Shown one piece after another: positions 1-64,000 of a stretch of DNA of 64,000 bases. Position numbers and translations under genes: made by a program. How positions within the stretch are numbered: position 1 is the stretch's first letter; the number at the start of each line of letters is the position of its first letter. This DNA comes from Bryobacteraceae bacterium (GTDB lineage Bacteria > Acidobacteriota > Terriglobia > Bryobacterales > Bryobacteraceae). The DNA lies in NCBI GenBank assembly GCA_019748195.1, contig JAIEPW010000106.1, positions 1-64,000 of the forward strand, read 5' to 3'. The notes under the pieces are model-generated. The model saw only the letters and a list, made by a program, of their open reading frames with translations. It did no database searches and was not told the origin of the DNA.

Positions 1-1
1 G

Positions 2-466
2 GCCGAGGCGGCGGCGGCCGAGCGCCAGCGCTTCGAGGCGCAGCTCGAGCCCGCGCTCGCCTCCTTCCGCGCCCTCGCCGCCGAACTGGGCGACGCCCGC
101 CGGCGCGCCCGCGCCGAAGCCGAACACGACATCGTCCGCCTGGCGATCGCCATTGCGGCGCGCATCCTGCACCGCGAGATCTCCGTGGACCCGGAAGCCT
201 TGCTGGGGCTGGTGAAGGCCGCCTTCGACCGCCTGAACGCTCGCGAAGTCTCGCGGCTGCGACTCGCGCCCGCCGATCGCGACCTGGTGGAGCGGCACCG
301 CGCGGCGCTCCAATTCCCGCCGCGCCTGGAAGTGGTCGCCGATGCTTCGCTCCGGCCCGGCAGCGCGATCTTCGAGACCGCGCGCGGCAGCCTGGACGCC
401 TCGATTGACACGCAACTGGGCGAAATCAGCCGCGGCTTCGCCGACCGCTTCGGAGCCGGGAGATAG
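2..466 (+). CDS. fliH: Flagellar assembly protein FliH, C-terminal part
   Basis: The frame is open from the left edge of the window, so the N-terminus is missing and 154 residues are visible. FliH binds the export ATPase FliI and regulates it at the cytoplasmic face of the flagellar export gate. The visible part starts with an Ala/Glu/Arg-rich helix, then shows the FliH/HrpE-type C-terminal domain. That domain has a helix with IVRLAIAIAARILHRE, a DPE turn, and an ending with IFETARGSLDAS as in other FliH proteins. The TAG stop lies one base before the ATG of fliI, so the two are translated together. The identification rests on these motifs and on the fliI-fliJ neighbours. Confidence 0.88.
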   Translation, partial: AEAAAAERQRFEAQLEPALASFRALAAELGDARRRARAEAEHDIVRLAIAIAARILHREISVDPEALLGLVKAAFDRLNAREVSRLRLAPADRDLVERHRAALQFPPRLEVVADASLRPGSAIFETARGSLDASIDTQLGEISRGFADRFGAGR

Positions 467-467
467 C

Positions 468-1784
468 ATGGACCTCGAATCCTGCCTGAACGCGCTGAAC
501 AGCATGAGCCTCCAGGTCTGGAGCGGCCGGGTCACGGAAATGACCGGCCTGCTGGTGGAAAGCGAGGGTCCCGCCGCCGCGGTGGGCGATTTCTGCGAGA
601 TCCGCACCCAGGCGGGAGGGCGCATCCGGGCGCAGGTGATCGGCTTCCGCGGCGGACGCCTGCTTTCGATGCCGCTCGAGGAAACCGGCGGCGTGCAGCC
701 CGGCGACGAAATTGTCGCGCGGGGGGCGGAGGCGCGCGTTCCGGTGGGCCCGGAACTCCTGGGACGGGTGCTGGACGGCTTCGGCCTGCCGATGGACGGC
801 GGCCCGCCGCTGGCCGCCGGCGGCAGCGCCGCGTTGTACGCCCCGCCTCCGGGGCCGCTCCTCCGCGAGCCCATCGGCGAGCTTCTCGGCACCGGAATCC
901 GCGCCATCGATTCGCTGCTGGCCTGCGGCAAGGGACAACGGGTGGGCATCTTCGGAGGCTCCGGCGTCGGCAAAAGCACGCTTCTCGGCCAGATGGCGCG
1001 CGCCAACACCGCCGATGTCAGCGTCATCGCCCTGATCGGGGAGCGCAACCGCGAGGTCCGCGAGTTCCTGGAGCACGAACTGGGCCCGGAAGGCCGCAAG
1101 CGCAGCGTGGTCGTCGCCGCCACTTCCGACCGGCCCGCGCCGCTGCGCATCCGCGCCGCGTTCGTCGCCCTGGCCGTCGCCGAGTACTTCCGCGATCAGG
1201 GCAAGGACGTGCTGCTGGTGATGGATTCGGTGACGCGGCTGGCCATGGCGCAACGCGAAATCGGCCTTGCGGCGGGGGAGCCGCCCAGCCAGAAGGGCTA
1301 CACGCCCAGCGTGTTCGCCTTGCTGCCCCGCATCTTCGAACGCGCCGGAAATTTCCGCGGCGGCTCCATCACCGGCCTGTTCACGGTGCTGGTGGAGGGC
1401 GACGACTTCAACGAACCCATCTGCGACGCCGTGCGCGCCATTCTCGACGGCCACGTGATCCTGTCGCGCGATCTCGGCGCGCGCGGCCACTTCCCCGCCA
1501 TTGACGTGCTGCAGTCGGTCAGCCGCCTGGCCTCGCGCGTCGCCTCGCCCGAGCAGCAGCGGGCGGCGCAGCGCATCCGGGAAGTCCTGGCCGAGTATCA
1601 GCGGTCGGAGGACCTGATCCACCTGGGAGCGTACGCCGCCGGGGCCAACCCCGCCCTGGATCGCGCCATCCGGGTGGTTCCCAAATTGCAACAGTTTCTG
1701 CGGCAGAACGCCGCCGAAACCGTGCCGGTGGCCGAGGCGCTCGCCGGACTGTATCAACTGGAACAACAATTGGAGGCTGGTTGA
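468..1784 (+). CDS. fliI: Flagellum-specific export ATPase FliI
   Basis: This 438-residue F1-beta-like ATPase powers unfolding and docking of flagellar export substrates. It has the beta-barrel N-domain, a Walker A loop GGSGVGKS at about 163-170, a Walker B segment VLLVMDSVTR, and the signature region GEPPSQKGYTPSVFALLPRIFERAG typical of FliI/YscN (quoted only as landmark). The frame is open further upstream, but ATG 468 is chosen because it follows the fliH stop by one base and gives the expected length. It overlaps the fliJ start by four bases (TTGA). The length and motifs are complete, so it should be active. Confidence 0.97.
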   Translation: MDLESCLNALNSMSLQVWSGRVTEMTGLLVESEGPAAAVGDFCEIRTQAGGRIRAQVIGFRGGRLLSMPLEETGGVQPGDEIVARGAEARVPVGPELLGRVLDGFGLPMDGGPPLAAGGSAALYAPPPGPLLREPIGELLGTGIRAIDSLLACGKGQRVGIFGGSGVGKSTLLGQMARANTADVSVIALIGERNREVREFLEHELGPEGRKRSVVVAATSDRPAPLRIRAAFVALAVAEYFRDQGKDVLLVMDSVTRLAMAQREIGLAAGEPPSQKGYTPSVFALLPRIFERAGNFRGGSITGLFTVLVEGDDFNEPICDAVRAILDGHVILSRDLGARGHFPAIDVLQSVSRLASRVASPEQQRAAQRIREVLAEYQRSEDLIHLGAYAAGANPALDRAIRVVPKLQQFLRQNAAETVPVAEALAGLYQLEQQLEAG

Positions 1785-2266
1785 GGAAATTCCGTTTCCC
1801 CCTGAAGCGCGTGCTGGATTGGCGGCAGGCGCAGGTTCAGATCGAAGAAGCGAAGCTGGCGGCGCTGCTGGTGCAGCGGCAGAACCTCCGGCAGCGGGTG
1901 GAGGAAACCACCCAGTCCGCGGCGGAGGCCGCCGCCGCGTTGCTGCGCCTGCCTTCCCTGCCCGGCGCGGAACTGCAGGCGCTCGACCGCTTCCGCGAGT
2001 CCACCGTCCGGCGCGTCGCGGAACTGAACGCCCAGATCCGGGCCAACGAAGCCGCCATCGAAGCGAAACGACGGGACCTGGCGGCCGCCCGCCGCAACGC
2101 CCAGTTGCTCGAAAAGCTGGAGAAGCGCAAGAAAGACGAATGGCGGGCCGCCGCCGACCGGGAACTGGAAGCGGAGGCCGCCGACAGCTACCTTGCGGGC
2201 TGGGTCCGCAGGCTCAATTCGCCAGGGCTCGAGCCTGGCTTGCCGCCTGCTCCACCTGAGCGCTGA
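1781..2266 (+). CDS. fliJ: Flagellar FliJ-like export chaperone
   Basis: This is a 161-residue, almost entirely helical coiled-coil protein rich in Gln, Glu, Arg and Ala. FliJ forms the stalk inside the FliI hexamer and escorts export chaperones. The N-terminal pattern FRFPLKRVLDWR and the LLEKLEKRKKDEW helix fit the family, as does the position right after fliI. The start is TTG, overlapping the fliI stop codon as TTGA, which implies coupled translation. The 3' end runs 53 bases into the convergent M28 peptidase gene, so the Pro-rich last 17 residues are encoded opposite that gene's C-terminus. Sequence conservation in FliJ is low, so part of this call comes from context. Confidence 0.88.
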   Translation: MRKFRFPLKRVLDWRQAQVQIEEAKLAALLVQRQNLRQRVEETTQSAAEAAAALLRLPSLPGAELQALDRFRESTVRRVAELNAQIRANEAAIEAKRRDLAAARRNAQLLEKLEKRKKDEWRAAADRELEAEAADSYLAGWVRRLNSPGLEPGLPPAPPER

Positions 2267-4325
2267 ATCCGGACAAAGCCGCCGCCACGCGCGCGGTCTG
2301 CTGCCGCGCCTCCTCCCACCGCGCCGCTTCCGCCGCTTCGCGAACGCCGGGCAGCGTCTTCGCTCCATAGCCGGTGTACAGCCCGGGCGCGGTCAACTGA
2401 TGCCGGAACCACTCGCGGCCCGGCAGTCCGCCTTCCAGCAGCAGCGCCCGTTCGGACCGGTACAGCGTGCGGTTCAATTCCGCCAGCTTCGGCTTCGCCG
2501 CCGCGCCGGACCGCGCCACCGCCCCCGCCAGCGCCATTTCGTACTCCGCCGACGCTTTCTCCAACCGCGCCAGTTGCTCGCTCACCGCGCGGAAATCCAA
2601 CTCGCCGCCTCCGGACAGCTTCGACAAGTCCTCCACGTAGCCGCGCACGGCGCGCGCCACCGAAGCGAACTCGAACGGCAGCACCGGCGCATCGGCCAGA
2701 CGCAGCAGCATCGTGCCGGCGAACTGCGACAGCGCCTTGCCGTAAGCGAAGTCCTGATCGGCGAAGCGCGTGTACCAGGCAAGCGAGTCGTAAATCGAGT
2801 GATACACCCCGCCCGCATCCTGGCCTCCGAAGCCGGCGTTCACGCTGGCGATCCCGGCGTGGTGAATGAACGCCACGTAGTCGGAGCCCGCGCCCAGCGG
2901 CCCCAGCCGGAAATCCTTGCCCGCGGCGCGAGGTCCGGGCCGGGATTGCGCGGCTTCCAGCAGGCTCTTGCCGCTGGCCGGGTCCTTTAGATCCCGCAGC
3001 AGCTCGTTCATGAACACCTCGAGCGAATGGGATCCCTGCGCGCCCATCCAGCCCCGCCCGTTCGAATCGCTGTTCAAGTAGAACACCGCCTTGTCCACCA
3101 GCTCCTGGCGGTGCTTCTCCACCCACTCGGTGGAGCCCACCAGGCCGAACTCCTCGGCGTCCCACAGCGCCAGAATGATGGTCCGCTTGGGACGCCAGCC
3201 CTGCTTCCACAGCTCGCCCAGCGCGCGCGCGGTTTCCAGCAGCGCGGAAGCGCCCGAGACCGGATCGCTCGCGCCGTTCACCCACGCATCGTGATGGTTG
3301 CCGTAAATCACCCATTCGCCGGGGAACTCGCTGCCCGGAATGCGCGCGATCACGTTGTGCACCGGCTTGGTGGTCCAGTCGAAATCCACCTTCAGCCGCG
3401 CCTTCGCCGGACCCGGCCCGGCGTGATAGGTCAGCGGCAGCGCGCCGCGCCACGCCTCCGGCGCCACCGGCCCGTTCAGATGCTCCAGCAAAGGCCGCGC
3501 GTCGCCGTAGGAAATGGGGATCACCGGGATTTTCATCAGCGTCTTCGATTCTTCCCGCTTCAGCCGCTTCGATCCCGGCTCGGAGGCCCACCCCGGCGAC
3601 AGCGGATCGCCCGAATACACCGCCATGTCCATCACGCTGCCGCGCTGCACGCCGTCCTCCGGGCGAAACGCGCCCTTGGGATACACATCGCCCTGAAAAT
3701 AGCCGTCGTCGCGGGGGTCGGAATAGATCAGGCAGGCGATCGCGCCGTTTTCGGCGGCCACCTTGGGCTTCACCCCCCGCCACGATCCGCCGTAGCGCGC
3801 GAGTACGATCTTGCCCTTCACGTCGATCCCCTGCTTCTTCAGCCACTCGTAATCGGCGGGGATGCCGTAGTTGACGTATACCACCTCGCCGGTGACGTCG
3901 CCCGACGCGGAATATGCGTTATACGTCGGCAACTGGTTGGCGTCGCCGCTATCCGGGTCCGCGCCCAGCGCCGGTTCCCGCAGCTTCGCCGTGAACTTGA
4001 CCGGCGCGATCATCTCCAGCGATCGCTGGGTGGGATAGGGCAGCAGCGCCTCGAACGATTCGATCCGCGCGTCCAGGCCCCACTCCTTCATCAGGCCGGC
4101 CGCGTATTCGGCCACCGCTTTCGAACCGGGCGATCCCGCGTGGTGCGGTTCCGCGGACATGCGCCGCATGTACGCGCGAATGCGGTCCGGCTCGGGCAGC
4201 GAGTTCAGCTTGCCCTCCCATTCGCGCAGCTTCGCCGCCTGCCCGGCGGTGTAGCCGCGGATGGGCGCCTGCGCCGTGGCCGGCGCGCACAAAACGCTGA
4301 GGAGCAGGATCGCGTGTTTCATCAT
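2214..4325 (-). CDS. Secreted M28 metallopeptidase (glutamate carboxypeptidase II-like)
   Basis: This is a 703-residue protein with a signal peptide (MMKHAILLLSVLCAPATAQA). It has a protease-associated insert (about 115-290), an M28 catalytic domain, and a C-terminal helical dimerisation domain like that of transferrin receptor/GCPII. Zinc-ligand and catalytic motifs are present: GNHHDAW near 341-347, DAEEFG near 387-392, YLNSDS, and YHSIYDS near 507. The family removes C-terminal Glu/Asp or acts as an aminopeptidase; the substrate here is unknown. Two in-frame ATGs lie at 4325 and 4322. An upstream extension would give an Arg-rich leader with no signal peptide and is rejected. The 3' end overlaps fliJ by 53 bases. 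Confidence 0.93.
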   Translation of the reverse strand: MMKHAILLLSVLCAPATAQAPIRGYTAGQAAKLREWEGKLNSLPEPDRIRAYMRRMSAEPHHAGSPGSKAVAEYAAGLMKEWGLDARIESFEALLPYPTQRSLEMIAPVKFTAKLREPALGADPDSGDANQLPTYNAYSASGDVTGEVVYVNYGIPADYEWLKKQGIDVKGKIVLARYGGSWRGVKPKVAAENGAIACLIYSDPRDDGYFQGDVYPKGAFRPEDGVQRGSVMDMAVYSGDPLSPGWASEPGSKRLKREESKTLMKIPVIPISYGDARPLLEHLNGPVAPEAWRGALPLTYHAGPGPAKARLKVDFDWTTKPVHNVIARIPGSEFPGEWVIYGNHHDAWVNGASDPVSGASALLETARALGELWKQGWRPKRTIILALWDAEEFGLVGSTEWVEKHRQELVDKAVFYLNSDSNGRGWMGAQGSHSLEVFMNELLRDLKDPASGKSLLEAAQSRPGPRAAGKDFRLGPLGAGSDYVAFIHHAGIASVNAGFGGQDAGGVYHSIYDSLAWYTRFADQDFAYGKALSQFAGTMLLRLADAPVLPFEFASVARAVRGYVEDLSKLSGGGELDFRAVSEQLARLEKASAEYEMALAGAVARSGAAAKPKLAELNRTLYRSERALLLEGGLPGREWFRHQLTAPGLYTGYGAKTLPGVREAAEAARWEEARQQTARVAAALSGFSAQVEQAASQARALAN

Positions 4326-4368
4326 CACCAAGGAGTGTAACGCGCCGCGCCGCCGCGCTTCGGCGCGC

Positions 4369-6723
4369 CTACGCGGGGATGCGGAACCAGAATCGCGATC
4401 CGCGGCCCAACTCGGATTCCACGCCGATCGAGCCGCCGCACCGCTCCACGATTTTCTTGCAGATCGCCAGTCCGATCCCGGTTCCGGCGACATCGCGTCC
4501 GTGCAGCCGCTTGAACACCTCGAAGATGCGGTCGCGATGCTCGGGCGCGATGCCGATGCCGTTGTCCTCCACGTTCACGCGCCACATCCCCGGCTCGGCT
4601 TGCGCCCAGATCCGGACGCGCGGCGGCGCGGCGCCGTGATACTTCAGCGCGTTCGAGATCAGGTTCTGGAACACAAGGGCGATATGCCGCGAACAGCGCA
4701 CCACCGGCAGGGGCTCGATATCGAATCCGGCGCCCGCCGTTTCGATGGCCGCCTTCAGGTCCGCCAGACACTCCTCCACCACCACGGCCAGGTTCATGTC
4801 CTCCAGGATGACGCCCTCGCCGGCACGCGTATACGCGAGCAGGTCCCGCACCAGGTCATTCATCCGCAGGGCGCCGCCGATGATGGTCGACAGGTACTCG
4901 TTGGTCTCGCGGTCCGCGTCCGGAAACTTGCGCTGCAGCAGCTCGCTGAACACGCTCACCGTGCGCAGCGGCTCGCGCAGGTCGTGGGACGCGACAAAGG
5001 CGAACTGCTTCAGCTCGTCGTTGGACTGGCGGAGCTCGCGTTCGGCCTCCTGCAGGGATTGCAGCGCCCTGCGCGCCCCGTTGCGTTCCCGCTCGGCGCT
5101 GGCATAAAGGCGGCTGTTGTCGACCGCCGGCCCGGCGCGCCGCCCCAGCTCCTCGGCCAGTTCCAGCTCCTCCTCCCCGAACGGCGGCCGCGAAGCTTTC
5201 CGCAGAAGCGACAGCGCGCCGATCACCTCGCCCCGCGAGCGCAGCGGCACGAAAACAGCCGACTTCCATCCTAATTCGCGAGTCATCCGCGCCGGTTCCG
5301 GACCGGCGCCATCGATGTATTCGTCCGTCATCCAGCGAACCAGTTCCGGCTTCCCGGTGCGGATCGCCTTGGGCGACCCGAAGCCCGCCCGGGGGTCCAG
5401 CGGATGGTCCTGGTGCATCTTCTCCAACTTCGCCTGCTCCCCGGGATCGGAGCAGGCCACCCGCGCCGGCTTCAACGTACCGTCCTCCAGCAGATACACC
5501 ATGCAGCAGTCGGCGAATCGGGGAACCAGGATGTTCACCAGGCTGGACACCGTTTCTTCCGGATCCAGGCTGGCCGAGAGCAACCCGCTGGCGTCGTACA
5601 GGATCTGCAGCCGGCGGCGCGCTGCCTCGGTTTCCTCAAAGAGGCGGCTGTTCTCGATCGCGCTGCCGCAGCGCGACGCCAGGTCGACGGCGAAGTCGCG
5701 ATCCGCCAGGTTGAAGTAATTCGGCGACTCGCTTCCCAGCGACAGCACGCCGAGAATGCGACCCCGATGCGTGATCGGCGCGGTGATGCCCGAGCGGCAA
5801 TTCAAGGCGCGGATCAAGGCCGCGTGCTCCTCATCGCGGGCGATATTACGGATCTCCGCATCCGTGATCCGCGAAAACAGCCGGGCCTCGCCGGAACGCG
5901 CGACCTGCATCTGCAGGCTGTTGGGATTCCCCTGCGGCGGAAATCGCCGGGCGATCTCTTCCGCGACGGGCGCCTTGGCCGGATCGGTAAACGCCACGCC
6001 GACGCGCCGCAGGCTGCCGTCCGCCTCGTAAACGTCGATGGTGCACTGATCGGAAAACGCGGGCACAATCCGTTGCGCCAGCTCCGCCAAGGCCTTGTCG
6101 AGATTCACGGCGAAGCCGACTTCGGTGCTGAAGTCCGCCAGGAACTTCAGACGCCGCGCGTTCCACACCGCGTCGCGATGCAGGCGCGCGTTGTCGATCG
6201 CAATGGCGCAGCGCCCGCCCAGTTCCTTCACGAACAGCAGGTCGCTTTCGTCCCAGGCGTCTTCGTAGTCCACTCCGATGGACAGCACGCCGATGGTCCG
6301 CTCCCGCGCGATCAGGGGTACCGAGATGCTGCTGCCGCCCCGCAGCATCTGGTAAATCTTCAATTGTTCGGGATCTTTCGCCAACTCCTCGATCATCTCG
6401 TCCGGGGTGCGGCGGATCAGCAGAGGCTGAGACGTGCGCAGCACCCGGGCAATGGGGTGGCTGCTCTCCAGGTCAATCGGGTAGCGAAGCGGCAGCCCCT
6501 TGGCGATCTTCTCGTGCTCCGGATTCTGGAAGTGCATCGCGACGCGATGCAGCTTGCCGTCGTCGGCCACCAGGTCGATCACGAAGCGGTGCGCGTAGCG
6601 CGGCACCAGAATCTGTCCTACCGTCTCCAGCGTCCGGCCGTAGTCCAGTGATTCCGCGAGCGCGCGGCTCGCCTCGGCCAGAAACTGCAGCGCGGATTGT
6701 CCCCGTACCGCCGAAGATTCCAT
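4369..6723 (-). CDS. Triple-GAF sensor histidine kinase
   Basis: This 784-residue soluble sensor kinase has no membrane segment. It carries three GAF-type domains (about 20-165, 195-345, 375-520), a short coiled coil, a HisKA domain with the phospho-acceptor in ASHDLREPLRT (His about 580), and a HATPase domain. The N box (LVFQNLISNALKYHG), G1 (DNGIGIAPEH) and G2 (GTGIGLAICKKI) are all present. The 'SHDLREPLR' type H-box is that of phytochrome-like and CheB/CheR-fused kinases. The ligand is unknown. It begins one base after the stop of the Oar-like receptor gene, so it is probably co-transcribed with it. No response regulator is adjacent, so its partner must be elsewhere. Confidence 0.94.
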   Translation of the reverse strand: MESSAVRGQSALQFLAEASRALAESLDYGRTLETVGQILVPRYAHRFVIDLVADDGKLHRVAMHFQNPEHEKIAKGLPLRYPIDLESSHPIARVLRTSQPLLIRRTPDEMIEELAKDPEQLKIYQMLRGGSSISVPLIARERTIGVLSIGVDYEDAWDESDLLFVKELGGRCAIAIDNARLHRDAVWNARRLKFLADFSTEVGFAVNLDKALAELAQRIVPAFSDQCTIDVYEADGSLRRVGVAFTDPAKAPVAEEIARRFPPQGNPNSLQMQVARSGEARLFSRITDAEIRNIARDEEHAALIRALNCRSGITAPITHRGRILGVLSLGSESPNYFNLADRDFAVDLASRCGSAIENSRLFEETEAARRRLQILYDASGLLSASLDPEETVSSLVNILVPRFADCCMVYLLEDGTLKPARVACSDPGEQAKLEKMHQDHPLDPRAGFGSPKAIRTGKPELVRWMTDEYIDGAGPEPARMTRELGWKSAVFVPLRSRGEVIGALSLLRKASRPPFGEEELELAEELGRRAGPAVDNSRLYASAERERNGARRALQSLQEAERELRQSNDELKQFAFVASHDLREPLRTVSVFSELLQRKFPDADRETNEYLSTIIGGALRMNDLVRDLLAYTRAGEGVILEDMNLAVVVEECLADLKAAIETAGAGFDIEPLPVVRCSRHIALVFQNLISNALKYHGAAPPRVRIWAQAEPGMWRVNVEDNGIGIAPEHRDRIFEVFKRLHGRDVAGTGIGLAICKKIVERCGGSIGVESELGRGSRFWFRIPA

Positions 6724-6724
6724 G

Positions 6725-9625
6725 TCAGCGCGTCAAACGCACTCCGATCTGCACTTGGCGTGCGTTCGCCACCGCGCGCGGCGTCCCAAACGTGCTGATG
6801 GGCGCGGCCGACAGGCTGGGACCTCCGTACACCGTGCTGAAATCCGTGATGTTCACGCGGTTCAGTACGTTGAACAGGTCCACGGTGAACAGCAACCTCG
6901 TCTTATCTGAAATGGTAAACCTTCTGGAGGCTCGGGCATCCACGGTAAAGAAGTTGTCGCCCGCCCACGTATTGCGGCCCAACTGATCCGGACGGTCCGA
7001 GTTCGGGCTTCCGTCGCGGTTCCAGTCCGCGCCCGCGGTGATGGTGTGGAAACGCGGGCTCTGCGCGATCGCAAGCAGCGCCAGCGCCATGCCGCCGAAA
7101 CCGCGCACGCGATCCGGCACGGCGGCGTTCACCGCCGCCACCAGCCGGTGCTTGACGTGCTCGCTCGAAAGCCCGCGCTCCAGATCCAGTCGATAACTGT
7201 CCTCGGGGGTGGCGATGACGCTCGCGGTGGGACCGTTGTCGATGCTCCTTGAGAACGTGTAGCTCGCGTTCAGGCCGATGCTGTGCGAAAAGCGCCGACG
7301 CAGCGCGAGCGTCCCGCCGTGATACACGGACTCGCCCAGCCCGTCGACGATGAAAACGGGCCCGAAACGCGGGTCCCACAACCGCGCCGCCGCCTGCGGG
7401 CCGATCGCCTGATAGTCGCTCTTGCCGGAAGGCAGGGCGGCGACCGCGGGACGCAGGTTGCGGTTCACCGCCAGCGGCATTCCCGACGCCGACAGCCCGT
7501 TGTAGCCCGCGGTGATCCAGGTGTCCCTGCCGATCCGCCGCTCCACTTCCGCCGACCAGCGCAGCGCCCGCGGGTTCCGCATCTCCGGGTGATGCACTTG
7601 CAGCAACTGCTGCCCGCCGGCCAGTCCCTGGGGCGGCGATCCGGTGCGGATGAATTCGCGAAACGCTCGATCCGCCTCCGGACCCACCAAGCCGGTGATC
7701 GACGGCGCGTCCGGGAGGGGTTTGTAGACCGAAACGAACGGGTTAGCAGCTCGGAACTCTTCGTTGAATCCGGGGAACCCGTAGCCATGCGCCCAATAAT
7801 CCGCCAGCAGGATCGCATGGGCGCGATCGGCTACGTACATGCCCCCGCCGCCGCGCAGCACCGTCGAATCGTTCAACGCCAAACCAAAGCCGCCGCGCGG
7901 CTGCCAGTTGTTCCAGTCGTCGCGCACCAGGCCGGTCCGGCCTCGAAACAGCTCCACGTCATAGCGCAGGCCGAGCGAAAGCGTCAGCCGCCGCGCCGGG
8001 CGATACTCGTCCTGAATGTAGAAGCCCCATTGGTTGGCGTGCGGCCGGATGGGCGGCACCCGGTTCAGAAACCGCACCAGCGCCACCGTGGGATCGGGTG
8101 AAAGCAGCGCCGCCAGGTTGCTCACCACGCCGAAGCTGACCAGCGAAGGCTCATGCAGGATGCGCGTATGCAGGAATTCGCCGCCGGCGCGCACCTGGTG
8201 CTTTCCGGCCACCCAATGCAGCGATTCCTGCGCGTGGAAGCGCTGTTCCGAAGTGGCGAGTTCGTCGGCCCCCTCCATGGCGGTGGAGAATGCGCCCAGA
8301 ATCGCCACCTCCATGCGCGGCAATCCAGGTCGCGGATCCAGGCGGTAGCTGTGATCGCTCCAGCCGAAACTCGCCTGGTGGACGAAAACGGAGGAGGGGA
8401 ACAAGCTCCAGTGCGCGGAAACGCCCCGGTCGCGCAGCCGGTAGTGGCGCGCGCCGACACTGCCGATGGGATCGCTGGCGGCGCCCGGACTGCCGATCCG
8501 GTCGTTTTGGTGGTTCAAAACGAAGTGGTTGTAGCGGGCAAACAGGCGATGCGTGGCGGACGGCGCGGCATCGGCGCGAAACAACCCCTGGGTGTTGTTG
8601 GCGGTCTGCACGACGCTGGTGCTTTCCGCCGGCAGGCCCAGCCGCGCCAGACCCTGGTTGATGCCTTCCAGATTGGCGACGAGCGCGCGCGGGAACCGGG
8701 GGGAGTTGGCCTGCCGCTGCGCCTCCACGTTCCAGAAGGTGAAGAGCTTGTCGCGCAGCACGGGTCCTCCGGCGGTGCCGCCGAACTGATTGCGGCGGAA
8801 GACGCGAAAGCCCGGGATCGCCAGCAGATCCGCCGCGTCCAGCCGGTTGTTGCGGAAGTACTCGTAGGCGGCGAAGTTCCAATTCCGGCCGCCGGAGCGG
8901 GTCACCGCCGTGATCAAACCTCCCATCCCGTGCCCCAGCTCGGCGGACGGCGCGCCGTTGATCACCCGCAGCTCCTGCACCGCCTCATAGGAGTAGAACG
9001 ACTTCGCCGCGTTGGCGATATAGACGTAGAAGTCCGTCCCGTCCATGGTCTGGTAATTGTTCTGAAAGCGCAGCCCGGCGAAGCTGAACTGGTTCTCGCG
9101 GTAGCGATCCCCCATGTAGCCTCGCGATCCGGCCGTGCTGGTGGGAGCGACGCCCGGCGTATGCAACACCATCTGCACGAAGTTGCGGGAGTTTACCGGG
9201 ATGTTCCGCAGATACTCCTGGCTCAGCGCCTGGCTGGAGGCAGTCTGCGCCGGAGCGACAGCGGCGTCTCGCCCGGTCACCTCCACCTGCTCGGCGACAT
9301 CGCGCACCGTCAGGCGGAAATCGAGATCCCGCCGTTCTCCCACCTGCAAGACCTGGCGCGCCGATCGCGCCGGACCGAAGCCCGCCGCCTCCACCAGAAC
9401 TTCGTACGGCCCAGGCAGCAGGTTGGCGACTACATAAGCCCCCGTTTCGTCGGTGTTCACGGAACGCACGATCCCGGTTTGCAGGCTGCGGGCCTCCACC
9501 CGCGCTCCCGCCACGGCCGCCTCCGAGGGATCGGTCACGCGGCCGCGAAGCTCCGCGCTGTTGTTCACTTGCCCGTATGCGCCGTATGCGCACAAGATCA
9601 CTGCCAGCGTGAATACCCAGTTCAC
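6725..9625 (-). CDS. Oar-like TonB-dependent outer-membrane receptor
   Basis: This 966-residue protein has a signal peptide (first about 18 residues), a carboxypeptidase-regulatory Ig-like domain (GRVTDPSEAAVAGARVEA), a plug domain, and a long beta-barrel. The C-terminus ends in a typical barrel strand (ARQVQIGVRLTR). The family is hugely expanded in Acidobacteriota and is generally assigned to uptake or binding of oligosaccharides or peptides, with the substrate unknown. No TonB box can be named with confidence. The start is GTG with no strong Shine-Dalgarno, so an alternative start is possible. The stop is one base upstream of the histidine kinase start. Confidence 0.92.
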   Translation of the reverse strand: MNWVFTLAVILCAYGAYGQVNNSAELRGRVTDPSEAAVAGARVEARSLQTGIVRSVNTDETGAYVVANLLPGPYEVLVEAAGFGPARSARQVLQVGERRDLDFRLTVRDVAEQVEVTGRDAAVAPAQTASSQALSQEYLRNIPVNSRNFVQMVLHTPGVAPTSTAGSRGYMGDRYRENQFSFAGLRFQNNYQTMDGTDFYVYIANAAKSFYSYEAVQELRVINGAPSAELGHGMGGLITAVTRSGGRNWNFAAYEYFRNNRLDAADLLAIPGFRVFRRNQFGGTAGGPVLRDKLFTFWNVEAQRQANSPRFPRALVANLEGINQGLARLGLPAESTSVVQTANNTQGLFRADAAPSATHRLFARYNHFVLNHQNDRIGSPGAASDPIGSVGARHYRLRDRGVSAHWSLFPSSVFVHQASFGWSDHSYRLDPRPGLPRMEVAILGAFSTAMEGADELATSEQRFHAQESLHWVAGKHQVRAGGEFLHTRILHEPSLVSFGVVSNLAALLSPDPTVALVRFLNRVPPIRPHANQWGFYIQDEYRPARRLTLSLGLRYDVELFRGRTGLVRDDWNNWQPRGGFGLALNDSTVLRGGGGMYVADRAHAILLADYWAHGYGFPGFNEEFRAANPFVSVYKPLPDAPSITGLVGPEADRAFREFIRTGSPPQGLAGGQQLLQVHHPEMRNPRALRWSAEVERRIGRDTWITAGYNGLSASGMPLAVNRNLRPAVAALPSGKSDYQAIGPQAAARLWDPRFGPVFIVDGLGESVYHGGTLALRRRFSHSIGLNASYTFSRSIDNGPTASVIATPEDSYRLDLERGLSSEHVKHRLVAAVNAAVPDRVRGFGGMALALLAIAQSPRFHTITAGADWNRDGSPNSDRPDQLGRNTWAGDNFFTVDARASRRFTISDKTRLLFTVDLFNVLNRVNITDFSTVYGGPSLSAAPISTFGTPRAVANARQVQIGVRLTR

Positions 9626-9708
9626 TGCACTGACATTTTAGCCCCCGGCTGCCCGTCCTGGATACGGCGGCAACGGCTATGTGGTGTGTTTTCCCACACT
9701 TCGCGGGA

Positions 9709-10464
9709 TCAGTCCTCGGGCAAATCGAGAGTCGAACCGATCGGGTTGCCGTGCTCGTCGAAGATGTCGCTGATCCGCGCGCCCACGAAGTAGCCGCCCG
9801 CCGCGCCCGATCGCGAATGACGCACCTCGGCGAAGATGGCCAGCGCGCCGGACGCCAGCACGATCTGCGATCCGGGAACCATCGGCGAGCTGACGTGGAA
9901 ACCCAGTCCGTTGCGGGAAACGTCCCACAACTCCGCGGATCCCCAGGTGGTTACGTACGGATGGATGGTCTTGACGCGCACCGGGGCGGAGATGGAGTAG
10001 CGCGTTTCGCGGCGCCGGTCCGAGGGCGGTTCCGCCACCAGCCGGCGCGGGTGGTGAATGGAGAGAAGGGTCCGCAACTCCTCGGCGGCCGAGGCGGAAA
10101 TCGCCGGCTGCCCGCTCGCGTGGAAGAGCACGCGCTTCTGGACGTCGATCAGGGAATGTTCGATGTCCACGCCGGCCTCAAACCGGTCCTGCACCTCGAT
10201 GCACCAGCAGACCTCGCCGAGCAGCACCGCCTCCGAGGTCGCCACCTCAATACAGGTCCCAACGGCGAGCTGCCGCTCCACTTGGACGCGCATGCCATGC
10301 GCGGAGACGTTCAGGAGAAGGCCGGACAACACCTCCTTCTCCGGTCCCAATATCTTCACCGACACCGGCTGCAGCAGGGCAAATCGCTCGTCTCTGCGGC
10401 GGTCCGCCTTTGCTTCCGCCTTGCCGAAACCGAATTTCCGAAGTACCGAGAAAACACCGGCCAT
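9709..10464 (-). CDS. Tandem PilZ-domain protein
   Basis: This is a 251-residue cytoplasmic protein with two PilZ modules. Each has both c-di-GMP contact motifs: RRRDER at 22-27 with NVSAHG at 52-57, and RRRETR at 150-155 with DVSRNG at 181-186. That pattern predicts two c-di-GMP sites per chain. ATG 10464 is chosen because AAGGTGG lies five bases upstream; a GTG nine bases further upstream would fall within that ribosome binding site. With flagellar genes at both ends of this region, a role in motility or surface attachment is plausible but unproven. Confidence 0.93.
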   Translation of the reverse strand: MAGVFSVLRKFGFGKAEAKADRRRDERFALLQPVSVKILGPEKEVLSGLLLNVSAHGMRVQVERQLAVGTCIEVATSEAVLLGEVCWCIEVQDRFEAGVDIEHSLIDVQKRVLFHASGQPAISASAAEELRTLLSIHHPRRLVAEPPSDRRRETRYSISAPVRVKTIHPYVTTWGSAELWDVSRNGLGFHVSSPMVPGSQIVLASGALAIFAEVRHSRSGAAGGYFVGARISDIFDEHGNPIGSTLDLPED

Positions 10465-10790
10465 GATTGCCACCTTTGCTGGCGAAACGGTTCGTGTGCA
10501 CCGGCGGGCGTGTTTGCCAGGCTTGGACTCACATCACCATCAGGAGGAGGATTCGCCCGCCGGATCCTGCCTTGGACCCGGCGCGTTGCCAGGCCCGGTA
10601 CTATTGAGTCCATCGGCCCTTACCCGGTGGAGAATTACGGCTTAAGCGTGCTAACACTCGGAAATACGGCCAATATGGTACGAGATTACATCGAGCCGGG
10701 GGGTTCACGATCCCTTAAGTCTTGGTTTTGGCGGCTAACAGAACCACATTCGCGCGAAACAGAGGTATCGACGGGGCAAAATAGCGCGGA
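10465..10790. other. Gene-free gap between recO and the PilZ gene
   Basis: This is 326 bases. The part next to the PilZ gene holds its ribosome binding site. About 10640-10790 is less GC-rich than its surroundings and carries no open frame that resembles a protein. I see no tRNA fold and no c-di-GMP riboswitch signature despite the PilZ neighbour. It presumably holds the promoter of the PilZ gene and the 3' end of the recO transcript. Confidence 0.5.
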
Positions 10791-11426
10791 TCATAGAGCT
10801 TCCAGCATGGGCAGAGTCAACAGCCGGCGCTCCACGTGAGACTCGATTTCACGCCCCAGGGCCCTGCGGAGATCCGCCGCAGTCTTTTTTGTCCACTCGC
10901 GTTCCGAAAGCGCGCGAATTGGCGACACAAACATCTCTTCCGCGATCTCCACCGACTCCTGCCGCAACCTTAATTCCGGCAAAAAACCGGAAAGCCGGAC
11001 GCCCCAAAGCGTGAAATACAGGATCGCCCTCCAGTGGTTGCCGCCCTGGCGCAGGTCGTCCAACACGGCGATCAAAAGGCGAAAAAAGCGTTCATTTGGC
11101 TCCGCCGCGGGCAGCAGATGTTCGGCGACCTCGGCCAGGTAATCGAGCGCCAGGGATACGTCGTAGCTGGACTGCAATGCGAAGACGGACTGCACCAGCT
11201 CGCAGGAGGTGAGGCTGACCAGCTCACGCGTTTCCTTCTGAAAGTAGAACATGCGAACGCGGCTTAAGCGTTCCAGCCCGGACCCGAAGGCGCTCTTGGG
11301 CTTGCGCGCCCGCTTGGCAATGCCGCGTAATTTGCCCGCCTCCCGGGTGAAAAAGCTGGTAATGAGATCCGATTCCTGAAAAGGATACGTGCGGAGTACG
11401 AACGCCTCGCTAACGCGGCCTGGCAT
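10791..11426 (-). CDS. recO: DNA repair protein RecO
   Basis: This is 211 residues. RecO loads RecA with RecR and anneals SSB-coated DNA. The N-terminal OB fold is recognisable (EAFVLRTYPFQESDLITSFFTREAGKLRGIAKRARK as landmark region, residues 7-43), followed by the helical domain. The protein is shorter than many RecO proteins (about 240). It has no CxxC pair where the zinc finger usually follows the GFxPEL segment (here GFLPELRLRQES), so it is a zinc-less form as in E. coli. It stands alone between the PilZ protein and an esterase, all on the minus strand. Confidence 0.93.
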   Translation of the reverse strand: MPGRVSEAFVLRTYPFQESDLITSFFTREAGKLRGIAKRARKPKSAFGSGLERLSRVRMFYFQKETRELVSLTSCELVQSVFALQSSYDVSLALDYLAEVAEHLLPAAEPNERFFRLLIAVLDDLRQGGNHWRAILYFTLWGVRLSGFLPELRLRQESVEIAEEMFVSPIRALSEREWTKKTAADLRRALGREIESHVERRLLTLPMLEAL

Positions 11427-11466
11427 GGGCGTGAAGGCCCTCAGGTTAGCACGCGGGCGGGCGGGA

Positions 11467-12519
11467 TCACACGAAACGTCCGCGCGCGGCCGTGGACAGT
11501 TTTCCGCTGAACAACTGCAGCGGCAGGTGCAGGCGTCTGCCCCAGGCGTCCTCGTCGTGCTCTTCCAAGGGAAACGAAAAGTGCAGGAAGTGTTCCCCGT
11601 ACGTGTATCCGCGCTGACTGAGCGCCAGCGCCATGGCCAGGGTCACTTCGTAGTTGTCGCCCGGCCAGCCGCTGTCCAGATAAAAGCGGACGTCGCGGCG
11701 CGGCTCGGTGAGCACGCGGTCGATCAGATCGTCGCGATGCGAGAACGTGCTCGACAGGCACGCCGCGAAACCGAAGATCTCGGGATATTGCCAGGCCATG
11801 TAAAAGGAAACGACGCCGCCCAGCGACGATCCCATTACCCCGGTTTCGTTCGCGGTGGTGAACACGCGAGCCTGCTGGTTCACCTGGGGGATGATTTCCT
11901 CCACCACCGAGCTGGCGAAGGCCTCATAGCCGGGCTTGGTGTAATCCTGCATCCGGTCGTGCGAGTAGATGCCCACCACCACGCAGCGATCGCCGGCGCT
12001 CATCAGGTCCAGGATGTGCAGCGCCTCGTCCACCTTCCACTCCCGGCCCAGAAAGGCCTCCTCCGGAAAGAAGAGATTCTTGCCGTCCTGCATGTACATC
12101 ACCGGGTACCGGCGAAGCGTGTTTTCGTGATATCCGGCGGGCAGGTAGACCCGGACCATTTGCTTGCGTCCCAGGATGGCCGAATCCACCTCCAGCACCG
12201 GCGTGAACGTGCCCGCGGCGGAGCTGTCGAATTGCGGAAACACCTGCCGCGTGCCCTTGGTGGTCATCAGCACCAGGCCGTTGGGACCGGTGGCCCATCG
12301 CGAGCCGGTTCGCGACACCAGGCACGGCTTGAAATAGAGGAAGGGCTTGCGGGCTTCCAGCCGGAACGTGAAGACCGTGCCGTCCGGGGAAACGCGGCAG
12401 GGCTCCAGATCCGACTCCCAGTCCAGCTCGGTGCGCAAGACCACCTTGCCTTCCTGGACGGGATAGACCACCTCCAGTTCCCGCGTCAGCAGGCTTTCGG
12501 TGCGATACAATTCGGGCAT
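11467..12519 (-). CDS. Alpha/beta-hydrolase esterase of the enterochelin-esterase/YbbA type
   Basis: This is about 350 residues. The N-terminal 110 residues form a beta-rich starch-binding/carbohydrate-binding-like domain with WATGPNG. A serine-hydrolase domain follows with the VYLPAGY and PVMYMQDG strands, the nucleophile elbow GSSLGG, and a late acidic/His region (EEHDEDAWGRRLHLPLQLF). No signal peptide is evident, so it is probably cytoplasmic. ATG 12519 is preferred: an in-frame ATG at 12555 would overlap the divergent aminotransferase start and add 12 residues of non-conserved sequence. The substrate is unknown. A secreted relative lies at 53798-54970. Confidence 0.85.
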   Translation of the reverse strand: MPELYRTESLLTRELEVVYPVQEGKVVLRTELDWESDLEPCRVSPDGTVFTFRLEARKPFLYFKPCLVSRTGSRWATGPNGLVLMTTKGTRQVFPQFDSSAAGTFTPVLEVDSAILGRKQMVRVYLPAGYHENTLRRYPVMYMQDGKNLFFPEEAFLGREWKVDEALHILDLMSAGDRCVVVGIYSHDRMQDYTKPGYEAFASSVVEEIIPQVNQQARVFTTANETGVMGSSLGGVVSFYMAWQYPEIFGFAACLSSTFSHRDDLIDRVLTEPRRDVRFYLDSGWPGDNYEVTLAMALALSQRGYTYGEHFLHFSFPLEEHDEDAWGRRLHLPLQLFSGKLSTAARGRFV

Positions 12520-12553
12520 CCCTTGAGAATATCCCGCGCGCCAGGAGAGAAGC

Positions 12554-13900
12554 ATGAGTCCAAAAGCCGAGTGTCTTCCGTCCGCCGCTTACGCCGGCGC
12601 GGCCTCGCGGTCCCGGACGTTGTATGAACGCGCCTGCAAGGTGATGCCGGGCGGCAACACCCGGCATTCGATCGCGCTCCATCCCTACCCGGTGTACGCG
12701 GCGTCGGGAGCGGGCTGCCGGGTCACCGATGTCGAGGGCGAGGAGCGGGTGGATTTCCTGAACAACTTCACCTCCCTGATCCTGGGACATGCCCATCCGG
12801 AGGTCACGCGCGCGGTGCAGCAGCGGGTGGCGTCCGGAACCGCCTTCACCATGCCCACCGAGACCGATGTCGCGCTGGCGGAACTGCTGTGCGAGCGCGT
12901 CCCGTACGTGGAGCAGATCCGCTTCTGCAACTCCGGCAGCGAAGCCGTGATGCTGGCGATCAAGGCGGCCCGCGCCTTCACCGGCAAGCACAAGATCGCG
13001 AAGTTCGAGGGCGCCTATCACGGCATCTACGATTACGCCGAAGTGAGCGAGGGTCCCACGGCCGGAAACTGGGGCGATCCCGCCGACCCGGAGCGGATTC
13101 TGGAACCGGGGTCGCCGCCCAGCCAGGCCGACGACGTGGTGCTGCTGCGCTGGAATCATTTTGACCAGTGCCGCGCGCAGATCGAACGGCACCGCGATCA
13201 CCTTGCCGCGGTGATCGCCGATCCGGTGTGCGCCGGCATCGGCATGATCGCTCCGCGACCGGGTTTCCTGGAGATGCTGCGGGAGGCGACGGCGCGCGCC
13301 GGCGTGCTCCTGATTTCCGACGAGGTGCTGAGCTTCCGCGTGGCCTACGACGGCGCGCTGACCGCGTTCGGCATCGCCCCCGACCTGGTGAGCCTGGGCA
13401 AGATCATCGGGGGCGGCTTTCCCACCGGCGCCGTGGCCGGCTCCCGCCGCGTGATGTCGGTGTTCGATCACACCGGCGAATGCCGCGTCCATCATGGGGG
13501 CACGTTCAACGCCAATCCCGTCACCACTACCGCGGGGCTCGAGACCATGCGGCGGATGACTCGCGAAGCCTACGATGGTTTGAACGCCCTGGGCGATCGG
13601 ATCCGGGAGCGGCTGGCGCGGATGCTTGCCGATTCCGGAATCGGCGGCCAGGTGTGCGGGCGCGGATCCCTGTTTCTGGCGCACCTGAATACCGAGCCGC
13701 TGGTGGACTACCGCTCGCTGCGCGGCTATTCGCGAACCCAGCCGGCGTATCTGGACCTGTGCCATGAGATGCTGCGGCGCGGCATCATGACTTCGCCGCG
13801 CGGGCTTTTCGGGTGCCTGTCGACGCCGATGACGGAAGCGGAGATTGACGCGTTCGTGGGCGCGGCCCGCGAATCACTGCTCGCCGTGCGCGGCCATTGA
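12554..13900 (+). CDS. Class III PLP-dependent aminotransferase, glutamate-1-semialdehyde aminomutase-like
   Basis: This is 448 residues. It has the hallmarks of the HemL/aminotransferase class III fold: VMPGGNTRHS near the N-terminus, NSGSEAVMLAIKAAR, a cofactor-binding DEVLSFR, and the Schiff-base lysine in SLGKIIGGGFPTGA. True HemL proteins carry PGGVNSPVRAF at the first motif and are part of haem synthesis. This variant differs there and lies outside any haem cluster, so I leave the symbol blank. AGGAGAG lies just upstream of ATG 12554. The 3' end overlaps the convergent glycosyltransferase gene by 27 bases. Confidence 0.9.
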   Translation: MSPKAECLPSAAYAGAASRSRTLYERACKVMPGGNTRHSIALHPYPVYAASGAGCRVTDVEGEERVDFLNNFTSLILGHAHPEVTRAVQQRVASGTAFTMPTETDVALAELLCERVPYVEQIRFCNSGSEAVMLAIKAARAFTGKHKIAKFEGAYHGIYDYAEVSEGPTAGNWGDPADPERILEPGSPPSQADDVVLLRWNHFDQCRAQIERHRDHLAAVIADPVCAGIGMIAPRPGFLEMLREATARAGVLLISDEVLSFRVAYDGALTAFGIAPDLVSLGKIIGGGFPTGAVAGSRRVMSVFDHTGECRVHHGGTFNANPVTTTAGLETMRRMTREAYDGLNALGDRIRERLARMLADSGIGGQVCGRGSLFLAHLNTEPLVDYRSLRGYSRTQPAYLDLCHEMLRRGIMTSPRGLFGCLSTPMTEAEIDAFVGAARESLLAVRGH

Positions 13901-14650
13901 ACTGGACGCTTCGATGGAGCGCAGCTTCACCTGGGGGGCGGAGCCGTTCGACAGGATCACCAGGCGCAGCCACAGGCGGATCAACTGGTGCAGCGTGTTC
14001 AGCAGGCTGCGGACGCGGAAAAACTGCGATCGCCCGTGCAGCCGGGGGTAATGCCGCACCCCGACCTCGCGGATGCGGCAGCCGGTGAGCTCGATGCCGC
14101 GCACCAGTTCCACGCAGATGGTGCCGCTGGTGGAGGTGAGATTCAGCGCTTCGAGGACCTCGCGGCGGATGAGCCGGAAGTCGCAATCGATGTCGCGCAG
14201 CTTGACGCGGAACAGGAACCGCGCGAAGCGGTTGTAGGTGTTGCCGATCCAGATGCGATGGCGCGGGTCGTTGCGCTCCAGTTTATAGCCGTTCACCAGC
14301 GCGACATCGGGAGCCATCAGCTTCAGAAGCTTGGGCAGCTCCCCGACATCGTACTGCCCGTCTCCATCGGTGTAAAAGACCAGATCCTTGGTGGCGGCGG
14401 CGAAGCCGCTGCGCAGCGCGGCGCCGTAACCCCGGTTTTCCGGGTGCGTGATCACCCGCAGGCGGGATCCGAACTCCCGCTGCAGGCGCGCGAGAACGGA
14501 GCCGGTGTCGTCGAAGCTGCCGTCGTTGATGACGATGACTTCAAAGTCGCTGGTGCAGGTCTTGAGAACGGAGAAGGTCCGCGCAATCAGTCTGGGCAGC
14601 GACGGCGCGTCGTTGTAAGCCGGAAAGAAGACCGAGATCGGCTCGTTCAA
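13874..14650 (-). CDS. Family 2 glycosyltransferase (polyprenyl-phosphate sugar transferase-like)
   Basis: This is 258 residues with a GT-A fold: ISVFFPAYNDAPSLP, VIVINDGSFDDT, a DGDGQYDVGELPKL metal-binding segment, and HPENRGYGAALRSGF, which is typical of dolichol-phosphate-mannose synthase-like enzymes. It has no clear C-terminal membrane helices. It transfers an activated sugar to a lipid or polysaccharide carrier; donor and acceptor are unknown. The start codon is TTG (14650), since no ATG precedes the conserved first strand. Its last nine codons overlap the convergent aminotransferase gene. Confidence 0.9.
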   Translation of the reverse strand: MNEPISVFFPAYNDAPSLPRLIARTFSVLKTCTSDFEVIVINDGSFDDTGSVLARLQREFGSRLRVITHPENRGYGAALRSGFAAATKDLVFYTDGDGQYDVGELPKLLKLMAPDVALVNGYKLERNDPRHRIWIGNTYNRFARFLFRVKLRDIDCDFRLIRREVLEALNLTSTSGTICVELVRGIELTGCRIREVGVRHYPRLHGRSQFFRVRSLLNTLHQLIRLWLRLVILSNGSAPQVKLRSIEASSSMAAHGEQ

Positions 14651-14670
14651 ACCGCTCTTACTGTAGCACA

Positions 14671-14803
14671 GGGGATTCGCCTAGGGCAGTCCTGGAACCA
14701 GGTGAGCGAGTAATGGAGCCAAATCCGGGATTGGGCCCCAGGGGAAGCCCTTAGAGCGCCTAAGGCGAACTCCCGCTCCCCTGCCGATTATGCCCTAGTC
14801 CCC
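14671..14803. ncRNA. Candidate structured RNA (long imperfect hairpin), strand unknown
   Basis: In the 250-base gap between divergent genes, both ends of a 133-base stretch pair. GGGGA plus CTAGGGCA (14671-14675, 14681-14688) is complementary to TGCCCTAG plus TCCCC (14791-14803), with a five-base bulge. Inside it, 14701-14710 pairs with 14772-14781 with two mismatches, separated from the outer stem by an open bubble of 12 and 9 bases. An apical hairpin CCTTAG/CTAAGG sits at 14749-14765. A terminal stem, a central bubble and an apical stem are the general shape of 6S RNA, but I see no signature that proves it. A miniature mobile element with terminal inverted repeats is an alternative. Confidence 0.35.
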
Positions 14804-14900
14804 TCAAATTCCTGAAAAACAAAGTGGTTTCGCGGCTAGAATTCGAGTACATCGTTGTTCAGGACTCGCTGTTCCGAGCCGATAGATTGACTTCGGGCCT

Positions 14901-16136
14901 ATGGATTGTAAGTACTGCGGAAAGCCGGTTGGGTTCCTGCGAAAGCTGGGAAAGCACTCCTTCTGCAGCGATGCGCACCAGCAGAAGTGGGTGCAGGAGC
15001 ACGAGGCTCTGGCGCTGAGCCGGCTGCAGGAATCCTGGGCGGCGGCGAAAGCGGGTCCGGCTCCTTCGTTGGCGCCCGCGGCGGCGGCGGTTCCCGAGCC
15101 CCCGGCGGTTGCGGGAAAAGCCCCGGCGGCTTCGGCCAGGGAGCCCGAGCCGGTGGAAGTCCTGGGCTTTCTGCTGGAGTCCGAGGTGTCCGGCCGGGCG
15201 CCCGGCGCGGCGTCGCGTCTTGAGCCGGGCGGGCCCGCGCGGGACGAGACCGGGCAGGAGCCGGTTCGCCCGGTGTTGCGGGCAGGCACGGTCTGGGACC
15301 CGGAGGGAGAACAAGCCGCCGGCGATCCGCCGGTGGCCAGCGTGGTGGAACTGGCCGTGGGGGAGGGCTCCACCGGCGCGGTGGCGCCGCCAGCGGCGGC
15401 GATGCAGCCTGTGGAAGCGCGGGACGCCAGCGCCGCGTTGCCCGCCATGAAGCTCGCCGTGACTGCGATTCCGGAGGCGGAGGGGGACCGCGTGGACGCC
15501 GTTCCGCCGGAGATCGCTGCCTACGCGGCATCGCAGACACAACCCGAGCCGGTGGCGTTCGCACCGGAGTCGCATGTTCCGGAGGCGCGGAGTGAGCCGG
15601 CGCTGCAGCGGCTGCCCATGGGTAGTGCGTTGGCTTACACTCCGGAGTTCGCGGGCTCGCCGTGCGAAGTGGCGTCGTTTGCCGCCTCTGTGGAATTCGC
15701 GGCCTCGGGGCCGATTCCCCGCCGGGAGATCACGGCCGGCGCGCGGCCGCAGGCCGGAGGAGATCCGCGAACGGTCGCCTTCTGGCTGCCGGATCATCGG
15801 ACGGCATGGGCCGGCTGGGAGCAGCCGTCGGGGCCGGAGACGCTGCCCGCGCCGGAACCGGATGCGGCGCCCGAGCCAGCGGAAGCCGGGCCGGCCAAGA
15901 TGCGCTTCGCGGTGGAGTACTTCGAGGGCGGCCTGCGGGTAACCGGCGGCGAGCCGCCGCAGGACTTCCAGCCGCGGGCGCAGTTCGGATTCCGGCCGCG
16001 GCCGAGGCCTGGGGCGGAGTTGTCGTTCCGCGCGCGCGTGGCGCCGGTGCCGTTGCAGTTCCGCCTTCCGGCCGCCACCGCTGGAGCGCCGGACTTGAAG
16101 CCGCGGCGCAGCCGGCCGGGGAACGGGGAGAACTGA
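14901..16136 (+). CDS. Zinc-finger protein with long Ala/Pro/Glu-rich region, function unknown
   Basis: This is 411 residues. The first 30 hold a compact treble-clef-like zinc site, with CKYCG at 3-7 and FCSDAHQQKW around 21-30 giving CxxC and CxxxH ligands. It resembles FCS/MYM-type fingers. The rest is dominated by Ala, Pro, Glu, Gly and Val with no recognisable fold and looks disordered. The C-terminal 90 residues (about 320-411) are more ordered in composition (MRFAVEYFEGGLRV, QFGFRPRPRPGAELSFRAR). The stop is four bases before the TPR gene, so the two form an operon that leads to fliD. The function is not recognised. Confidence 0.75.
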   Translation: MDCKYCGKPVGFLRKLGKHSFCSDAHQQKWVQEHEALALSRLQESWAAAKAGPAPSLAPAAAAVPEPPAVAGKAPAASAREPEPVEVLGFLLESEVSGRAPGAASRLEPGGPARDETGQEPVRPVLRAGTVWDPEGEQAAGDPPVASVVELAVGEGSTGAVAPPAAAMQPVEARDASAALPAMKLAVTAIPEAEGDRVDAVPPEIAAYAASQTQPEPVAFAPESHVPEARSEPALQRLPMGSALAYTPEFAGSPCEVASFAASVEFAASGPIPRREITAGARPQAGGDPRTVAFWLPDHRTAWAGWEQPSGPETLPAPEPDAAPEPAEAGPAKMRFAVEYFEGGLRVTGGEPPQDFQPRAQFGFRPRPRPGAELSFRARVAPVPLQFRLPAATAGAPDLKPRRSRPGNGEN

Positions 16137-16140
16137 AGCC

Positions 16141-17634
16141 ATGGCCCGATTCAACCTGCAACGAAGCGTGGAAGCGCCCCCGGCGCCGGCGCCGCCGCCG
16201 GCGCCCGCCGATCCGCGGACGGCGATCGAGCAACTGCGCCAGTCGGGCGGCGACGCGAGCAAGCCGGAAACCTACCTGACCATCGCGAAGCTGCAGATGG
16301 AGCTGCAGTCGTTTGAAGAGGCGATCGAGAGTCTGACGCGGTGCCTGGAAATCGACGCCTCCAATTGGACCGCGCGTTTGAACCTGGCCAAGTGCTATGA
16401 GAAGCTCAACCGCTGGCAAAGCGCGGCGGCCGAGTTCCGGGCGTCGCTCGAGCTGGACGCGGACCGGACCGAAGCGCAGGTGGGGCTGGGCATCTGCCTG
16501 CTGCACCTGAACAAGCCGGCCGAGGCGATGCGCCACTTTGAAATCGCGCTGGAGCGCAATCCGAAGGATCAGGCGGCGCAGACCGGACGCCACGCGGCGG
16601 AAATGCTGCTGGCGCGGCTGCAGCAATCGGGCAAGCGGTTCGGCAAGATCCGGGCGGAAGCCGCGGCTCCCCTGGTGGAGGAAGCGCCCGACATGCGGCC
16701 CAGCCTGCTGGCGCTGATCGAAAAGACGCTGGAAACCGGGGACCTGGAAGGGGCCTCGCGCTACTCCGAGGAGTTGTTGCGGGCGGGAACTCCGGATTAC
16801 GCCGCCTGGATGAGCGCCGGCTTTGCGCGGCACGCGGTGGAGGATTATTCGGGCGCGCGGGAGGCCTACCGGCAGGCGGCGGCGCTGCGGCCCGGAAGCG
16901 CGGATGCGTGGCTGAACGCGGGCATTGCCTGCCAGCAGATGGGCGACATGCGGGCGGCGCGCGAAGCCCTGGAATCGGCTTTGCAGGTTGAGCCCGGCTG
17001 CCGGCAGGCGGCCTGGAATCTCGCCTTACTGCAGGAGCAGGCCGGGGATCTGCGCGAGGCCGAACGCCTGTACGAATCGCTGGCGGCGTCGGAACCCGCG
17101 GCCGAGCCGGCCTTCCGCCTGGGCCTTCTGCGCATGGAGCGCGGCGAATTCGCCGCCGCGGCGGCGGCGTTTGAAGCCGCGGTGGCCGGGCGCGCGGGCT
17201 GGCCCGAAGCATCGCTGCACCTGGCGGTGACGAACTGGAAGCTGGGCCGCAGCGATGCGGCCCGCGCTTCGTTCGAGGGAGTACTCGAAAGCGAACCGGA
17301 GAACGTCGAGGCGTTGTTCGGGCTGGCGGTGCTGGCCTTGGATGGAGAAGACGCGGCGCGGGCGATGGAGCTGCTGCGGCGGATGATCGAACTGGGCGAG
17401 AAGCAGCCGGCGCTGGCGTTCAACATCGCGATGCTGCTGGAAAAGCGCAGCGCGCCCGCCGGGGATCTGGCCTGGCTGTACGGGCACGCGGTGGAGGCGG
17501 ACCCCGAGTTCGCCGATGCCTGGCTGAATCTGGGCAATGTATTGGATGCCTTGGGCGAGCGGGGGCGCGCGGTGGCGTGCTGGCGGAAGGCGATGGAGCA
17601 GAAGCCGGAGCTGGCGCGGGGCTACTTCGGCTAG
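16141..17634 (+). CDS. Tetratricopeptide-repeat protein
   Basis: This is 497 residues. After a Pro/Ala-rich 25-residue leader it is made of about ten TPR units, for example AKCYEKLNRWQSAAAEFRAS, ALRPGSADAWLNAGIACQQM and EFADAWLNLGNVLDALGERG. There is no signal peptide or membrane helix, so it is a cytoplasmic scaffold. It follows the zinc-finger gene by four bases and precedes fliD by 76 bases. A role in flagellar export or assembly is suggested only by this context. Confidence 0.9.
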   Translation: MARFNLQRSVEAPPAPAPPPAPADPRTAIEQLRQSGGDASKPETYLTIAKLQMELQSFEEAIESLTRCLEIDASNWTARLNLAKCYEKLNRWQSAAAEFRASLELDADRTEAQVGLGICLLHLNKPAEAMRHFEIALERNPKDQAAQTGRHAAEMLLARLQQSGKRFGKIRAEAAAPLVEEAPDMRPSLLALIEKTLETGDLEGASRYSEELLRAGTPDYAAWMSAGFARHAVEDYSGAREAYRQAAALRPGSADAWLNAGIACQQMGDMRAAREALESALQVEPGCRQAAWNLALLQEQAGDLREAERLYESLAASEPAAEPAFRLGLLRMERGEFAAAAAAFEAAVAGRAGWPEASLHLAVTNWKLGRSDAARASFEGVLESEPENVEALFGLAVLALDGEDAARAMELLRRMIELGEKQPALAFNIAMLLEKRSAPAGDLAWLYGHAVEADPEFADAWLNLGNVLDALGERGRAVACWRKAMEQKPELARGYFG

Positions 17635-17710
17635 GCCCAGGAATAAACAAGCCGGACTTAACCGACTCCAGAACGCGTTCGCTTCTTCCGATAAGTTCCC
17701 GAGGGGAAGA

Positions 17711-19063
17711 ATGGGAATCACGCCCTTAGCCTTTACCGGCATCAGCACCTTTTCCGAGGATTTGCGCACGATTCTGGAGCGCACGGTGAAGATCGCTTCC
17801 CTGCCCTTGCAGGCGCTGCAGAACGAGACGGCGGATGTGCTGACGCGGCGGACGCAACTGGGGAGCTTGAGCGTGGCGGCTTCAGCGTTTCAGAGCAGCT
17901 TTCAGGCGCTGGCGCGGGTGGCCGAGAACAAGGCGCTGGCGGCGGCGAGCTCGAACACGGCGGCGGTGGCGGTGACGAATTCCGGAGCGACGGCGGCGGC
18001 GGCCTACACATTGAACCAGATCACCTCCCTGGCGGCGGCGGCGAGCGAGACGTCGCTGGCGGGATACGACAGCGGCGCCGCGGTATCGGCGACGGGCACG
18101 GTGCGGTTGACGGTAGGGGCGCAGAGCCACGACATCGCGCTTGCTCCGGATCGGAACAACATTGCGGGTCTGCGGGACGCGATCAACAACCTGAACGCGG
18201 GCGTCACCGCCAGCATTCTGACCACCGGCGCCCCGGCGAACGGCAACTTCCTGGTGGTGACGGCGTCCAACCTGGGCGCCACCACGCTGGCGTTGCGTGA
18301 CGATCCCGGGGGCGCCAATACCAATCTGCTGAGCGCCACCAACCAGGGGGCGGACGCGGCGTTCCAGTTGAACGGCGTCCCGGTGACCCGCAAATCCAAC
18401 ACGGTGAACGACCTGATCGGAGGCTTGACGTTCACGCTGAAGCAGACCTCCGCCACGCCGATCCAGTTGTCGCTGGCCACCACGCGATCCGAGCTCAGCG
18501 GCGCGCTGACCGATCTGGTGAACAAATACAACGCGCTGACCACCGAAATCGACCGGCAGGTGGGTGAGAACGCGGGCCTGCTGAGCGGCGACCTGGTGGT
18601 GCGCGACCTGCAGGACAGCCTGCGCCAGGTGACCTCCTATTCGGTGGCCGCGGGCAGCATCAAGGGGCTGGCGAGCCTGGGAATCGTCTTCGACAAAAGC
18701 GGCGTCGCGAGCTTCGATTCGGCGGCCTTCCAGGCCCTGTCGGACCCGCAAATCAACGAAGCCTTCGATTTCCTGGGCTCCTCTACGGCGGGCCTGGGCG
18801 CACTGGCGACGCGTTTTCAGCAAGCCACCGATCCGGTGACCGGCAGCATCAAAATCCAGCAGGACGACTACGACCGTACCGACCGCCGCCTGCAGGACCA
18901 GATCAGCGTTCTCAACGTCCGCGTCGCCGACCTGCAGGCCAGCGTGGGCCGCCGGCTGCAGACCTACGACGCGCTCCTCGGCCAATTGGAATCGCAACAG
19001 CGCATCCTGGAGGCCAGCATCCAAAGCGTCAACTTCAGCCTGTTCGGGAAGCAGCAGGGATAG
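17711..19063 (+). CDS. fliD: Flagellar filament cap protein FliD (hook-associated protein 2)
   Basis: This is 450 residues, in the usual FliD range. FliD caps the growing filament and folds exported flagellin. The N-terminal heptad region (ILERTVKIASLPLQALQNETADVLTRR, landmark) and the C-terminal coiled region correspond to the D0/D1 helices. The middle holds the Gly/Ala/Thr-rich FliD domains, including the ALRDDPGGANTNLL and NTVNDLIGGLTFTLK motifs common to FliD. The N-terminus (GITPLAFTGISTFSEDL) differs from the classical GIDVxSIVxxLM. ATG 17711 follows a GAGGGGAAG ribosome binding site. A longer upstream frame is rejected because it would overlap the TPR gene. Confidence 0.9.
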   Translation: MGITPLAFTGISTFSEDLRTILERTVKIASLPLQALQNETADVLTRRTQLGSLSVAASAFQSSFQALARVAENKALAAASSNTAAVAVTNSGATAAAAYTLNQITSLAAAASETSLAGYDSGAAVSATGTVRLTVGAQSHDIALAPDRNNIAGLRDAINNLNAGVTASILTTGAPANGNFLVVTASNLGATTLALRDDPGGANTNLLSATNQGADAAFQLNGVPVTRKSNTVNDLIGGLTFTLKQTSATPIQLSLATTRSELSGALTDLVNKYNALTTEIDRQVGENAGLLSGDLVVRDLQDSLRQVTSYSVAAGSIKGLASLGIVFDKSGVASFDSAAFQALSDPQINEAFDFLGSSTAGLGALATRFQQATDPVTGSIKIQQDDYDRTDRRLQDQISVLNVRVADLQASVGRRLQTYDALLGQLESQQRILEASIQSVNFSLFGKQQG

Positions 19064-19066
19064 CGC

Positions 19067-19393
19067 ATGCTCGCCTGGCAGACCGCGATCGAGACGTTGG
19101 AAGCCGCCACCCGCCGCTTGAACTCGACCGGACTCGAGGACGCCGCCGAGCTGGAGCGCGCCGTCGAGCAGCGCCATCGCGCCCTATGGCTCCTGAATAG
19201 CTGCGCCGGCGAATGCCCGTCCGCCATGCAGCCGCGCTTGCAGGAAGTCCATCGCCAGGGCGAACTCGCCGCGGCCCGCATCCGCGACCAGCGCAATCGC
19301 GTGATCGCCGAAATCGGCACGCTGAGCCAGATCCGGCGCGGCCTGGAAACGCAGATCGGCCCCCGGGCGTCGTTTCTCGATTGCAACGGGTAG
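19067..19393 (+). CDS. Small helical protein, probable FliT/FlgN-type flagellar chaperone
   Basis: This is a 108-residue all-helical protein starting three bases after the fliD stop. The C-terminal helix (RDQRNRVIAEIGTLSQIRRGLETQ region) and the size fit the export chaperones FliT or FlgN, which keep FliD or the hook-filament junction proteins unfolded. Chaperones of this type diverge strongly, so the assignment rests on size, helical pattern and position directly behind fliD. A frame for an unrelated protein cannot be excluded. Confidence 0.65.
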   Translation: MLAWQTAIETLEAATRRLNSTGLEDAAELERAVEQRHRALWLLNSCAGECPSAMQPRLQEVHRQGELAAARIRDQRNRVIAEIGTLSQIRRGLETQIGPRASFLDCNG

Positions 19394-19457
19394 GCAAAGC
19401 CACCGGCACGCTCCCCTTTCGGGGATCCCAAAGGGCATCGGCTGGAATTTCGCTCTT

Positions 19458-19841
19458 CTAACTGTGCGCCGCCCCCGTGTCCGACCCGAAGGCCAGCAGG
19501 CGCCCGCCGCAATCCTTCACCACAAACTCGCGCGAGCCCCAGGGCGTATCGGCGAGTTCGCGCGTGAATTCGACGCCTTTTGCCGCGTATGCGCCATGCA
19601 ATGCATCCGCATCCTCGACAAATACGTAGGCATCCAGCAATTCCTCCTCGTATTTGTCCGGATGGGCCGGGGGCGGCTCCGCGCGGCGGAAGTGGATCGC
19701 CTGCCCGTCCCGCGCCACGATGGCGTAAACCGGCGGATCCTGCCAGGTTCCCAGACAGGCGAATCCGAGCCTGGTTTCGTAATAAGCGAGCGTCGCGGGT
19801 ATATCGCGCGTGAAGAAGACGGGTGCGATCTGGCGGACCAT
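19458..19841 (-). CDS. VOC-family (glyoxalase/bleomycin-resistance-like) protein
   Basis: This is a 127-residue single vicinal-oxygen-chelate unit pair. It has an N-terminal strand (IAPVFFTRDIPATLAYYETRLGF) and a second half (AYVFVEDADALHGAYAAKGVEF, DTPWGSREFVVKDCGGRLLAFG). The family includes bleomycin-binding proteins, glyoxalases and dioxygenases; the ligand here cannot be told. ATG 19841 is chosen because the conserved first strand begins there. An upstream in-frame start at 19937 adds 32 residues without family resemblance. Confidence 0.88.
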   Translation of the reverse strand: MVRQIAPVFFTRDIPATLAYYETRLGFACLGTWQDPPVYAIVARDGQAIHFRRAEPPPAHPDKYEEELLDAYVFVEDADALHGAYAAKGVEFTRELADTPWGSREFVVKDCGGRLLAFGSDTGAAHS

Positions 19842-19942
19842 GCGGTCAGTGTACAGCAGGGGTCTCGCGCCGCTCACGCCCTCTGTCGGCGGCGCAGTAC
19901 GGCGCGCCCGGAATATTGCAACGTAGGCAATAATCAAGTCAC

Positions 19943-20059
19943 GTGCACGCGAGGAATCTCAGAACGGTTCGAAGGAATGCCGGCTGGACCCAGTCGGAGG
20001 CCGCCTCCCGCCTTGGCGTGTCCCAACCCTACTATTCGCAACTGGAACAACTCCGGTAA
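19943..20059 (+). pseudogene. Truncated XRE-family helix-turn-helix relic
   Basis: A 38-codon frame starting at GTG 19943 encodes an Arg-rich lead-in and then GWTQSEAASRLGVSQPYYSQ followed by LE, which is a clear Cro/C1-type helix-turn-helix. A TAA at 20057 ends it where intact XRE proteins continue with a third helix and usually a C-terminal domain. Shifting frame after the stop gives no convincing continuation. It lies in the 334-base gap between the VOC gene and the convergent ADOP permease. I read it as the remnant of a larger regulator, although expression of a stand-alone 38-residue peptide cannot be excluded. Confidence 0.6.
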
Positions 20060-20175
20060 GGAGGCATGCGGGGAATCGAGTACCGCGGCGACGGTGCATG
20101 ACGACTGTTTGCCGCTTGCTGACGCCGCGGGGGTTCGCAGTGCGGTGCTCAGCAAGCGCATAGAGGCGATCCTCC

Positions 20176-22611
20176 TCAGTCCTCCCGCAGTGCCGCGATC
20201 GGGTCCAGGCGCGAGGCCCGCCAGGCGGGGGCCGCGCACGCGGCCACGGCGGCCGCCAGCAACACGACCATCGCCACCGCATACGGAGCCGCGTCCCGCT
20301 CGGTGATTCCAAACAGTAAACTCCGCAGCGCCCGAGCCGAGGCCGCCGACAGCAGCAAGCCCAGAATCGCGCCCGCCGCCGCCAATTTCAGGCCGTCGCC
20401 CAGCACCATCCGCAGTACGTCCCCCGGATTCGCGCCCACGGCCATGCGTACGCCGATCTCGCGCGTGCGCTGCGCCGCCATCTGGGAAATGACGCCGAAA
20501 ATCCCAGTCGCGGCCAGCACCAGCGCGAGCGCCGCGAAGGCCGTCAACAACAACATCGGGAAGCGGCGGCCGGCGGTGGAGCGGTCCACCAGCTTCTGCA
20601 TCGCGAACACGTTAAAGACAGGAGCTTCGGGATGGACGGAACGCATGGCCGCCGTCAGTTCGCGGCTCATCCGCTCCGGATCGCGGCTGGCGCGGACCAC
20701 GATGATGGGGTGGAACAACGGGTTCACGCCGAACGGGCGGTAAGCCTCCGGACGCGGCTCGGCGTCGATGCCGAAGTGCCGCAGGTCGCCGACGACGCCA
20801 ACAATCGTGATCCAAGGTTCGTTGCCGGACCCGCTGCCGAGCTGGATGCGGCGGCCCAGCGGATTCTCGTTGGGGAAATAGCGGCGGGCCAGCGCCTGGT
20901 TGATCAGGATCACGTCGCGCGGGCGCTCGCGGTCGCGTTCGTCGAAAAAGCGCCCCTGCAACAGCGGAATGCCCATGGTGGCGAAGTAATTCTCCGTGGC
21001 CACTCGATATTCCACATCGGGCTTTTCGCCGCGATTCCGGGGTCTGCCTTCGATCACCAGATGGCTTCCCAGGTTTTGTCCCAAGAGCGGGAGCCGGCTG
21101 ACGGCGGCGACGCTCTCGACGCCGGGCAGGCTCTGGAGCTTTTCCTCGATCCGCTGGTAGAAGCCCAGGCGCTCGAGAGGGGTGCGAACGGTGGCGGGCG
21201 CCTGCGTGGACAGCGTGACCAGGCGCGAGGCCTCAAAGCCGGGATGAACGCCGAGCAGCGCGGAGAAACTTCGGATGAGCAATCCGGAAGCGATCAGCAG
21301 CGCGGTAGCCAGCGCGACCTCGCCCACCACCAGCGCGCCGCGCAGTTTGCGATCGATGCCGGTGATGTTGCGCGCGCCCGCTCGCAGCGAATCGTGCGAG
21401 CCGGCGCTCAGCAACCGCGCGGCGGGCGCGAAGCCCGCGATCAGGCCGGTGATCACAGCGGCGGCGAGGGTAAAGACCACCACCTGCCAGTCCAGCCCGA
21501 TTTCGCCCTTTCGCGGCAAGGTAGTCGGCGCGAGCGCGATCACCGCGCGCACCAGCAATGCCCCCAGCGCCAGCCCCGCGGCGGACCCGAGGATCGACAG
21601 GACCAGGCTTTCGGTAAGGAACTGCCGCGCCAGGCGCGCGGCGGAAGCCCCCAACGCGGAGCGTACGGCGATTTCCCGGGCGCGGGCGGCCGCCCGCGCC
21701 AGCAGCAGGTTGGCGACATTCGCGCAGGCGATCAAGAGCACGCACCCCACCACGGCGAGCAGCACCAGCATCGCCGGGCGCAGGGCGCCGACGGTCCGCT
21801 CCCGCAGCGAGGCGGCCGACATGGCGAACGCCCCATTGGAATCGGGGTACTGCGCGGCCAGCCCCCGCCCGATGGAAGCCATTTCGGCGTCCGCTTGCGG
21901 AAGCGTTACGCCCGGTTTCAGCCTTGCCACGGTTTTCAGGAAGCGGACGGGGCGCCCGCGCCCGGCGATTTCATTCGCCGCCAGCGGCAGCCACAGTTCG
22001 ATGTTCGCCGCCTGCTGCGCCGGCGAAAGCTGCACGAAGCGGAAGTCTTCGGGCAGCACGCCGATGATGGTCCAGGGTTGGCCGGCGACGGTGATGGCTT
22101 GCCCGATGACGGCCGGGTCGCCGCCGAAGCGGCGCATCCAGTACGCGTGGCTCAGCATCAGCACCGGTTTGGGACGGTCGCGGAGATCTTCATCGGGACG
22201 AAACGTCCGGCCATGGGCCGGCTGTACGCCGAGCAGCGGAAACAATGAGGCGGAAACGTACAGCGATTCGATCCGTTCGGCATCGCCTTGCAAGGTTACG
22301 GCCAGGTTCCAGACAGCCGAGATGCCGGCGATCGCGTCGAAGGAGCGGGCGCGCTCGACGATATCGTGGAAGTCGGCGCCGGAGGTCCACGCCTCCTGCG
22401 CCGGTTCGGAAAGGTTACGGGTTTCGAGGGTCACCAGCCGCTCCGGATCGGAGTACGGCAGCGGCTTGAAGAGAACCGCGTTCACAACGCTGAAGATGGC
22501 CGCGTTGGCGCCGATGCCCAGCGCGATGGCAAGCACGGCGGTGGCCGCGAAGCCGGGGTTGGCGCGCAGGATCCGCAGCGCAACCCTGATGTCCTGCCAC
22601 AATCGTTCCAT
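20176..22611 (-). CDS. ADOP/MacB-like ABC transporter permease
   Basis: This 811-residue inner-membrane protein has the duplicated arrangement of Acidobacterial ADOP permeases. There is an N-terminal helix (GFAATAVLAIALGIGANAAI), a MacB-type periplasmic domain (about 50-240), an FtsX domain (about 265-400), a second helix and periplasmic domain, and a second FtsX domain ending PAWRASRLDPIAALRED. Such proteins work with a separate LolD/MacB-type ATPase in export or lipoprotein handling. No ATPase and no PadR regulator, a common companion, is adjacent, so it is an orphan permease here. The substrate is unknown. Confidence 0.93.
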   Translation of the reverse strand: MERLWQDIRVALRILRANPGFAATAVLAIALGIGANAAIFSVVNAVLFKPLPYSDPERLVTLETRNLSEPAQEAWTSGADFHDIVERARSFDAIAGISAVWNLAVTLQGDAERIESLYVSASLFPLLGVQPAHGRTFRPDEDLRDRPKPVLMLSHAYWMRRFGGDPAVIGQAITVAGQPWTIIGVLPEDFRFVQLSPAQQAANIELWLPLAANEIAGRGRPVRFLKTVARLKPGVTLPQADAEMASIGRGLAAQYPDSNGAFAMSAASLRERTVGALRPAMLVLLAVVGCVLLIACANVANLLLARAAARAREIAVRSALGASAARLARQFLTESLVLSILGSAAGLALGALLVRAVIALAPTTLPRKGEIGLDWQVVVFTLAAAVITGLIAGFAPAARLLSAGSHDSLRAGARNITGIDRKLRGALVVGEVALATALLIASGLLIRSFSALLGVHPGFEASRLVTLSTQAPATVRTPLERLGFYQRIEEKLQSLPGVESVAAVSRLPLLGQNLGSHLVIEGRPRNRGEKPDVEYRVATENYFATMGIPLLQGRFFDERDRERPRDVILINQALARRYFPNENPLGRRIQLGSGSGNEPWITIVGVVGDLRHFGIDAEPRPEAYRPFGVNPLFHPIIVVRASRDPERMSRELTAAMRSVHPEAPVFNVFAMQKLVDRSTAGRRFPMLLLTAFAALALVLAATGIFGVISQMAAQRTREIGVRMAVGANPGDVLRMVLGDGLKLAAAGAILGLLLSAASARALRSLLFGITERDAAPYAVAMVVLLAAAVAACAAPAWRASRLDPIAALRED

Positions 22612-22691
22612 CGCTCACCGGCCTCCCTCGCCGCGCCGCACTGCGCAAGAGTACTTGTTTCGCGCGCGGCGGTTACGCTACGGTTGGGAAA

Positions 22692-23276
22692 ATGACCCGC
22701 TGCCCCTGGCCGCGCAACGAGCTGGCGATCCGGTACCACGATGAGGAGTGGGGCGTTCCGGTTCATGACGATCGCCTGCTGTTCGAGTTCCTGATCCTGG
22801 AAGGCGCCCAGGCCGGTCTGAGCTGGGACACCGTGCTGGCGAAGCGCGAGCGCTACCGCAAGGTCTACGACAACTTCGACGCGGCGAAAGTGGCGCGCTA
22901 TGACGAAGCCAAGTGCGCCAGGCTCCTGGCGGACCCCGGCATCGTGCGGAATCGCCTGAAGGTTGCGTCTTCGGTCTCGAACGCGCAGGCGTTTCTGGCG
23001 GTGCGGAAGGAGTTCGGCAGCTTCGATCGCTACGCGTGGGGATTCGTGAATGGAAAACCGCTGGTGAATCGCTGGCGGGAGTTGAAGCAGATTCCCGCGC
23101 GCACGGCGGAATCCGACGCGCTCAGCAAGGACCTGAAGAAGCGCGGGTTCCGTTTCGTGGGCTCCACCATCTGCTATGCCTTCCTGCAGGCTACGGGCAT
23201 GGTGAACGATCACCTGGTGACGTGTTTCCGCTACCGCGAGTTGAGCACCGGCAGAACTGCGTTCAGCGAACCCTGA
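22692..23276 (+). CDS. tag: DNA-3-methyladenine glycosylase I
   Basis: This is 194 residues. Tag excises 3-methyladenine from alkylated DNA. The structural zinc ligands are in place: Cys4 and a His in RYHDEEWG at the N-terminus, and His and Cys in NDHLVTC near the C-terminus. The LEGAQAGLSW segment supplies the base-binding Glu. The full family length is present. Its 3' end overlaps the convergent larE gene by 46 bases. Confidence 0.96.
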   Translation: MTRCPWPRNELAIRYHDEEWGVPVHDDRLLFEFLILEGAQAGLSWDTVLAKRERYRKVYDNFDAAKVARYDEAKCARLLADPGIVRNRLKVASSVSNAQAFLAVRKEFGSFDRYAWGFVNGKPLVNRWRELKQIPARTAESDALSKDLKKRGFRFVGSTICYAFLQATGMVNDHLVTCFRYRELSTGRTAFSEP

Positions 23277-24079
23277 CGGTAGCCTTCGAGATCCAGCGCG
23301 ACATAGAGGAAGCCCAGCTTCTTGAAGATTCCCGTGATCTGGGCGGCCATCTCCATGGTCATCGCGCGGGGCATCTCCTCGCGCGCGATTTCGATCCGCG
23401 CGATGTCCCCATGAAAGCGCACGCGGAATTGCCGGAAGCCAAGGCTTTTCATGGCTTCCTCGCCGGCTTCGATGGTCTTCACGGTCCGCGGTGTCGCCGG
23501 CGTGCCATACGGGATTCGAGAGCTGAGGCACGCCGCCGCCGGGCGATCCCACGTGCTCAGCCCGGCGCGGCGCGACAGCTCCCGTATTTCGAACTTGGTT
23601 AATCCGGCGTCGGCCAGCGGCGCCTTCACCTGATGGAGTCGCGCGGCGTTCTGGCCGGGGCGATAGTCGCCCAAATCGTCGGCGTTCACGCCATACACGA
23701 TGTGTTCGATGCCGCGCTCGCGAGCCAACGCTTCCAGTTGCTGGAAGAGCTCGTCCTTGCAATGGAAGCAGCGGTCGGGACCGTTCTTCACGTAATCGGG
23801 GTTGTCGAATTCGCGGGTGACAATCACTTCATGCCGGAACCCGACTTCGCGGGCGAAAGCCGCTGCGTCCTGCTTGTGCGATTCGGGGAGGGAAGCCGAA
23901 TCGGCGGTTACGGCGAGGGCATCGCTCTGTAAAACTTTGTACGCCGCCCAGGCCAGATAAGCGGAGTCCGCGCCTCCCGAGTAAGCCACTATAACTCGTT
24001 TCAAATCTGCAAGATGGGATAACAGCTCCTGTTCCTTGGAGGCGGCCTGCGCCAGATTTATGCCCATCGGAAGCAGCAT
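23231..24079 (-). CDS. larE: ATP-dependent sacrificial sulfur transferase LarE
   Basis: This is a 282-residue PP-loop pyrophosphatase (SGGADS at 34-39). LarE adenylates pyridinium biscarboxylate mononucleotide and inserts sulfur while making the nickel-pincer cofactor of lactate racemase and related enzymes. Cys184 in ACLSSRIPYG matches the sulfur-donating cysteine of the family. Cys104 and Cys107 (DRCFHCKD) add a CxxC pair, as in LarE forms thought to use an iron-sulfur cluster rather than consuming the cysteine; that last point is inference. larB lies 38 kb away at 61634-62380; larC is not in the window. An alternative start is ATG 24067. Confidence 0.93.
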   Translation of the reverse strand: MLLPMGINLAQAASKEQELLSHLADLKRVIVAYSGGADSAYLAWAAYKVLQSDALAVTADSASLPESHKQDAAAFAREVGFRHEVIVTREFDNPDYVKNGPDRCFHCKDELFQQLEALARERGIEHIVYGVNADDLGDYRPGQNAARLHQVKAPLADAGLTKFEIRELSRRAGLSTWDRPAAACLSSRIPYGTPATPRTVKTIEAGEEAMKSLGFRQFRVRFHGDIARIEIAREEMPRAMTMEMAAQITGIFKKLGFLYVALDLEGYRQGSLNAVLPVLNSR

Positions 24080-24141
24080 CCTTCCATTGTATTCGAAAAA
24101 AAAATCTGAACCCTCGGCATAAAGATTACGTCTATACGCCC

Positions 24142-24468
24142 ATGAACGGTGTTACGCTACTTAACGTTGTTTTTGCGGTTGGCTTAGCGGGAGCCGCCTT
24201 CAGCGGCGAGACCTACAACGTCACTCTGGACAAGCCTGCGGTGTTCGGCAAGACCGAGCTGAAGGCCGGCGACTACAAGCTGGAAGTGAATGATTCAAAA
24301 GCCGTGTTGAAGGGCAAGAAGGCGTCGGCGGAGGCGGACGTGGTGGTGGATCAGGCCAAGGACAAGGCGCTGCGTACCTCGATGTGCTGCCTGGCGTCGG
24401 ACGGCAAGACATACCAGATCAAAGAAATCCGACCTTCCGGCACCAGCCTGAAGATCCTCGTGAAGTAG
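24142..24468 (+). CDS. Small secreted beta-rich protein, Acidobacterial family of unknown function
   Basis: This is 108 residues with a signal peptide (about 1-21, ending AFS). The mature part has a recurring Acidobacterial pattern: YNVTLDKPAVFGKTELKAGDYKLEV (landmark, residues 24-48), a central strand pair, then TYQIKEIRPSGTSLKILVK. It probably forms a small periplasmic beta-sandwich. The function is not known. It is monocistronic: it diverges from larE and is followed by a very strong intrinsic terminator at 24501-24540. No Shine-Dalgarno is visible before ATG 24142. Confidence 0.8.
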   Translation: MNGVTLLNVVFAVGLAGAAFSGETYNVTLDKPAVFGKTELKAGDYKLEVNDSKAVLKGKKASAEADVVVDQAKDKALRTSMCCLASDGKTYQIKEIRPSGTSLKILVK

Positions 24469-24500
24469 CGGCGGATCGAGAGAGAAGTTCCCTTCCCATC

Positions 24501-24540
24501 GCTCCGGACCGTGCGAGACGGTCCGGAGCTTTTCTTTTGT
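24501..24540 (+). terminator. Rho-independent terminator after the small secreted protein gene
   Basis: There is a perfect 12-base-pair stem (24501-24512 with 24518-24529), a five-base loop, and a T-rich tail TTTTCTTTT. It lies 32 bases after the stop codon. It also decides the truA start: a longer truA frame would begin inside this hairpin. Confidence 0.93.
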
Positions 24541-24552
24541 ACAATCAGGTCC

Positions 24553-25305
24553 TTGCGGCGCATCCGGATCACGATTGCCTATGACGGGACGGACTTCCGC
24601 GGCTGGCAGGTGCAGCCGGGGCTGCCGACCATCCAAGGCACTTTGGAGGAGATCGTCAGCGGCATCGAGAAGAAGCCGGTACACGTGGCGGGGTCCGGCC
24701 GCACGGACGCAGGCGTTCATGCGCTGGGGCAAGTGGCGGCGTTCACCATTGCCAATCCGATCCCGGTGTACAACCTGCGCAAGGCGATCAACCGGCTGCT
24801 GCCGCCGGCCATCCGGGTGCTGGCCGCGGAAGAGGTTCCCCTGGACTTCAACCCCCGCTACGACGCGATCGCAAAAACCTACGAGTACCGCATCTTCCGC
24901 GCCGAGATTTGCCCCCCATTCGAGCATCGCTATGTGTATCACCATCCGTATCCGCTGGACGAAGCGGCGATGCTGGAGCTCGCGCCAATGCTGGAAGGCG
25001 AGCACGACTTCACAGCTTTCGCGGCGTCGGACGATCGCGACGCGCAGGGTCACTCGAAGGTGCGGACGGTGTTCGCGTCAGGCATCGAACGGCTGCCCGA
25101 CCGCATGATTTACCGCGTGCGCGGCTCGGGGTTCCTGAAGCACATGGTGCGGAACATGGTGGGGGTGCTGATCGAAGGCGGCAAGGGGAACGTGGATCGG
25201 GAGGGGCTGCTGAGGCGCCTGGCGGGGGACGCAAGCATCCCCACCGGACCCACCGCGCCGGCGTGCGGGTTGTTTCTGGTGTCGGTGGAATATCCGAGTA
25301 GTTGA
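24553..25305 (+). CDS. truA: tRNA pseudouridine synthase A
   Basis: This is 250 residues. TruA makes pseudouridine at positions 38-40 of tRNA anticodon arms. The catalytic Asp52 sits in GSGRTDAGVHA. Other family motifs present are AYDGTDFRGWQ at the start, KTYEYRI, and GSGFLKHMVRNMVG near the end. TTG 24553 is chosen as start because the family begins at IxxxIAYDG and because upstream in-frame starts lie inside the terminator of the preceding gene. Confidence 0.95.
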   Translation: MRRIRITIAYDGTDFRGWQVQPGLPTIQGTLEEIVSGIEKKPVHVAGSGRTDAGVHALGQVAAFTIANPIPVYNLRKAINRLLPPAIRVLAAEEVPLDFNPRYDAIAKTYEYRIFRAEICPPFEHRYVYHHPYPLDEAAMLELAPMLEGEHDFTAFAASDDRDAQGHSKVRTVFASGIERLPDRMIYRVRGSGFLKHMVRNMVGVLIEGGKGNVDREGLLRRLAGDASIPTGPTAPACGLFLVSVEYPSS

Positions 25306-25427
25306 TGGTCGCGGTTGCAACGATCGCTTCGTGGTTGGAGGTAGCCGCCGTTGCAACAATGTTTTTGCCCGTTGGCGGACCAATTACTCTTCCCTGGCAA
25401 CGGTGGGTATTCTAAGGAAGAGCATAA

Positions 25428-26315
25428 GTGGAGAAGAAACCTAAGTCGTTCGGCGACCACCTGCACTTGTTAATCCACGAAGAGTTCGCCCGCTCTGAGC
25501 CAAGCTCGGCGGAAGCGAAGGAAGTTTACGCCCGCTTTGGGCTCGCATATTTGCGATCGGAAGAGCTCCATCGGGCCCTTTGCCACCTCTACTGTGCATT
25601 CCAGGTGCGATCGGCAGGACCGGTCACTAAGGAGAGAATCGAGGAACATCTTCACAGTGCATTCAAAGCAACGCTGGGCCAAGTCTTCTCGCAACTTGAA
25701 CCGCGGTTGCCGGGTTCTTTGGCTGCGCGGTTACCAGCAGCGCTGCAGCATAGGAACTTCTTAGCTCACCATTTTTGGTATGAGCGGATTCACCTGATGA
25801 CCACGGTGGCTGGGATTGAGGCGCTGGTTGCAGAGCTTAGCACTTATGGTGAATCGTTCGAGGATTTGTCAGCGGAACTTGAGGCAGTATTAGATCAACT
25901 GTTGACCGAAATGGGCATGACTCCGGAACATGCTGAGAAAGCCTTCAACCAGACGAGGAGCGGCGCTGATGAAGTGTATCCTCGCCGCGTGCAACGCCTG
26001 CCGAGGAAGCAGGAGACCGTCGTGCAGGTCTTCAAAGTGCCAACCGCAGAAGGCCATCATTTGGTATTCCAGACGGAAGACCGTGTCCTGTGGCAGCTCT
26101 GTGATGCCGGTCTCGGATGGAGTCCCTACGACCACCCCGACCCATCATGGATTTTGGCCGAGAACTTCGCAGCATTGCTTCCTGCTCGGATCAACCCGCG
26201 TCCCAAAGCCGAGTCGCCGTGGACATTCGACATCAGCTTTGGCGCCCGAGCCACGTTATGCGTTCGTTTAGAGCAAAGCGGTCCGTTGAGATGCGTTCTG
26301 CGCCGCACACCCTGA
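25428..26315 (+). CDS. Protein with HEPN-like Rx4H motif, probably horizontally acquired
   Basis: This is 295 residues. The N-terminal half (about 1-175) is all-helical and contains HRNFLAHHF, which places Arg109-Asn110 and His114 in the Rx4-6H arrangement of HEPN ribonuclease domains, with the polar residue after Arg that is usual there. The C-terminal part (about 190-295) is beta-rich and has several Trp. Codon use is unlike the neighbours (TTA, AGA, ACT and CAT occur; GC content at third positions is lower), suggesting transfer. GTG 25428 follows AGGAAG by seven bases. Two GTTGCAAC palindromes lie upstream. The function is not established; an RNA-targeting or defence role is only inference. 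Confidence 0.7.
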   Translation: MEKKPKSFGDHLHLLIHEEFARSEPSSAEAKEVYARFGLAYLRSEELHRALCHLYCAFQVRSAGPVTKERIEEHLHSAFKATLGQVFSQLEPRLPGSLAARLPAALQHRNFLAHHFWYERIHLMTTVAGIEALVAELSTYGESFEDLSAELEAVLDQLLTEMGMTPEHAEKAFNQTRSGADEVYPRRVQRLPRKQETVVQVFKVPTAEGHHLVFQTEDRVLWQLCDAGLGWSPYDHPDPSWILAENFAALLPARINPRPKAESPWTFDISFGARATLCVRLEQSGPLRCVLRRTP

Positions 26316-26333
26316 TTTCCGGCCGAGCTTCCG

Positions 26334-27455
26334 CTACTGAATCTTCTCTTCCGCCGACGACCCGTCCAGCGTCCGGAACTTGAGAATCTCGATGATCACG
26401 ACCGTCGACGCCAGGATCAGCGGGCCCAGCACCAGACCCGCCGCGCCGAACACAAACAACCCGCCCACGATCGCGATGAATACAGGCAGCGTATGCAGGC
26501 GCATCTGCTTGCCCACCAGGATGGGATACAGCAGGTTGTCGATCAGGCCCACCACCAGCGTGCCCCACAAGGTCAGCAGCGCGGCGTCCCACAGGCGGCC
26601 CTGCGTCGCGAGGTAGACCGCCACGGGCGCCCAGATGACGAACGCGCCCAGCACCGGAATAATCCCGAGCAGGCCCATTACGACACCCCATAACACCGCT
26701 CCCGAAATGCCCAGCCACCAGAACATCAGGCCGCCCAGCGCGCCCTGCACCGCGGCCACCACCAGAGTTCCGTAAATAGTCGCGTGGGTCATGGCGTGGA
26801 TGCGTTCGAAAAAGTAGTCCGACTCGCGATCGCTGAAGGGCAGGAAGGACCGGATGGAGCGCAACACCTCCTTGCGATCCCGCCAGAAGTAGAACAGCGA
26901 GAACAGCGCGATCAGCATTTGAATGATGCCCCAGACCGCCGTCTGCATCCATTCGCCCGCGCGGCGCTGGAGGGATTGGGACAGGTTGCGCACCTCCTCG
27001 CGGACATTGATGGCGCGGGAGATGCGCGCGTACCACTGGCGGATGCTGGGCTCGCGCTGCAGCGTCTTTTCCCATTCCCCGGACGAGAGCTGCTCCTGCA
27101 CCTGGCCGATCTTGGAGGTCGCCTGCTCGCCTACGTTCCAGGCGATGAAGGTGGCGGGGGAAACCAGCAACAGCGCGACGGTAAGCACCGCCAGCGCGGC
27201 GGCGAGCTCCGGGCTTTTGACCTTTGTGGACAGCCAGCGGTGGATGGGATCGCCGACGACGGCGAAGGCAAGGGCCCACGTCAGGCCGGGGATGAACGGT
27301 CCGGCAATCAACAGCGTCAGGACGATGCCCGCGGCCGCGAAGGCCAGCAGCACAAACAGCGCCAGCCGCTCGCGGGTGAAGGGGGTGGTGGGAAGCGCGG
27401 AGGTCGCCACGTTGCATAGAGGCAGGCGGAGCAGGATGCGTTTCCCTGGAGGCAA
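26334..27455 (-). CDS. AI-2E-family (PerM/YdiK) membrane permease
   Basis: This is 373 residues with about eight membrane helices, the typical paired hydrophobic segments near the N-terminus, a long soluble central region (about 100-190), and the C-terminal block GLLGIIPVLGAFVIWAPVA and DNLLYPILVGKQMRLHTLP. Members have been proposed to export signals or act as Na+/H+ antiporters; the role here is unknown. The first about 25 residues are weakly supported, and a GTG at 27410 is a plausible alternative start. The upstream sequence is a decayed toxin-antitoxin locus, so the gene's original 5' region may have been rearranged. Confidence 0.88.
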   Translation of the reverse strand: MPPGKRILLRLPLCNVATSALPTTPFTRERLALFVLLAFAAAGIVLTLLIAGPFIPGLTWALAFAVVGDPIHRWLSTKVKSPELAAALAVLTVALLLVSPATFIAWNVGEQATSKIGQVQEQLSSGEWEKTLQREPSIRQWYARISRAINVREEVRNLSQSLQRRAGEWMQTAVWGIIQMLIALFSLFYFWRDRKEVLRSIRSFLPFSDRESDYFFERIHAMTHATIYGTLVVAAVQGALGGLMFWWLGISGAVLWGVVMGLLGIIPVLGAFVIWAPVAVYLATQGRLWDAALLTLWGTLVVGLIDNLLYPILVGKQMRLHTLPVFIAIVGGLFVFGAAGLVLGPLILASTVVIIEILKFRTLDGSSAEEKIQ

Positions 27456-27488
27456 TCGGCCCGTTCGGTTCGCCCCAGCGACGTGCTT

Positions 27489-27539
27489 TCAGAGCCTGCG
27501 CTTCGCCAGCGGAATTCGGTCATCCGCGAGCACGCGCAT
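27489..27539 (-). pseudogene. Stump of a PIN-like (DUF5615-type) toxin gene
   Basis: The ATG at 27539 directly follows the stop of the DUF433 frame. It opens a 16-codon frame MRVLADDRIPLAKRRL before TGA. The MRxLADxxIPL start is that of the PIN-like toxins usually encoded behind DUF433 antitoxins. A frame change at about codon 13 would continue for another dozen plausible residues (AQALKARRWGE). After that no family resemblance remains, and the sequence merges into the 5' region of the AI-2E permease gene. It is a truncated, inactive remnant. Confidence 0.6.
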
Positions 27540-27769
27540 TCAGGCGACTGGGACAGGGAAAGCCCTGTATTGGTGTGCCAGATAACTGGCGTAGGAGAGG
27601 CTCGCAAGCACGTCCTCTCGCGTCAGACCGGGATAGCTCGCCAGGATCTCGCTCTCGGATTGGCCGGCTGCGAGCAACTCGAGAATCAGCTCGACGGCGA
27701 TTCGCGTGCCGCGAATCACCGGCTTCCCTGCCGGGATCTCCGGATCACGATGCGGTCTGGCAGCGCCAT
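27540..27769 (-). pseudogene. Frameshifted DUF433 antitoxin
   Basis: Reading from ATG 27769 gives MALPDRIV. After one missing base near 27746-27747 the frame continues DPEIPAGKPVIRGTRIAVEL, then ILELLAAGQSESEILASYPG, LTREDVLASLSYASYL, and a short tail ending at TGA 27540. That is a nearly complete DUF433 protein (about 77 residues), including the GKPVIRGTRI hallmark. In the present sequence no single frame contains both the start and the core. Either the gene is dead or an internal GTG inside the core is used, or the base was lost in sequencing. The partner toxin behind it is also broken, which favours real decay. Confidence 0.75.
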
Positions 27770-27866
27770 GCCCTCAATCTACCGCTTTGGACGCCATGGA
27801 GAACCGAAATGGATCGGGATCGCCCCCGGCGTTCCGGACGTCGATTTCCTTGTAAGCTTGTGGAAT

Positions 27867-29105
27867 ATGATCACCCGCCGTGCGCTGCTTGCCTCCACGG
27901 TGGCGGCTGCCGCCGCTCCCGCCGCCTCCGTCGCCGAACTGAAGAGCCGCCGTTCGGAAGCACGGCCGATCTCCGTCGAAGAGCGTCTGGCCCGCCTGGA
28001 GAAAGCTCGCCGCCTGATGGCGGAGAACAAGATCGACGCCATTGTCCTCACCGGGGGCAGTTCGCTGGAGTATTTCACCGGCGTCCGCTGGGGATTGTCG
28101 GAACGGATGTTCGGCGCGGTGATTCCGGCCCAGGGATCGCCTTTGTATATCTCACCCGCCTTCGAGGAGGATCGCGCGCGGGAGCTGATCGAAAACGCCC
28201 CGGAAGGCAGGAGCGCGAAGGTCCTGGTATGGCAGGAAGACGAGAACCCGTACTCGCTGGTGGGCCGGGGATTGCGCGAGGCGGGAACGGCGGCGGGGCG
28301 GATCGGGATCGAGGAGACGGTACGATTCGTTTTCTCGAACGGCATCGCGCAGGCGCTGCCCGCCGCGAAGATCGTGGACGCCACGCCGGTGACCGGGGGC
28401 TGCCGCCGCACGAAGTCGGCGCCGGAGCTGGCGCTGATGAAGCTCGCCAACCAGGTGACGCTGGCGGCATATGAGGCGGCGTGGCGCGGCGTGAAGGACG
28501 GGATGACTCATGTCGAGTTCGGCGGGCTGATCTCACAGGCGCACGCCAAGCTCGGGTTCCCGGGCGGCGCGATGGTGCTGGTGAACGAAGGCGCGGCGCT
28601 TCCGCACGGCACGGTGAAGCCGCAGGTGATCCGGGAGGGCTCGCTGGTGCTGATCGACGGCGGTTGCGGCGTCGAAGGATACCGGTCCGACATCACCCGC
28701 ACGTTCGTGGTGGGCAAGCCTTCGGACAAGATGAGGCGCGTGTTCGACCTGGTGCGGCGGGCGCAAGCCGCCGCGCTGGCCGCGGCCCGGCCGGGAGTGG
28801 CCTGCGAGGCGGTGGACGCGGTGGCGCGCAAGATCATCGAGGACGGCGGCTTCGGTCCGGGATACAAGTACTTCACGCACCGGCTGGGGCACGGCATCGG
28901 CATGGACGGGCACGAATGGCCCTATTTCGTGCGCGGGAACAAGCTGCGGCTGGAGCCGGGCATGACGTTCTCCGATGAGCCGGGTATTTATATCCGGGGG
29001 GAATTCGGCGTGCGGCTGGAGGATTGCCTTTATGTGGGACAGGATGAAGCGGTGATGTTCACGCCGTTGAGCCCGTCCCTGGAGCAGCCCTTCGCCGGTT
29101 CGTGA
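27867..29105 (+). CDS. M24-family Xaa-Pro peptidase, probably Tat-exported
   Basis: This is 412 residues. ITRRALLASTVAAAAAPAAS at the start looks like a twin-arginine signal peptide. A creatinase-like N-terminal domain (about 35-185) is followed by the pita-bread catalytic domain with all five metal ligands recognisable: Asp in LIDGGCG, Asp in SDITRTF, His in HRLGHGIGMDGHE, Glu in SDEPGIY and Glu in VRLEDC. It cleaves N-terminal residues before proline. ATG 27867 is chosen because it begins the Tat signal; upstream in-frame sequence lies over the antisense DUF433 relic. It is immediately followed by a convergent orphan gene. Confidence 0.93.
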   Translation: MITRRALLASTVAAAAAPAASVAELKSRRSEARPISVEERLARLEKARRLMAENKIDAIVLTGGSSLEYFTGVRWGLSERMFGAVIPAQGSPLYISPAFEEDRARELIENAPEGRSAKVLVWQEDENPYSLVGRGLREAGTAAGRIGIEETVRFVFSNGIAQALPAAKIVDATPVTGGCRRTKSAPELALMKLANQVTLAAYEAAWRGVKDGMTHVEFGGLISQAHAKLGFPGGAMVLVNEGAALPHGTVKPQVIREGSLVLIDGGCGVEGYRSDITRTFVVGKPSDKMRRVFDLVRRAQAAALAAARPGVACEAVDAVARKIIEDGGFGPGYKYFTHRLGHGIGMDGHEWPYFVRGNKLRLEPGMTFSDEPGIYIRGEFGVRLEDCLYVGQDEAVMFTPLSPSLEQPFAGS

Positions 29106-29936
29106 TCAGGCGGCGGCGCCGGTGCGCCGCAGGGAAGCGCAGAGAAGATAGAGCGCGGACTCGGTGACCAGGTCCAGGTATTCCATCTCGCGGATGGAGG
29201 CGGAGTTGCCGCGATACTCCACCAGGAACGGCACGATGCGGCGGAAGGGGCCGGGGATCAGCTTACCGTCCTTCAGCGACTCGCCCAGTTGCGCGACATC
29301 GGGCGCGAGTTGGGAAACCGAGTAAGCGGGCCGGAATCCATTGGCATCGGCCGGGAACACGGCGGAGTCGGGCCCCAGGCACTCCTCCAGGTTCAAGGCG
29401 AGTTCGTGCGGATCGCTGGTGGAGAAGAGCGCGCTGAGAGCGGTGGTCCACAGCAGCGCGGCTTCGGTTTGACTACGGCTTTCCAGGCCATGCACCAGCA
29501 GATGGACCGGGTTGGCGAGCCGGGCCGCGTCTTTTTGTTCCCAATCGCGGAGCAGGCTGAGCCAGCGGACCAGTTCCAGCCGCTTGACGTGCGCGGGCCC
29601 GACTTCCCAGGCCCAGCGCGGCGGGGAGAAACTGGGGAAGCGCTCGATATCCATGACGCGGCGGCGCTCGACGACAAACGACAGTCCGTTCACCGAGCCC
29701 GGCCCCAGCACCGTCATCGCGCTGATGCCGTGCCGGAGCTGCGCCGCGTCCGGCGACACCAGCCAGGTTCTCGCCTCCAGCACCTCGTCCCATTGCGAGG
29801 CTTCGATGTAGCGGTTCACCCAGGCCAGCTCCGGCCATTCCTCCATGCGGAACGCGGCGATCCGCAGCCCGCTTCCCAGGTCCATCGGTCCGAGGGTCCA
29901 ATTACGGAGTGGCGCTGCCAGAAACGGGCCGTTCAT
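29106..29936 (-). CDS. Protein of unknown function
   Basis: This is 276 residues with no signal peptide, no membrane segment, and a mixed alpha/beta composition. There is an N-terminal beta-rich region with many Trp (ARTWLVS, PPRWAWEVGP) and a helical C-terminal half (KRLELVRWLSLLRDWEQK, LLCASLRR). I do not recognise the family. Codon use matches the neighbours and the frame is closed neatly against the M24 gene (stop codons adjacent, convergent), so it is a genuine gene. An in-frame ATG at 29885 is an alternative start. Confidence 0.7.
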   Translation of the reverse strand: MNGPFLAAPLRNWTLGPMDLGSGLRIAAFRMEEWPELAWVNRYIEASQWDEVLEARTWLVSPDAAQLRHGISAMTVLGPGSVNGLSFVVERRRVMDIERFPSFSPPRWAWEVGPAHVKRLELVRWLSLLRDWEQKDAARLANPVHLLVHGLESRSQTEAALLWTTALSALFSTSDPHELALNLEECLGPDSAVFPADANGFRPAYSVSQLAPDVAQLGESLKDGKLIPGPFRRIVPFLVEYRGNSASIREMEYLDLVTESALYLLCASLRRTGAAA

Positions 29937-29980
29937 CCGCTTGTCTTATCGGCGGCAAACCGGACGCTTTTATGCGGCCC

Positions 29981-30021
29981 AAGAAAAAAAGAAAAGCGGC
30001 CGCCGAAGCCGCCGCCTTTCC
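29981..30021 (-). terminator. Intrinsic terminator after pnp
   Basis: On the minus strand, about 20 bases after the pnp stop, a GC-rich hairpin (GCGGC pairing with GCCGC around a UUCG-containing loop, with flanking AAA/TTT pairs and one bulged G) is followed by a long T-rich run (complement of 29981-29996). Confidence 0.78.
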
Positions 30022-30040
30022 GCCTGGCAAGAGAGAATGC

Positions 30041-32143
<2,103 letters not shown>

Positions 32144-32272
32144 CGATGTGTTTCCTTTTAATCAAATGCCGTCCGTGCCCTTGCGAACCGGAACGGTGCA
32201 AGTTGACCAAGAGGAGACTTTGGAGTGAACTGCCTTGGTGATGCGCGCTCGCGTGCTCAACGCGTGCGTTCG

Positions 32273-32292
32273 GGCGGGAAACCGTCCCCGCC
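32273..32292 (-). promoter_or_regulatory. Hairpin in the rpsO-pnp intergenic region
   Basis: GGCGGG (32273-32278) pairs with CCCGCC (32287-32292) across an eight-base loop, 20 bases after the rpsO stop. There is no T-run, so it is not a simple terminator. In other bacteria this gap holds RNase III sites and an attenuator through which PNPase limits its own mRNA. The same role here is inference. A second short inverted repeat (CGCG arms) lies about 30 bases further along. Confidence 0.4.
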
Positions 32293-32311
32293 TGCCGTGG
32301 TAAACCGGGAG

Positions 32312-32581
32312 CTATCGGCGGATGCCCAAGCTCTGGATCAGAGTCTGGTAACGTTCCGGACTATGCTTCTTCAAGTAATCCAGCAAACGGCGCCGCCGGG
32401 CCACCATCGTCAATAGACCTCGACGGGAATGGTGGTCCTTCTTGTGAGTCTTGAAATGCTCCGTGAGTTCGCCGATCCGGCGGCTCAAGATGGCGACTTG
32501 TACCTCGGGCGATCCGGTATCAGATTTGTGAACCCGATACTTGGAGATCACCTGCTGCTTTTCTTCGGAAACCAGTGCCAT
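32312..32581 (-). CDS. rpsO: Small ribosomal subunit protein uS15
   Basis: This is 89 residues, the exact family length. The diagnostic S15 segments are [36 protein letters not shown] and [10 protein letters not shown]. It binds 16S rRNA early in assembly of the small-subunit platform. It is upstream of pnp in the usual arrangement, with a 168-base gap between them. Confidence 0.99.
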
Positions 32582-32714
32582 CGCTGAGTCTATACTCCTC
32601 GTCTATCCTTAATCGTCTTGTCTTCCGCTAGGGTAGCACAAAATTGCAACATTCCGTCAGGCCCCCGGCCGGAGCCGGTAAGGCCTGCTTCTTCTGGAAC
32701 TTGCAAAGACGCTC

Positions 32715-33155
32715 CTATTGCTTCTGCTCGCCCGGCTTGTCGTACGGCGCCCCGGTGCCGGAGGACCCCATGAAGAACTTGCGGCCGTCGGCCAGCGTGA
32801 CGTCCCGGCCGTTGGCGCGGTTGGACCGGTCCTTGGCCTGATAGCCGTCCACGATGATCATTTCGCCGGGCTTGATGGTGTCCCGCTTCAGGCCCCGCCG
32901 CAGCAGGCTGTTCGGAGTGCCCCCTTCCACCATCCACACCTTCTTCGATCCGTCCTTTTCGGTGACCTCCAGGTGGATCCAGGTGTGCGGGTTGATCCAC
33001 TCCACCTTCACCACCGGACCTTTCAGCAGCAGCGGACGGTTCGGATCGAACTCCGCCCCGAAGGCGTGATGCGCGTACAGCGGCGCGGTCCACCAGAGCA
33101 ATCCGCCCACGGCGCCCGCCGCCGCCAGAGTCAGCCATTTCGCATTGCGGCTCAT
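32715..33155 (-). CDS. DUF6152-family secreted protein
   Basis: This is 146 residues. An N-terminal signal peptide (about 1-28, ending YAHHAFG region) is followed by the DUF6152 pattern: HHAFGAEFD, VKVEWINPHTWIHLEV and WMVEGGTPNSLLRRGL. The mature protein is probably a small periplasmic beta-barrel. The function is unknown. It is the last gene of a five-gene minus-strand operon, 24 bases behind the preceding gene. Confidence 0.85.
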   Translation of the reverse strand: MSRNAKWLTLAAAGAVGGLLWWTAPLYAHHAFGAEFDPNRPLLLKGPVVKVEWINPHTWIHLEVTEKDGSKKVWMVEGGTPNSLLRRGLKRDTIKPGEMIIVDGYQAKDRSNRANGRDVTLADGRKFFMGSSGTGAPYDKPGEQKQ

Positions 33156-33179
33156 GATCTGTAGTCCCTCCTACGAATT

Positions 33180-34235
33180 CTACTTCTTCTCCGACGCCTT
33201 CTTGGCTTCCGCCTCGGCTTCCAGCACGCGCGCGCCGCGCAGGATTCCGGCGAACGAATAGTTGCCTTCATGGCAGGCGTATTCGTAAATGCGCTGGTCA
33301 GTGGCGGGCCAGATCATTTCCCCGCTCCAGGGGGCGGTCCACACCGTGGGATCCTCCACGGTGAACTGATAGCGCAGCGTCTTGGCGTCAATGCGCGAGA
33401 AACGCTCCACCACGTGCAGGTTGCGCGTGGCATTGAACAGCCCGGAACGGTCCGTGAAATTGGTGGTGTCCACCACCAGCGTGTCGCCTTCCCACCTGCC
33501 GATGGAATCGCCGAGCCAGCGCCGGATTTCGGGCGGCTCATGCTTGCCGTTGATGCGAATGATCCGCGCGTCATGCACCATCTCGTTCAGGATGATCACC
33601 GTGTCCTTGGTCTGTACGATGCGCTTCACATTGTTGTAGAGCACGGGCAGAGCGGGCGGTCCGGCGGAGGAACCGAACCCCAGCAGGCAGCGCTCGGCCA
33701 GGCCTCGCAGTTCCGGATCGTCGAACGGGCCGGGGTTGAGCCCTTCGGCCACCCACCAGGCTTCGCCGGTGTTCTGGCGATTGAAGCGGACGCGTTCCCG
33801 CGCCGCCTTCATCGCCGCCGGTGTCATGGGCGGCAGTTGCCCGTTCTTGGGGTCGGTGACGATGGAGGTGCGGTACTTGCCGTTGATCTGGAACGCGCCG
33901 GAGCCGCGATCGGTCCACACCGTGTTATAACCGCCGACGTTGCCCGCGGCGCCTTCCGAGCCGTCTCCGCCCTTGGGCGGAGCGGCGCGATTGGGATCGC
34001 TGCTGCGGCTGTTGGCCGCCATGCGCGCGGCCTCCTGCTTCTCGATGGCCCGCGCCTCGTCCGGCGACAACTCCAGGCGATCGCCCAGCCGCGCCGGGCG
34101 CACCAGGGGGGTCAGCGTGGCGATGTCGTAGGTGCCGGACAGATCCGGCGGCGCCGCGGCGGGTTTCGGCTTCGGCGCCTGCCCGAACGCCTCCACGGCG
34201 CCCAACAGAATTACCGCGAATGTCGTTTTACGCAT
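33180..34235 (-). CDS. Secreted protein of unknown function, operon paralogue A
   Basis: This is 351 residues with a signal peptide (MRKTTFAVILLGAVEAFG), a low-complexity Pro/Ala stretch, and a conserved C-terminal half with WLGDSIGRWEGDTLVVDTTN, FSRIDAKTLRYQFTVEDPTV and a final Glu/Lys-rich tail. The GRWEGDTLVV block also occurs in the next gene upstream, so the two are diverged paralogues that probably fold as a beta-sandwich. ATG 34235 is chosen because GGAGGAG lies six bases upstream; a GTG at 34253 would overlap that ribosome binding site. It carries a single Cys before the conserved domain (AERCLLGFG) and one late (YACHEG). Confidence 0.8.
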   Translation of the reverse strand: MRKTTFAVILLGAVEAFGQAPKPKPAAAPPDLSGTYDIATLTPLVRPARLGDRLELSPDEARAIEKQEAARMAANSRSSDPNRAAPPKGGDGSEGAAGNVGGYNTVWTDRGSGAFQINGKYRTSIVTDPKNGQLPPMTPAAMKAARERVRFNRQNTGEAWWVAEGLNPGPFDDPELRGLAERCLLGFGSSAGPPALPVLYNNVKRIVQTKDTVIILNEMVHDARIIRINGKHEPPEIRRWLGDSIGRWEGDTLVVDTTNFTDRSGLFNATRNLHVVERFSRIDAKTLRYQFTVEDPTVWTAPWSGEMIWPATDQRIYEYACHEGNYSFAGILRGARVLEAEAEAKKASEKK

Positions 34236-34253
34236 CTTCGTCTCCTCCAGCAC

Positions 34254-35096
34254 CTAGCGCGGAAGCGGCTTCCGCCGGTACTCCCCAAACATCAATTCTT
34301 CCACGAACTCCACGCACTTGAAGTCCATCAGCCGCGCGTCCGGCTCCATGCGGCGGTACAACGGCAGCGAGATCTTCCAGGGCGCGGTAAACACCTCGGG
34401 GTCTTCCATGGTGGCCTCATAGCGGATGTGATTCGGGCTCATCATCGTGAAACGCTCGGTCACTTTCAACTGGTTGCTGTGGTGGGTGCCGGAGCGGTCG
34501 AACCAGGTCTGATCGTTCAGTCCGGTGGTGACCACCACCAGCGTGTCCCCTTCCCAGCGGCCCACCGACTGGCCCATCCAGGAATCGGTTTCCGCCGGAC
34601 CCGGGTCCTGGAACAGAATGTCGCGGACCGCGCCCGCATACTCATAAGCGATGAAGAACGAACTGTTGTTCTGCGCGATCTGGAACGGGAACGGCATGTA
34701 CGTCGCGCGCGGGATGCCGGGCAGATAGCACTTCACCTCCGGATCGCGGTCCAGCCAGTTCTTCCGGTTCTCCTCGCGCTTGGCCTGAGCCTCCGGCTTG
34801 TACGGGATCTTGCCGCCCTCGACGATGCCCATGCTGCCCGGGACCGAGCCGACCGCGCCCAGGCGCAGCAGCGGCACGGCGGGCAGCGGTCCGTACGGGC
34901 CGTCCCGCAGCATCAGGGAGGGGCGCGCCATGTGGCGCTCCACGTCGTAGTGGAACGGACCCAGAGCTTGCCAGATGCCGTTGAAGTCGGGCTTGCCGTT
35001 GCCCAGCCTCTGCGGCTGAAATCCGCGCGGCGGCTGGGCGCCCAGGCCCGCGGCGCCGGCCATCAGGATCAACAAAAGCGCAATCGGCGATTTCAT
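34254..35096 (-). CDS. Secreted protein of unknown function, operon paralogue B
   Basis: This is 280 residues with a signal peptide (MKSPIALLLILMAGAAGLGA). The body opens with GNGKPDFNGIWQAL, a start common to this family of Acidobacterial and proteobacterial secreted proteins. It contains VKCYLPGIPRATYMPFPFQI and the shared block SVGRWEGDTLVVVTTGL. It ends MDFKCVEFVEE, where paralogue A has YEYACHEGN at the same place. The function is unknown. The stop lies 18 bases before the start of paralogue A and the start 13 bases after the DUF6644 gene. Confidence 0.8.
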   Translation of the reverse strand: MKSPIALLLILMAGAAGLGAQPPRGFQPQRLGNGKPDFNGIWQALGPFHYDVERHMARPSLMLRDGPYGPLPAVPLLRLGAVGSVPGSMGIVEGGKIPYKPEAQAKREENRKNWLDRDPEVKCYLPGIPRATYMPFPFQIAQNNSSFFIAYEYAGAVRDILFQDPGPAETDSWMGQSVGRWEGDTLVVVTTGLNDQTWFDRSGTHHSNQLKVTERFTMMSPNHIRYEATMEDPEVFTAPWKISLPLYRRMEPDARLMDFKCVEFVEELMFGEYRRKPLPR

Positions 35097-35109
35097 TCAG
35101 TGCTCCCCC

Positions 35110-35592
35110 TCAGTAGAACGCAATCCAGCGGCCGGAGAAAGCCACGCCGAACCACAGCGCGAGCGACGCCAGCGCGGTCAGGCGTCCTCCTCCGGTCACC
35201 GCCAACTCGATGCTCTTCCGCGCCACCCGGCGGCGGACCGTGAAAGCAAAAATCGTAGCCACCGCCAGAAGTCCCATCTTGTACCAGAACGGCGGGCTGT
35301 AGTAGCACTTCACCGCCTCGGACAGGAACATCGGCACGCCGGTCACCGCCATCATCGCCACCCCGCCGGTCAGCCAGGGATGCAGCGCCGCCTCCAGCTT
35401 CGCGGCGGGCTGTTCGCGCAATCCCCAGCCGAGCAACCGCAGGTCCACGGCGAGCACCGCTCCGCCCATCAAGCCCAGCGCCAGAAGGTGCACGCACTCG
35501 ATCACCGGGAACATCCACAGCGATTCGCGGACCTTGGTCCCGATGAAGGTTGCTTCCAGCGATTGAAAAAAGGCGAGCAGATCCATCGTCAT
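35110..35592 (-). CDS. DUF6644-family inner-membrane protein, copy 2
   Basis: This is 160 residues with four predicted membrane helices. It starts LLAFFQSLEATFIGTKVRES and carries the family hallmark FPVIECVHLLALGLMGGAVLAVDLRLLG. An in-membrane His and a DLR motif are conserved with copy 1, which could bind haem or quinone, but this is inference. The start codon overlaps the stop of copy 1 as ATGA, so the two are translated in equal amounts and could form a heterodimer. Confidence 0.85.
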   Translation of the reverse strand: MTMDLLAFFQSLEATFIGTKVRESLWMFPVIECVHLLALGLMGGAVLAVDLRLLGWGLREQPAAKLEAALHPWLTGGVAMMAVTGVPMFLSEAVKCYYSPPFWYKMGLLAVATIFAFTVRRRVARKSIELAVTGGGRLTALASLALWFGVAFSGRWIAFY

Positions 35593-36086
35593 TCAAACCA
35601 CTTGTAGGCTTGCATGCGCCCGCAGATGATCACGCCGCTCCAGAACAGCAGCGAGAACAGGCCCGCCAGGCGCGCGCCCCGCGGCGGATGGAGCGCGGAA
35701 TCCCAGGTTTCCACCTTGCGGAAAACGGTCCGGTGAAACACCATCGCATTCACCCCCGCCAGCACGATCAGCAGCATCTTCACGCGAAAGAAAATATTGG
35801 TGTAGGCTCGCAACGGACCGGAGTAAAACAGCAGCACGCCGGTGATCGCCATCAGCACGAACCCGATCACGCCCAAGGGCTGAATCCGCCGCGTGATCTG
35901 CGTCACCGGAACGTCGCGCAGCGCGATCCCCGTCAGCCGCAGGTCCATCAGCCCGATGAAGCCGAAAAAAAGCGCCAGCGTCAGCACGTGCGTCGTTTCG
36001 ATGATCGGGTACAGCAGGATGGATTCGCGGATGGAAGCGCTGCCGCCTGTCGATTCGAGCCAGGTGAAGAACTCCAGCAAGTTCAT
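35589..36086 (-). CDS. DUF6644-family inner-membrane protein, copy 1
   Basis: This is 165 residues with four predicted helices. It has LLEFFTWLESTGGSASIRES and YPIIETTHVLTLALFFGFIGLMDLRLTG (landmark regions), matching copy 2 position for position. It is the first gene of the operon running to 32715. It diverges from the cytochrome-like lipoprotein gene with an 87-base gap that must hold both promoters. The function is unknown. Confidence 0.85.
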   Translation of the reverse strand: MNLLEFFTWLESTGGSASIRESILLYPIIETTHVLTLALFFGFIGLMDLRLTGIALRDVPVTQITRRIQPLGVIGFVLMAITGVLLFYSGPLRAYTNIFFRVKMLLIVLAGVNAMVFHRTVFRKVETWDSALHPPRGARLAGLFSLLFWSGVIICGRMQAYKWFE

Positions 36087-36173
36087 CGCGATGCGTTAGG
36101 GCTCCGGTAAATCATTTCGCGCGCCGTGAGGAAGTTAGTATATGCTACTCTTTCGCGATTCCGGGAGAACGAC

Positions 36174-36671
36174 ATGAAAATTTACAGTGCCCTGCTGGCC
36201 GCGGCGTCCTGCCTGCTCCTGACCGGATGCAACAAGCCGCAGGCCGCCGCCACCGCCGCCGCCGCGCCGCCGTACAAGCCGGTCGCGACGCTGGAAGAGG
36301 TGATGCACGGCATGGTGATCCCCAACGCGGAGGTGGTCTGGGATGCCGTGGGCTACGTCAGCACCGTCAAGGGCAGCACCGAGATCAAGCCGGCGAGTGA
36401 AGACGACTGGATCAAGATCGAAGCCAGCGCGATCACGCTGACCGAGGCGGGCAACCTGCTGATGATGTCCGGCCGCGCCAAGGACAACGCCAAGTGGATG
36501 GAACGGTGCCGCGCGCTGGTCGACGCCGGCAGCTCCGTTCTGAAAGCCGCCAAGGCCCGCAACCCCGAGGAGTTATTCACCCGCGGCGGCGACCTTTTTG
36601 ACGCCTGCCAGGAATGCCACTTCCAGTACCGGTTCACCACCAAGGACCCGGGGACGTTCCGCAGCCACTAG
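36174..36671 (+). CDS. Lipoprotein with a C-terminal CxxCH haem motif (class II cytochrome c-like)
   Basis: This is 165 residues. The signal sequence ends in the lipobox LLTGC, so the mature protein is lipid-anchored in the periplasm. After an Ala-rich linker the body is helical and ends in CQECHFQYRF, a single CxxCH close to the C-terminus as in four-helix-bundle cytochromes c' / c-556. It could deliver or accept electrons for the divergent DUF6644 operon. ATG 36174 follows GGGAGAA. Its last bases overlap the convergent response-regulator gene (stop codons interleaved). Confidence 0.85.
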   Translation: MKIYSALLAAASCLLLTGCNKPQAAATAAAAPPYKPVATLEEVMHGMVIPNAEVVWDAVGYVSTVKGSTEIKPASEDDWIKIEASAITLTEAGNLLMMSGRAKDNAKWMERCRALVDAGSSVLKAAKARNPEELFTRGGDLFDACQECHFQYRFTTKDPGTFRSH

Positions 36672-37141
36672 CGGCACGCTGCCGCTCGGGCGCCAGCGCC
36701 CGGCAGCCGGACGCATTCGAACCAGTAAGACACCAACTGACGCGTCAGCGCGAACACCTCGTCGATGCTTTCCGGCTTGCCCACATAAGAGTTCGCCCCG
36801 CAAGAGTAGCAGCGTTCGATATCGTCAGGATTCGTGGAACCCGATAACACCACCACGGGAATGCACTTCAGGCGCGGATCGGAGCGGACGTGCTGCAGCA
36901 CCTCATAGCCGCTCATTACCGGAGCGTTCAGATCGAGCAGCAGGAGATCGCAGGCGGCGCCGCTTTCGCGAAAGGCGTCCAGCACCCGGATCGCCTCGCC
37001 GCCGTCGCCCACGATCCGCACTTCCACGGCCGCGCCTGACGCGGCGAATCCCATCCGCAGCAGGTGCGCATCGGCGGCGTTATCCTCCACCACCAGAATT
37101 CGGGGAACGCGGGAGGAGAAGTGTGACATAGAGTTGCTCAT
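36668..37141 (-). CDS. Single-domain response regulator (Rcp1-like)
   Basis: This is a 157-residue receiver domain without an output domain. Acidic pocket residues are in VVEDNAADAHLL, the phospho-acceptor Asp is in LLLDLNAPVMSG, Thr/Ser is in VVLSGSTNP, and Lys is in YVGKPES. This DLNxPxMxG type is typical of partners of phytochrome-like kinases. Its ATG (37141) overlaps the TGA of the upstream kinase as ATGA, which sets a fixed ratio of the two proteins. A longer upstream frame is rejected because it would run deep inside the kinase gene. Confidence 0.93.
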   Translation of the reverse strand: MSNSMSHFSSRVPRILVVEDNAADAHLLRMGFAASGAAVEVRIVGDGGEAIRVLDAFRESGAACDLLLLDLNAPVMSGYEVLQHVRSDPRLKCIPVVVLSGSTNPDDIERCYSCGANSYVGKPESIDEVFALTRQLVSYWFECVRLPGAGARAAACR

Positions 37142-40100
37142 GATGGGGTACCCGGCCCGGGCGCGATCGGCGCGGGCGCCGCATTCGGCGCCGTGAAGAA
37201 AAATGTGGACCCTTTCCCCGGCTCCGATTCCACCCAGATTCGCCCGCCGTGACGCTCCACGATTCGCTTGGCGATGCTGAGCCCGATTCCGGTTCCGGGA
37301 AATTCGCGGCCGTGCAGCCGCTTGAAGACCGTGAAGATATGCTCGGAGTAGCGCGGATCGATGCCGATGCCGTTGTCGCGAACCGAGAGGATCCACTCCG
37401 GCCCGGCCGCCCGCGCCGAAATATGAATGGCGGGGGGATCCGGACCGCGATACTTGATCGCGTTGCCGATCAGGTTCTGCAGCAATTGCAAAAGCAGCGT
37501 GCGATCCATGGCGACGGTGGGCAATGGATCGAAGGTGATGGCCGCGCCCGCGCTCTGGATGGCGATCTGCAAATTCATGATGGCCGAGGCGAGAACGGCT
37601 TCCGAGTTTGCCGGTCCGGGTTTGATCTCCTCGTGCGCCACCTGCGAATACGCCAGCAGGTCCAGAACCATGTGGCGCATCCGCTCGGCCGCCGCCACCA
37701 CGTGATCCAGGTAACCGGTGGTGTTTTCGTCCAGGCTGGCGCTCAGATCGCGGCGCAGCAACTGCAGGTACACGGTGACCGTCCGCAGCGGCTCCTGCAG
37801 GTCATGCGAGGCCGCGAACGCGAACTGCTGCAGATCCAGGTTGTAGCGCCGCAGTTGGTCCTGCGATCTGCGCTCCTCGGTCACGTCCCGGATGTTGAGT
37901 TGCACGCAGCGCTTGCCCTGGATTCGATACTGGTTGCCGATGACCGATACCACCAGCTCGCGTCCGTCCCGGGTGCGGATTACGGAATCGTAGCGCGCTT
38001 CCTCCTCCCAAGAAACCAGGTCGAGCACGCCAGCCGCCTGCCCGGGACCGGCGAAGGGTGCGATGTCCGCGAACGAGCGGCCCAGAAGCGTGGATTTTTC
38101 GTATCCGGTGACCTCGCAGAATCGCGGGTTCGCGTCAATCACCTCGCCGGTGTCCGCGTCCAGCAGGACAATCAGGTCACGAGCCGATTCAAACAGCCGC
38201 CGGTAGCGAATGCCCGCGGCTTCCTTGCGGTCCGTTACGTCCTCGATGGCCAGCAGGACCTCGGAACGCTTGGGATCGCGCCCGACGATCCGCCGCGCGT
38301 TCAGCCGCATGGTGCGGCGCCCGACGCCGAGAATCTCCTGCTCCACCTCCAGGTCGCGGAACGGGACATCGCGCGCCAGAGCCTGGTCCAGCAGGGAACG
38401 CAATTCCGGAAGATCCCATTGTCCGCCGCCGATTTCGTGGAGAAGCTGCCCGTTGGCCTGCGCGGGGGTCAAATGGAACGTCCGGTAGAAGGCGGAGGTC
38501 GCCCGCTGGATTCGCAAGTCGGCATCCAGAACCAGCAGCGGATGCCGCACCGTCTCCACGATCGCCTCCGCGAAGTCGCGCGCGATTTCGGCGCTTTCCA
38601 GCGCGCGGGTCAGCGCATTGGTGTCGATAAAGGCAGCCACCGCCCCGTCGATCCGGTCATCCAGCGTTCGATACGGCCTCGCGATCACCTGGTACCGGCA
38701 GCCGTCCGCGTCGGTCGCGCCCTGCTCCTGCACCGCCAGCGTGCGGATCGCCGCCGCCAGCATTTCCGCCACCGGGACGCCGGGGAAATTCAACGGCATC
38801 GTGCGAACCTCGCGTCCCACATCGGCGGAGGACAGGTTCAACAGGCGCTCCGCGGCCGGCGTAAAACGCCGCAGCCGCATGTCCATGCCGCACATCAGAA
38901 TAGGAATGTTTACCGCGTTCAGCACGTTGCTCAGGTCATTGCTGACAATCGAGATCTCCGCGTTGCGGTGGCTCAATTCCTCGTTGACGCTGATCAGCTC
39001 TTCGTTGGAGGATTGCACTTCCTCCTTGGCGGTCCGCAATTCCTCATTGGCGCTTTGCAGTTCCTCGTTGGCGGACTGCGCCTCCTCATTGGCCGCGCGC
39101 AGTTCTTCGGTCGCGGCCTCATGCTGTTCCGTGATCTTGCGCAGGTAATCGCGCGCTTCCGCCAGTTCCGCGCGCAGGGCGGCCACGGGCCCCGCCTGCC
39201 CGCCTTCCGCCTCGCTGACGGCCGCGGCCGGCTCCTCCTCGCGAGCCTCGAACAGCACCAGGAAACAACGCGTTTCGGCGTGGCTCACCGGAATGACGTG
39301 CAGTTGGATCTCCCGGCGCCGGCCCTCGTGCACGATCCAGATCCCCGATTCACGGACGGGTTCATTGCCCGCCGCCGCCAGATCCACCGCGCGGCGGACG
39401 GGATAAACCAGCGCTTCGTTGACCAGCCGCAGCAGGTGCAGACTCGCGTCCCCCTGCGGCGAAGCCTGCAGAAACGGGCTCGTCTGGCCGTGGAAATGAA
39501 GGATCTCCAGGTCGCCGGTGACCAGAACCCCGGGAGGCGCATACAGGTTGCGAAGGATGCGCAGCGCCGTGATTTCCAGCGATCCCGCCGATAGGAGCCC
39601 GGTGCGGCCGGGAACCCGCGGCTGGCTGCTTTCCGCCTTCTGCCGGTGTTGCGGGAAACCGAACACCGACGCGGGTGACGCCGGAGCCGCGCGGCGCGCG
39701 AAGATCTTGTGTTCCGCGTTCAGCGGCGCGAACAGATCCCCCGGACCTTCGGCCGTTTCCGCGCTGCCCAGCACCAGGATGCCCCCGGGATTCAGACTGT
39801 AATGCAACAACGGCATGATGCGCCGCTGGGCATGCGCCGCGATGTAAATCAGCACGTTGCGGCACACCACCAGGTCCAGCCGCGAGAACGGCGCGTCGGC
39901 GGTCAGATCGTGGCGGGCGAAAATACACCGGTCGCGGATCGCCTGGGAAATACGGTAGCCCGAATCCACCCGCGTGAAGTGGCGGTCCAGCCGCTTCCGG
40001 CTGACCTCCTGCTCGATGGCCGCCGGGTATAGCCCCGCGCGAGCCTTATCGATCGCCGCTTCACTCACATCCGTGGCGATGATCTGCACCCGCCTGGGCT

Positions 40101-41100
40101 TCGATACCCGTTCCAGCGCCTCCAGCACGACGATCGCGGTGGAATAGGCCTCTTCGCCCGTCGAGCAACCCGCCACCCATACCCGGAACGGGTCGTCCGC
40201 GTTCCGGCCCTCCACATAAGCGCCGATCTGGCGCGACAACTCGGCGAAGACTTCGGGCTCCCGGAAGAAAGAAGTGACGTTGATCAGCATGTCGCGGAAC
40301 AGCTCCCCCGCCTCGCGCGGCTGGGTCTCGAGAAGTTCCACGTACTCGGCCAGGGAACCGGCGCCATGCAGCGCCATGCGCCGCTGGATGCGGCGGCGGA
40401 CTGTATTTTCCTTGTAGTCGCCGAAATTGACCCGCCCTTCGGCGGCGACGATGCTCAAGATTCTCTGCAGCAGTTCTTCTTCCGGCTCCGGAGGACCGGC
40501 CCGCGCGGGCTCCAGGCGGGCCTGGGCGACTTCCGACAACCCGCGCGCGATTTCCCCCGGGGGCAGGACAAAGTCCACCGCGCCGGTCATCGCCGCGCTG
40601 TGCGGCATGCCGCCGTACTTGGCGGAAGCCTCGTCCTGGCTGAAGGTGATTCCGCCCGCCGCCTTCACGGCGCGCAGCCCTTCCGAGCCGTCGGAAGCCG
40701 TCCCGGAGAGCACCACCGCCACCGCCCGCTCGCCCTGATCCTGTGCCAGCGACCGGAAGAAGGCGTCGATGGGATGATGCGGGGAGGCGTTCTGGTCCCG
40801 CGGAGAGAGGTGCAGCACGCCTTCCCGCACGGCGATCGCGGTGTTCGGCGGAATCACGTATACCCGGTTGCGCTCGACGCGGGTCCCGTCCATCACCTGT
40901 TCCACAGGCATTTGGGAACTCTGCGCCAGGATCTCCGCCAGATGGCTTTCGCGGTGAGGCTCCAGGTGCTGCACCACCACGATCGCCAGGTTAGGCTCGG
41001 GCGGCAGTCCCTTCAGAAGGTCGCTGATGGCCTCCAGGCCTCCGGCGGACGCACCGACACCGGCAATACGGATGCCGTTGGTGCGTTCGCCTGCATGCAT
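37138..41100 (-). CDS. CheB-CheR-PAS hybrid histidine kinase
   Basis: This is a 1320-residue multidomain cytoplasmic protein. The order is a CheB-type methylesterase (about 10-190; GASAGG, VVQHLEPH, LSGTASDGSEG), a CheR-type methyltransferase (about 210-475; FRDMLINVTSFFR, VAGCSTGEEAYS), and a Glu/Asn-rich coiled coil of repeated SANEEL units (about 640-730). Then come three PAS domains (about 740-1085), HisKA with SHDLQEPLR (His about 1099), and a HATPase domain. All catalytic motifs look intact. Such fusions are thought to link receptor-like modification with phosphotransfer. The response regulator that follows is the likely partner. It starts at ATG 41100. Confidence 0.95.
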   Translation of the reverse strand: MHAGERTNGIRIAGVGASAGGLEAISDLLKGLPPEPNLAIVVVQHLEPHRESHLAEILAQSSQMPVEQVMDGTRVERNRVYVIPPNTAIAVREGVLHLSPRDQNASPHHPIDAFFRSLAQDQGERAVAVVLSGTASDGSEGLRAVKAAGGITFSQDEASAKYGGMPHSAAMTGAVDFVLPPGEIARGLSEVAQARLEPARAGPPEPEEELLQRILSIVAAEGRVNFGDYKENTVRRRIQRRMALHGAGSLAEYVELLETQPREAGELFRDMLINVTSFFREPEVFAELSRQIGAYVEGRNADDPFRVWVAGCSTGEEAYSTAIVVLEALERVSKPRRVQIIATDVSEAAIDKARAGLYPAAIEQEVSRKRLDRHFTRVDSGYRISQAIRDRCIFARHDLTADAPFSRLDLVVCRNVLIYIAAHAQRRIMPLLHYSLNPGGILVLGSAETAEGPGDLFAPLNAEHKIFARRAAPASPASVFGFPQHRQKAESSQPRVPGRTGLLSAGSLEITALRILRNLYAPPGVLVTGDLEILHFHGQTSPFLQASPQGDASLHLLRLVNEALVYPVRRAVDLAAAGNEPVRESGIWIVHEGRRREIQLHVIPVSHAETRCFLVLFEAREEEPAAAVSEAEGGQAGPVAALRAELAEARDYLRKITEQHEAATEELRAANEEAQSANEELQSANEELRTAKEEVQSSNEELISVNEELSHRNAEISIVSNDLSNVLNAVNIPILMCGMDMRLRRFTPAAERLLNLSSADVGREVRTMPLNFPGVPVAEMLAAAIRTLAVQEQGATDADGCRYQVIARPYRTLDDRIDGAVAAFIDTNALTRALESAEIARDFAEAIVETVRHPLLVLDADLRIQRATSAFYRTFHLTPAQANGQLLHEIGGGQWDLPELRSLLDQALARDVPFRDLEVEQEILGVGRRTMRLNARRIVGRDPKRSEVLLAIEDVTDRKEAAGIRYRRLFESARDLIVLLDADTGEVIDANPRFCEVTGYEKSTLLGRSFADIAPFAGPGQAAGVLDLVSWEEEARYDSVIRTRDGRELVVSVIGNQYRIQGKRCVQLNIRDVTEERRSQDQLRRYNLDLQQFAFAASHDLQEPLRTVTVYLQLLRRDLSASLDENTTGYLDHVVAAAERMRHMVLDLLAYSQVAHEEIKPGPANSEAVLASAIMNLQIAIQSAGAAITFDPLPTVAMDRTLLLQLLQNLIGNAIKYRGPDPPAIHISARAAGPEWILSVRDNGIGIDPRYSEHIFTVFKRLHGREFPGTGIGLSIAKRIVERHGGRIWVESEPGKGSTFFFTAPNAAPAPIAPGPGTPS

Positions 41101-41202
41101 TTGGCCGGATTACCGCCATTTCTACTGCAAGGAGTGTACACCCAAATAGTACTTTCGCTAGTACAATTTCGACGGTCGAGCCGCGGCGGCGCTGCGCCAG
41201 CA

Positions 41203-41248
41203 GGAAAACCCGCGCGAGGAGCGATCCGGGGATCGCCGCCCGCGCGGG
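41203..41248 (-). terminator. Intrinsic terminator after the 41273 Oar-like receptor gene
   Basis: On the minus strand CCCGCGCG (complement of 41241-41248) pairs with CGCGCGGG (complement of 41209-41216). Nested inside is a six-base-pair stem (41221-41226 with 41231-41236) closed by a four-base loop. TTTT follows (complement of 41205-41208). It lies 25 bases after the stop. Confidence 0.7.
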
Positions 41249-41272
41249 CAGGTTGCACGGAAAGGCTTCCTG

Positions 41273-44200
41273 CTAGAAGCTGAAACGCGCTCCGAATTCG
41301 CCCGAGAACGACTTCGGAATGATCACGCCGCTGGGCGTGATGAATCCGTTCGGCCGTCCGAACGATCCGCTGCGGATGTTGCCCACGAAATTATTGCCGA
41401 AGTTGGCGCGATTGGTGAGGTTGAACGCCTGGAAGAACATCTCCACGCGCGCCCGCTCACCGAATTTCACGAACTTGGAAGCGCGCAGGTCGAGCTGGAA
41501 GAACATCTCGCCGCGCGCGGCGTTGAACGGCGCCTGGTACAGCGATCCGTCGGCGATTCCGGCGCGCAGTTGCGCGGCGGTGAGACCGGCGGTCGCCTGC
41601 ACGTTGCCGGGATTGTCGCGGCGCAGCACGGCGTGCGTCGCGCCTTGTCCGCCGCCGAATCCGAACACGTCGGCGATGCCCTGGGTCAGGTTGTAGGGGC
41701 GCGCCGACGCCCACTGCATGATCGGCGCGAGCTGGAAGCCCCACGGCGCCTGCACGATGCCCGACAGCACCCAGCGGTGCCGCTCATCGTTCGGCGAATA
41801 GCCGAGATCATGCCGCGCGAACACGTTGTTGATGTCCGTGGGCCGGTTGCCGAACGCCGCCGGACCGCCGTTGTACGCCTTGGCTTCCGACAGCACGTAG
41901 TTGGTGTTCACCGAGAAGCGGTTGGACAACCGCCGGCGGTAGCTGATATTGAGGCCGTGATACCACGACCGTCCAATCGACCGCACCACGTCGATGCGCC
42001 CCAGCAGCGGCAGTCCCGCCGCGCGAAAGGCAGCGTCCAGGTCGCGCGCCGTGCCGCCGCGGCGAACGTTGATCGGCACCGTCTTCGATTCGTGCAGCCC
42101 CAGCGTGCGCACGCCTTCGATCTCGATCACGTTGTTCGGATCGATCTGGAAGGCGTAACCGACATTGAACTGCTGCGTGTACGGCGGCCGGTAATCGGGA
42201 TGCACCAGGCGGCCGATTTCTCCGCCGGAGAACTGCGTGGCGGGCGCCGGTACTACCAGGCGATCCACGCCGAAACGCCAGTTGCCCAGCCGGATGCCGC
42301 CCGAGCCCGGCACGATGTCCGAGTTCGGATCTCCCGCGCCGGAGCTTACCGGACCCACCACCTGCGCGAACAGCGTCGGGTTCGCCTGCTGGATCATGAA
42401 CAGCGGAATATTCAGGAAGGTCTGACCATAGTACAGGCCGTAGCCGCCGCGCACGATGTGCCGGCCGGAGCCGGTGACGTCGAATGCGAAACCGAAGCGC
42501 GGCGACAGTCCCAGGTTGTAGTCCCGCGGCAGCTCCTGCCCGAAGGGATGGCCAATCCGCTTCAGCGCCTGGAAGGTGCGGTTGTTTTCCTGCTGGCGCG
42601 CGCCCAGCAGGTTGATGTCCTTGTCCCAGCGGATGCCCAGGTTCACCGTCAGCCGCTTGGTCACCTTCCAGTCATCCTGGAAATACACGCCCGCCATCTT
42701 GGCGCCGCCCTCCAGGTCGAAATACGGATCGCCGGCGGTGGCGGCGATCGCGGAGACGGCGCCCGGCGTCGCGAAGCCCTGCGGATACCGGGTCCGGTTG
42801 CTCAGAATCAGGCTCGGCAGATCGAAGAAGGTGTACACCGGCGTGGCGTCGAACACGAAGAAGCCGCCCAGCTTGGGCTGATAAACGAAGTCGAAGCCCA
42901 TGCGCAAGGCGTGCTTGCCGCGCACGATCGAAAGATCGTCACGGAACTGCCACTTCGCCTGATAGCTTTGCTGCGGCACGTTGACGTTGGTGCCGAAGTT
43001 GATTCCCCCCGGGAATTGCAGGTTGGGACGGAACACCTTGGCGTCGATCAGGTTGTTCCAATACTGGTAGCCCGCCGTGAACGAATTCACGATGGTCGGC
43101 GTCAACACCGAATTCAAGGTCAGGTTGCCCAGCAGCAGCTCGTTCACCGTGGTGTTGCCGCCGGTGAGATCGGTGTTCTCGTCGGTCTGGTCGTTCTCGC
43201 CGTTGTTGAACTGTGCGTTGTAGCTGGCGAAAATATTGTGTTTCTCGTTGATGCGGTAGTCGACGCGGCCGTTGTAGCGCCAGTCGCGATACGGCGTGGG
43301 GATGATGGAAGCGGGCTCGGCGCCCAGGTTGCGCACCAGGTTGAGCTCCGCCACCGCCTGCGGATTCGCGGAGATGGAGGTGTCCTCGATCTGCCGCTCC
43401 ATGGCGAAGAAGAAGAACAGCTTGTCCTTGACGATGGGGCCGCCGATGGTGCCGCCCACCTGGTGCCGCCGGAAGGGCGACTTCTCATTGGTGCCGTCGT
43501 TCTCCGCCTTCTCGAAGTAGTTCAACGTGTTCAGCGCCTTGTCGCGGAAGAAGTAAAACGCCGACCCGTGAAACTGGTTCGATCCGCTCTTGGTCACCAC
43601 GTTCACCGCCGCGCCCTCGCTGCGGCCGTTGGCCGCGGAAAAGCGCTGCGTGGAGATGTTGAACTCCTGAATCGCCTCCAGCGGGAACTGCATCACCGGG
43701 CCGCCCACCGTATTGTCCTTGTTGTCGATGCCGTTCACCGTGACGTTCACGTTGCGGCCGCCCGATCCGTTCACGCCGAAAACGCCGACGCGGTTCTTGG
43801 TCGGATCGTAGCTGTCCACCGGCTTGGCGCCGGGCGCGAGCAGCGCCAGCGTGTTGAAGTCGCGGCCGTTCAGCGGCAGCTCGATCACGTCGTTCGGCCG
43901 GATCGCCAGGCTGACGTCGGTCTTGGTCGTGTCCAGCAGCGGCGCGCCGGCGGCTTCCACCGTGATCGTCTCCGCCTGCTGGCTCGGGCTCAGGCTGGCG
44001 TCCAGCGTGGTGGTGCGCGCGATGGCCAGTTCCACTTTCTCGAAGTTCAGGCTGGCGAATCCCGGCGCCGAGATGCGCAGGTTGTACATGCCCGCGGGCA
44101 CCAGGTCGAAGCGATACAAGCCGACGTCGCTGGTGGTTTTTTCGCGGACGAAGCCGGTGGCTTCATTGGTCAACTTGACGGCCGCCCTGGGAATCACGGC

Positions 44201-44323
44201 GCCGGTCTTATCGGTTACGGTGCCTTCCACCGTCGCGGTGGCGGTGGCCTGCGCGAATGCCGCCGGCGTCCGGACGCCCGCGGCGAGCGCCGCAATAGCG
44301 GCGATCCGACAAAGCTTACGCAT
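41273..44323 (-). CDS. Oar-like TonB-dependent outer-membrane receptor
   Basis: This is 1016 residues. It has a signal peptide (about 1-25), a carboxypeptidase-regulatory domain (VEGTVTDKTGAVIPRAAVKL), a plug domain with ELPLNGRDFNTLALLAPG (landmark), the conserved NQFHGSAFYFFRDKALN that marks this family, and a large barrel ending SGEFGARFSF with the terminal aromatic. AAGGGGG sits four bases before ATG 44323. The substrate is unknown. It lies downstream of another receptor of the same family, separated by 292 bases with a hairpin, so the two are likely separate transcripts. Confidence 0.93.
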   Translation of the reverse strand: MRKLCRIAAIAALAAGVRTPAAFAQATATATVEGTVTDKTGAVIPRAAVKLTNEATGFVREKTTSDVGLYRFDLVPAGMYNLRISAPGFASLNFEKVELAIARTTTLDASLSPSQQAETITVEAAGAPLLDTTKTDVSLAIRPNDVIELPLNGRDFNTLALLAPGAKPVDSYDPTKNRVGVFGVNGSGGRNVNVTVNGIDNKDNTVGGPVMQFPLEAIQEFNISTQRFSAANGRSEGAAVNVVTKSGSNQFHGSAFYFFRDKALNTLNYFEKAENDGTNEKSPFRRHQVGGTIGGPIVKDKLFFFFAMERQIEDTSISANPQAVAELNLVRNLGAEPASIIPTPYRDWRYNGRVDYRINEKHNIFASYNAQFNNGENDQTDENTDLTGGNTTVNELLLGNLTLNSVLTPTIVNSFTAGYQYWNNLIDAKVFRPNLQFPGGINFGTNVNVPQQSYQAKWQFRDDLSIVRGKHALRMGFDFVYQPKLGGFFVFDATPVYTFFDLPSLILSNRTRYPQGFATPGAVSAIAATAGDPYFDLEGGAKMAGVYFQDDWKVTKRLTVNLGIRWDKDINLLGARQQENNRTFQALKRIGHPFGQELPRDYNLGLSPRFGFAFDVTGSGRHIVRGGYGLYYGQTFLNIPLFMIQQANPTLFAQVVGPVSSGAGDPNSDIVPGSGGIRLGNWRFGVDRLVVPAPATQFSGGEIGRLVHPDYRPPYTQQFNVGYAFQIDPNNVIEIEGVRTLGLHESKTVPINVRRGGTARDLDAAFRAAGLPLLGRIDVVRSIGRSWYHGLNISYRRRLSNRFSVNTNYVLSEAKAYNGGPAAFGNRPTDINNVFARHDLGYSPNDERHRWVLSGIVQAPWGFQLAPIMQWASARPYNLTQGIADVFGFGGGQGATHAVLRRDNPGNVQATAGLTAAQLRAGIADGSLYQAPFNAARGEMFFQLDLRASKFVKFGERARVEMFFQAFNLTNRANFGNNFVGNIRSGSFGRPNGFITPSGVIIPKSFSGEFGARFSF

Positions 44324-44571
44324 TTGTCCCCCTTCTATTCAGTTGTTGAAAAGCCCCAATCAATTGGCGGCCCGAGGATCGGGATACGCCGAAACAGACT
44401 CTTGGTGGCTAATGATTACCCAAACGGGCTGGGCTTATCAATAAGGTGAAGGGTAATTAATGAAGGTGAGGCTTAAGTGATTGAAAGGCGGACCTGCTGT
44501 CAGCAGGGATCAGCGGACCTTCACGAAACCGTAAGAGGAAATCCCGAATTTTAGCGGCAGGAAATTCGGAA

Positions 44572-44600
44572 GCGGGAGCCTCCGATAAAGAGGCTCCCGC
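44572..44600. terminator. Hairpin between the two Oar-like receptor genes
   Basis: A perfect 11-base-pair stem (44572-44582 with 44590-44600) and a seven-base loop lie 15 bases after the stop of the 44616 gene. The following sequence on the minus strand is only weakly T-rich, so termination or mRNA 3'-end protection are both possible. The remaining 270 bases up to 44324 are AT-richer and must contain the promoter of the downstream receptor gene. Confidence 0.55.
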
Positions 44601-44615
44601 TATTGCATTCAGATA

Positions 44616-47600
44616 TTAGAACATCAGACGCATTCCGAAGCGGAATGTGCGGATATCCTGATAAGCGCCGAAGTTCGGATTGGTGGCCGCGAAGGCGCTG
44701 GAACCCGTGCCGTTGACGCCCGCGATTGCGCGCGCGCCACCCGCCGCGACGGCAGCGCCGGGCAACCCGTAAATCGGGTTGAAGCGCACGGAGCCGGCGC
44801 CGCGAAGCACGTAGTTATACGGGTTGTAGCCGCGGAAGAACACGGACGGGTCGATGGTGATCGCGCCGTTGCGGTTCAACTGCGTCGCGCGCGAAATCAC
44901 GGTTCCCTGGTTGAACAGGTTGCGCGCGTTCGCTTCCAGCCGGACGCTCATCCGCTCCGTCATCTTAAACGTGTGCGCGATTTGCAGATCGGTCTGGGTG
45001 TAGGCGGGCGTGCGGCCCAGGTCGCCGCGGCCGAACGGGAACGTCGGCGCGGACAGGTAAATCACCGAGGTGGAATCCAGGGTGCCCTGGTAGGCGAGCT
45101 GGTTCAAGCCGAAGAAGGTGTTGCCCAGCCGCGACTTCAGGTCGTAATAGGCGAACAGCTTGAAAGTATGCGGGCGATCCGTGCCCAGGCGGCCCAGCAC
45201 GTTGCGCTGGCTGCCCGACGCATCGAAGTAGTAGTACGGCAGATCGTAGGCGCGCGAAACGCCGGGATCGGACCGTCCGGCTTCGTCCGAATTCGCCAGT
45301 CCGGAGTAGTTCCCGTACAGGCGGCTCCAGGTGTAAGACGGGATCAGATTCAGCCCGCCGACCTTACCCTGGAATCGGAACTCCACCGCGTCGTATTGGC
45401 GCTTGGCTTCCGGAACCAGGAATTCCTGGCCGTCCGGCGTCTTCTGGCCGTACACGGAATTTGTGTTCCGCGTCTGGCCGAAGCCGGGGTTGCCGATCAG
45501 GTAGACTTCGTTGTCCTCGGCATCCAGCACGCCGATGTCCTCGATGGCCTTCAGCAGGTCCTTGCGGACGTAGCGGATGCTGGCCACGCCGCGGCGGTTG
45601 AACTGCTTCTCCAGCATCAGGGAGAACTCGCGCGAGGTGTAAGGCTTGATGTCCGGATCGATTCCCTCCAGCTCGCCCGCCGCGTTAATCGGGATGGTGC
45701 GGTTGTTGAAGGAAACGATGTTCGGACCCAGCGCGCCGGGATTGGTCCGGCTCAGGTTGAACACGTTGGGGTCGTTCAGCCGGTACACGTGGCTCCACCA
45801 GTAGTCGCCGCCGAAGCTGCCGCGGGCCAGTTCGTACTTCATGGTGTCGTAGAAGAGGCCGAAGTTGCCCGCCAGCTTCCACTGGCCGTCGCCGAAGATA
45901 TCCCAGGCGGCGCCGATGCGAGGTGCGATCTTGTCGCCCCAGCCGAAAGAAACCGGATTGGAGATCTTGATTCCGTTGAACTCCGGCGTGTAGGGCGGCA
46001 GGAACTCATTCTCGAAACGCACGCCCAGGTTCAGGGTGAGCCGCGCGTGCGCGCGCCACTGGTCCTGGATATAAAAGCCCTGGTTGCGGCTGTTCACGCC
46101 GTTGTTCAGGCGGACGCCATCCTGCCAGGTGTAGTAGCCGTAGGTGCCCCGCTGATCGCGGACGCTGCCGCGCGAATAGGAGTCGTTCCAGTTCACCGTG
46201 AACTGGCCGTTGGTGAAGTCGCTGAGGACTTCGTTGCCCAGCCGGTTCAGGGCGTAGCCGAACTTGAAGGTGTGCTGCTGGCCGCCGATGTTCTTGATCC
46301 AGGTGCCGTCCAGATACACGTTGTGGCGCGTGGTAATGTCCTTCACGATGGCCAGCGTGGTGGCCGTATTCGTGTAGCCGTTCGGGAACTGAACGGTTGA
46401 CGGAACGCCGGCGATGCCCACGCTCGAGGTGTTGTAGGTAATGAACGGAATGCTTGGAAGGCCGTAATTGCCGTCCTTGTCGTTCAAGTAGCGATAGCCG
46501 TAGCGGCCGGTGACGACGATTTTCGGCGTCAGGGCGTAGGTAGCGCCCACCGAGACAGTCTGGGCCGGCACGAAGCCGCCTTGACGTTCCAGGCCGTTCA
46601 GCGGCGCAAGCCGTTGATCGCGGCTCGGCAGGGTGCCGGTGCGCTTGAACGGCGACCAGATCCAGGTGGAATTCACCTGCAGCTTGGAAGTCGCGTTCCA
46701 GTCCAGCCGGTTCACCATATAGTGGCGCAGCCAGCGCTGGTCATAGGTGCGGGTTCCGGAGGCGAACGGCACGGCCCGCGTCGTGTGCTCCAGCTCCGGC
46801 GAATAGCCGCTGGTGAAGAACAGGCGGTCCCGCAGCAGGCGTCCGCTTAGGATCCCGCCGGGGTACCAGATCGAGTAAGAATCCTCGCGCGGGCGGAAGA
46901 ACTCGGCCAGGTCCGCGTTCGCCGCCGAGCGCTGATAGTAGCCGCGGTCGCGAGCGTTCAGGCCGTCATTCGTGGTCTGGAAGTAGACCTGGCCGTGGAA
47001 ATCGTTGCTGCCGCCCTTGGTGGAGACGTTCACCACGCCGCCCGTGGCGCCGCCGTACTCCGCCTCAAAACCGCCGGAGCGGATGTTGACTTCCTGCGTG
47101 AACTCGATGGGAATCGCGTTCTGCTGGCGCAGGGAACCGCGCCGGACGTCGGAAACTTCCACGCCGTCCAGGAAGAACGTATTCTCCGAACCGCTCGCGC
47201 CGTCCACCGAGAAGCCGCCCACGCCGGCGTTGCCGCCTTTCACTTCGCTGCGCACGCCGGGGGCGATCGCAAGAATCGAGTTGAAGGTGCGTCCCGTGGG
47301 CAGGTTCAGCATCTGGCTGCTCTGCAGGCTGGTGACCGTGCGGCTGGACGCCGTGTCGATCTGGTTCGCCGCCGCCGTGACTTCGACGACCTCGGCCATC
47401 TGTCCGACATTCAGCTTGGGACTGAAATTGACTTGCGAACCCAAGCGGACTTCCAGCTCCGCCTGGCGCGTGGTCTGGAATCCGGTGGCGGATACGCTGA
47501 TGCTGTAAACCCCGACGGGAAGGCTCACGAATGCATAGTTGCCTGCCCCGTCCGTGGTGGTCTCCAAGCCCTTTGGCAGGCGTGGTCCGGTCACGACGAT

Positions 47601-47744
47601 CTTAGCGCCGGGAATCGCCGCGCCCGAGGCGTCGGTAACCACACCGGAAACGGCTCCGGTGCTTTCCTGAGCCGGCGCGGGAAGCGCCAGCAAGGCGAGC
47701 ACCAGCATCGAAGCCAAGATCCTGCGCTTCGTGCTTATCTCCAT
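44616..47744 (-). CDS. Oar-like TonB-dependent outer-membrane receptor
   Basis: This is 1042 residues with a signal peptide (MEISTKRRILASMLVLALLALPAPAQ region). The carboxypeptidase-regulatory domain (SGVVTDASGAAIPGAKIVV) is followed by a plug domain with FFLDGVEVSDVRRGSLRQQ, the family segment VNVSTKGGSNDFHG, and a barrel ending IRTFRFGMRLMF with a terminal Phe. ATG 47744 is chosen: it starts the signal peptide and has AAGGAG upstream. A frame extending to 47891 adds 49 residues without any export signal. The substrate is unknown. Confidence 0.93.
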   Translation of the reverse strand: MEISTKRRILASMLVLALLALPAPAQESTGAVSGVVTDASGAAIPGAKIVVTGPRLPKGLETTTDGAGNYAFVSLPVGVYSISVSATGFQTTRQAELEVRLGSQVNFSPKLNVGQMAEVVEVTAAANQIDTASSRTVTSLQSSQMLNLPTGRTFNSILAIAPGVRSEVKGGNAGVGGFSVDGASGSENTFFLDGVEVSDVRRGSLRQQNAIPIEFTQEVNIRSGGFEAEYGGATGGVVNVSTKGGSNDFHGQVYFQTTNDGLNARDRGYYQRSAANADLAEFFRPREDSYSIWYPGGILSGRLLRDRLFFTSGYSPELEHTTRAVPFASGTRTYDQRWLRHYMVNRLDWNATSKLQVNSTWIWSPFKRTGTLPSRDQRLAPLNGLERQGGFVPAQTVSVGATYALTPKIVVTGRYGYRYLNDKDGNYGLPSIPFITYNTSSVGIAGVPSTVQFPNGYTNTATTLAIVKDITTRHNVYLDGTWIKNIGGQQHTFKFGYALNRLGNEVLSDFTNGQFTVNWNDSYSRGSVRDQRGTYGYYTWQDGVRLNNGVNSRNQGFYIQDQWRAHARLTLNLGVRFENEFLPPYTPEFNGIKISNPVSFGWGDKIAPRIGAAWDIFGDGQWKLAGNFGLFYDTMKYELARGSFGGDYWWSHVYRLNDPNVFNLSRTNPGALGPNIVSFNNRTIPINAAGELEGIDPDIKPYTSREFSLMLEKQFNRRGVASIRYVRKDLLKAIEDIGVLDAEDNEVYLIGNPGFGQTRNTNSVYGQKTPDGQEFLVPEAKRQYDAVEFRFQGKVGGLNLIPSYTWSRLYGNYSGLANSDEAGRSDPGVSRAYDLPYYYFDASGSQRNVLGRLGTDRPHTFKLFAYYDLKSRLGNTFFGLNQLAYQGTLDSTSVIYLSAPTFPFGRGDLGRTPAYTQTDLQIAHTFKMTERMSVRLEANARNLFNQGTVISRATQLNRNGAITIDPSVFFRGYNPYNYVLRGAGSVRFNPIYGLPGAAVAAGGARAIAGVNGTGSSAFAATNPNFGAYQDIRTFRFGMRLMF

Positions 47745-48118
47745 GGTTTCATGCTCCTTTTTCGCTATCGGTGAAATTGCCCGCTGCCGCACGCACTCCA
47801 CCGGCGAACCGTATGTGTCCGCCGGGAAATTCAGGGTCCTGGAAAGGCCGGCAGGGTATGTCGAGGGAGGCACGCTTTCCGGCAAGCGCAAAAGAAGCGA
47901 GCGCGGCGACTCCGGCGAAGAACCGTCCGGACGCGCGCGCTCGCAACTGGCAAACCAGCGTACTGTTAGAAATTGTGACCCCCAACCGGTTTGCAGAATG
48001 ACAAACCGGGAAGAACAGACTAATGCTGGGGTCAGCCTAACCCAAAAGGATGTCCGTAATCAATGATGTGAAGATTAATTAATAACGCTAGGACGAAAAT
48101 GTGGCGGGCTGTCCGCCT
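47745..48118. other. Long leader region of the 44616 receptor gene
   Basis: This is 374 bases without a credible gene. An 8-base-pair inverted repeat, CCGGTTTG/CAAACCGG (47986-47993 and 48002-48009), lies about 250 bases upstream of the receptor start and could be an operator or an mRNA hairpin. The part from about 48020 to 48100 is AT-rich (runs such as TTAATTAAT) and may hold the promoter. The last bases lead to the stop of the SGNH gene. Confidence 0.4.
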
Positions 48119-49501
48119 TTAGGGGCGATCTTCCCCTGCAACCGTCGCAGCCGCAACACTTTGTCTCGCCTGAACGAAGTCGAGGTACTCGTTCATTAGA
48201 TCGCGGAAGATCGCTTCACCGATCAGCCGGTAGCCGGGGGCGGTGAAGTGAACGTAATCGCCTTGCGCCATTCCGGCGAAAACCCAATTGCGCATGGACC
48301 CCTTGCCGCCCATGCGCGCGCGGAGATCCCAATAGGCGCAGCCGGAAACCAGGGCCGCTTCGCGCTGCGCCCGGACGATGATGTCGAGCTTGTCCATCGG
48401 CGCCCAGCCTCGCCCGGTGCGGATGAAATGATCGGGTGGACCGACTACGAGGATCGACGCCGCGGGCGCGGCCTTGCGGAAGCGCTGGATCAACTGCAGG
48501 AACATGTCGTGATACGTTTCGTAGGTCCAGTCGCGATTGCGCGCCTCGTTGGTCCCGTATGCGAGCACGATCAGCGCCGGATTCCGCCGCGCCACGTTGT
48601 CGAGCAGCAGATTCTCGTCCCAGCCGAAGACGATGGAAGCCTGCGCGCCGTTGATCCCCAGCGTTTCGTAGGTGACGCCCTTGGCGTTTTCGGCCGCCCA
48701 TCCGAAAATCCGAACCGGCTTGTATTCGGCGGTTTCCAGCTCAAAACGATGCGGGCCGGAAGACGTTTCGAAGCGATAGTAACCGGGCGCGAGCTCGCCT
48801 TCGGTGGAGATGCGCTCCACCAGCGCGCCATTGTCGTAGAGGTTGACATCGCCTCCGCCAGGCTGCTGGAGATAAAAGATTTCCAGGCTTTCGCATTCCG
48901 CGTTGAGATAAACGGCTTCGCCCGGGCGGGTGGCGGTCATGGCGACGCCGCCGAGTCCGTAGCGGCCGTCGCCGCCGCGGCCCACCAGCCCGTCGGTATA
49001 CCAGCCCTTGGTCGAACTCCCGCGCACATCCAGCCGCCGGTAGCTGTTCCACGGCCGGCCCGCGAAGCTGTATCCGCTGCCCCCGTCGCCGAAGCGCGCC
49101 TGGAAGGCTTGCCGCATCCCGCCGGTCCACTCATCGGCGGCGGTATGCGAATCACCGTAATGCAGGATCCGAAGCGGACCGTCCACCTTGCCCTGCTGGT
49201 GACGGTAAAGCATCTCGAAGAAGGGCACCAGGGCCATCGGGTTTTCGATGGGGATTTCCGCGCCGCGCTGGTGAGCGGCGTTGACGGTCTGCGCCGCCTG
49301 CGCGCGGACCGCGGCCGAAACCACCGGAGGCCTGGGCGCGCGGTGCACCGGCTTGCGTTTCGCGGTGCGAACCGGGGTTTTGGCGCCGGGTTTCTTCTTG
49401 GACTGGACCCCCGCCGGCTTGGCGGGTTTTGCCGGAGGCTTTGCCGGCGTCGCCGCGCCGAGCGGCAGAATCAGCGCGAGGGCTGCCAGGGCAAGCCTCA
49501 T
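48119..49501 (-). CDS. Secreted SGNH-hydrolase-like protein B of the O-acetylation operon
   Basis: This is 460 residues. A signal peptide (about 1-17) is followed by a Lys/Pro/Ala-rich linker (about 18-60) that could bind the cell wall or a membrane-bound partner. The body carries SGNH blocks: HYGDSHTA (nucleophile Ser about 117), YGTNEA (Asn/Glu block), and DYVHFTAPGY (Asp and His near 416), plus a beta-jelly-roll insert (about 185-280). The family includes acetylesterases and the AlgX/AlgJ-type acetyltransferases. The start overlaps the stop of the upstream SGNH gene as ATGA. It is the last gene of the MBOAT operon. Confidence 0.88.
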   Translation of the reverse strand: MRLALAALALILPLGAATPAKPPAKPAKPAGVQSKKKPGAKTPVRTAKRKPVHRAPRPPVVSAAVRAQAAQTVNAAHQRGAEIPIENPMALVPFFEMLYRHQQGKVDGPLRILHYGDSHTAADEWTGGMRQAFQARFGDGGSGYSFAGRPWNSYRRLDVRGSSTKGWYTDGLVGRGGDGRYGLGGVAMTATRPGEAVYLNAECESLEIFYLQQPGGGDVNLYDNGALVERISTEGELAPGYYRFETSSGPHRFELETAEYKPVRIFGWAAENAKGVTYETLGINGAQASIVFGWDENLLLDNVARRNPALIVLAYGTNEARNRDWTYETYHDMFLQLIQRFRKAAPAASILVVGPPDHFIRTGRGWAPMDKLDIIVRAQREAALVSGCAYWDLRARMGGKGSMRNWVFAGMAQGDYVHFTAPGYRLIGEAIFRDLMNEYLDFVQARQSVAAATVAGEDRP

Positions 49502-50880
49502 TTCGGCTGCATCACTCCCGCCGGGTTTTCCGCGAGCTTACGCTGCATCTGCTTCGCCTTGTACTGATTATACCCATCGAGCAACCCCTCGTAGAGCAAA
49601 CCCCCTACGATCCGGGCGCCGGCGGGCATAGGGTGAATGAAGTCGGCTCCCACCAGGCGGGGCTCGGCGGCATACCAGCGGCCCATGGTGCCGGACCCGC
49701 CCATGGCCGCGAAGGTATTGAAGAAGGCGCAATTCGTTTCCTCGGCGACCTTTCGCTCCAGCTCCACCAAACGGGCCATTACGGGCACCGTGCCGATCTG
49801 CCCCGAGGAATCGCGCTCGCCGCGGTCCATCGGGCTCATCACCAGGATGGGGGTTCCGGGGATGCCGGCCCGGATCCGCCGCACCACTTCCTTCATCTCC
49901 TTGCGATAGGCGAAATCCACGAATTGCGGGTAAACGCTTTCATTCGTGCCGTAATTCACTATCACCAGGTCCGGGCGATAGTGCCGCAGTTGCTCAGCCC
50001 AGTGACCGGCATTGAATAGCCGAGCCGGCACCCGCACGTAGGCGCCGTTCAGTCCCAGGCTGTCATAAATCACACCGGGGGCGTCCTTCAGCAAGGACGC
50101 GCCGAACACGCGAACGGCGCCTTGGATAACCCGAACGGTGATTTTCCGCGTTTCCGGCGGCAGGGGAAAACTGTGGAAGGCGGGTTTCGCCTCGGGACCG
50201 TCGGTTGCAATGGTTCCCAGCCGTTCGCCGCCCGCCTCCACCGCCATCGTGCCGCCGCCCGGCTGTTCCAGATAGGCGACCTCCACCCGCTGGTGGCGGC
50301 GGTCCTTCAGGATCAGGTTCGACACCGCGCCGGGCGATCCCCGGAAGCTGACGCCGCCCAGTCCGAATAACCCGTCCTTGGACCCTTGGGTCGCCGGGTC
50401 GATCTGCCAGCCGGAAGCGTCGATCTGCACGCCGCGATGCCCGTACCAGGCCCAGGGCTTGTCGATCAGGATGAACCCGTGGCCCGAATCTCCAAACTTG
50501 GCCTGCAGCAGGGCGCGGACATCGGCGGTGATCATGTCGGCGGTGGTGGGCGAGTCGCCGTAATGGACAATTCGCACCGGGCGATCGGCCTTCCCCTGCT
50601 CCAGCGCCAGCACCGCATTGAAGAACGGGTCCAGCGACCCCGCGGGATCGATGAAGTTCTCGCGCAGCGGCTGTACGCTTCGCAGCGTGGGCTTCAGCCG
50701 GTTCTGTTCCTCGAGGACCGGCTCCGCCACCGGCTTGCGCGGCCGGAAGTCCACCAGCAGCGGCAGTTGTTCCAGCTTCAGCGACGGATAGCCGGTGAGC
50801 GCGGGCGTGAATTCAGGCGCGGCCAGCAGGGCTCCGAAGGTCAGGATGGTGAGGGCGGTTTTCCAGGGAAAGTTCTTCAT
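49498..50880 (-). CDS. Secreted SGNH-hydrolase-like protein A of the O-acetylation operon
   Basis: This is 460 residues with an N-terminal hydrophobic segment (about 8-22) that is a signal peptide or anchor. SGNH blocks are HYGDSPTTAD (Ser about 108), NYGTNESVY, and DFIHPMPAGA (Asp/His near 413). It aligns along its length with the next gene, including the central LEQPGGG and FGLGGVSF motifs, so the pair arose by duplication. It lies six bases after the MBOAT gene. The probable role is to pass an acyl group to, or remove it from, an extracytoplasmic polysaccharide. Confidence 0.88.
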   Translation of the reverse strand: MKNFPWKTALTILTFGALLAAPEFTPALTGYPSLKLEQLPLLVDFRPRKPVAEPVLEEQNRLKPTLRSVQPLRENFIDPAGSLDPFFNAVLALEQGKADRPVRIVHYGDSPTTADMITADVRALLQAKFGDSGHGFILIDKPWAWYGHRGVQIDASGWQIDPATQGSKDGLFGLGGVSFRGSPGAVSNLILKDRRHQRVEVAYLEQPGGGTMAVEAGGERLGTIATDGPEAKPAFHSFPLPPETRKITVRVIQGAVRVFGASLLKDAPGVIYDSLGLNGAYVRVPARLFNAGHWAEQLRHYRPDLVIVNYGTNESVYPQFVDFAYRKEMKEVVRRIRAGIPGTPILVMSPMDRGERDSSGQIGTVPVMARLVELERKVAEETNCAFFNTFAAMGGSGTMGRWYAAEPRLVGADFIHPMPAGARIVGGLLYEGLLDGYNQYKAKQMQRKLAENPAGVMQPK

Positions 50881-50886
50881 GTGCCC

Positions 50887-52284
50887 TCAGAAATTGTTAT
50901 AGATGAACGGCGTAGCGCCGGTGGTGGCGACGAATTGCAGCGCCACCACCAGGGCTGCCAGGCACGCCGCCTGCACGTAGAACGGAGTCCGCGAGTAGAC
51001 GCGGATGGTGAAGTCGAACCAGTGCCGCGGGATATAGTGCGCGGCGACGGCGATCGCGAGAATGAACCACAAGCCGCCGGTGATATTCGGCGTTGCCCAG
51101 GCGCCGGACGCCACCCGCGCCAGGACGGACCATGCGTTCTCAATCGACGAGGCGCGGAAGAACACCCAGCACAGGGCCACAAACTGGAAGGTCAGGAAGA
51201 TGCCGGCAAACCGCCAGGCTCCGGCGGCGGGCTGATTGCCGCGTTTCTGCTGCCACAGCCGGACCACCGCCAGGCCCACGCCGTGGAGCGCACCCCAGAG
51301 GACGAAGGTCCAGGACGGACCGTGCCAGAACCCGCCGACCACCATGGTGATCACCAGGTTCAGGTAGGGGAGCACCTTGCCGCGCTGGCCCGGCAGGCTG
51401 AAGAACAGGTAGTCGCGCAGCCAGTTGGAAAGCGAAATGTGCCAGCGGCGCCAGAAGTCGGCCAGGTTCAGCGCCGCGTAGGGAGCATTGAAATTGGGCG
51501 GGAGCTGCAGCCCCAGCAGCAGAGCCGACCCCAGCACGATGTCCGTGTAGCCGGAAAAGTCGTAGTAAAGCTGCAACGCGTAGCCGTAGATGGCGACCAG
51601 CGTTTCCGCGCCGCTGTACAAGTTGGGGAAGTCGAACACGCGGTTCACCAGGTTCTCGGCTAGATAATCGGCAATCAGGAACTTCTTGCTCAGCCCCAAA
51701 CCGATCCAAAAGAGGGCTTTTGCGCCATTTTCGGGCGAAAGCGTCTTGTCCTTGCGCTCCAACTGGCTTACCAGGGTGGAGACGCGGGTGATGGGCCCGC
51801 TCAGGATCGTCGGAAACAGGCTGACACCGGTCAGGTAAGTGAGCAGGCTGGCGGCAGGCTTGGCGTCGTGGCGATACACGTCGATGGTGTAGGTCAGGGC
51901 CTGAAAACAGTAAAAGGACAGGCCCAAGGGGAAGGTCCAGCGCCAGGCGGGCGCGACCCCGCCGCTCATGGCAGCCCAGTTTTCGAGCAGGAACGGCATG
52001 TACTTGAAGGAGGCCAGCAGGCCGACGTTCATCAGGATGCTGGCGGTGACCAGCATGCGGCGGAGGCCGGCGCGCCTGGTGGCGCCCATGGCGCGGGCGA
52101 TCCAATAGTCGGTGAAGCCCGCGGCGGGAATCAGCCCGAGATAAAACAGATCCCACCGGGCGTAGAAAAAGTAGTTGGCAAACAACAGAATCGAAAGGCT
52201 CGCCAGCCGCCAGCGGGCCAGCGGCCAGTACAAAAAGAAAACCCCGGCCAAAAACAGGAAATACGTGGACGAGGTGACGAGCAT
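50887..52284 (-). CDS. MBOAT O-acyltransferase (AlgI/PatA-like)
   Basis: This 465-residue polytopic membrane protein has about ten helices. Family landmarks are LSFYCFQALTYTIDVYR, YALQLYYDFSGYTDI, DFWRRWHISLSNWLRDY and GGFWHGPSWTFVLWG with the catalytic His near 318. AlgI and PatA move acetyl groups across the membrane to SGNH partners. The two SGNH genes directly downstream make a three-gene operon. The target polymer (exopolysaccharide, peptidoglycan or other) cannot be told. It diverges from the CNNM/CorC gene. Confidence 0.95.
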   Translation of the reverse strand: MLVTSSTYFLFLAGVFFLYWPLARWRLASLSILLFANYFFYARWDLFYLGLIPAAGFTDYWIARAMGATRRAGLRRMLVTASILMNVGLLASFKYMPFLLENWAAMSGGVAPAWRWTFPLGLSFYCFQALTYTIDVYRHDAKPAASLLTYLTGVSLFPTILSGPITRVSTLVSQLERKDKTLSPENGAKALFWIGLGLSKKFLIADYLAENLVNRVFDFPNLYSGAETLVAIYGYALQLYYDFSGYTDIVLGSALLLGLQLPPNFNAPYAALNLADFWRRWHISLSNWLRDYLFFSLPGQRGKVLPYLNLVITMVVGGFWHGPSWTFVLWGALHGVGLAVVRLWQQKRGNQPAAGAWRFAGIFLTFQFVALCWVFFRASSIENAWSVLARVASGAWATPNITGGLWFILAIAVAAHYIPRHWFDFTIRVYSRTPFYVQAACLAALVVALQFVATTGATPFIYNNF

Positions 52285-52335
52285 GGAGCTGGGAAGCCTT
52301 GATTATAACGGTCCGGCGAGGTTTCCGCTAACTTG

Positions 52336-53688
52336 ATGGTAGGGGGCGAACTCCTGATGGGCTCGGCTGGATTGGAAATCGGAATCCTTTTCGTGCTGAT
52401 TCTGGCGAACGGGCTGTTTGCCATGGCGGAGATCGCGGTGGTTTCCTCGCGCAAGACGCGGCTGGAGCAGCGCGTCAAGCAAGGCAAGCGGGGAGCGCAG
52501 GTGGCGCTGGATCTCGCACAGAATCCCGGAGACTTCTTAAGCACGGTACAGGTGGGCATTACCCTGATCGGCACGCTGGCCGGCGCATTCGGCGGGGTCA
52601 CGCTGGCCGGGCATCTCAATCACTACCTGAGCCGGTACCCGGTGCTGGACCGCTACAGCGAATCCATCAGTCTTGGCCTGGTGGTGATCGCCATCAGCTA
52701 CCTCACGCTGATCCTGGGCGAGCTGGCCCCGAAGAACATCGCCCTGATCAACCCGGAGGGGATCGCCAGCGGACTCGCGCCGTTGATGAGGTGGCTTTCC
52801 CGGGCGACTTCGGTGGTGGTCCGCTTCCTGTCGTGGTCCAGCAACATGGTGCTGAAGCTGGTTCCGATCCGCGCGGGGACCGAGCCGCCGGTGACCGAGG
52901 AGGAGATCAAGGGGCTGATCGAGCAGGGTACCCTGCATGGAACCTTCGAGGAAGCCGAGCAGGAGATGGTCAGCGCCGTGTTCCGGCTGGGCGAACGCCG
53001 GGTGAAGGAGCTGATGCGCTCTCGAAACCGCGTGGTCTGGCTGGACTTGAAGGACCCCGGTGAGGTCACGCTGGGGAAGATTCTGAACAGTCCGTACCTG
53101 CGGTATCCGGTGGGCGAAGGCAGCCTGGATCAGCTCGCGGGCATCATCGATGTGAAGGATGTGCTGGGTCAGAGCCTGGCGGGCCGGCCGCTGGATCTCC
53201 GGCCGCTGGTCAAGAAGGCGCTTCTCGTTTCGGAGTCGAAACGGGCCTTGGATGTGATCGACCTGTTCGTCAGCTCCGGCACGGGGATGGCGCTGGTGAT
53301 CGACGAGCACGGGGGCGTGGAGGGGCTGATCACGATGACGGACGTGACGCGCGCCATCGTGGGGGAGGTGGCGGCGACGGCGGACGAGATCGCCGGACCG
53401 CGCGCGCTGCGGCGTGAGGATGGATCGTGGCTGGTGGACGGCATCCTGCCTGTGTCGGACCTGCGGCAGGAGTTGCAGCTATCGCAGCTTCCCGGGGAGG
53501 AGGACGGGGACTTCGCCACCGCCGCCGGGTTCGTGATGACGCGGCTCGGACGCGTGCCCGCCTCGGGGGATGCGTTCGCGTGGAACGGGTGGCGATTCGA
53601 GGTGGTGGACATGGACGGGAACCGGATCGACAAGCTGCTGGTGAGCAGGCTGCCGGAGGCGGAGACGGAGGACGGGGACAATCCGTGA
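52336..53688 (+). CDS. CNNM/CorC-family membrane protein (hemolysin-C-like)
   Basis: This is about 450 residues. It has a DUF21/CNNM transmembrane domain (about 8-190; LANGLFAMAEIAVVSSRKTRLEQ, LGELAPKNIAL), two CBS motifs (about 215-345; including MALVIDEHGGVEGLITMTDV region) and a C-terminal CorC/HlyC domain (about 365-440; TAAGFVMTRLGRVPASGD). Members take part in Mg2+/Co2+ transport. A TTG immediately precedes ATG 52336, and ATG 52357 is also possible. Confidence 0.93.
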   Translation: MVGGELLMGSAGLEIGILFVLILANGLFAMAEIAVVSSRKTRLEQRVKQGKRGAQVALDLAQNPGDFLSTVQVGITLIGTLAGAFGGVTLAGHLNHYLSRYPVLDRYSESISLGLVVIAISYLTLILGELAPKNIALINPEGIASGLAPLMRWLSRATSVVVRFLSWSSNMVLKLVPIRAGTEPPVTEEEIKGLIEQGTLHGTFEEAEQEMVSAVFRLGERRVKELMRSRNRVVWLDLKDPGEVTLGKILNSPYLRYPVGEGSLDQLAGIIDVKDVLGQSLAGRPLDLRPLVKKALLVSESKRALDVIDLFVSSGTGMALVIDEHGGVEGLITMTDVTRAIVGEVAATADEIAGPRALRREDGSWLVDGILPVSDLRQELQLSQLPGEEDGDFATAAGFVMTRLGRVPASGDAFAWNGWRFEVVDMDGNRIDKLLVSRLPEAETEDGDNP

Positions 53689-53797
53689 AGGCGTCCAGTC
53701 ACGGTGATCCGGCTCGACCTGTGAGCGGCCCTGAGGGACCACGGCGCGTTCGTGTTCGAGAGGCGTAACTTCGGCGGGCGGCGACAGTACAAATGAA

Positions 53798-54970
53798 ATG
53801 CACTGGCTCCTGTTGTTTGCGCCGTTATTGGTTGCACAAGCTCCGGCCGATGCCGAATCCTGGCGGCAAGTCCAGCGGGCGCCGGTGGTGGAACCCGTGC
53901 CGGCCCGGCCCGGCTTTTATCGGGTCACGTTTCTGTACCGCGCCCCGGAAACGGCGCGCATACGGCTGGATTCGGGAGCCGTGGCCGCCGTGGGGAACGG
54001 ATTGGGCAAGAGCCTGGACGTCTTGAGTGAACTGAAGCCCACGCCGGGCACGGGCGTGCACACGCTGAGCCTGGAGCTGCCGGCGAACCTTCGCATCGGT
54101 TATCGCTTCGAGATCGCGGGGGTTCGCGACCCGGTGCTCGATCCCCTGAATCCGCACGTGTACATGAAGGAGACACGCTTTGCCGAATCCCTGCTCGAGT
54201 TGCCGGAGGCGCCTGCACAGCCGTGGCGGGAGAGGAAACCAGCCGGCCGGTGGGAGAAACACGAGGCGCCGAGCATGGCGCTGGGCCGGCCGCAGACCAT
54301 CTGGGTGTACACACCCGCGGGATACATGCCAACGGGCCCGCGGCACGCCGCGATCGTCGCCATGGACAGCGTTTCCTTCGGGCAGGTGCTCCCGGCCGAT
54401 CGCGTACTGGACCTGCTGATCGAGCAAGGCCGGCTGCGGCCCGCAATTCTGGTTGCCACACCCGACCTGGCGGCGGCGCGCGAGCAAGAATCTTACGAGC
54501 CCGCGGTCCAGTTCCTGGCGCGGGAACTGATGCCGTGGGTCCGTTCCAAGTACCGCGTGTCGGAGCGCGCGGAGGACGTTGTCATCGCCGGGATCAGCCG
54601 CCGGGGCATGGTGGCCGCATACGCCGCGTTCCGCCGGCCGGAGGTGTTCGGCGGGGTGCTCGCGCTGTCGGGCGCTTTCTACTGGAAACCACCGGGGACC
54701 GCGGAGTTCGAGTGGCTCGCATCGCTTGTGGCATCCGAACCGCGCAGGCGCGTGCGCTTCTATCTGGGCGCGGGCACACTGGAAACCATCCTGACATCCA
54801 CCAATGCGGGGCACTACCCGCTTTCCACCAGCCGGCACCTGCGCAACGTGTTGCGGGCCAAGGGCTATCCAGTCACGCTGACGGAGTTCCCCGGCGCGCA
54901 TTCTCCAGTGAACTGGCAGGATCAGCTCGCAGCGGGTTTCGAAGCTCTGCTGCCGCGGCGTGGACGGTAG
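53798..54970 (+). CDS. Secreted esterase, enterochelin-esterase/esterase-D-like
   Basis: This is 390 residues with a signal peptide (MHWLLLFAPLLVAQAPA). An N-terminal Ig-like/carbohydrate-binding domain (about 20-120) precedes the hydrolase domain with QTIWVYTPAGY, AIVAMDSVSFG, the nucleophile motif GISRRGM and a late His in EFPGAHSPVNW. The elbow GxSRRG, instead of the GxSxGG of the cytoplasmic relative at 11467-12519, is unusual but keeps the Ser. The substrate is unknown. Confidence 0.88.
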   Translation: MHWLLLFAPLLVAQAPADAESWRQVQRAPVVEPVPARPGFYRVTFLYRAPETARIRLDSGAVAAVGNGLGKSLDVLSELKPTPGTGVHTLSLELPANLRIGYRFEIAGVRDPVLDPLNPHVYMKETRFAESLLELPEAPAQPWRERKPAGRWEKHEAPSMALGRPQTIWVYTPAGYMPTGPRHAAIVAMDSVSFGQVLPADRVLDLLIEQGRLRPAILVATPDLAAAREQESYEPAVQFLARELMPWVRSKYRVSERAEDVVIAGISRRGMVAAYAAFRRPEVFGGVLALSGAFYWKPPGTAEFEWLASLVASEPRRRVRFYLGAGTLETILTSTNAGHYPLSTSRHLRNVLRAKGYPVTLTEFPGAHSPVNWQDQLAAGFEALLPRRGR

Positions 54971-55116
54971 GAGCCGGTTCGGTCCGGCGCGGATTGGGCG
55001 CCCGGATCACAAGCAGAATCAACATCTTCGACGTGCGTTCCCGAATTCACAGGAAATTGACTTCCAGTTGACCAAACTGGGGCGAAGATCGCGCGTAATA
55101 GATAGTGAAGGCAGTC

Positions 55117-55284
55117 ATGCAACGCAATCCGGTTCGAATACGGGAAATCTTGAAGCGGCCGGCCGCGCCGGCCGGCGAGCGGCGGTGCGCTGACTGCGGT
55201 CAGGAAATTCCGGAGGAGCACCTGGCGGAGAATCCCGGCGCCGATCGCTGCGTCGTGTGCGAGTTCGCGCTCGAAGCGGCATAA
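55117..55284 (+). CDS. 55-residue protein with a DksA/TraR-type C4 zinc finger
   Basis: ATG 55117 to TAA 55284. After an Arg/Pro-rich lead the sequence CADCGQEIPEEHLAENPGAD (then RCVVCE) reproduces the spacing of the DksA/TraR C-terminal zinc finger: CxxCG, a polar RL-like segment, PxAxxCVxC. It lacks the coiled coil that DksA inserts into RNA polymerase, so it may be a stand-alone finger with another role. A short inverted repeat CCAGTT/AACTGG (55064-55080) lies upstream. A strong terminator follows 13 bases after the stop. Confidence 0.78.
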   Translation: MQRNPVRIREILKRPAAPAGERRCADCGQEIPEEHLAENPGADRCVVCEFALEAA

Positions 55285-55297
55285 ACCAGACCAGAAC

Positions 55298-55330
55298 AAA
55301 GGGCGGCGTCCGAGGACGCCGCCCTTTCTT
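55298..55330. terminator. Bidirectional intrinsic terminator
   Basis: A perfect stem of 13 base pairs (AAA plus GGGCGGCGTC at 55298-55310 with 55315-55327) has the tetraloop CGAG. T-rich sequence follows on both strands. It serves the small zinc-finger gene on the plus strand and the molybdenum hydroxylase operon on the minus strand. Confidence 0.9.
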
Positions 55331-55346
55331 ACTTTCGATCCCGCTT

Positions 55347-57488
55347 CTACGCCTTCTTCAGATCCACCGGCATGGAGCGGAGCCGTTTGCCCGTGGCCGC
55401 GAAGATCGCGTTGGCGATGGCCGGGGCGACAATTGGAACCACCGGCTCGCCCGCGCCGCCGGGAGGCGCGTCGGACTTGATGATGTCGATGTCGAACGCG
55501 GGCGCCTCGTTCATGCGGACCATCGGGTAGTCGTGGAAGTTACTCTGGACCACGCGCCCGTTCTGGATGGTGACCTCGTTCTTCATCGCGCTCATGGCGA
55601 AGATCACGCTGGACTCGAATTGCGCGGCGAGCGTGTCGGGGTTGACGTACTGGCCGACGTCCATCGCGCCGGTCACCTTGTGAACCTTGTAGCCGTTGGC
55701 GTCCACCGAAACCTCGGCGACCAGGGCCGTGTAGGATCCGAAGGCAGTACAGCAGGCGATGCCGCGGAAGCGCCCCTTGGGAGCGGGCTTGCCCCAACCG
55801 GCTCGGGTGGCCGCGCTTTGCAGCACGGCCTTCAGGCGGCGGGCGTCGAAAGTGTCGCCGGCGGTCTTGACCTCGGCGCGATCGAGCAGCGCGATACGGG
55901 CCTCGTACGGATCCTTGCCGGCGAGGGCGCACAGCTCATCGAAGAAGCACTCCTCGACGAAGTTCGTCTGGGAGTGGTACACGCTGCGCCACCAGCTTAC
56001 GGGGATCCCGTTGTTGGCTTGCACGTAGGCGAGCTTCACGTTGGGAATGTTGTACAGGTTCACCATCTGGCGCGATACCTGGGGATCGTTGCCGTTGCGC
56101 ACCGGGAATCCGAGCGAGGCGAAGATGGAGGGGCACACCATGGTATGGCCCCAGGCGGTGATATTGCCGGAAGCGTCCACCGCGCCCGACATCTTGTGCA
56201 GGCTCGCCGGGCGATAGTGGGAGTGCTGCATGTCGTCTTCGCGCGACCAGATGACCTTCACGGGTTTGCCGGTCTTCTGCGAGGCGAGCACCGCTTCCTG
56301 GGCGTAGTCATCGAGCAGGCGGCGTCCGAACCCGCCGCCGAGCAGCGTGATATGGACCTTTACTTTCTCGGGCGGGATCGCGAGCATCTTGGCGACGTTG
56401 GCGTGCACCGTGTTCGCCACCTGGGTGGGCGCCCACAGTTCGGCCTCGCCGTTGCGGACCCAGGCAGTGCAGTTGCCGGGTTCCATGGGCGAATGCGCTT
56501 CGTAGGGAACGGTGTACTCGGCTTCCAGCTTCCTGGCGGCGGCGCCCATTGCCTGATCGACGCTGCCGTCGTTGCGGTTGACGACAGCTTCTTTCTTGGC
56601 GAGTTCGCGGAAGGTATTCCAGATGCCGTCCTGGGTCAGCTTGGCGACATCGCCTTCGTCCCAGACGACGGTGAGCGCCTTGCGCGCTTCCATCGCGTTC
56701 CAGTAGCCATCGGCGACGACGGCGATCTTGGAATCGGAGAGCTGGACGACATCGACGACGCCGCGCATGGCCTTGGCCTTGGCGGCATCGAAGCTCTTCA
56801 CCTTGCCGCCGGGCACGGGGCAGCGGGCGACGACGGCGGTGACCATGCCGTCGATCTTGAAGTCCATGCCGAACTTCGCCGAGCCGTTGACCTTGGCGGG
56901 GATGTCGACGCGCGGCATCTTCTTGCCGATGTAGCGGAAATCCTTGGCGTCCTTGAGCTTGGGCTCGGCGGGGGCCTTCTGCTTGGCGGCGGACTCGGCG
57001 AGTTCGCCGTAGGAGAGCTTCTTGCCGCTGGAATGCAGCACGTTTCCGTTCTCGGCGCGGCATTCCGCGGCGGGAACGCCCCACTTTTCGGCCGCGGCCA
57101 GGACCATCATTTCGCGCGCGGCAGCACCGGCGCGGCGGAGGTTGCGCCAGCTTCCCTTGACGCTGTCGGAGCCGCCGGTGGACTGGCTGCCGTACTTCTT
57201 GTTGTCGGCGTCGCCCTGGACCACCTTGACCTTGGTCCAGTCGGCTTCCATTTCGTCGGCGAGGATCGTGGGCAGGGCGGTCATGACGCCCTGGCCCATT
57301 TCGCTCTTGGCGAACACCAGGGTGGCGACGCCGTCGGCGCCCACGCCAAGCCAGGCATTGGGCTGGAAGGCGGCGTCCGCCGTCTGAGCTTTCCCGGTTC
57401 CCAGGGCGAAGCCGAGGTACAGTCCCGCGCCCGCGCCGGGGACGATCTTGAGAAAATCGCGGCGATCAACATTCATGATGCGGCTCAT
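55347..57488 (-). CDS. Molybdenum hydroxylase large subunit (isoquinoline 1-oxidoreductase beta-like)
   Basis: This is 713 residues with a twin-arginine signal near the start ([18 protein letters not shown]), so it is exported folded with its cofactor. Xanthine-dehydrogenase-family motifs are [12 protein letters not shown] for the molybdopterin site and the C-terminal [10 protein letters not shown] with the catalytic Glu. Substrates are typically N-heterocycles or aldehydes; the exact one is unknown. The gene overlaps the stop of the iron-sulfur subunit gene (ATGA). No FAD subunit is present, so electrons probably go to a cytochrome, as in other two-subunit enzymes. In-frame ATG 57476 is an alternative start. 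Confidence 0.94.
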
Positions 57489-57967
57489 TCGGCGCCTCCC
57501 GTGGAAGCCGCGCCGGTCTTGGCGGCGCGGAGAATGGCTTTCTTAATTCGCGGATACGTGCCGCAGCGGCAGATGTGTCCGCTGAGCGCCTGATCGATGT
57601 CGGCCTCGGTGGGGTTCGCCTTCTTGGCGAGCAGCGCCGAGGCGGTCATGATCATGCCGGACTGGCAGTAACCGCATTGCGGAACCTGTTCGGCGATCCA
57701 GGCCTGCTGCACCGGATGATTCGACGCCGCCGACAGGCCTTCAATGGTGGTGATTTTCTTGCCCACCGCGGCGGTCACGGGCGTGACGCAACCGCGGATG
57801 GGTTGTCCGTTCAGATGCACGGTGCAGGCTCCGCATTGCGCCATGCCGCAGCCGAACTTGGTGCCGGTCATGTTGAGGGAGTCGCGAAGCACCCAGAGAA
57901 TCGGGGTGTTCGGACTGACGTCGACGGTCATCGGCTTGCCGTTGACGGTTAGCTTGTATTCAGGCAT
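57485..57967 (-). CDS. [2Fe-2S] subunit of the molybdenum hydroxylase (IorA/CoxS-like)
   Basis: This is 160 residues. The ferredoxin-type cluster motif [15 protein letters not shown] and the second cluster motif [11 protein letters not shown] ... [10 protein letters not shown] are complete. It passes electrons from the molybdenum centre. It has no signal peptide of its own, so it is expected to be co-exported with the Tat-tagged large subunit encoded downstream. Confidence 0.95.
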
Positions 57968-58306
57968 GGAATCTCCTAGCGTAAGGGTCCGTGCAGTTAT
58001 GGTATCACCGGGCTTGTATGAGGGGAACGTAAAGGATCTTCAGCACTAGGCGGGGTGGGGCAGACACACTACGGCCCTGCGGAAGAGCCGTACGCGCCGC
58101 CCCCGTTAGCCGGGGGCGGCCTTTGCGAACGAGTTTTCGGTGCGGGATCGATCCCGGCTTAAGAAGCAGGCTGGCCAGCCCGTCGCGCTTCGGACATGGT
58201 TGTAGCACGAAGGAGCCTTGCATCGCGGGCAGGGTCCCGCGCAAGTGATTGCGGGGACGGCAAATCGAGTTCGAATTGGCGCGTGACTGGGATAGACTGA
58301 GTTGCC
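57968..58306. other. Gene-free, palindrome-rich gap
   Basis: This is 339 bases between divergent genes. I find no credible protein frame. There are four compact inverted repeats within 150 bases: GCCGCCCCCG/CGGGGGCGGC (58096-58120), CGGGATCGATCCCG (58143-58156), GGCTGGCCAGCC (58169-58180) and CGCGGG/CCCGCG (58224-58241). None has a T-run, so they are not evident terminators. They could form a structured RNA or be protein-binding sites. Confidence 0.4.
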
Positions 58307-58945
58307 ATGCCGCCGCGAATGCTTTTGGGGCTGTCGGTTTGCGCGAGCCTTATTTACTTCGTCACGATTCCGTGGCATCCGTTTCCGGGAAGCGTGGCGC
58401 TGAAGGGTTTGAGTGTCGCGCCGCTGGCGGTGCTGGCGTTTGTTTCCGGGGCGCCGCTGCTGGGCGCGGGGCTGGCATTCGGCAGCCTGGGCGATGTGCT
58501 TTTGGACCTGCGGCCGGGCCTCTTTGTCTTCGGCCTGGGTTCGTTTCTGATCGGGCACCTGATCTACATCGCGGCATTCCGGCGATTGTGGCCCGGGGGT
58601 CCGGCGGAGGGGCGCGAGCGGATCCGGATGCTGGCGGTGGTCGCGTTCAGCGGCGCTTTCGTGGGGCTGTTGTGGCCCGGTTTAGGCGACCTGGCGATCC
58701 CGGTTGCGCTGTATGTGGCGGCGATCACGGCGATGGTGCTGGCGGCGATCCGGACCCGGCTGCCGGAACCCTGGCTGGCGGCGGGGGCGATTCTGTTCCT
58801 GTTCTCGGACGCGGTGCTGGGGATGAACCGGTTTCGGGGGCCGGTTCCGTATCGCGACTGGATTGTCTGGTGCACATATTACCTGGGACAGGTTGGCATC
58901 GCGCTGGGGTATTTGCGCGCCGTTGGCGGTCATTCTCGCGTATAG
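58307..58945 (+). CDS. YhhN-family membrane protein (lysoplasmalogenase-like)
   Basis: This is 212 residues with seven or eight membrane helices. Family hallmarks are ALKGLSVAPLAVLA near the N-terminus, FGSLGDVLLDL, FLIGHLIYIAAF and LFLFSDAVLGMNRF. Animal relatives (TMEM86) hydrolyse lysoplasmalogens; the bacterial substrate is unclear. The YbaY lipoprotein gene starts nine bases after it. Confidence 0.93.
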   Translation: MPPRMLLGLSVCASLIYFVTIPWHPFPGSVALKGLSVAPLAVLAFVSGAPLLGAGLAFGSLGDVLLDLRPGLFVFGLGSFLIGHLIYIAAFRRLWPGGPAEGRERIRMLAVVAFSGAFVGLLWPGLGDLAIPVALYVAAITAMVLAAIRTRLPEPWLAAGAILFLFSDAVLGMNRFRGPVPYRDWIVWCTYYLGQVGIALGYLRAVGGHSRV

Positions 58946-58953
58946 TGAAGGGC

Positions 58954-59379
58954 ATGAATCGCGTAATTACCGGCCTGGCGCTCGTTGTGGCGATTCTGGC
59001 CGGGTGCGCCCGCACGGTGAAAATGGAGTCCCCCGCGCCGAAGCTGATCCATGTCTCGGGCTCGGTCAGCTACCGGGAGCGGATGGCGCTTCCGCCGAAC
59101 GCGCTGGTGGATGTCCGGCTGGTGGATACGTCGGCGGAAGGCGGACCGGCGGAGATCGCGCGGGACGTGATCGAAGCGGCCGGCAAGCAGCCTCCTTACG
59201 CTTATTCGCTGTCCTACCATCCGCGCGAGATCGTCGCCGAGCACAACTACGTGGTGCAGGCGCAGATCGCGGTGGAGGGGCGGGTGTGGTTCCAGAGCCA
59301 AACGCCGGCGCCGGTGATCACGAAGAACAACCCCATCACCGCGGACCTGGTGCTGGCGCGCGCTTCCCAGAATCCCTAG
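58954..59379 (+). CDS. YbaY-family lipoprotein
   Basis: This is 141 residues with a lipoprotein signal ending LAGC. The body shows the YbaY pattern: VSGSVSYRERMALPPNALVDVRLVD (landmark), PPYAYSLSYHPREI, HNYVVQAQIAVEGRVWF and TPAPVITKNNP. It is expected to be a small periplasmic beta-sandwich anchored to a membrane; the role is unknown. AAGGG lies just before ATG 58954. It sits between the YhhN and diacylglycerol-kinase-like genes, and all three concern the envelope. Confidence 0.88.
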   Translation: MNRVITGLALVVAILAGCARTVKMESPAPKLIHVSGSVSYRERMALPPNALVDVRLVDTSAEGGPAEIARDVIEAAGKQPPYAYSLSYHPREIVAEHNYVVQAQIAVEGRVWFQSQTPAPVITKNNPITADLVLARASQNP

Positions 59380-59389
59380 CCCGCGGGCG

Positions 59390-60751
59390 ATGGCGAATCG
59401 TCACCCAGCGGGACGAAGGATCGCGGCGGCGGTGGCGCTTCTGGCTCAGGCGGTCCTGTTTCTGCAGCTTGTGGATCTGGCGGTCTTCCGTACCGAAGAA
59501 CTGATTCTGCTGCTGGCCACGATGCTGCTGCTGGGGAAGGCGGCGTTTTGGGCGTTGATCGGCCGTGCGGCGAAGCGGTGGGCGGCGGTGGTGGTGGGCA
59601 TTCTGGCGGCGGTGGGGCTGGCGGCGCAGTGGCTGATCGAGGGTCCAGGAACGCTGGCCCGTCAAGCAGCACTGCTGCTGACGTCGGCGATTTTTCTGAT
59701 CGCGGTGTGGTGGGTGCGGTCCACGCGGGGAGGCGGGTCGCTGCAGGCGCTGACGGTGGTGCCTGCGCCGGGGCCGGCGAACAACGCCATCCTGTTGATC
59801 AATCCACAGTCGGGCGGCGGCCGGGTGGAGACGGCGAAGCTGGAGGCCGCGGCGCGTACGCTGGGGATCGACACCTTCGTGCTGCCAAAGGGGGGCGATC
59901 TGGCGGCGGTGGCGGAGCGGGCGTGCACGGGCGGCTACGATGCGGTGGGGATCGCGTCCGGCGACGGGTCGTTAGGCGTGGTGGCGGCGGCGGCGATGCG
60001 GCACGGCCTGCGCTTTGTGTGCGTTCCCACCGGGACGTTGAATCACTTCGCGCGGGATCTGGGGCTGGATCGCGACGATCCGATCGGCGCGCTGGCGGCA
60101 TTTCGCGGCGAGGAGCGGCGGATCGACGCCTGCCGCGCGGGGAATCGCGTGTTTCTGAACAACGCATCGTTCGGAATTTACGCCGAGATCGTGCATCAGC
60201 CGGATTACCGCGAGAATCGCGTGGAGGCGATCCGGCGGGTATTCGCGAGTTTCGCGGCGGGCGAGCGCCGCGACTTCGATCTGCGATTCCAGAGCCCCGG
60301 CGGCGGGGTTGTAGACGGCGCGTTCCTGCTGCTGGCGGGCAACAATCGGTACGATTTTCTGGGCCTGCACGATTTCGGCGAACGCTCCCGGCTGGATGAC
60401 GGATTCCTGGACATTCTGGCGCTGGAATCGGGCGATCCCGACACGCTGGAGCGGCTGGCGGACTCGCTGCTGCTGGCGCGGCCGGGTCCGGACTGGATGC
60501 GCTGGGATGCGACCAGGCTGGTGGTGGAATCCGCGGGCGGCAAAGTACTGGCGGGTGTGGACGGAGAAGCGGTGGAGTTCGAAACGCCGCTGACCGTCGA
60601 GGTGCTGCCGGGCGCGCTTCGGGTGATGACGCCGGCCGGGACGCCGGCGCAGCGTGCGCACGCGCCCCCACCGTTCAGCGCCGCGTCGATCGCCGAGTTG
60701 CTGCGGGTGGCGGCGGGACGGGATCAGGCGCCCGGATCGGGCCAGCGGTAG
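59390..60751 (+). CDS. Diacylglycerol-kinase-like protein with N-terminal membrane domain
   Basis: This is 453 residues. Three or four membrane helices (about 10-110) precede a lipid-kinase catalytic domain with LINPQSGGGRVE, a nucleotide loop SGDGSLG (the family consensus is GGDGT, here Ser for the first Gly), PTGTLNHFARDLGL and a C-terminal beta domain with VDGEAVEF. The fusion of membrane helices to a cytoplasmic kinase suggests action on a membrane lipid. Overlap with the convergent phosphoesterase gene is 28 bases. Confidence 0.88.
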   Translation: MANRHPAGRRIAAAVALLAQAVLFLQLVDLAVFRTEELILLLATMLLLGKAAFWALIGRAAKRWAAVVVGILAAVGLAAQWLIEGPGTLARQAALLLTSAIFLIAVWWVRSTRGGGSLQALTVVPAPGPANNAILLINPQSGGGRVETAKLEAAARTLGIDTFVLPKGGDLAAVAERACTGGYDAVGIASGDGSLGVVAAAAMRHGLRFVCVPTGTLNHFARDLGLDRDDPIGALAAFRGEERRIDACRAGNRVFLNNASFGIYAEIVHQPDYRENRVEAIRRVFASFAAGERRDFDLRFQSPGGGVVDGAFLLLAGNNRYDFLGLHDFGERSRLDDGFLDILALESGDPDTLERLADSLLLARPGPDWMRWDATRLVVESAGGKVLAGVDGEAVEFETPLTVEVLPGALRVMTPAGTPAQRAHAPPPFSAASIAELLRVAAGRDQAPGSGQR

Positions 60752-61629
60752 ACGTCATGTTCGTCCAGGGCGTAATGCGCGCCGTCCCAGCGGCCGCGCC
60801 GCGCGGCGGCGCGGGTTCCGTTCACATCGAAGCACCAGAAGCCTTCGACGAAATCCTGGGTCGCGCTGCCGGCGCAGAACAAGGGCGCGGGGTTGTCGGG
60901 CAGGCGCACGGAGTAGCATTCGTGGACGTGTCCGAAGAGGATCGCGCCGCGGCGGATGCCGCGGCACACGGCGAGGAACTCGTCGGCGTTGCGGAGGCCG
61001 TGGGTGTAGCGGTCCGGCGATCCGTCCTTCAGACGGGGCGCGTAATGGGTGAGCACGAAGACAAAGCGATCGCGCAGGCGCGGGTCGTCGAGAGCGCGCG
61101 CCAGGGCGTCGAGTTGGGACACCGGGATGCGGCCGCTGGCCTTCCAGGGATTGGGATTGGGGCGGGCGCTGTTCACGGCCACGACGGCGGCGTTTTCTCC
61201 GATGAGGCGGATCACGGGCCAATGCGCATCCACCTTATAGTCGGCCAGGTCCGAGGCGAGCGTATCGCCGAAGTGCCTTTCGAAGCGGCGGTCGCGGACG
61301 CCGTCAGGCATGTAGACATCGTGATTGCCGGGGATGGCGATGAAGCCGAGGGGCGCGGCCATCAGGGGGTGCACGGCGAGGCGGGCGTCCGCCAGTTCGG
61401 GATCGGTGCCGAGCGCGGTGAAGTCGCCGGTGCAGAGGATGAGGTCCACGGCGTTCTCCACGCGGAAGCGATCCAGCTCCACCATCTTCTGCTTGACGCG
61501 GCTAAAGGTACGGCGGCGGCCCATCAGCAGGTGAGCCGCGCCGATCAGCCGCTTGCCCGGCCAATCGCCCCAGGGGACTTCGCCGAGGGGCACGCCCAGG
61601 TGGATGTCGCTGAAGTGGAGCACGCGCAT
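60724..61629 (-). CDS. Calcineurin-like metallophosphoesterase
   Basis: This is 301 residues. All five blocks of the binuclear metal site are present: FSDIHLG, CTGDFTALG, IPGNHDVY, LTHYAP and FGHVHECY. There is no signal peptide, so it is cytoplasmic. The family acts on phosphomonoesters, phosphodiesters or nucleotides. It follows larB by four bases, so it is the second gene of that transcript, but nothing links it to nickel-pincer synthesis. Confidence 0.93.
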   Translation of the reverse strand: MRVLHFSDIHLGVPLGEVPWGDWPGKRLIGAAHLLMGRRRTFSRVKQKMVELDRFRVENAVDLILCTGDFTALGTDPELADARLAVHPLMAAPLGFIAIPGNHDVYMPDGVRDRRFERHFGDTLASDLADYKVDAHWPVIRLIGENAAVVAVNSARPNPNPWKASGRIPVSQLDALARALDDPRLRDRFVFVLTHYAPRLKDGSPDRYTHGLRNADEFLAVCRGIRRGAILFGHVHECYSVRLPDNPAPLFCAGSATQDFVEGFWCFDVNGTRAAARRGRWDGAHYALDEHDVYRWPDPGA

Positions 61630-61633
61630 GGCT

Positions 61634-62380
61634 CTAGGCCCGGTTGATCAGGCTGGCCACATAGCCGCCGCCGAATCCGTTGTCGATGTTCACCACGCTG
61701 ACATTGGACGCGCAGGAGTTCAGCATCCCGAGGAGCGCGGCCAAGCCGTGGAAGCTGGCGCCGTAGCCGATGCTGGTGGGCACGGCGATCACGGGACAGG
61801 AAACCAGGCCGCCGACGGCGCTGGGCAGCGCGCCCTCCATGCCGGCGCAAACGACACAAACCTTGGCCGAAAACAGGCGTTCGCGATTTTGCATCAAGCG
61901 ATGGATGCCGGCGACGCCGACATCGCTGATGAGATCCACCTGGTTGCCCATGACCTCGCAGGTGACGTAGGCCTCCTCGGCAACGGGCAGATCGCTGGTG
62001 CCGGCGCACACCACGGCGATGCAGCCCTTGCCGCGGACGGCGCGGTCCCGCCAGACACGAACGGTTCCCGACGCGGCGAAATACTCGGTTTCCGGAGCGA
62101 GGCGGCGGACAAGTTCCGCGACTTCCGGGTTGGTGCGCGTGATGAGGAGATTGCTGGAGTTGTCGAGCAGGCGGGAAGCGATGGCTTCGATCTGCGCGGC
62201 CTGTTTGCCAAGCCCGAAGATCACCTCCGGCATGCCGTGGCGGAGGGCGCGGTGATGGTCCACCTTGGCGAAGCCGAGGTCCTCGAAAGGCAGGTGGCGA
62301 AGCCGCTCCATGGCCTGCTCGATATCGAGCCGGCCTTCGCGGACTTGTTCAAACACCCGCCGAAGCTGATCCTGATCCAT
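61634..62380 (-). CDS. larB: Nickel-pincer cofactor biosynthesis protein LarB
   Basis: This is 248 residues. The C-terminal half is related to PurE/AIR carboxylase, and LarB carboxylates and hydrolyses nicotinic acid adenine dinucleotide to start pincer cofactor synthesis. Family features are [42 protein letters not shown] and [24 protein letters not shown] (landmark). The full length is present. Its functional partner larE is at 23231-24079; larC and the target racemase are not in the window. Confidence 0.94.
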
Positions 62381-62443
62381 TCCCTACGAATCTAGCAGGG
62401 AGTTTCACCGGGCCGCGGCGGCGGGGGATTTGCGTGCTGGGGA

Positions 62444-64000
62444 TCAGTTGGTCTTTTTCAGCCGCAGATCCCAGACGCGGCCCTGGCCGATGCTCATTTC
62501 GATGACCTTGCCGGCGGGGTCGCGGAGGAACACGACGCTGCCCAGGGGCGAGAGGAATCCATCGCGATAGGCGGGCGTGAGGCGGATCACGTCATCGGGG
62601 CGGCGGCGCAGGACCAGCGTATCGCCGTCGACGGCGGCCTTGAGAACGACTTCCGCCTCGGCGCTTTCGTAGCCGCCGGCGTATGCCTGCAGTTCGGAAA
62701 CGGAGGGCGAGACTTTTTCGACGCGATCGAACCAGGTGACGCCGTTGGGATCGTCGAGGCCCGCGCGGCGGGGCGACCCGGAGGCGTCGAGTTCGAAGAG
62801 GACGCGTCCTTCTTCGCCCAAGGCGAAGGAGCTGGCGGAGAGGGCGCGCAGGGGCGTGCGGCCGCCGAAGCGCAACTGCCCGTTTTCGAGTTCGATCCGG
62901 ACCACATCGCGGTCCTGAGCGCTGCGATAGAGGCCAGCCAGCTTGCCGAGTGTCGCGGCGTCGACATTGGCGGAGACCTCGGAGGCCCGCGCGGGAAGGA
63001 CATCGGCAAGGTAGACTTCCGCCACCTGATGGCCGAGCGCGGTGGGATTCGCGCTGGCCAGATTGCAGAGCACCGCAATGGAGAGGTTGTGCGCCGGGAA
63101 GCGGCCGAGCCAGGCGCGGTAGCCGGCGGTGGCGCCGCTGTGGCTGACCTCGCGAATGCCGCGCCATTGGTGGATCTGCAGGCCCGCGGCGTAGGAAATG
63201 TCGCGGCCGCTGTTGAGCTTGCCGGTGCGATGCTGGGCTTCGACAAACTCGCGCCCGCCGACGACCGGATTGTCGAAGTTGCGGTTCCAGCGCAGCAGAT
63301 CGCCGACGGTAGTCAGCAGTCCGCCATTGCCGTGGACGTATTCGAAGGGCATATCCATGCGGTAGGAGGAGCCGGCGGGTGAATAGGCGATCGCGCGGCC
63401 GGGGACGATTTTGCGAAAGTCGTCGCGCCACTCGGTGGACCTCATGCCCAATGGTTCAAACAGGGCCTCGCGCGTGTACTGCGCGAAGGGCTTGCCGGCA
63501 ACGCGCGAGACCAGGATGGCGGCGAGGTTGTATCCGGTATTGGTATAGGAGTAAGCCTCGCCGGGGGCATAATTGAGGGCGCGCTGTTTACTGACGATCT
63601 CCAGGACGTGAGCGTGGGTGTAGGCGCGGGTGGTGCGGGGCCAGCCGCCGATGGCGGCCACGGAGCCCCAGTCGCGCAAGCCGCTGGTGTGATGGATCAA
63701 CTGGCGGATGGTGACGGTGCGGGCGGAGTCCGGCAGTTCCGGGATGTACTTGTTGACCGGCTCATCGAGGGAGAACCTGCCCTGCTGGGCGAGCAGGAGC
63801 AGGGCGGCGGCGGTGAACTGCTTGGAGACGGAGCCGGCTTCGAGGACCGAATCGGGCCGGAGGGCAAGGCCGTGCTCGAGGTCGGCCATGCCGTAGGCGG
63901 AGTGCAAGATGGTCTTGTCGCCGCGCGAGGCGGCCACGGTGCAGCCCGGCGAACCGGTACGGTTGAAGCGGGCGAAGACGGCGTCGACTTTGTCCTGGGG
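62444..64000 (-). CDS. Class C beta-lactamase-like serine hydrolase, N-terminus missing
   Basis: The frame is open through the right edge, so the start and any signal peptide lie outside the window; 518 residues are visible. The catalytic Ser and Lys are in GSVSKQFTAA, the Tyr in AYSYTNTGYN, and a long C-terminal domain (last about 190 residues) follows the hydrolase fold. Such proteins act as esterases, D-aminopeptidases or peptidoglycan hydrolases and are seldom true beta-lactamases. An internal ATG at 63937 is too close to the first conserved strand to be the start. Confidence 0.9.
   Translation of the reverse strand, partial: PQDKVDAVFARFNRTGSPGCTVAASRGDKTILHSAYGMADLEHGLALRPDSVLEAGSVSKQFTAAALLLLAQQGRFSLDEPVNKYIPELPDSARTVTIRQLIHHTSGLRDWGSVAAIGGWPRTTRAYTHAHVLEIVSKQRALNYAPGEAYSYTNTGYNLAAILVSRVAGKPFAQYTREALFEPLGMRSTEWRDDFRKIVPGRAIAYSPAGSSYRMDMPFEYVHGNGGLLTTVGDLLRWNRNFDNPVVGGREFVEAQHRTGKLNSGRDISYAAGLQIHQWRGIREVSHSGATAGYRAWLGRFPAHNLSIAVLCNLASANPTALGHQVAEVYLADVLPARASEVSANVDAATLGKLAGLYRSAQDRDVVRIELENGQLRFGGRTPLRALSASSFALGEEGRVLFELDASGSPRRAGLDDPNGVTWFDRVEKVSPSVSELQAYAGGYESAEAEVVLKAAVDGDTLVLRRRPDDVIRLTPAYRDGFLSPLGSVVFLRDPAGKVIEMSIGQGRVWDLRLKKTN

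Follow-up and report, generated by a model that had tools for sequence, protein, structure and literature searches.

A conserved acidobacterial operon of DUF6152, DUF6644 and GRW proteins as a possible CopC/CopD-like metal-handling module

Organization of the locus

The window analysed here is a 64,000-nucleotide stretch of a Bryobacteraceae bacterium (assembly GCA_019748195.1, contig JAIEPW010000106.1), in which five minus-strand genes lie head-to-head with a plus-strand gene (Table 1). The list of open reading frames agreed with an earlier note on this DNA, which had described gene spacings of -4, 13, 18 and 24 bases, products comprising two DUF6644 proteins, one DUF6152 protein and two proteins that share the motif GRWEGDTLVV (an unnamed family, called GRW below), and a divergent gene for a lipoprotein with one CxxCH motif. 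The DUF6644 proteins (PF20349, 79.5 and 35.2 bits) and the DUF6152 protein (PF19649, 101.6 bits) all pass the Pfam cut-off, which is 27 for both families, and no Pfam or NCBIfam family was matched by GRW1 or GRW2 at E ≤ 1. The GRW1 reading frame can be extended upstream to a GTG at position 34253. A promoter and terminator scan of the locus returned 1 and 3 sites, respectively, and shuffled sequences gave the same.

Table 1. Features of the locus (positions in the window)
Feature	Position	Strand	Basis and remarks
DUF6152 gene; exported protein, candidate N-terminal-His metal protein	32715-33155	minus	PF19649, E 2.6e-29; OB-fold model
Invariant inner His (mature residue 29 of DUF6152, NPH motif)	32985-32987	minus	Alignment
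His-His codons, predicted first two residues of mature DUF6152	33066-33071	minus	Signal-peptide cleavage prediction; window's own site fails hydrophobicity rule
GRW1, secreted, GRWEGDTLVV family	33180-34235	minus	ORF (ATG start)
GRW2, secreted, GRWEGDTLVV family, predicted calycin-like barrel	34254-35096	minus	ORF, structure model
DUF6644 A, four-helix membrane protein, CopD-like	35110-35592	minus	PF20349, E 4e-22; helices by eye
Invariant membrane His35 of DUF6644 A	35488-35490	minus	Alignment
DUF6644 B, second four-helix membrane protein, older-diverged, CopD-like	35589-36086	minus	PF20349, E 1.8e-8
Invariant membrane His33 of DUF6644 B	35988-35990	minus	Alignment
Lipid-anchored cytochrome c'-like protein, divergent	36174-36671	plus	Lipobox LTGC by eye; PF01322, E 0.0015, below cut-off
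Haem motif CQECH of the lipoprotein	36606-36620	plus	Sequence, alignment

Conservation of the gene set

DUF6152 and DUF6644 were each found in 45 of 151 related genomes, and both are present in 42 of the 48 genomes carrying at least one of them (Fisher p 4e-30). GRW proteins are present in at least 47 of the 151, including all 45 with DUF6152 (Fisher p 2e-36); both p values overstate independence because the genomes searched are related. This co-occurrence bears out the proposal that the genes form a conserved unit of membrane-bound and secreted products, and the scattering across related genomes that had been named as evidence against it was not what was observed. The set also recurs on plasmids of Alphaproteobacteria, with catabolic genes adjoining the Novosphingobium and Sphingobium copies. 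Its minimal form is a DUF6152–DUF6644 pair in Paracoccus denitrificans, and both in Paracoccus and in Azospirillum DUF6152 is located directly upstream of DUF6644.

Neighbourhoods were analysed in 60 hand-picked loci, mostly strong DUF6644 matches with one to three per genome, together with the flank of the window contig (L091) and one DUF6152 locus that lacks DUF6644 (L080). Genes were called by a GC-frame score, by which some starts were missed or extended, and two loci (L044 and L051) whose DUF6644 matches were absent from the gene calls lie outside the 18-locus set used for DUF6152–GRW adjacency. The neighbours inspected showed neither a regular copper enzyme nor a regulator for copper, a point against the copper reading given below.

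DUF6644 proteins as possible remote relatives of CopD

The earlier note described the two DUF6644 proteins as looking duplicated; they are not a recent duplication and belong to two old groups, A and B, each with one invariant membrane His, and in 29 of 31 mixed pairs the upstream gene comes from one and the same group. When DUF6644 members were scanned against Pfam (E ≤ 0.1), the commonest other family was DUF2214 (16/46 in group B and 20/47 in group A), followed by CopD (8/46 in B; 2/47 in A, tied with NrsF). CopD (PF05425) was thus matched by 10 of 93 relatives, with a best E value of 5e-5; the DUF6644 proteins of the window gave no CopD match at E ≤ 1 and are for this reason called CopD-like rather than members of CopD. 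A profile comparison with DUF2214 was set aside because it is circular, L191 being itself a DUF6644 match and L190 looking like one.

Comparison with a profile of 33 CopD sequences gave a probability of 83% for group B and 68% for group A; the controls reached 0.1-1.4% (GtrA) and 0.3-10% (one side reversed). The values vary with the CopD set used and are suggestive only: a set that included YebZ gave 56.7% (A) and 73.9% (B), and earlier small or cut sets gave 6.6%, 4.6% and 20.1% (A) and 48.6%, 82.3% and 34.9% (B). HemJ (PF03653), a haem-binding family, reached a probability below 1%, with a comparison set made up only of sub-threshold matches from 5 of 60 genomes. In DUF6644 B, the invariant residues His, Gly, TG and Lys align with His154, Gly163, Gly205 and Lys230 of YebZ, which are conserved in 34, 33, 34 and 32 of 34 CopD rows, respectively, and the conserved Trp of CopD is missing from DUF6644. 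Judged from these alignments, DUF6644 looks like a remote relative of CopD that shares its invariant membrane His.

DUF6152 as a candidate N-terminal-histidine metal protein

A structure model predicts an OB fold for DUF6152, with a mean pLDDT of 73 over residues 1-10. Its structural matches include SSB and PriB and concern the fold alone; with its predicted export, DUF6152 seems unlikely to act on nucleic acids. Searches of PDB sequences with profiles of DUF6152, GRW2, GRW1 and DUF6644 B returned no convincing relative, and among 43 DUF6152 members there was no match to CopC (Pfam, E ≤ 0.1) and none to DUF1775.

The most distinctive feature is a His-His pair directly after the Ala (once Gly) of the signal peptide, found in 44 of 45 acidobacterial gene models and, after Ala, in all eight plasmid translations. 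By a simple rule, the pair stands at an allowed cleavage site in 42/45 acidobacterial proteins and in 37/37 of a second set, collected with a profile of the DUF6152 alignment A1. Among proteins with any rule-allowed site, His-His occupies it in 72 of 73 DUF6152 proteins, compared with 2 of 137 GRW proteins and 1 of 538 other genes. In the window, the A|HH site satisfies the -3/-1 rule and fails the hydrophobicity threshold. Across 43 aligned DUF6152 proteins His29, Trp46 and three Gly do not vary, and Glu49 is conserved at 90% or more; the rows of A1 were trimmed to start at His-His, so the invariance of residues 1-2 in it is not independent evidence. L083, with a gene model that begins within the protein, was left out of A1, as was one row of a near-identical pair. 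By this rule-based prediction, mature DUF6152 begins with the His that characterizes N-terminal-His (histidine-brace type) metal proteins, which makes it a candidate member of that class; two His at this position are typical of proteins that hold copper.

A CopC/CopD-like reading of the operon

Two features, the His-His start predicted for mature DUF6152 and the likeness of DUF6644 to CopD, are the main clues to the role of the operon, and both were absent from the first reading of this DNA. Side by side, DUF6152 and DUF6644 recall the CopC/CopD copper pair (YobA-YebZ, YcnJ), with another fold replacing that of CopC. The known pair likewise joins an exported protein whose mature form begins with His to a membrane protein, encoded just downstream, that has invariant His, Gly, (S/T)G and Lys, and the profile likeness to CopD is weak; in E. 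coli, yobA directly precedes yebZ, as DUF6152 precedes DUF6644 in Paracoccus and Azospirillum. When copper is limiting, Bacillus subtilis YcnJ needs both His24 in its CopC domain and His295 in its CopD domain (PMC13344008). Unlike CopC, DUF6152 has a predicted OB fold and a predicted start of two His, and gives no CopC match; DUF6644 is a single four-helix unit, often paired, in contrast to YebZ with its 290 residues, and the GRW and cytochrome partners are extra here.

We give about an even chance to the reading that the operon encodes a CopC/CopD-like module for handling a metal, most likely copper. DUF6152 would be exported, with cleavage of the signal peptide immediately ahead of His-His, and a single Cu(II) or other soft metal ion would be held in the periplasm by the free amino terminus, the His-His pair and the inner His of the NPH motif. 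The direction of transfer would be from DUF6152 to the paired DUF6644 A and B, two CopD-like four-helix membrane proteins, each with one invariant membrane His, that probably function together as a heterodimer. The metal may have its redox state set by the cytochrome c'-like lipoprotein or may be used by it, and the two calycin-like GRW proteins would bind a small ligand, for example a chelated metal or a substrate that can be oxidised.

Related proteins are known. DUF1775 and CopC genes often adjoin CopD genes (PMC12362106), and YcnI, a DUF1775 protein with a mono-histidine brace, has an N-terminal His and conserved Trp and Glu, to which Trp46 and Glu49 of DUF6152 may be likened, but its fold is cupredoxin-like (PMC12362106), in contrast to the OB fold predicted for DUF6152. 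For other DUF families, an N-terminal His was found to serve in metal binding (PMC12537917). DUF4198, DUF6702 and the anglerases Ang-1 and Ang-2, which have no assigned role, were recognised by the His that immediately follows their signal peptide, and Ang domains are fused to a membrane permease domain (PMC12537917); their domains and partners differ from those of DUF6152, and the main text of that paper mentions neither the OB-fold nor PF19649. The literature searched yielded no mention of DUF6152, DUF6644, PF19649 or PF20349 and no paper combining 'histidine brace' with 'OB-fold', and nothing relevant on an expanded family in Solibacter appeared in the search results.

GRW proteins and their amplification

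The GRW2 model (pLDDT 82.5, with a long inserted low-confidence segment) predicts a calycin-like barrel. Its best Foldseek E value is a moderate 1.6e-3, and the highest Z score, 9.0, was obtained with CRBP1 (5h9a; rmsd 2.9 Å over 120 residues). The likeness to calycins such as fatty-acid-binding proteins and lipocalins is one of the model, as sequence and profile searches found no kinship. The GRW barrels may bind small molecules.

Plain copper import does not explain why DUF6152 and GRW are amplified at sites away from DUF6644. Each of ten amplified genomes has from 48 to at least 150 GRW matches (at least 150 copies in two Acidobacteriota genomes), and in such genomes DUF6152 adjoins a same-strand GRW gene in 31 of 37 cases, mostly apart from DUF6644. 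The amplification, the predicted calycin-like fold and the catabolic genes beside the Novosphingobium and Sphingobium copies would fit a form of secreted, probably copper-based chemistry that is as yet undescribed, in which each GRW barrel captures one kind of ligand, the metal centre of the His-His OB-fold protein acts on it, and the CopD-like DUF6644 heterodimer loads or wires that centre, with copper uptake secondary. We hold this repertoire for small-molecule capture or oxidation to be possible but rather doubtful, as GRW has no known catalytic site, the related N-terminal-His proteins Ang-1 and Ang-2 lack substantial oxidase activity (PMC12537917), and a partner search in the amplified genomes found no fixed enzyme partner: among the families listed, none dominated either the 75 immediate neighbours or the 74 distant ones. 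The commonest near family had a metallo-beta-lactamase fold (4/75, among the best 25 of 107 families near and of 130 distant), and is not claimed as an enrichment.

The cytochrome c'-like lipoprotein and electron transfer

The lipoprotein of the window resembles class II cytochromes c (cytochrome c') in its C-terminal CxxCH, but differs in its lipid anchor and in a score under the Pfam cut-off (PF01322, 19.9 bits against 26.5). PF01322 was matched at E ≤ 0.01 in 14 of 18 aligned members, and CxxCH is invariant in all 18 aligned lipoproteins, that of the window included. Its place in the unit, as first suggested, is supported, since a relative adjoins DUF6644 both on a plasmid of Novosphingobium and in further genomes; the family lies beside DUF6644 in 14 of 57 loci.

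These contacts, the single invariant membrane His of each DUF6644 group, the PQQ dehydrogenases in sampled loci of 10 genomes and the frequency of CxxCH proteins within two genes of DUF6644 (21/166, against 8/318 further away) would suit an electron-transfer module, in which DUF6644 A/B would bind haem b between the paired membrane His and exchange electrons with quinone and the lipoprotein, DUF6152 and GRW forming the periplasmic acceptor or donor side. We regard such a module as unlikely: when the cytochrome family is left out, CxxCH proteins are no longer significantly enriched (8/153 within two genes, against 7/317 five or more away; p 0.07), no such cytochrome gene lies beside DUF6644 in most loci or in the Paracoccus and Azospirillum pairs, and Pfam scans liken DUF6644 to CopD rather than to a known cytochrome b (Sdh_cyt was matched once, E 0.04). 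The earlier description of the complex as possibly redox-linked is therefore unsupported in that form, its basis being the cytochrome family.

That these are envelope proteins associated structurally or by chance, with no metal, DUF6152 being a plain OB-fold binding protein and His-His a signal-peptidase preference, is very improbable given that nearly all DUF6152 proteins have His-His just past their predicted cleavage site, where other proteins seldom do, and that the inner His is invariant.

Implications

Five of the six products of the locus belong to families without an assigned role, among them GRW, which some Acidobacteriota encode as over a hundred barrels per genome. If the CopC/CopD-like reading is true, DUF6152 would bring the OB fold into the class of N-terminal-histidine metal proteins, and DUF6644 would gain a mechanism through CopD. 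The two-gene version in the laboratory strain Paracoccus denitrificans PD1222 would then make DUF6152 and DUF6644 directly testable.

Gene organization and conservation

The operon is best read as a CopC/CopD-like metal module. As the ORF positions confirmed, the gaps between its genes are those given in the earlier note (-4, 13, 18 and 24 bases), and Pfam bore out the two DUF6644 membrane proteins and one DUF6152 exported protein named there. GRW1 and GRW2, from an unnamed secreted family sharing the motif GRWEGDTLVV, had no match in Pfam or NCBIfam. The start of the gene for the CxxCH lipoprotein (cytochrome c'-like, called the cytochrome below) lies 87 bases from the operon on the opposite strand. 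A search of the window's genome gave two DUF6644 and two GRW matches, all inside the operon, and one DUF6152 match; the window's own DUF6152 gene is such a match.

Features of the operon and its surroundings in the window
Feature	Position	Strand	Remark
DUF6644 B, DUF6644 A, GRW2, GRW1, DUF6152 (order of transcription)	36086 down to 32715	minus	five-gene operon
Cytochrome	36174-36671	plus	divergent
Single-domain response regulator and 1320-residue CheB/CheR-PAS-histidine kinase protein	36668-41100	both minus	adjoin the lipoprotein gene; named by eye
rpsO and pnp	30041-32581	minus	housekeeping pair just downstream of the operon; named by eye

The search for conserved co-occurrence suggested in the earlier note covered 151 related genomes: DUF6644 is present in 45, DUF6152 in 45 and GRW in 47, with DUF6644 and DUF6152 together in 42 (three genomes have only the former and three only the latter) and GRW in all 45 that carry DUF6152. 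In a wider phylum sample, DUF6644 was found in 14 of 149 genomes. Within six genes of DUF6644, at 57 loci from 42 genomes, GRW occurs at 38, DUF6152 at 34, both at 27 and the cytochrome family at 14. Because some genomes hold many GRW copies, a fairer count comes from genomes with at most six, in which GRW is present at 15, DUF6152 at 13 and the cytochrome at 6 of 18 loci. The recurring blocks, which are rearranged between loci, are the divergent cytochrome, DUF6644 B-A and GRW2-GRW1-DUF6152. The parts list and the co-occurrence of the module are well supported.

Relatives of DUF6644 A (26 loci) are, by their titles, metagenome-assembled Bryobacterales and other Acidobacteriota, some of the titles mentioning Baikal or Lac Pavin; one labelled Acidimicrobiia (L117, VFZE01000026.1) is probably a misnamed bin. 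Beyond the phylum, GRW and DUF6152 lie near a DUF6644 pair and a gene resembling the cytochrome on a Novosphingobium humi plasmid, and in Paracoccus denitrificans and Azospirillum ramasamyi DUF6152 is directly followed by one DUF6644. Sphingobium plasmid pTomTYG65a (L095:5071-8662) contains two GRW-DUF6152 pairs and, by eye, a DUF6644-like pair, all annotated as hypothetical and flanked by monooxygenase genes and a TonB receptor.

Predicted mature N-terminus and fold of DUF6152

In 44 of 45 DUF6152 gene models (the 45th begins inside the protein), HH directly follows the last residue of the apparent signal peptide; this residue is Ala in all but one of the 44, which has Gly. When a cleavage rule was applied to a second set of DUF6152 proteins, HH stood at an allowed site in 37/37; elsewhere HH is rare at such sites (2/137 GRW proteins and 1/538 other genes); the A|HH site of the window's protein falls below the hydrophobicity threshold of the rule. 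Eight translated plasmid-borne Alphaproteobacterial DUF6152 (from 21 matching records) have the same pattern. Across an alignment of 43 proteins the inner histidine (His29), Trp46 and three glycines never vary and Glu49 hardly does; eight of the 43 weakly matched DUF5666, a possible distant relative (best E 0.003).

AlphaFold2 predicted an OB fold (mean pLDDT 84.2), for which fold comparison listed SSB and PriB, the best match having a Z of 9.7 and an rmsd of 2.4 Å over 81 residues; Foldseek found no match to the model at E ≤ 0.001. A mature N-terminal His is known in CopC, DUF1775 and LPMOs and, according to PMC12537917, in three groups of recent description, DUF4198, DUF6702 and the anglerases. 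A literature search found no paper combining 'histidine brace' with 'OB-fold'.

DUF6644 pair and its likeness to CopD

In a midpoint-rooted tree, 113 DUF6644 proteins fell into groups of 58 and 55 (split support 0.85 and 0.92). Among the 53 pairs that adjoin on one strand, 31 combine the two groups, and in 29 of these the upstream gene comes from the same group; mixed pairing is not universal, since the remaining 22 draw both members from one group. Judged from the tree, the A/B pair is old. Genome G033 has six tandem DUF6644 genes adjoining one DUF6152 (L061:7588-11484).

Besides DUF6644 itself, the commonest Pfam family in scans of all aligned members was DUF2214 (16/46 B, 20/47 A), followed by CopD (8/46 B; 2/47 A, tied with NrsF). 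Profile comparison with 33 CopD sequences gave probabilities of 83% (B) and 68% (A), values that depend on the CopD set and drop with smaller ones to as low as 5% for A; controls reached at most 1.4% with the four-helix family GtrA and 10% with one side reversed. The invariant membrane His of each DUF6644 group corresponds to a CopD His kept in 34/34 rows (His154 of the copper uptake protein YebZ), after which a Gly, TG and Lys of DUF6644 B align in register; CopD's Trp has no counterpart. His295 of YcnJ, another CopD-containing copper uptake protein, is functionally important according to PMC13344008. The window's genome contains no CopD match at E ≤ 0.001. A CopD-like nature of DUF6644 is moderately supported.

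Predicted GRW barrels and the cytochrome c'-like lipoprotein

GRW is predicted to form a calycin-like barrel (pLDDT 82.5) closest to a retinol-binding protein (best Z 9.0; best Foldseek E 1.6e-3). Its profiles had no sequence match in the PDB, and only isolated weak matches to three Pfam families, one member each. Ten amplified genomes contain from 48 to at least 150 GRW matches; G127, G142, G072, G140, G033, G146 and G120 have at least 124 each, two of them at least 150, compared with two in the window's genome. Nine genomes have at least 30 DUF6152 matches each. At 40 loci from amplified genomes, a same-strand GRW adjoins DUF6152 in 31/37 cases and DUF6644 is nearly absent (one called), which points to GRW-DUF6152 as a functional unit in its own right. 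Such numbers would exceed the need of plain copper import. Several GRW matches have their reading frame interrupted by one stop codon, TAG, TGA or TAA (G127:C179, G088:C6, G072:C7, G072:C4, G033:C80 and others), and are perhaps decaying copies of a fast-turning family.

CxxCH is invariant in 18/18 aligned cytochrome-family proteins, 14 of which hit the cytochrome c' family at E ≤ 0.01. Genes for CxxCH proteins are commoner close to DUF6644 (21/166 within two genes vs 8/318 at five or more, p 2e-5), which is due to this family, as p is 0.07 when it is left out.

In the CopC/CopD-like module, OB-fold DUF6152 would take CopC's place, and the GRW proteins, as ligand-binding barrels, and the cytochrome would extend it. 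Metal binding is likely, with copper as the best guess. The parts agree with a mechanism open to testing, and the minimal DUF6152-DUF6644 pair is present in a laboratory strain, Paracoccus denitrificans PD1222.
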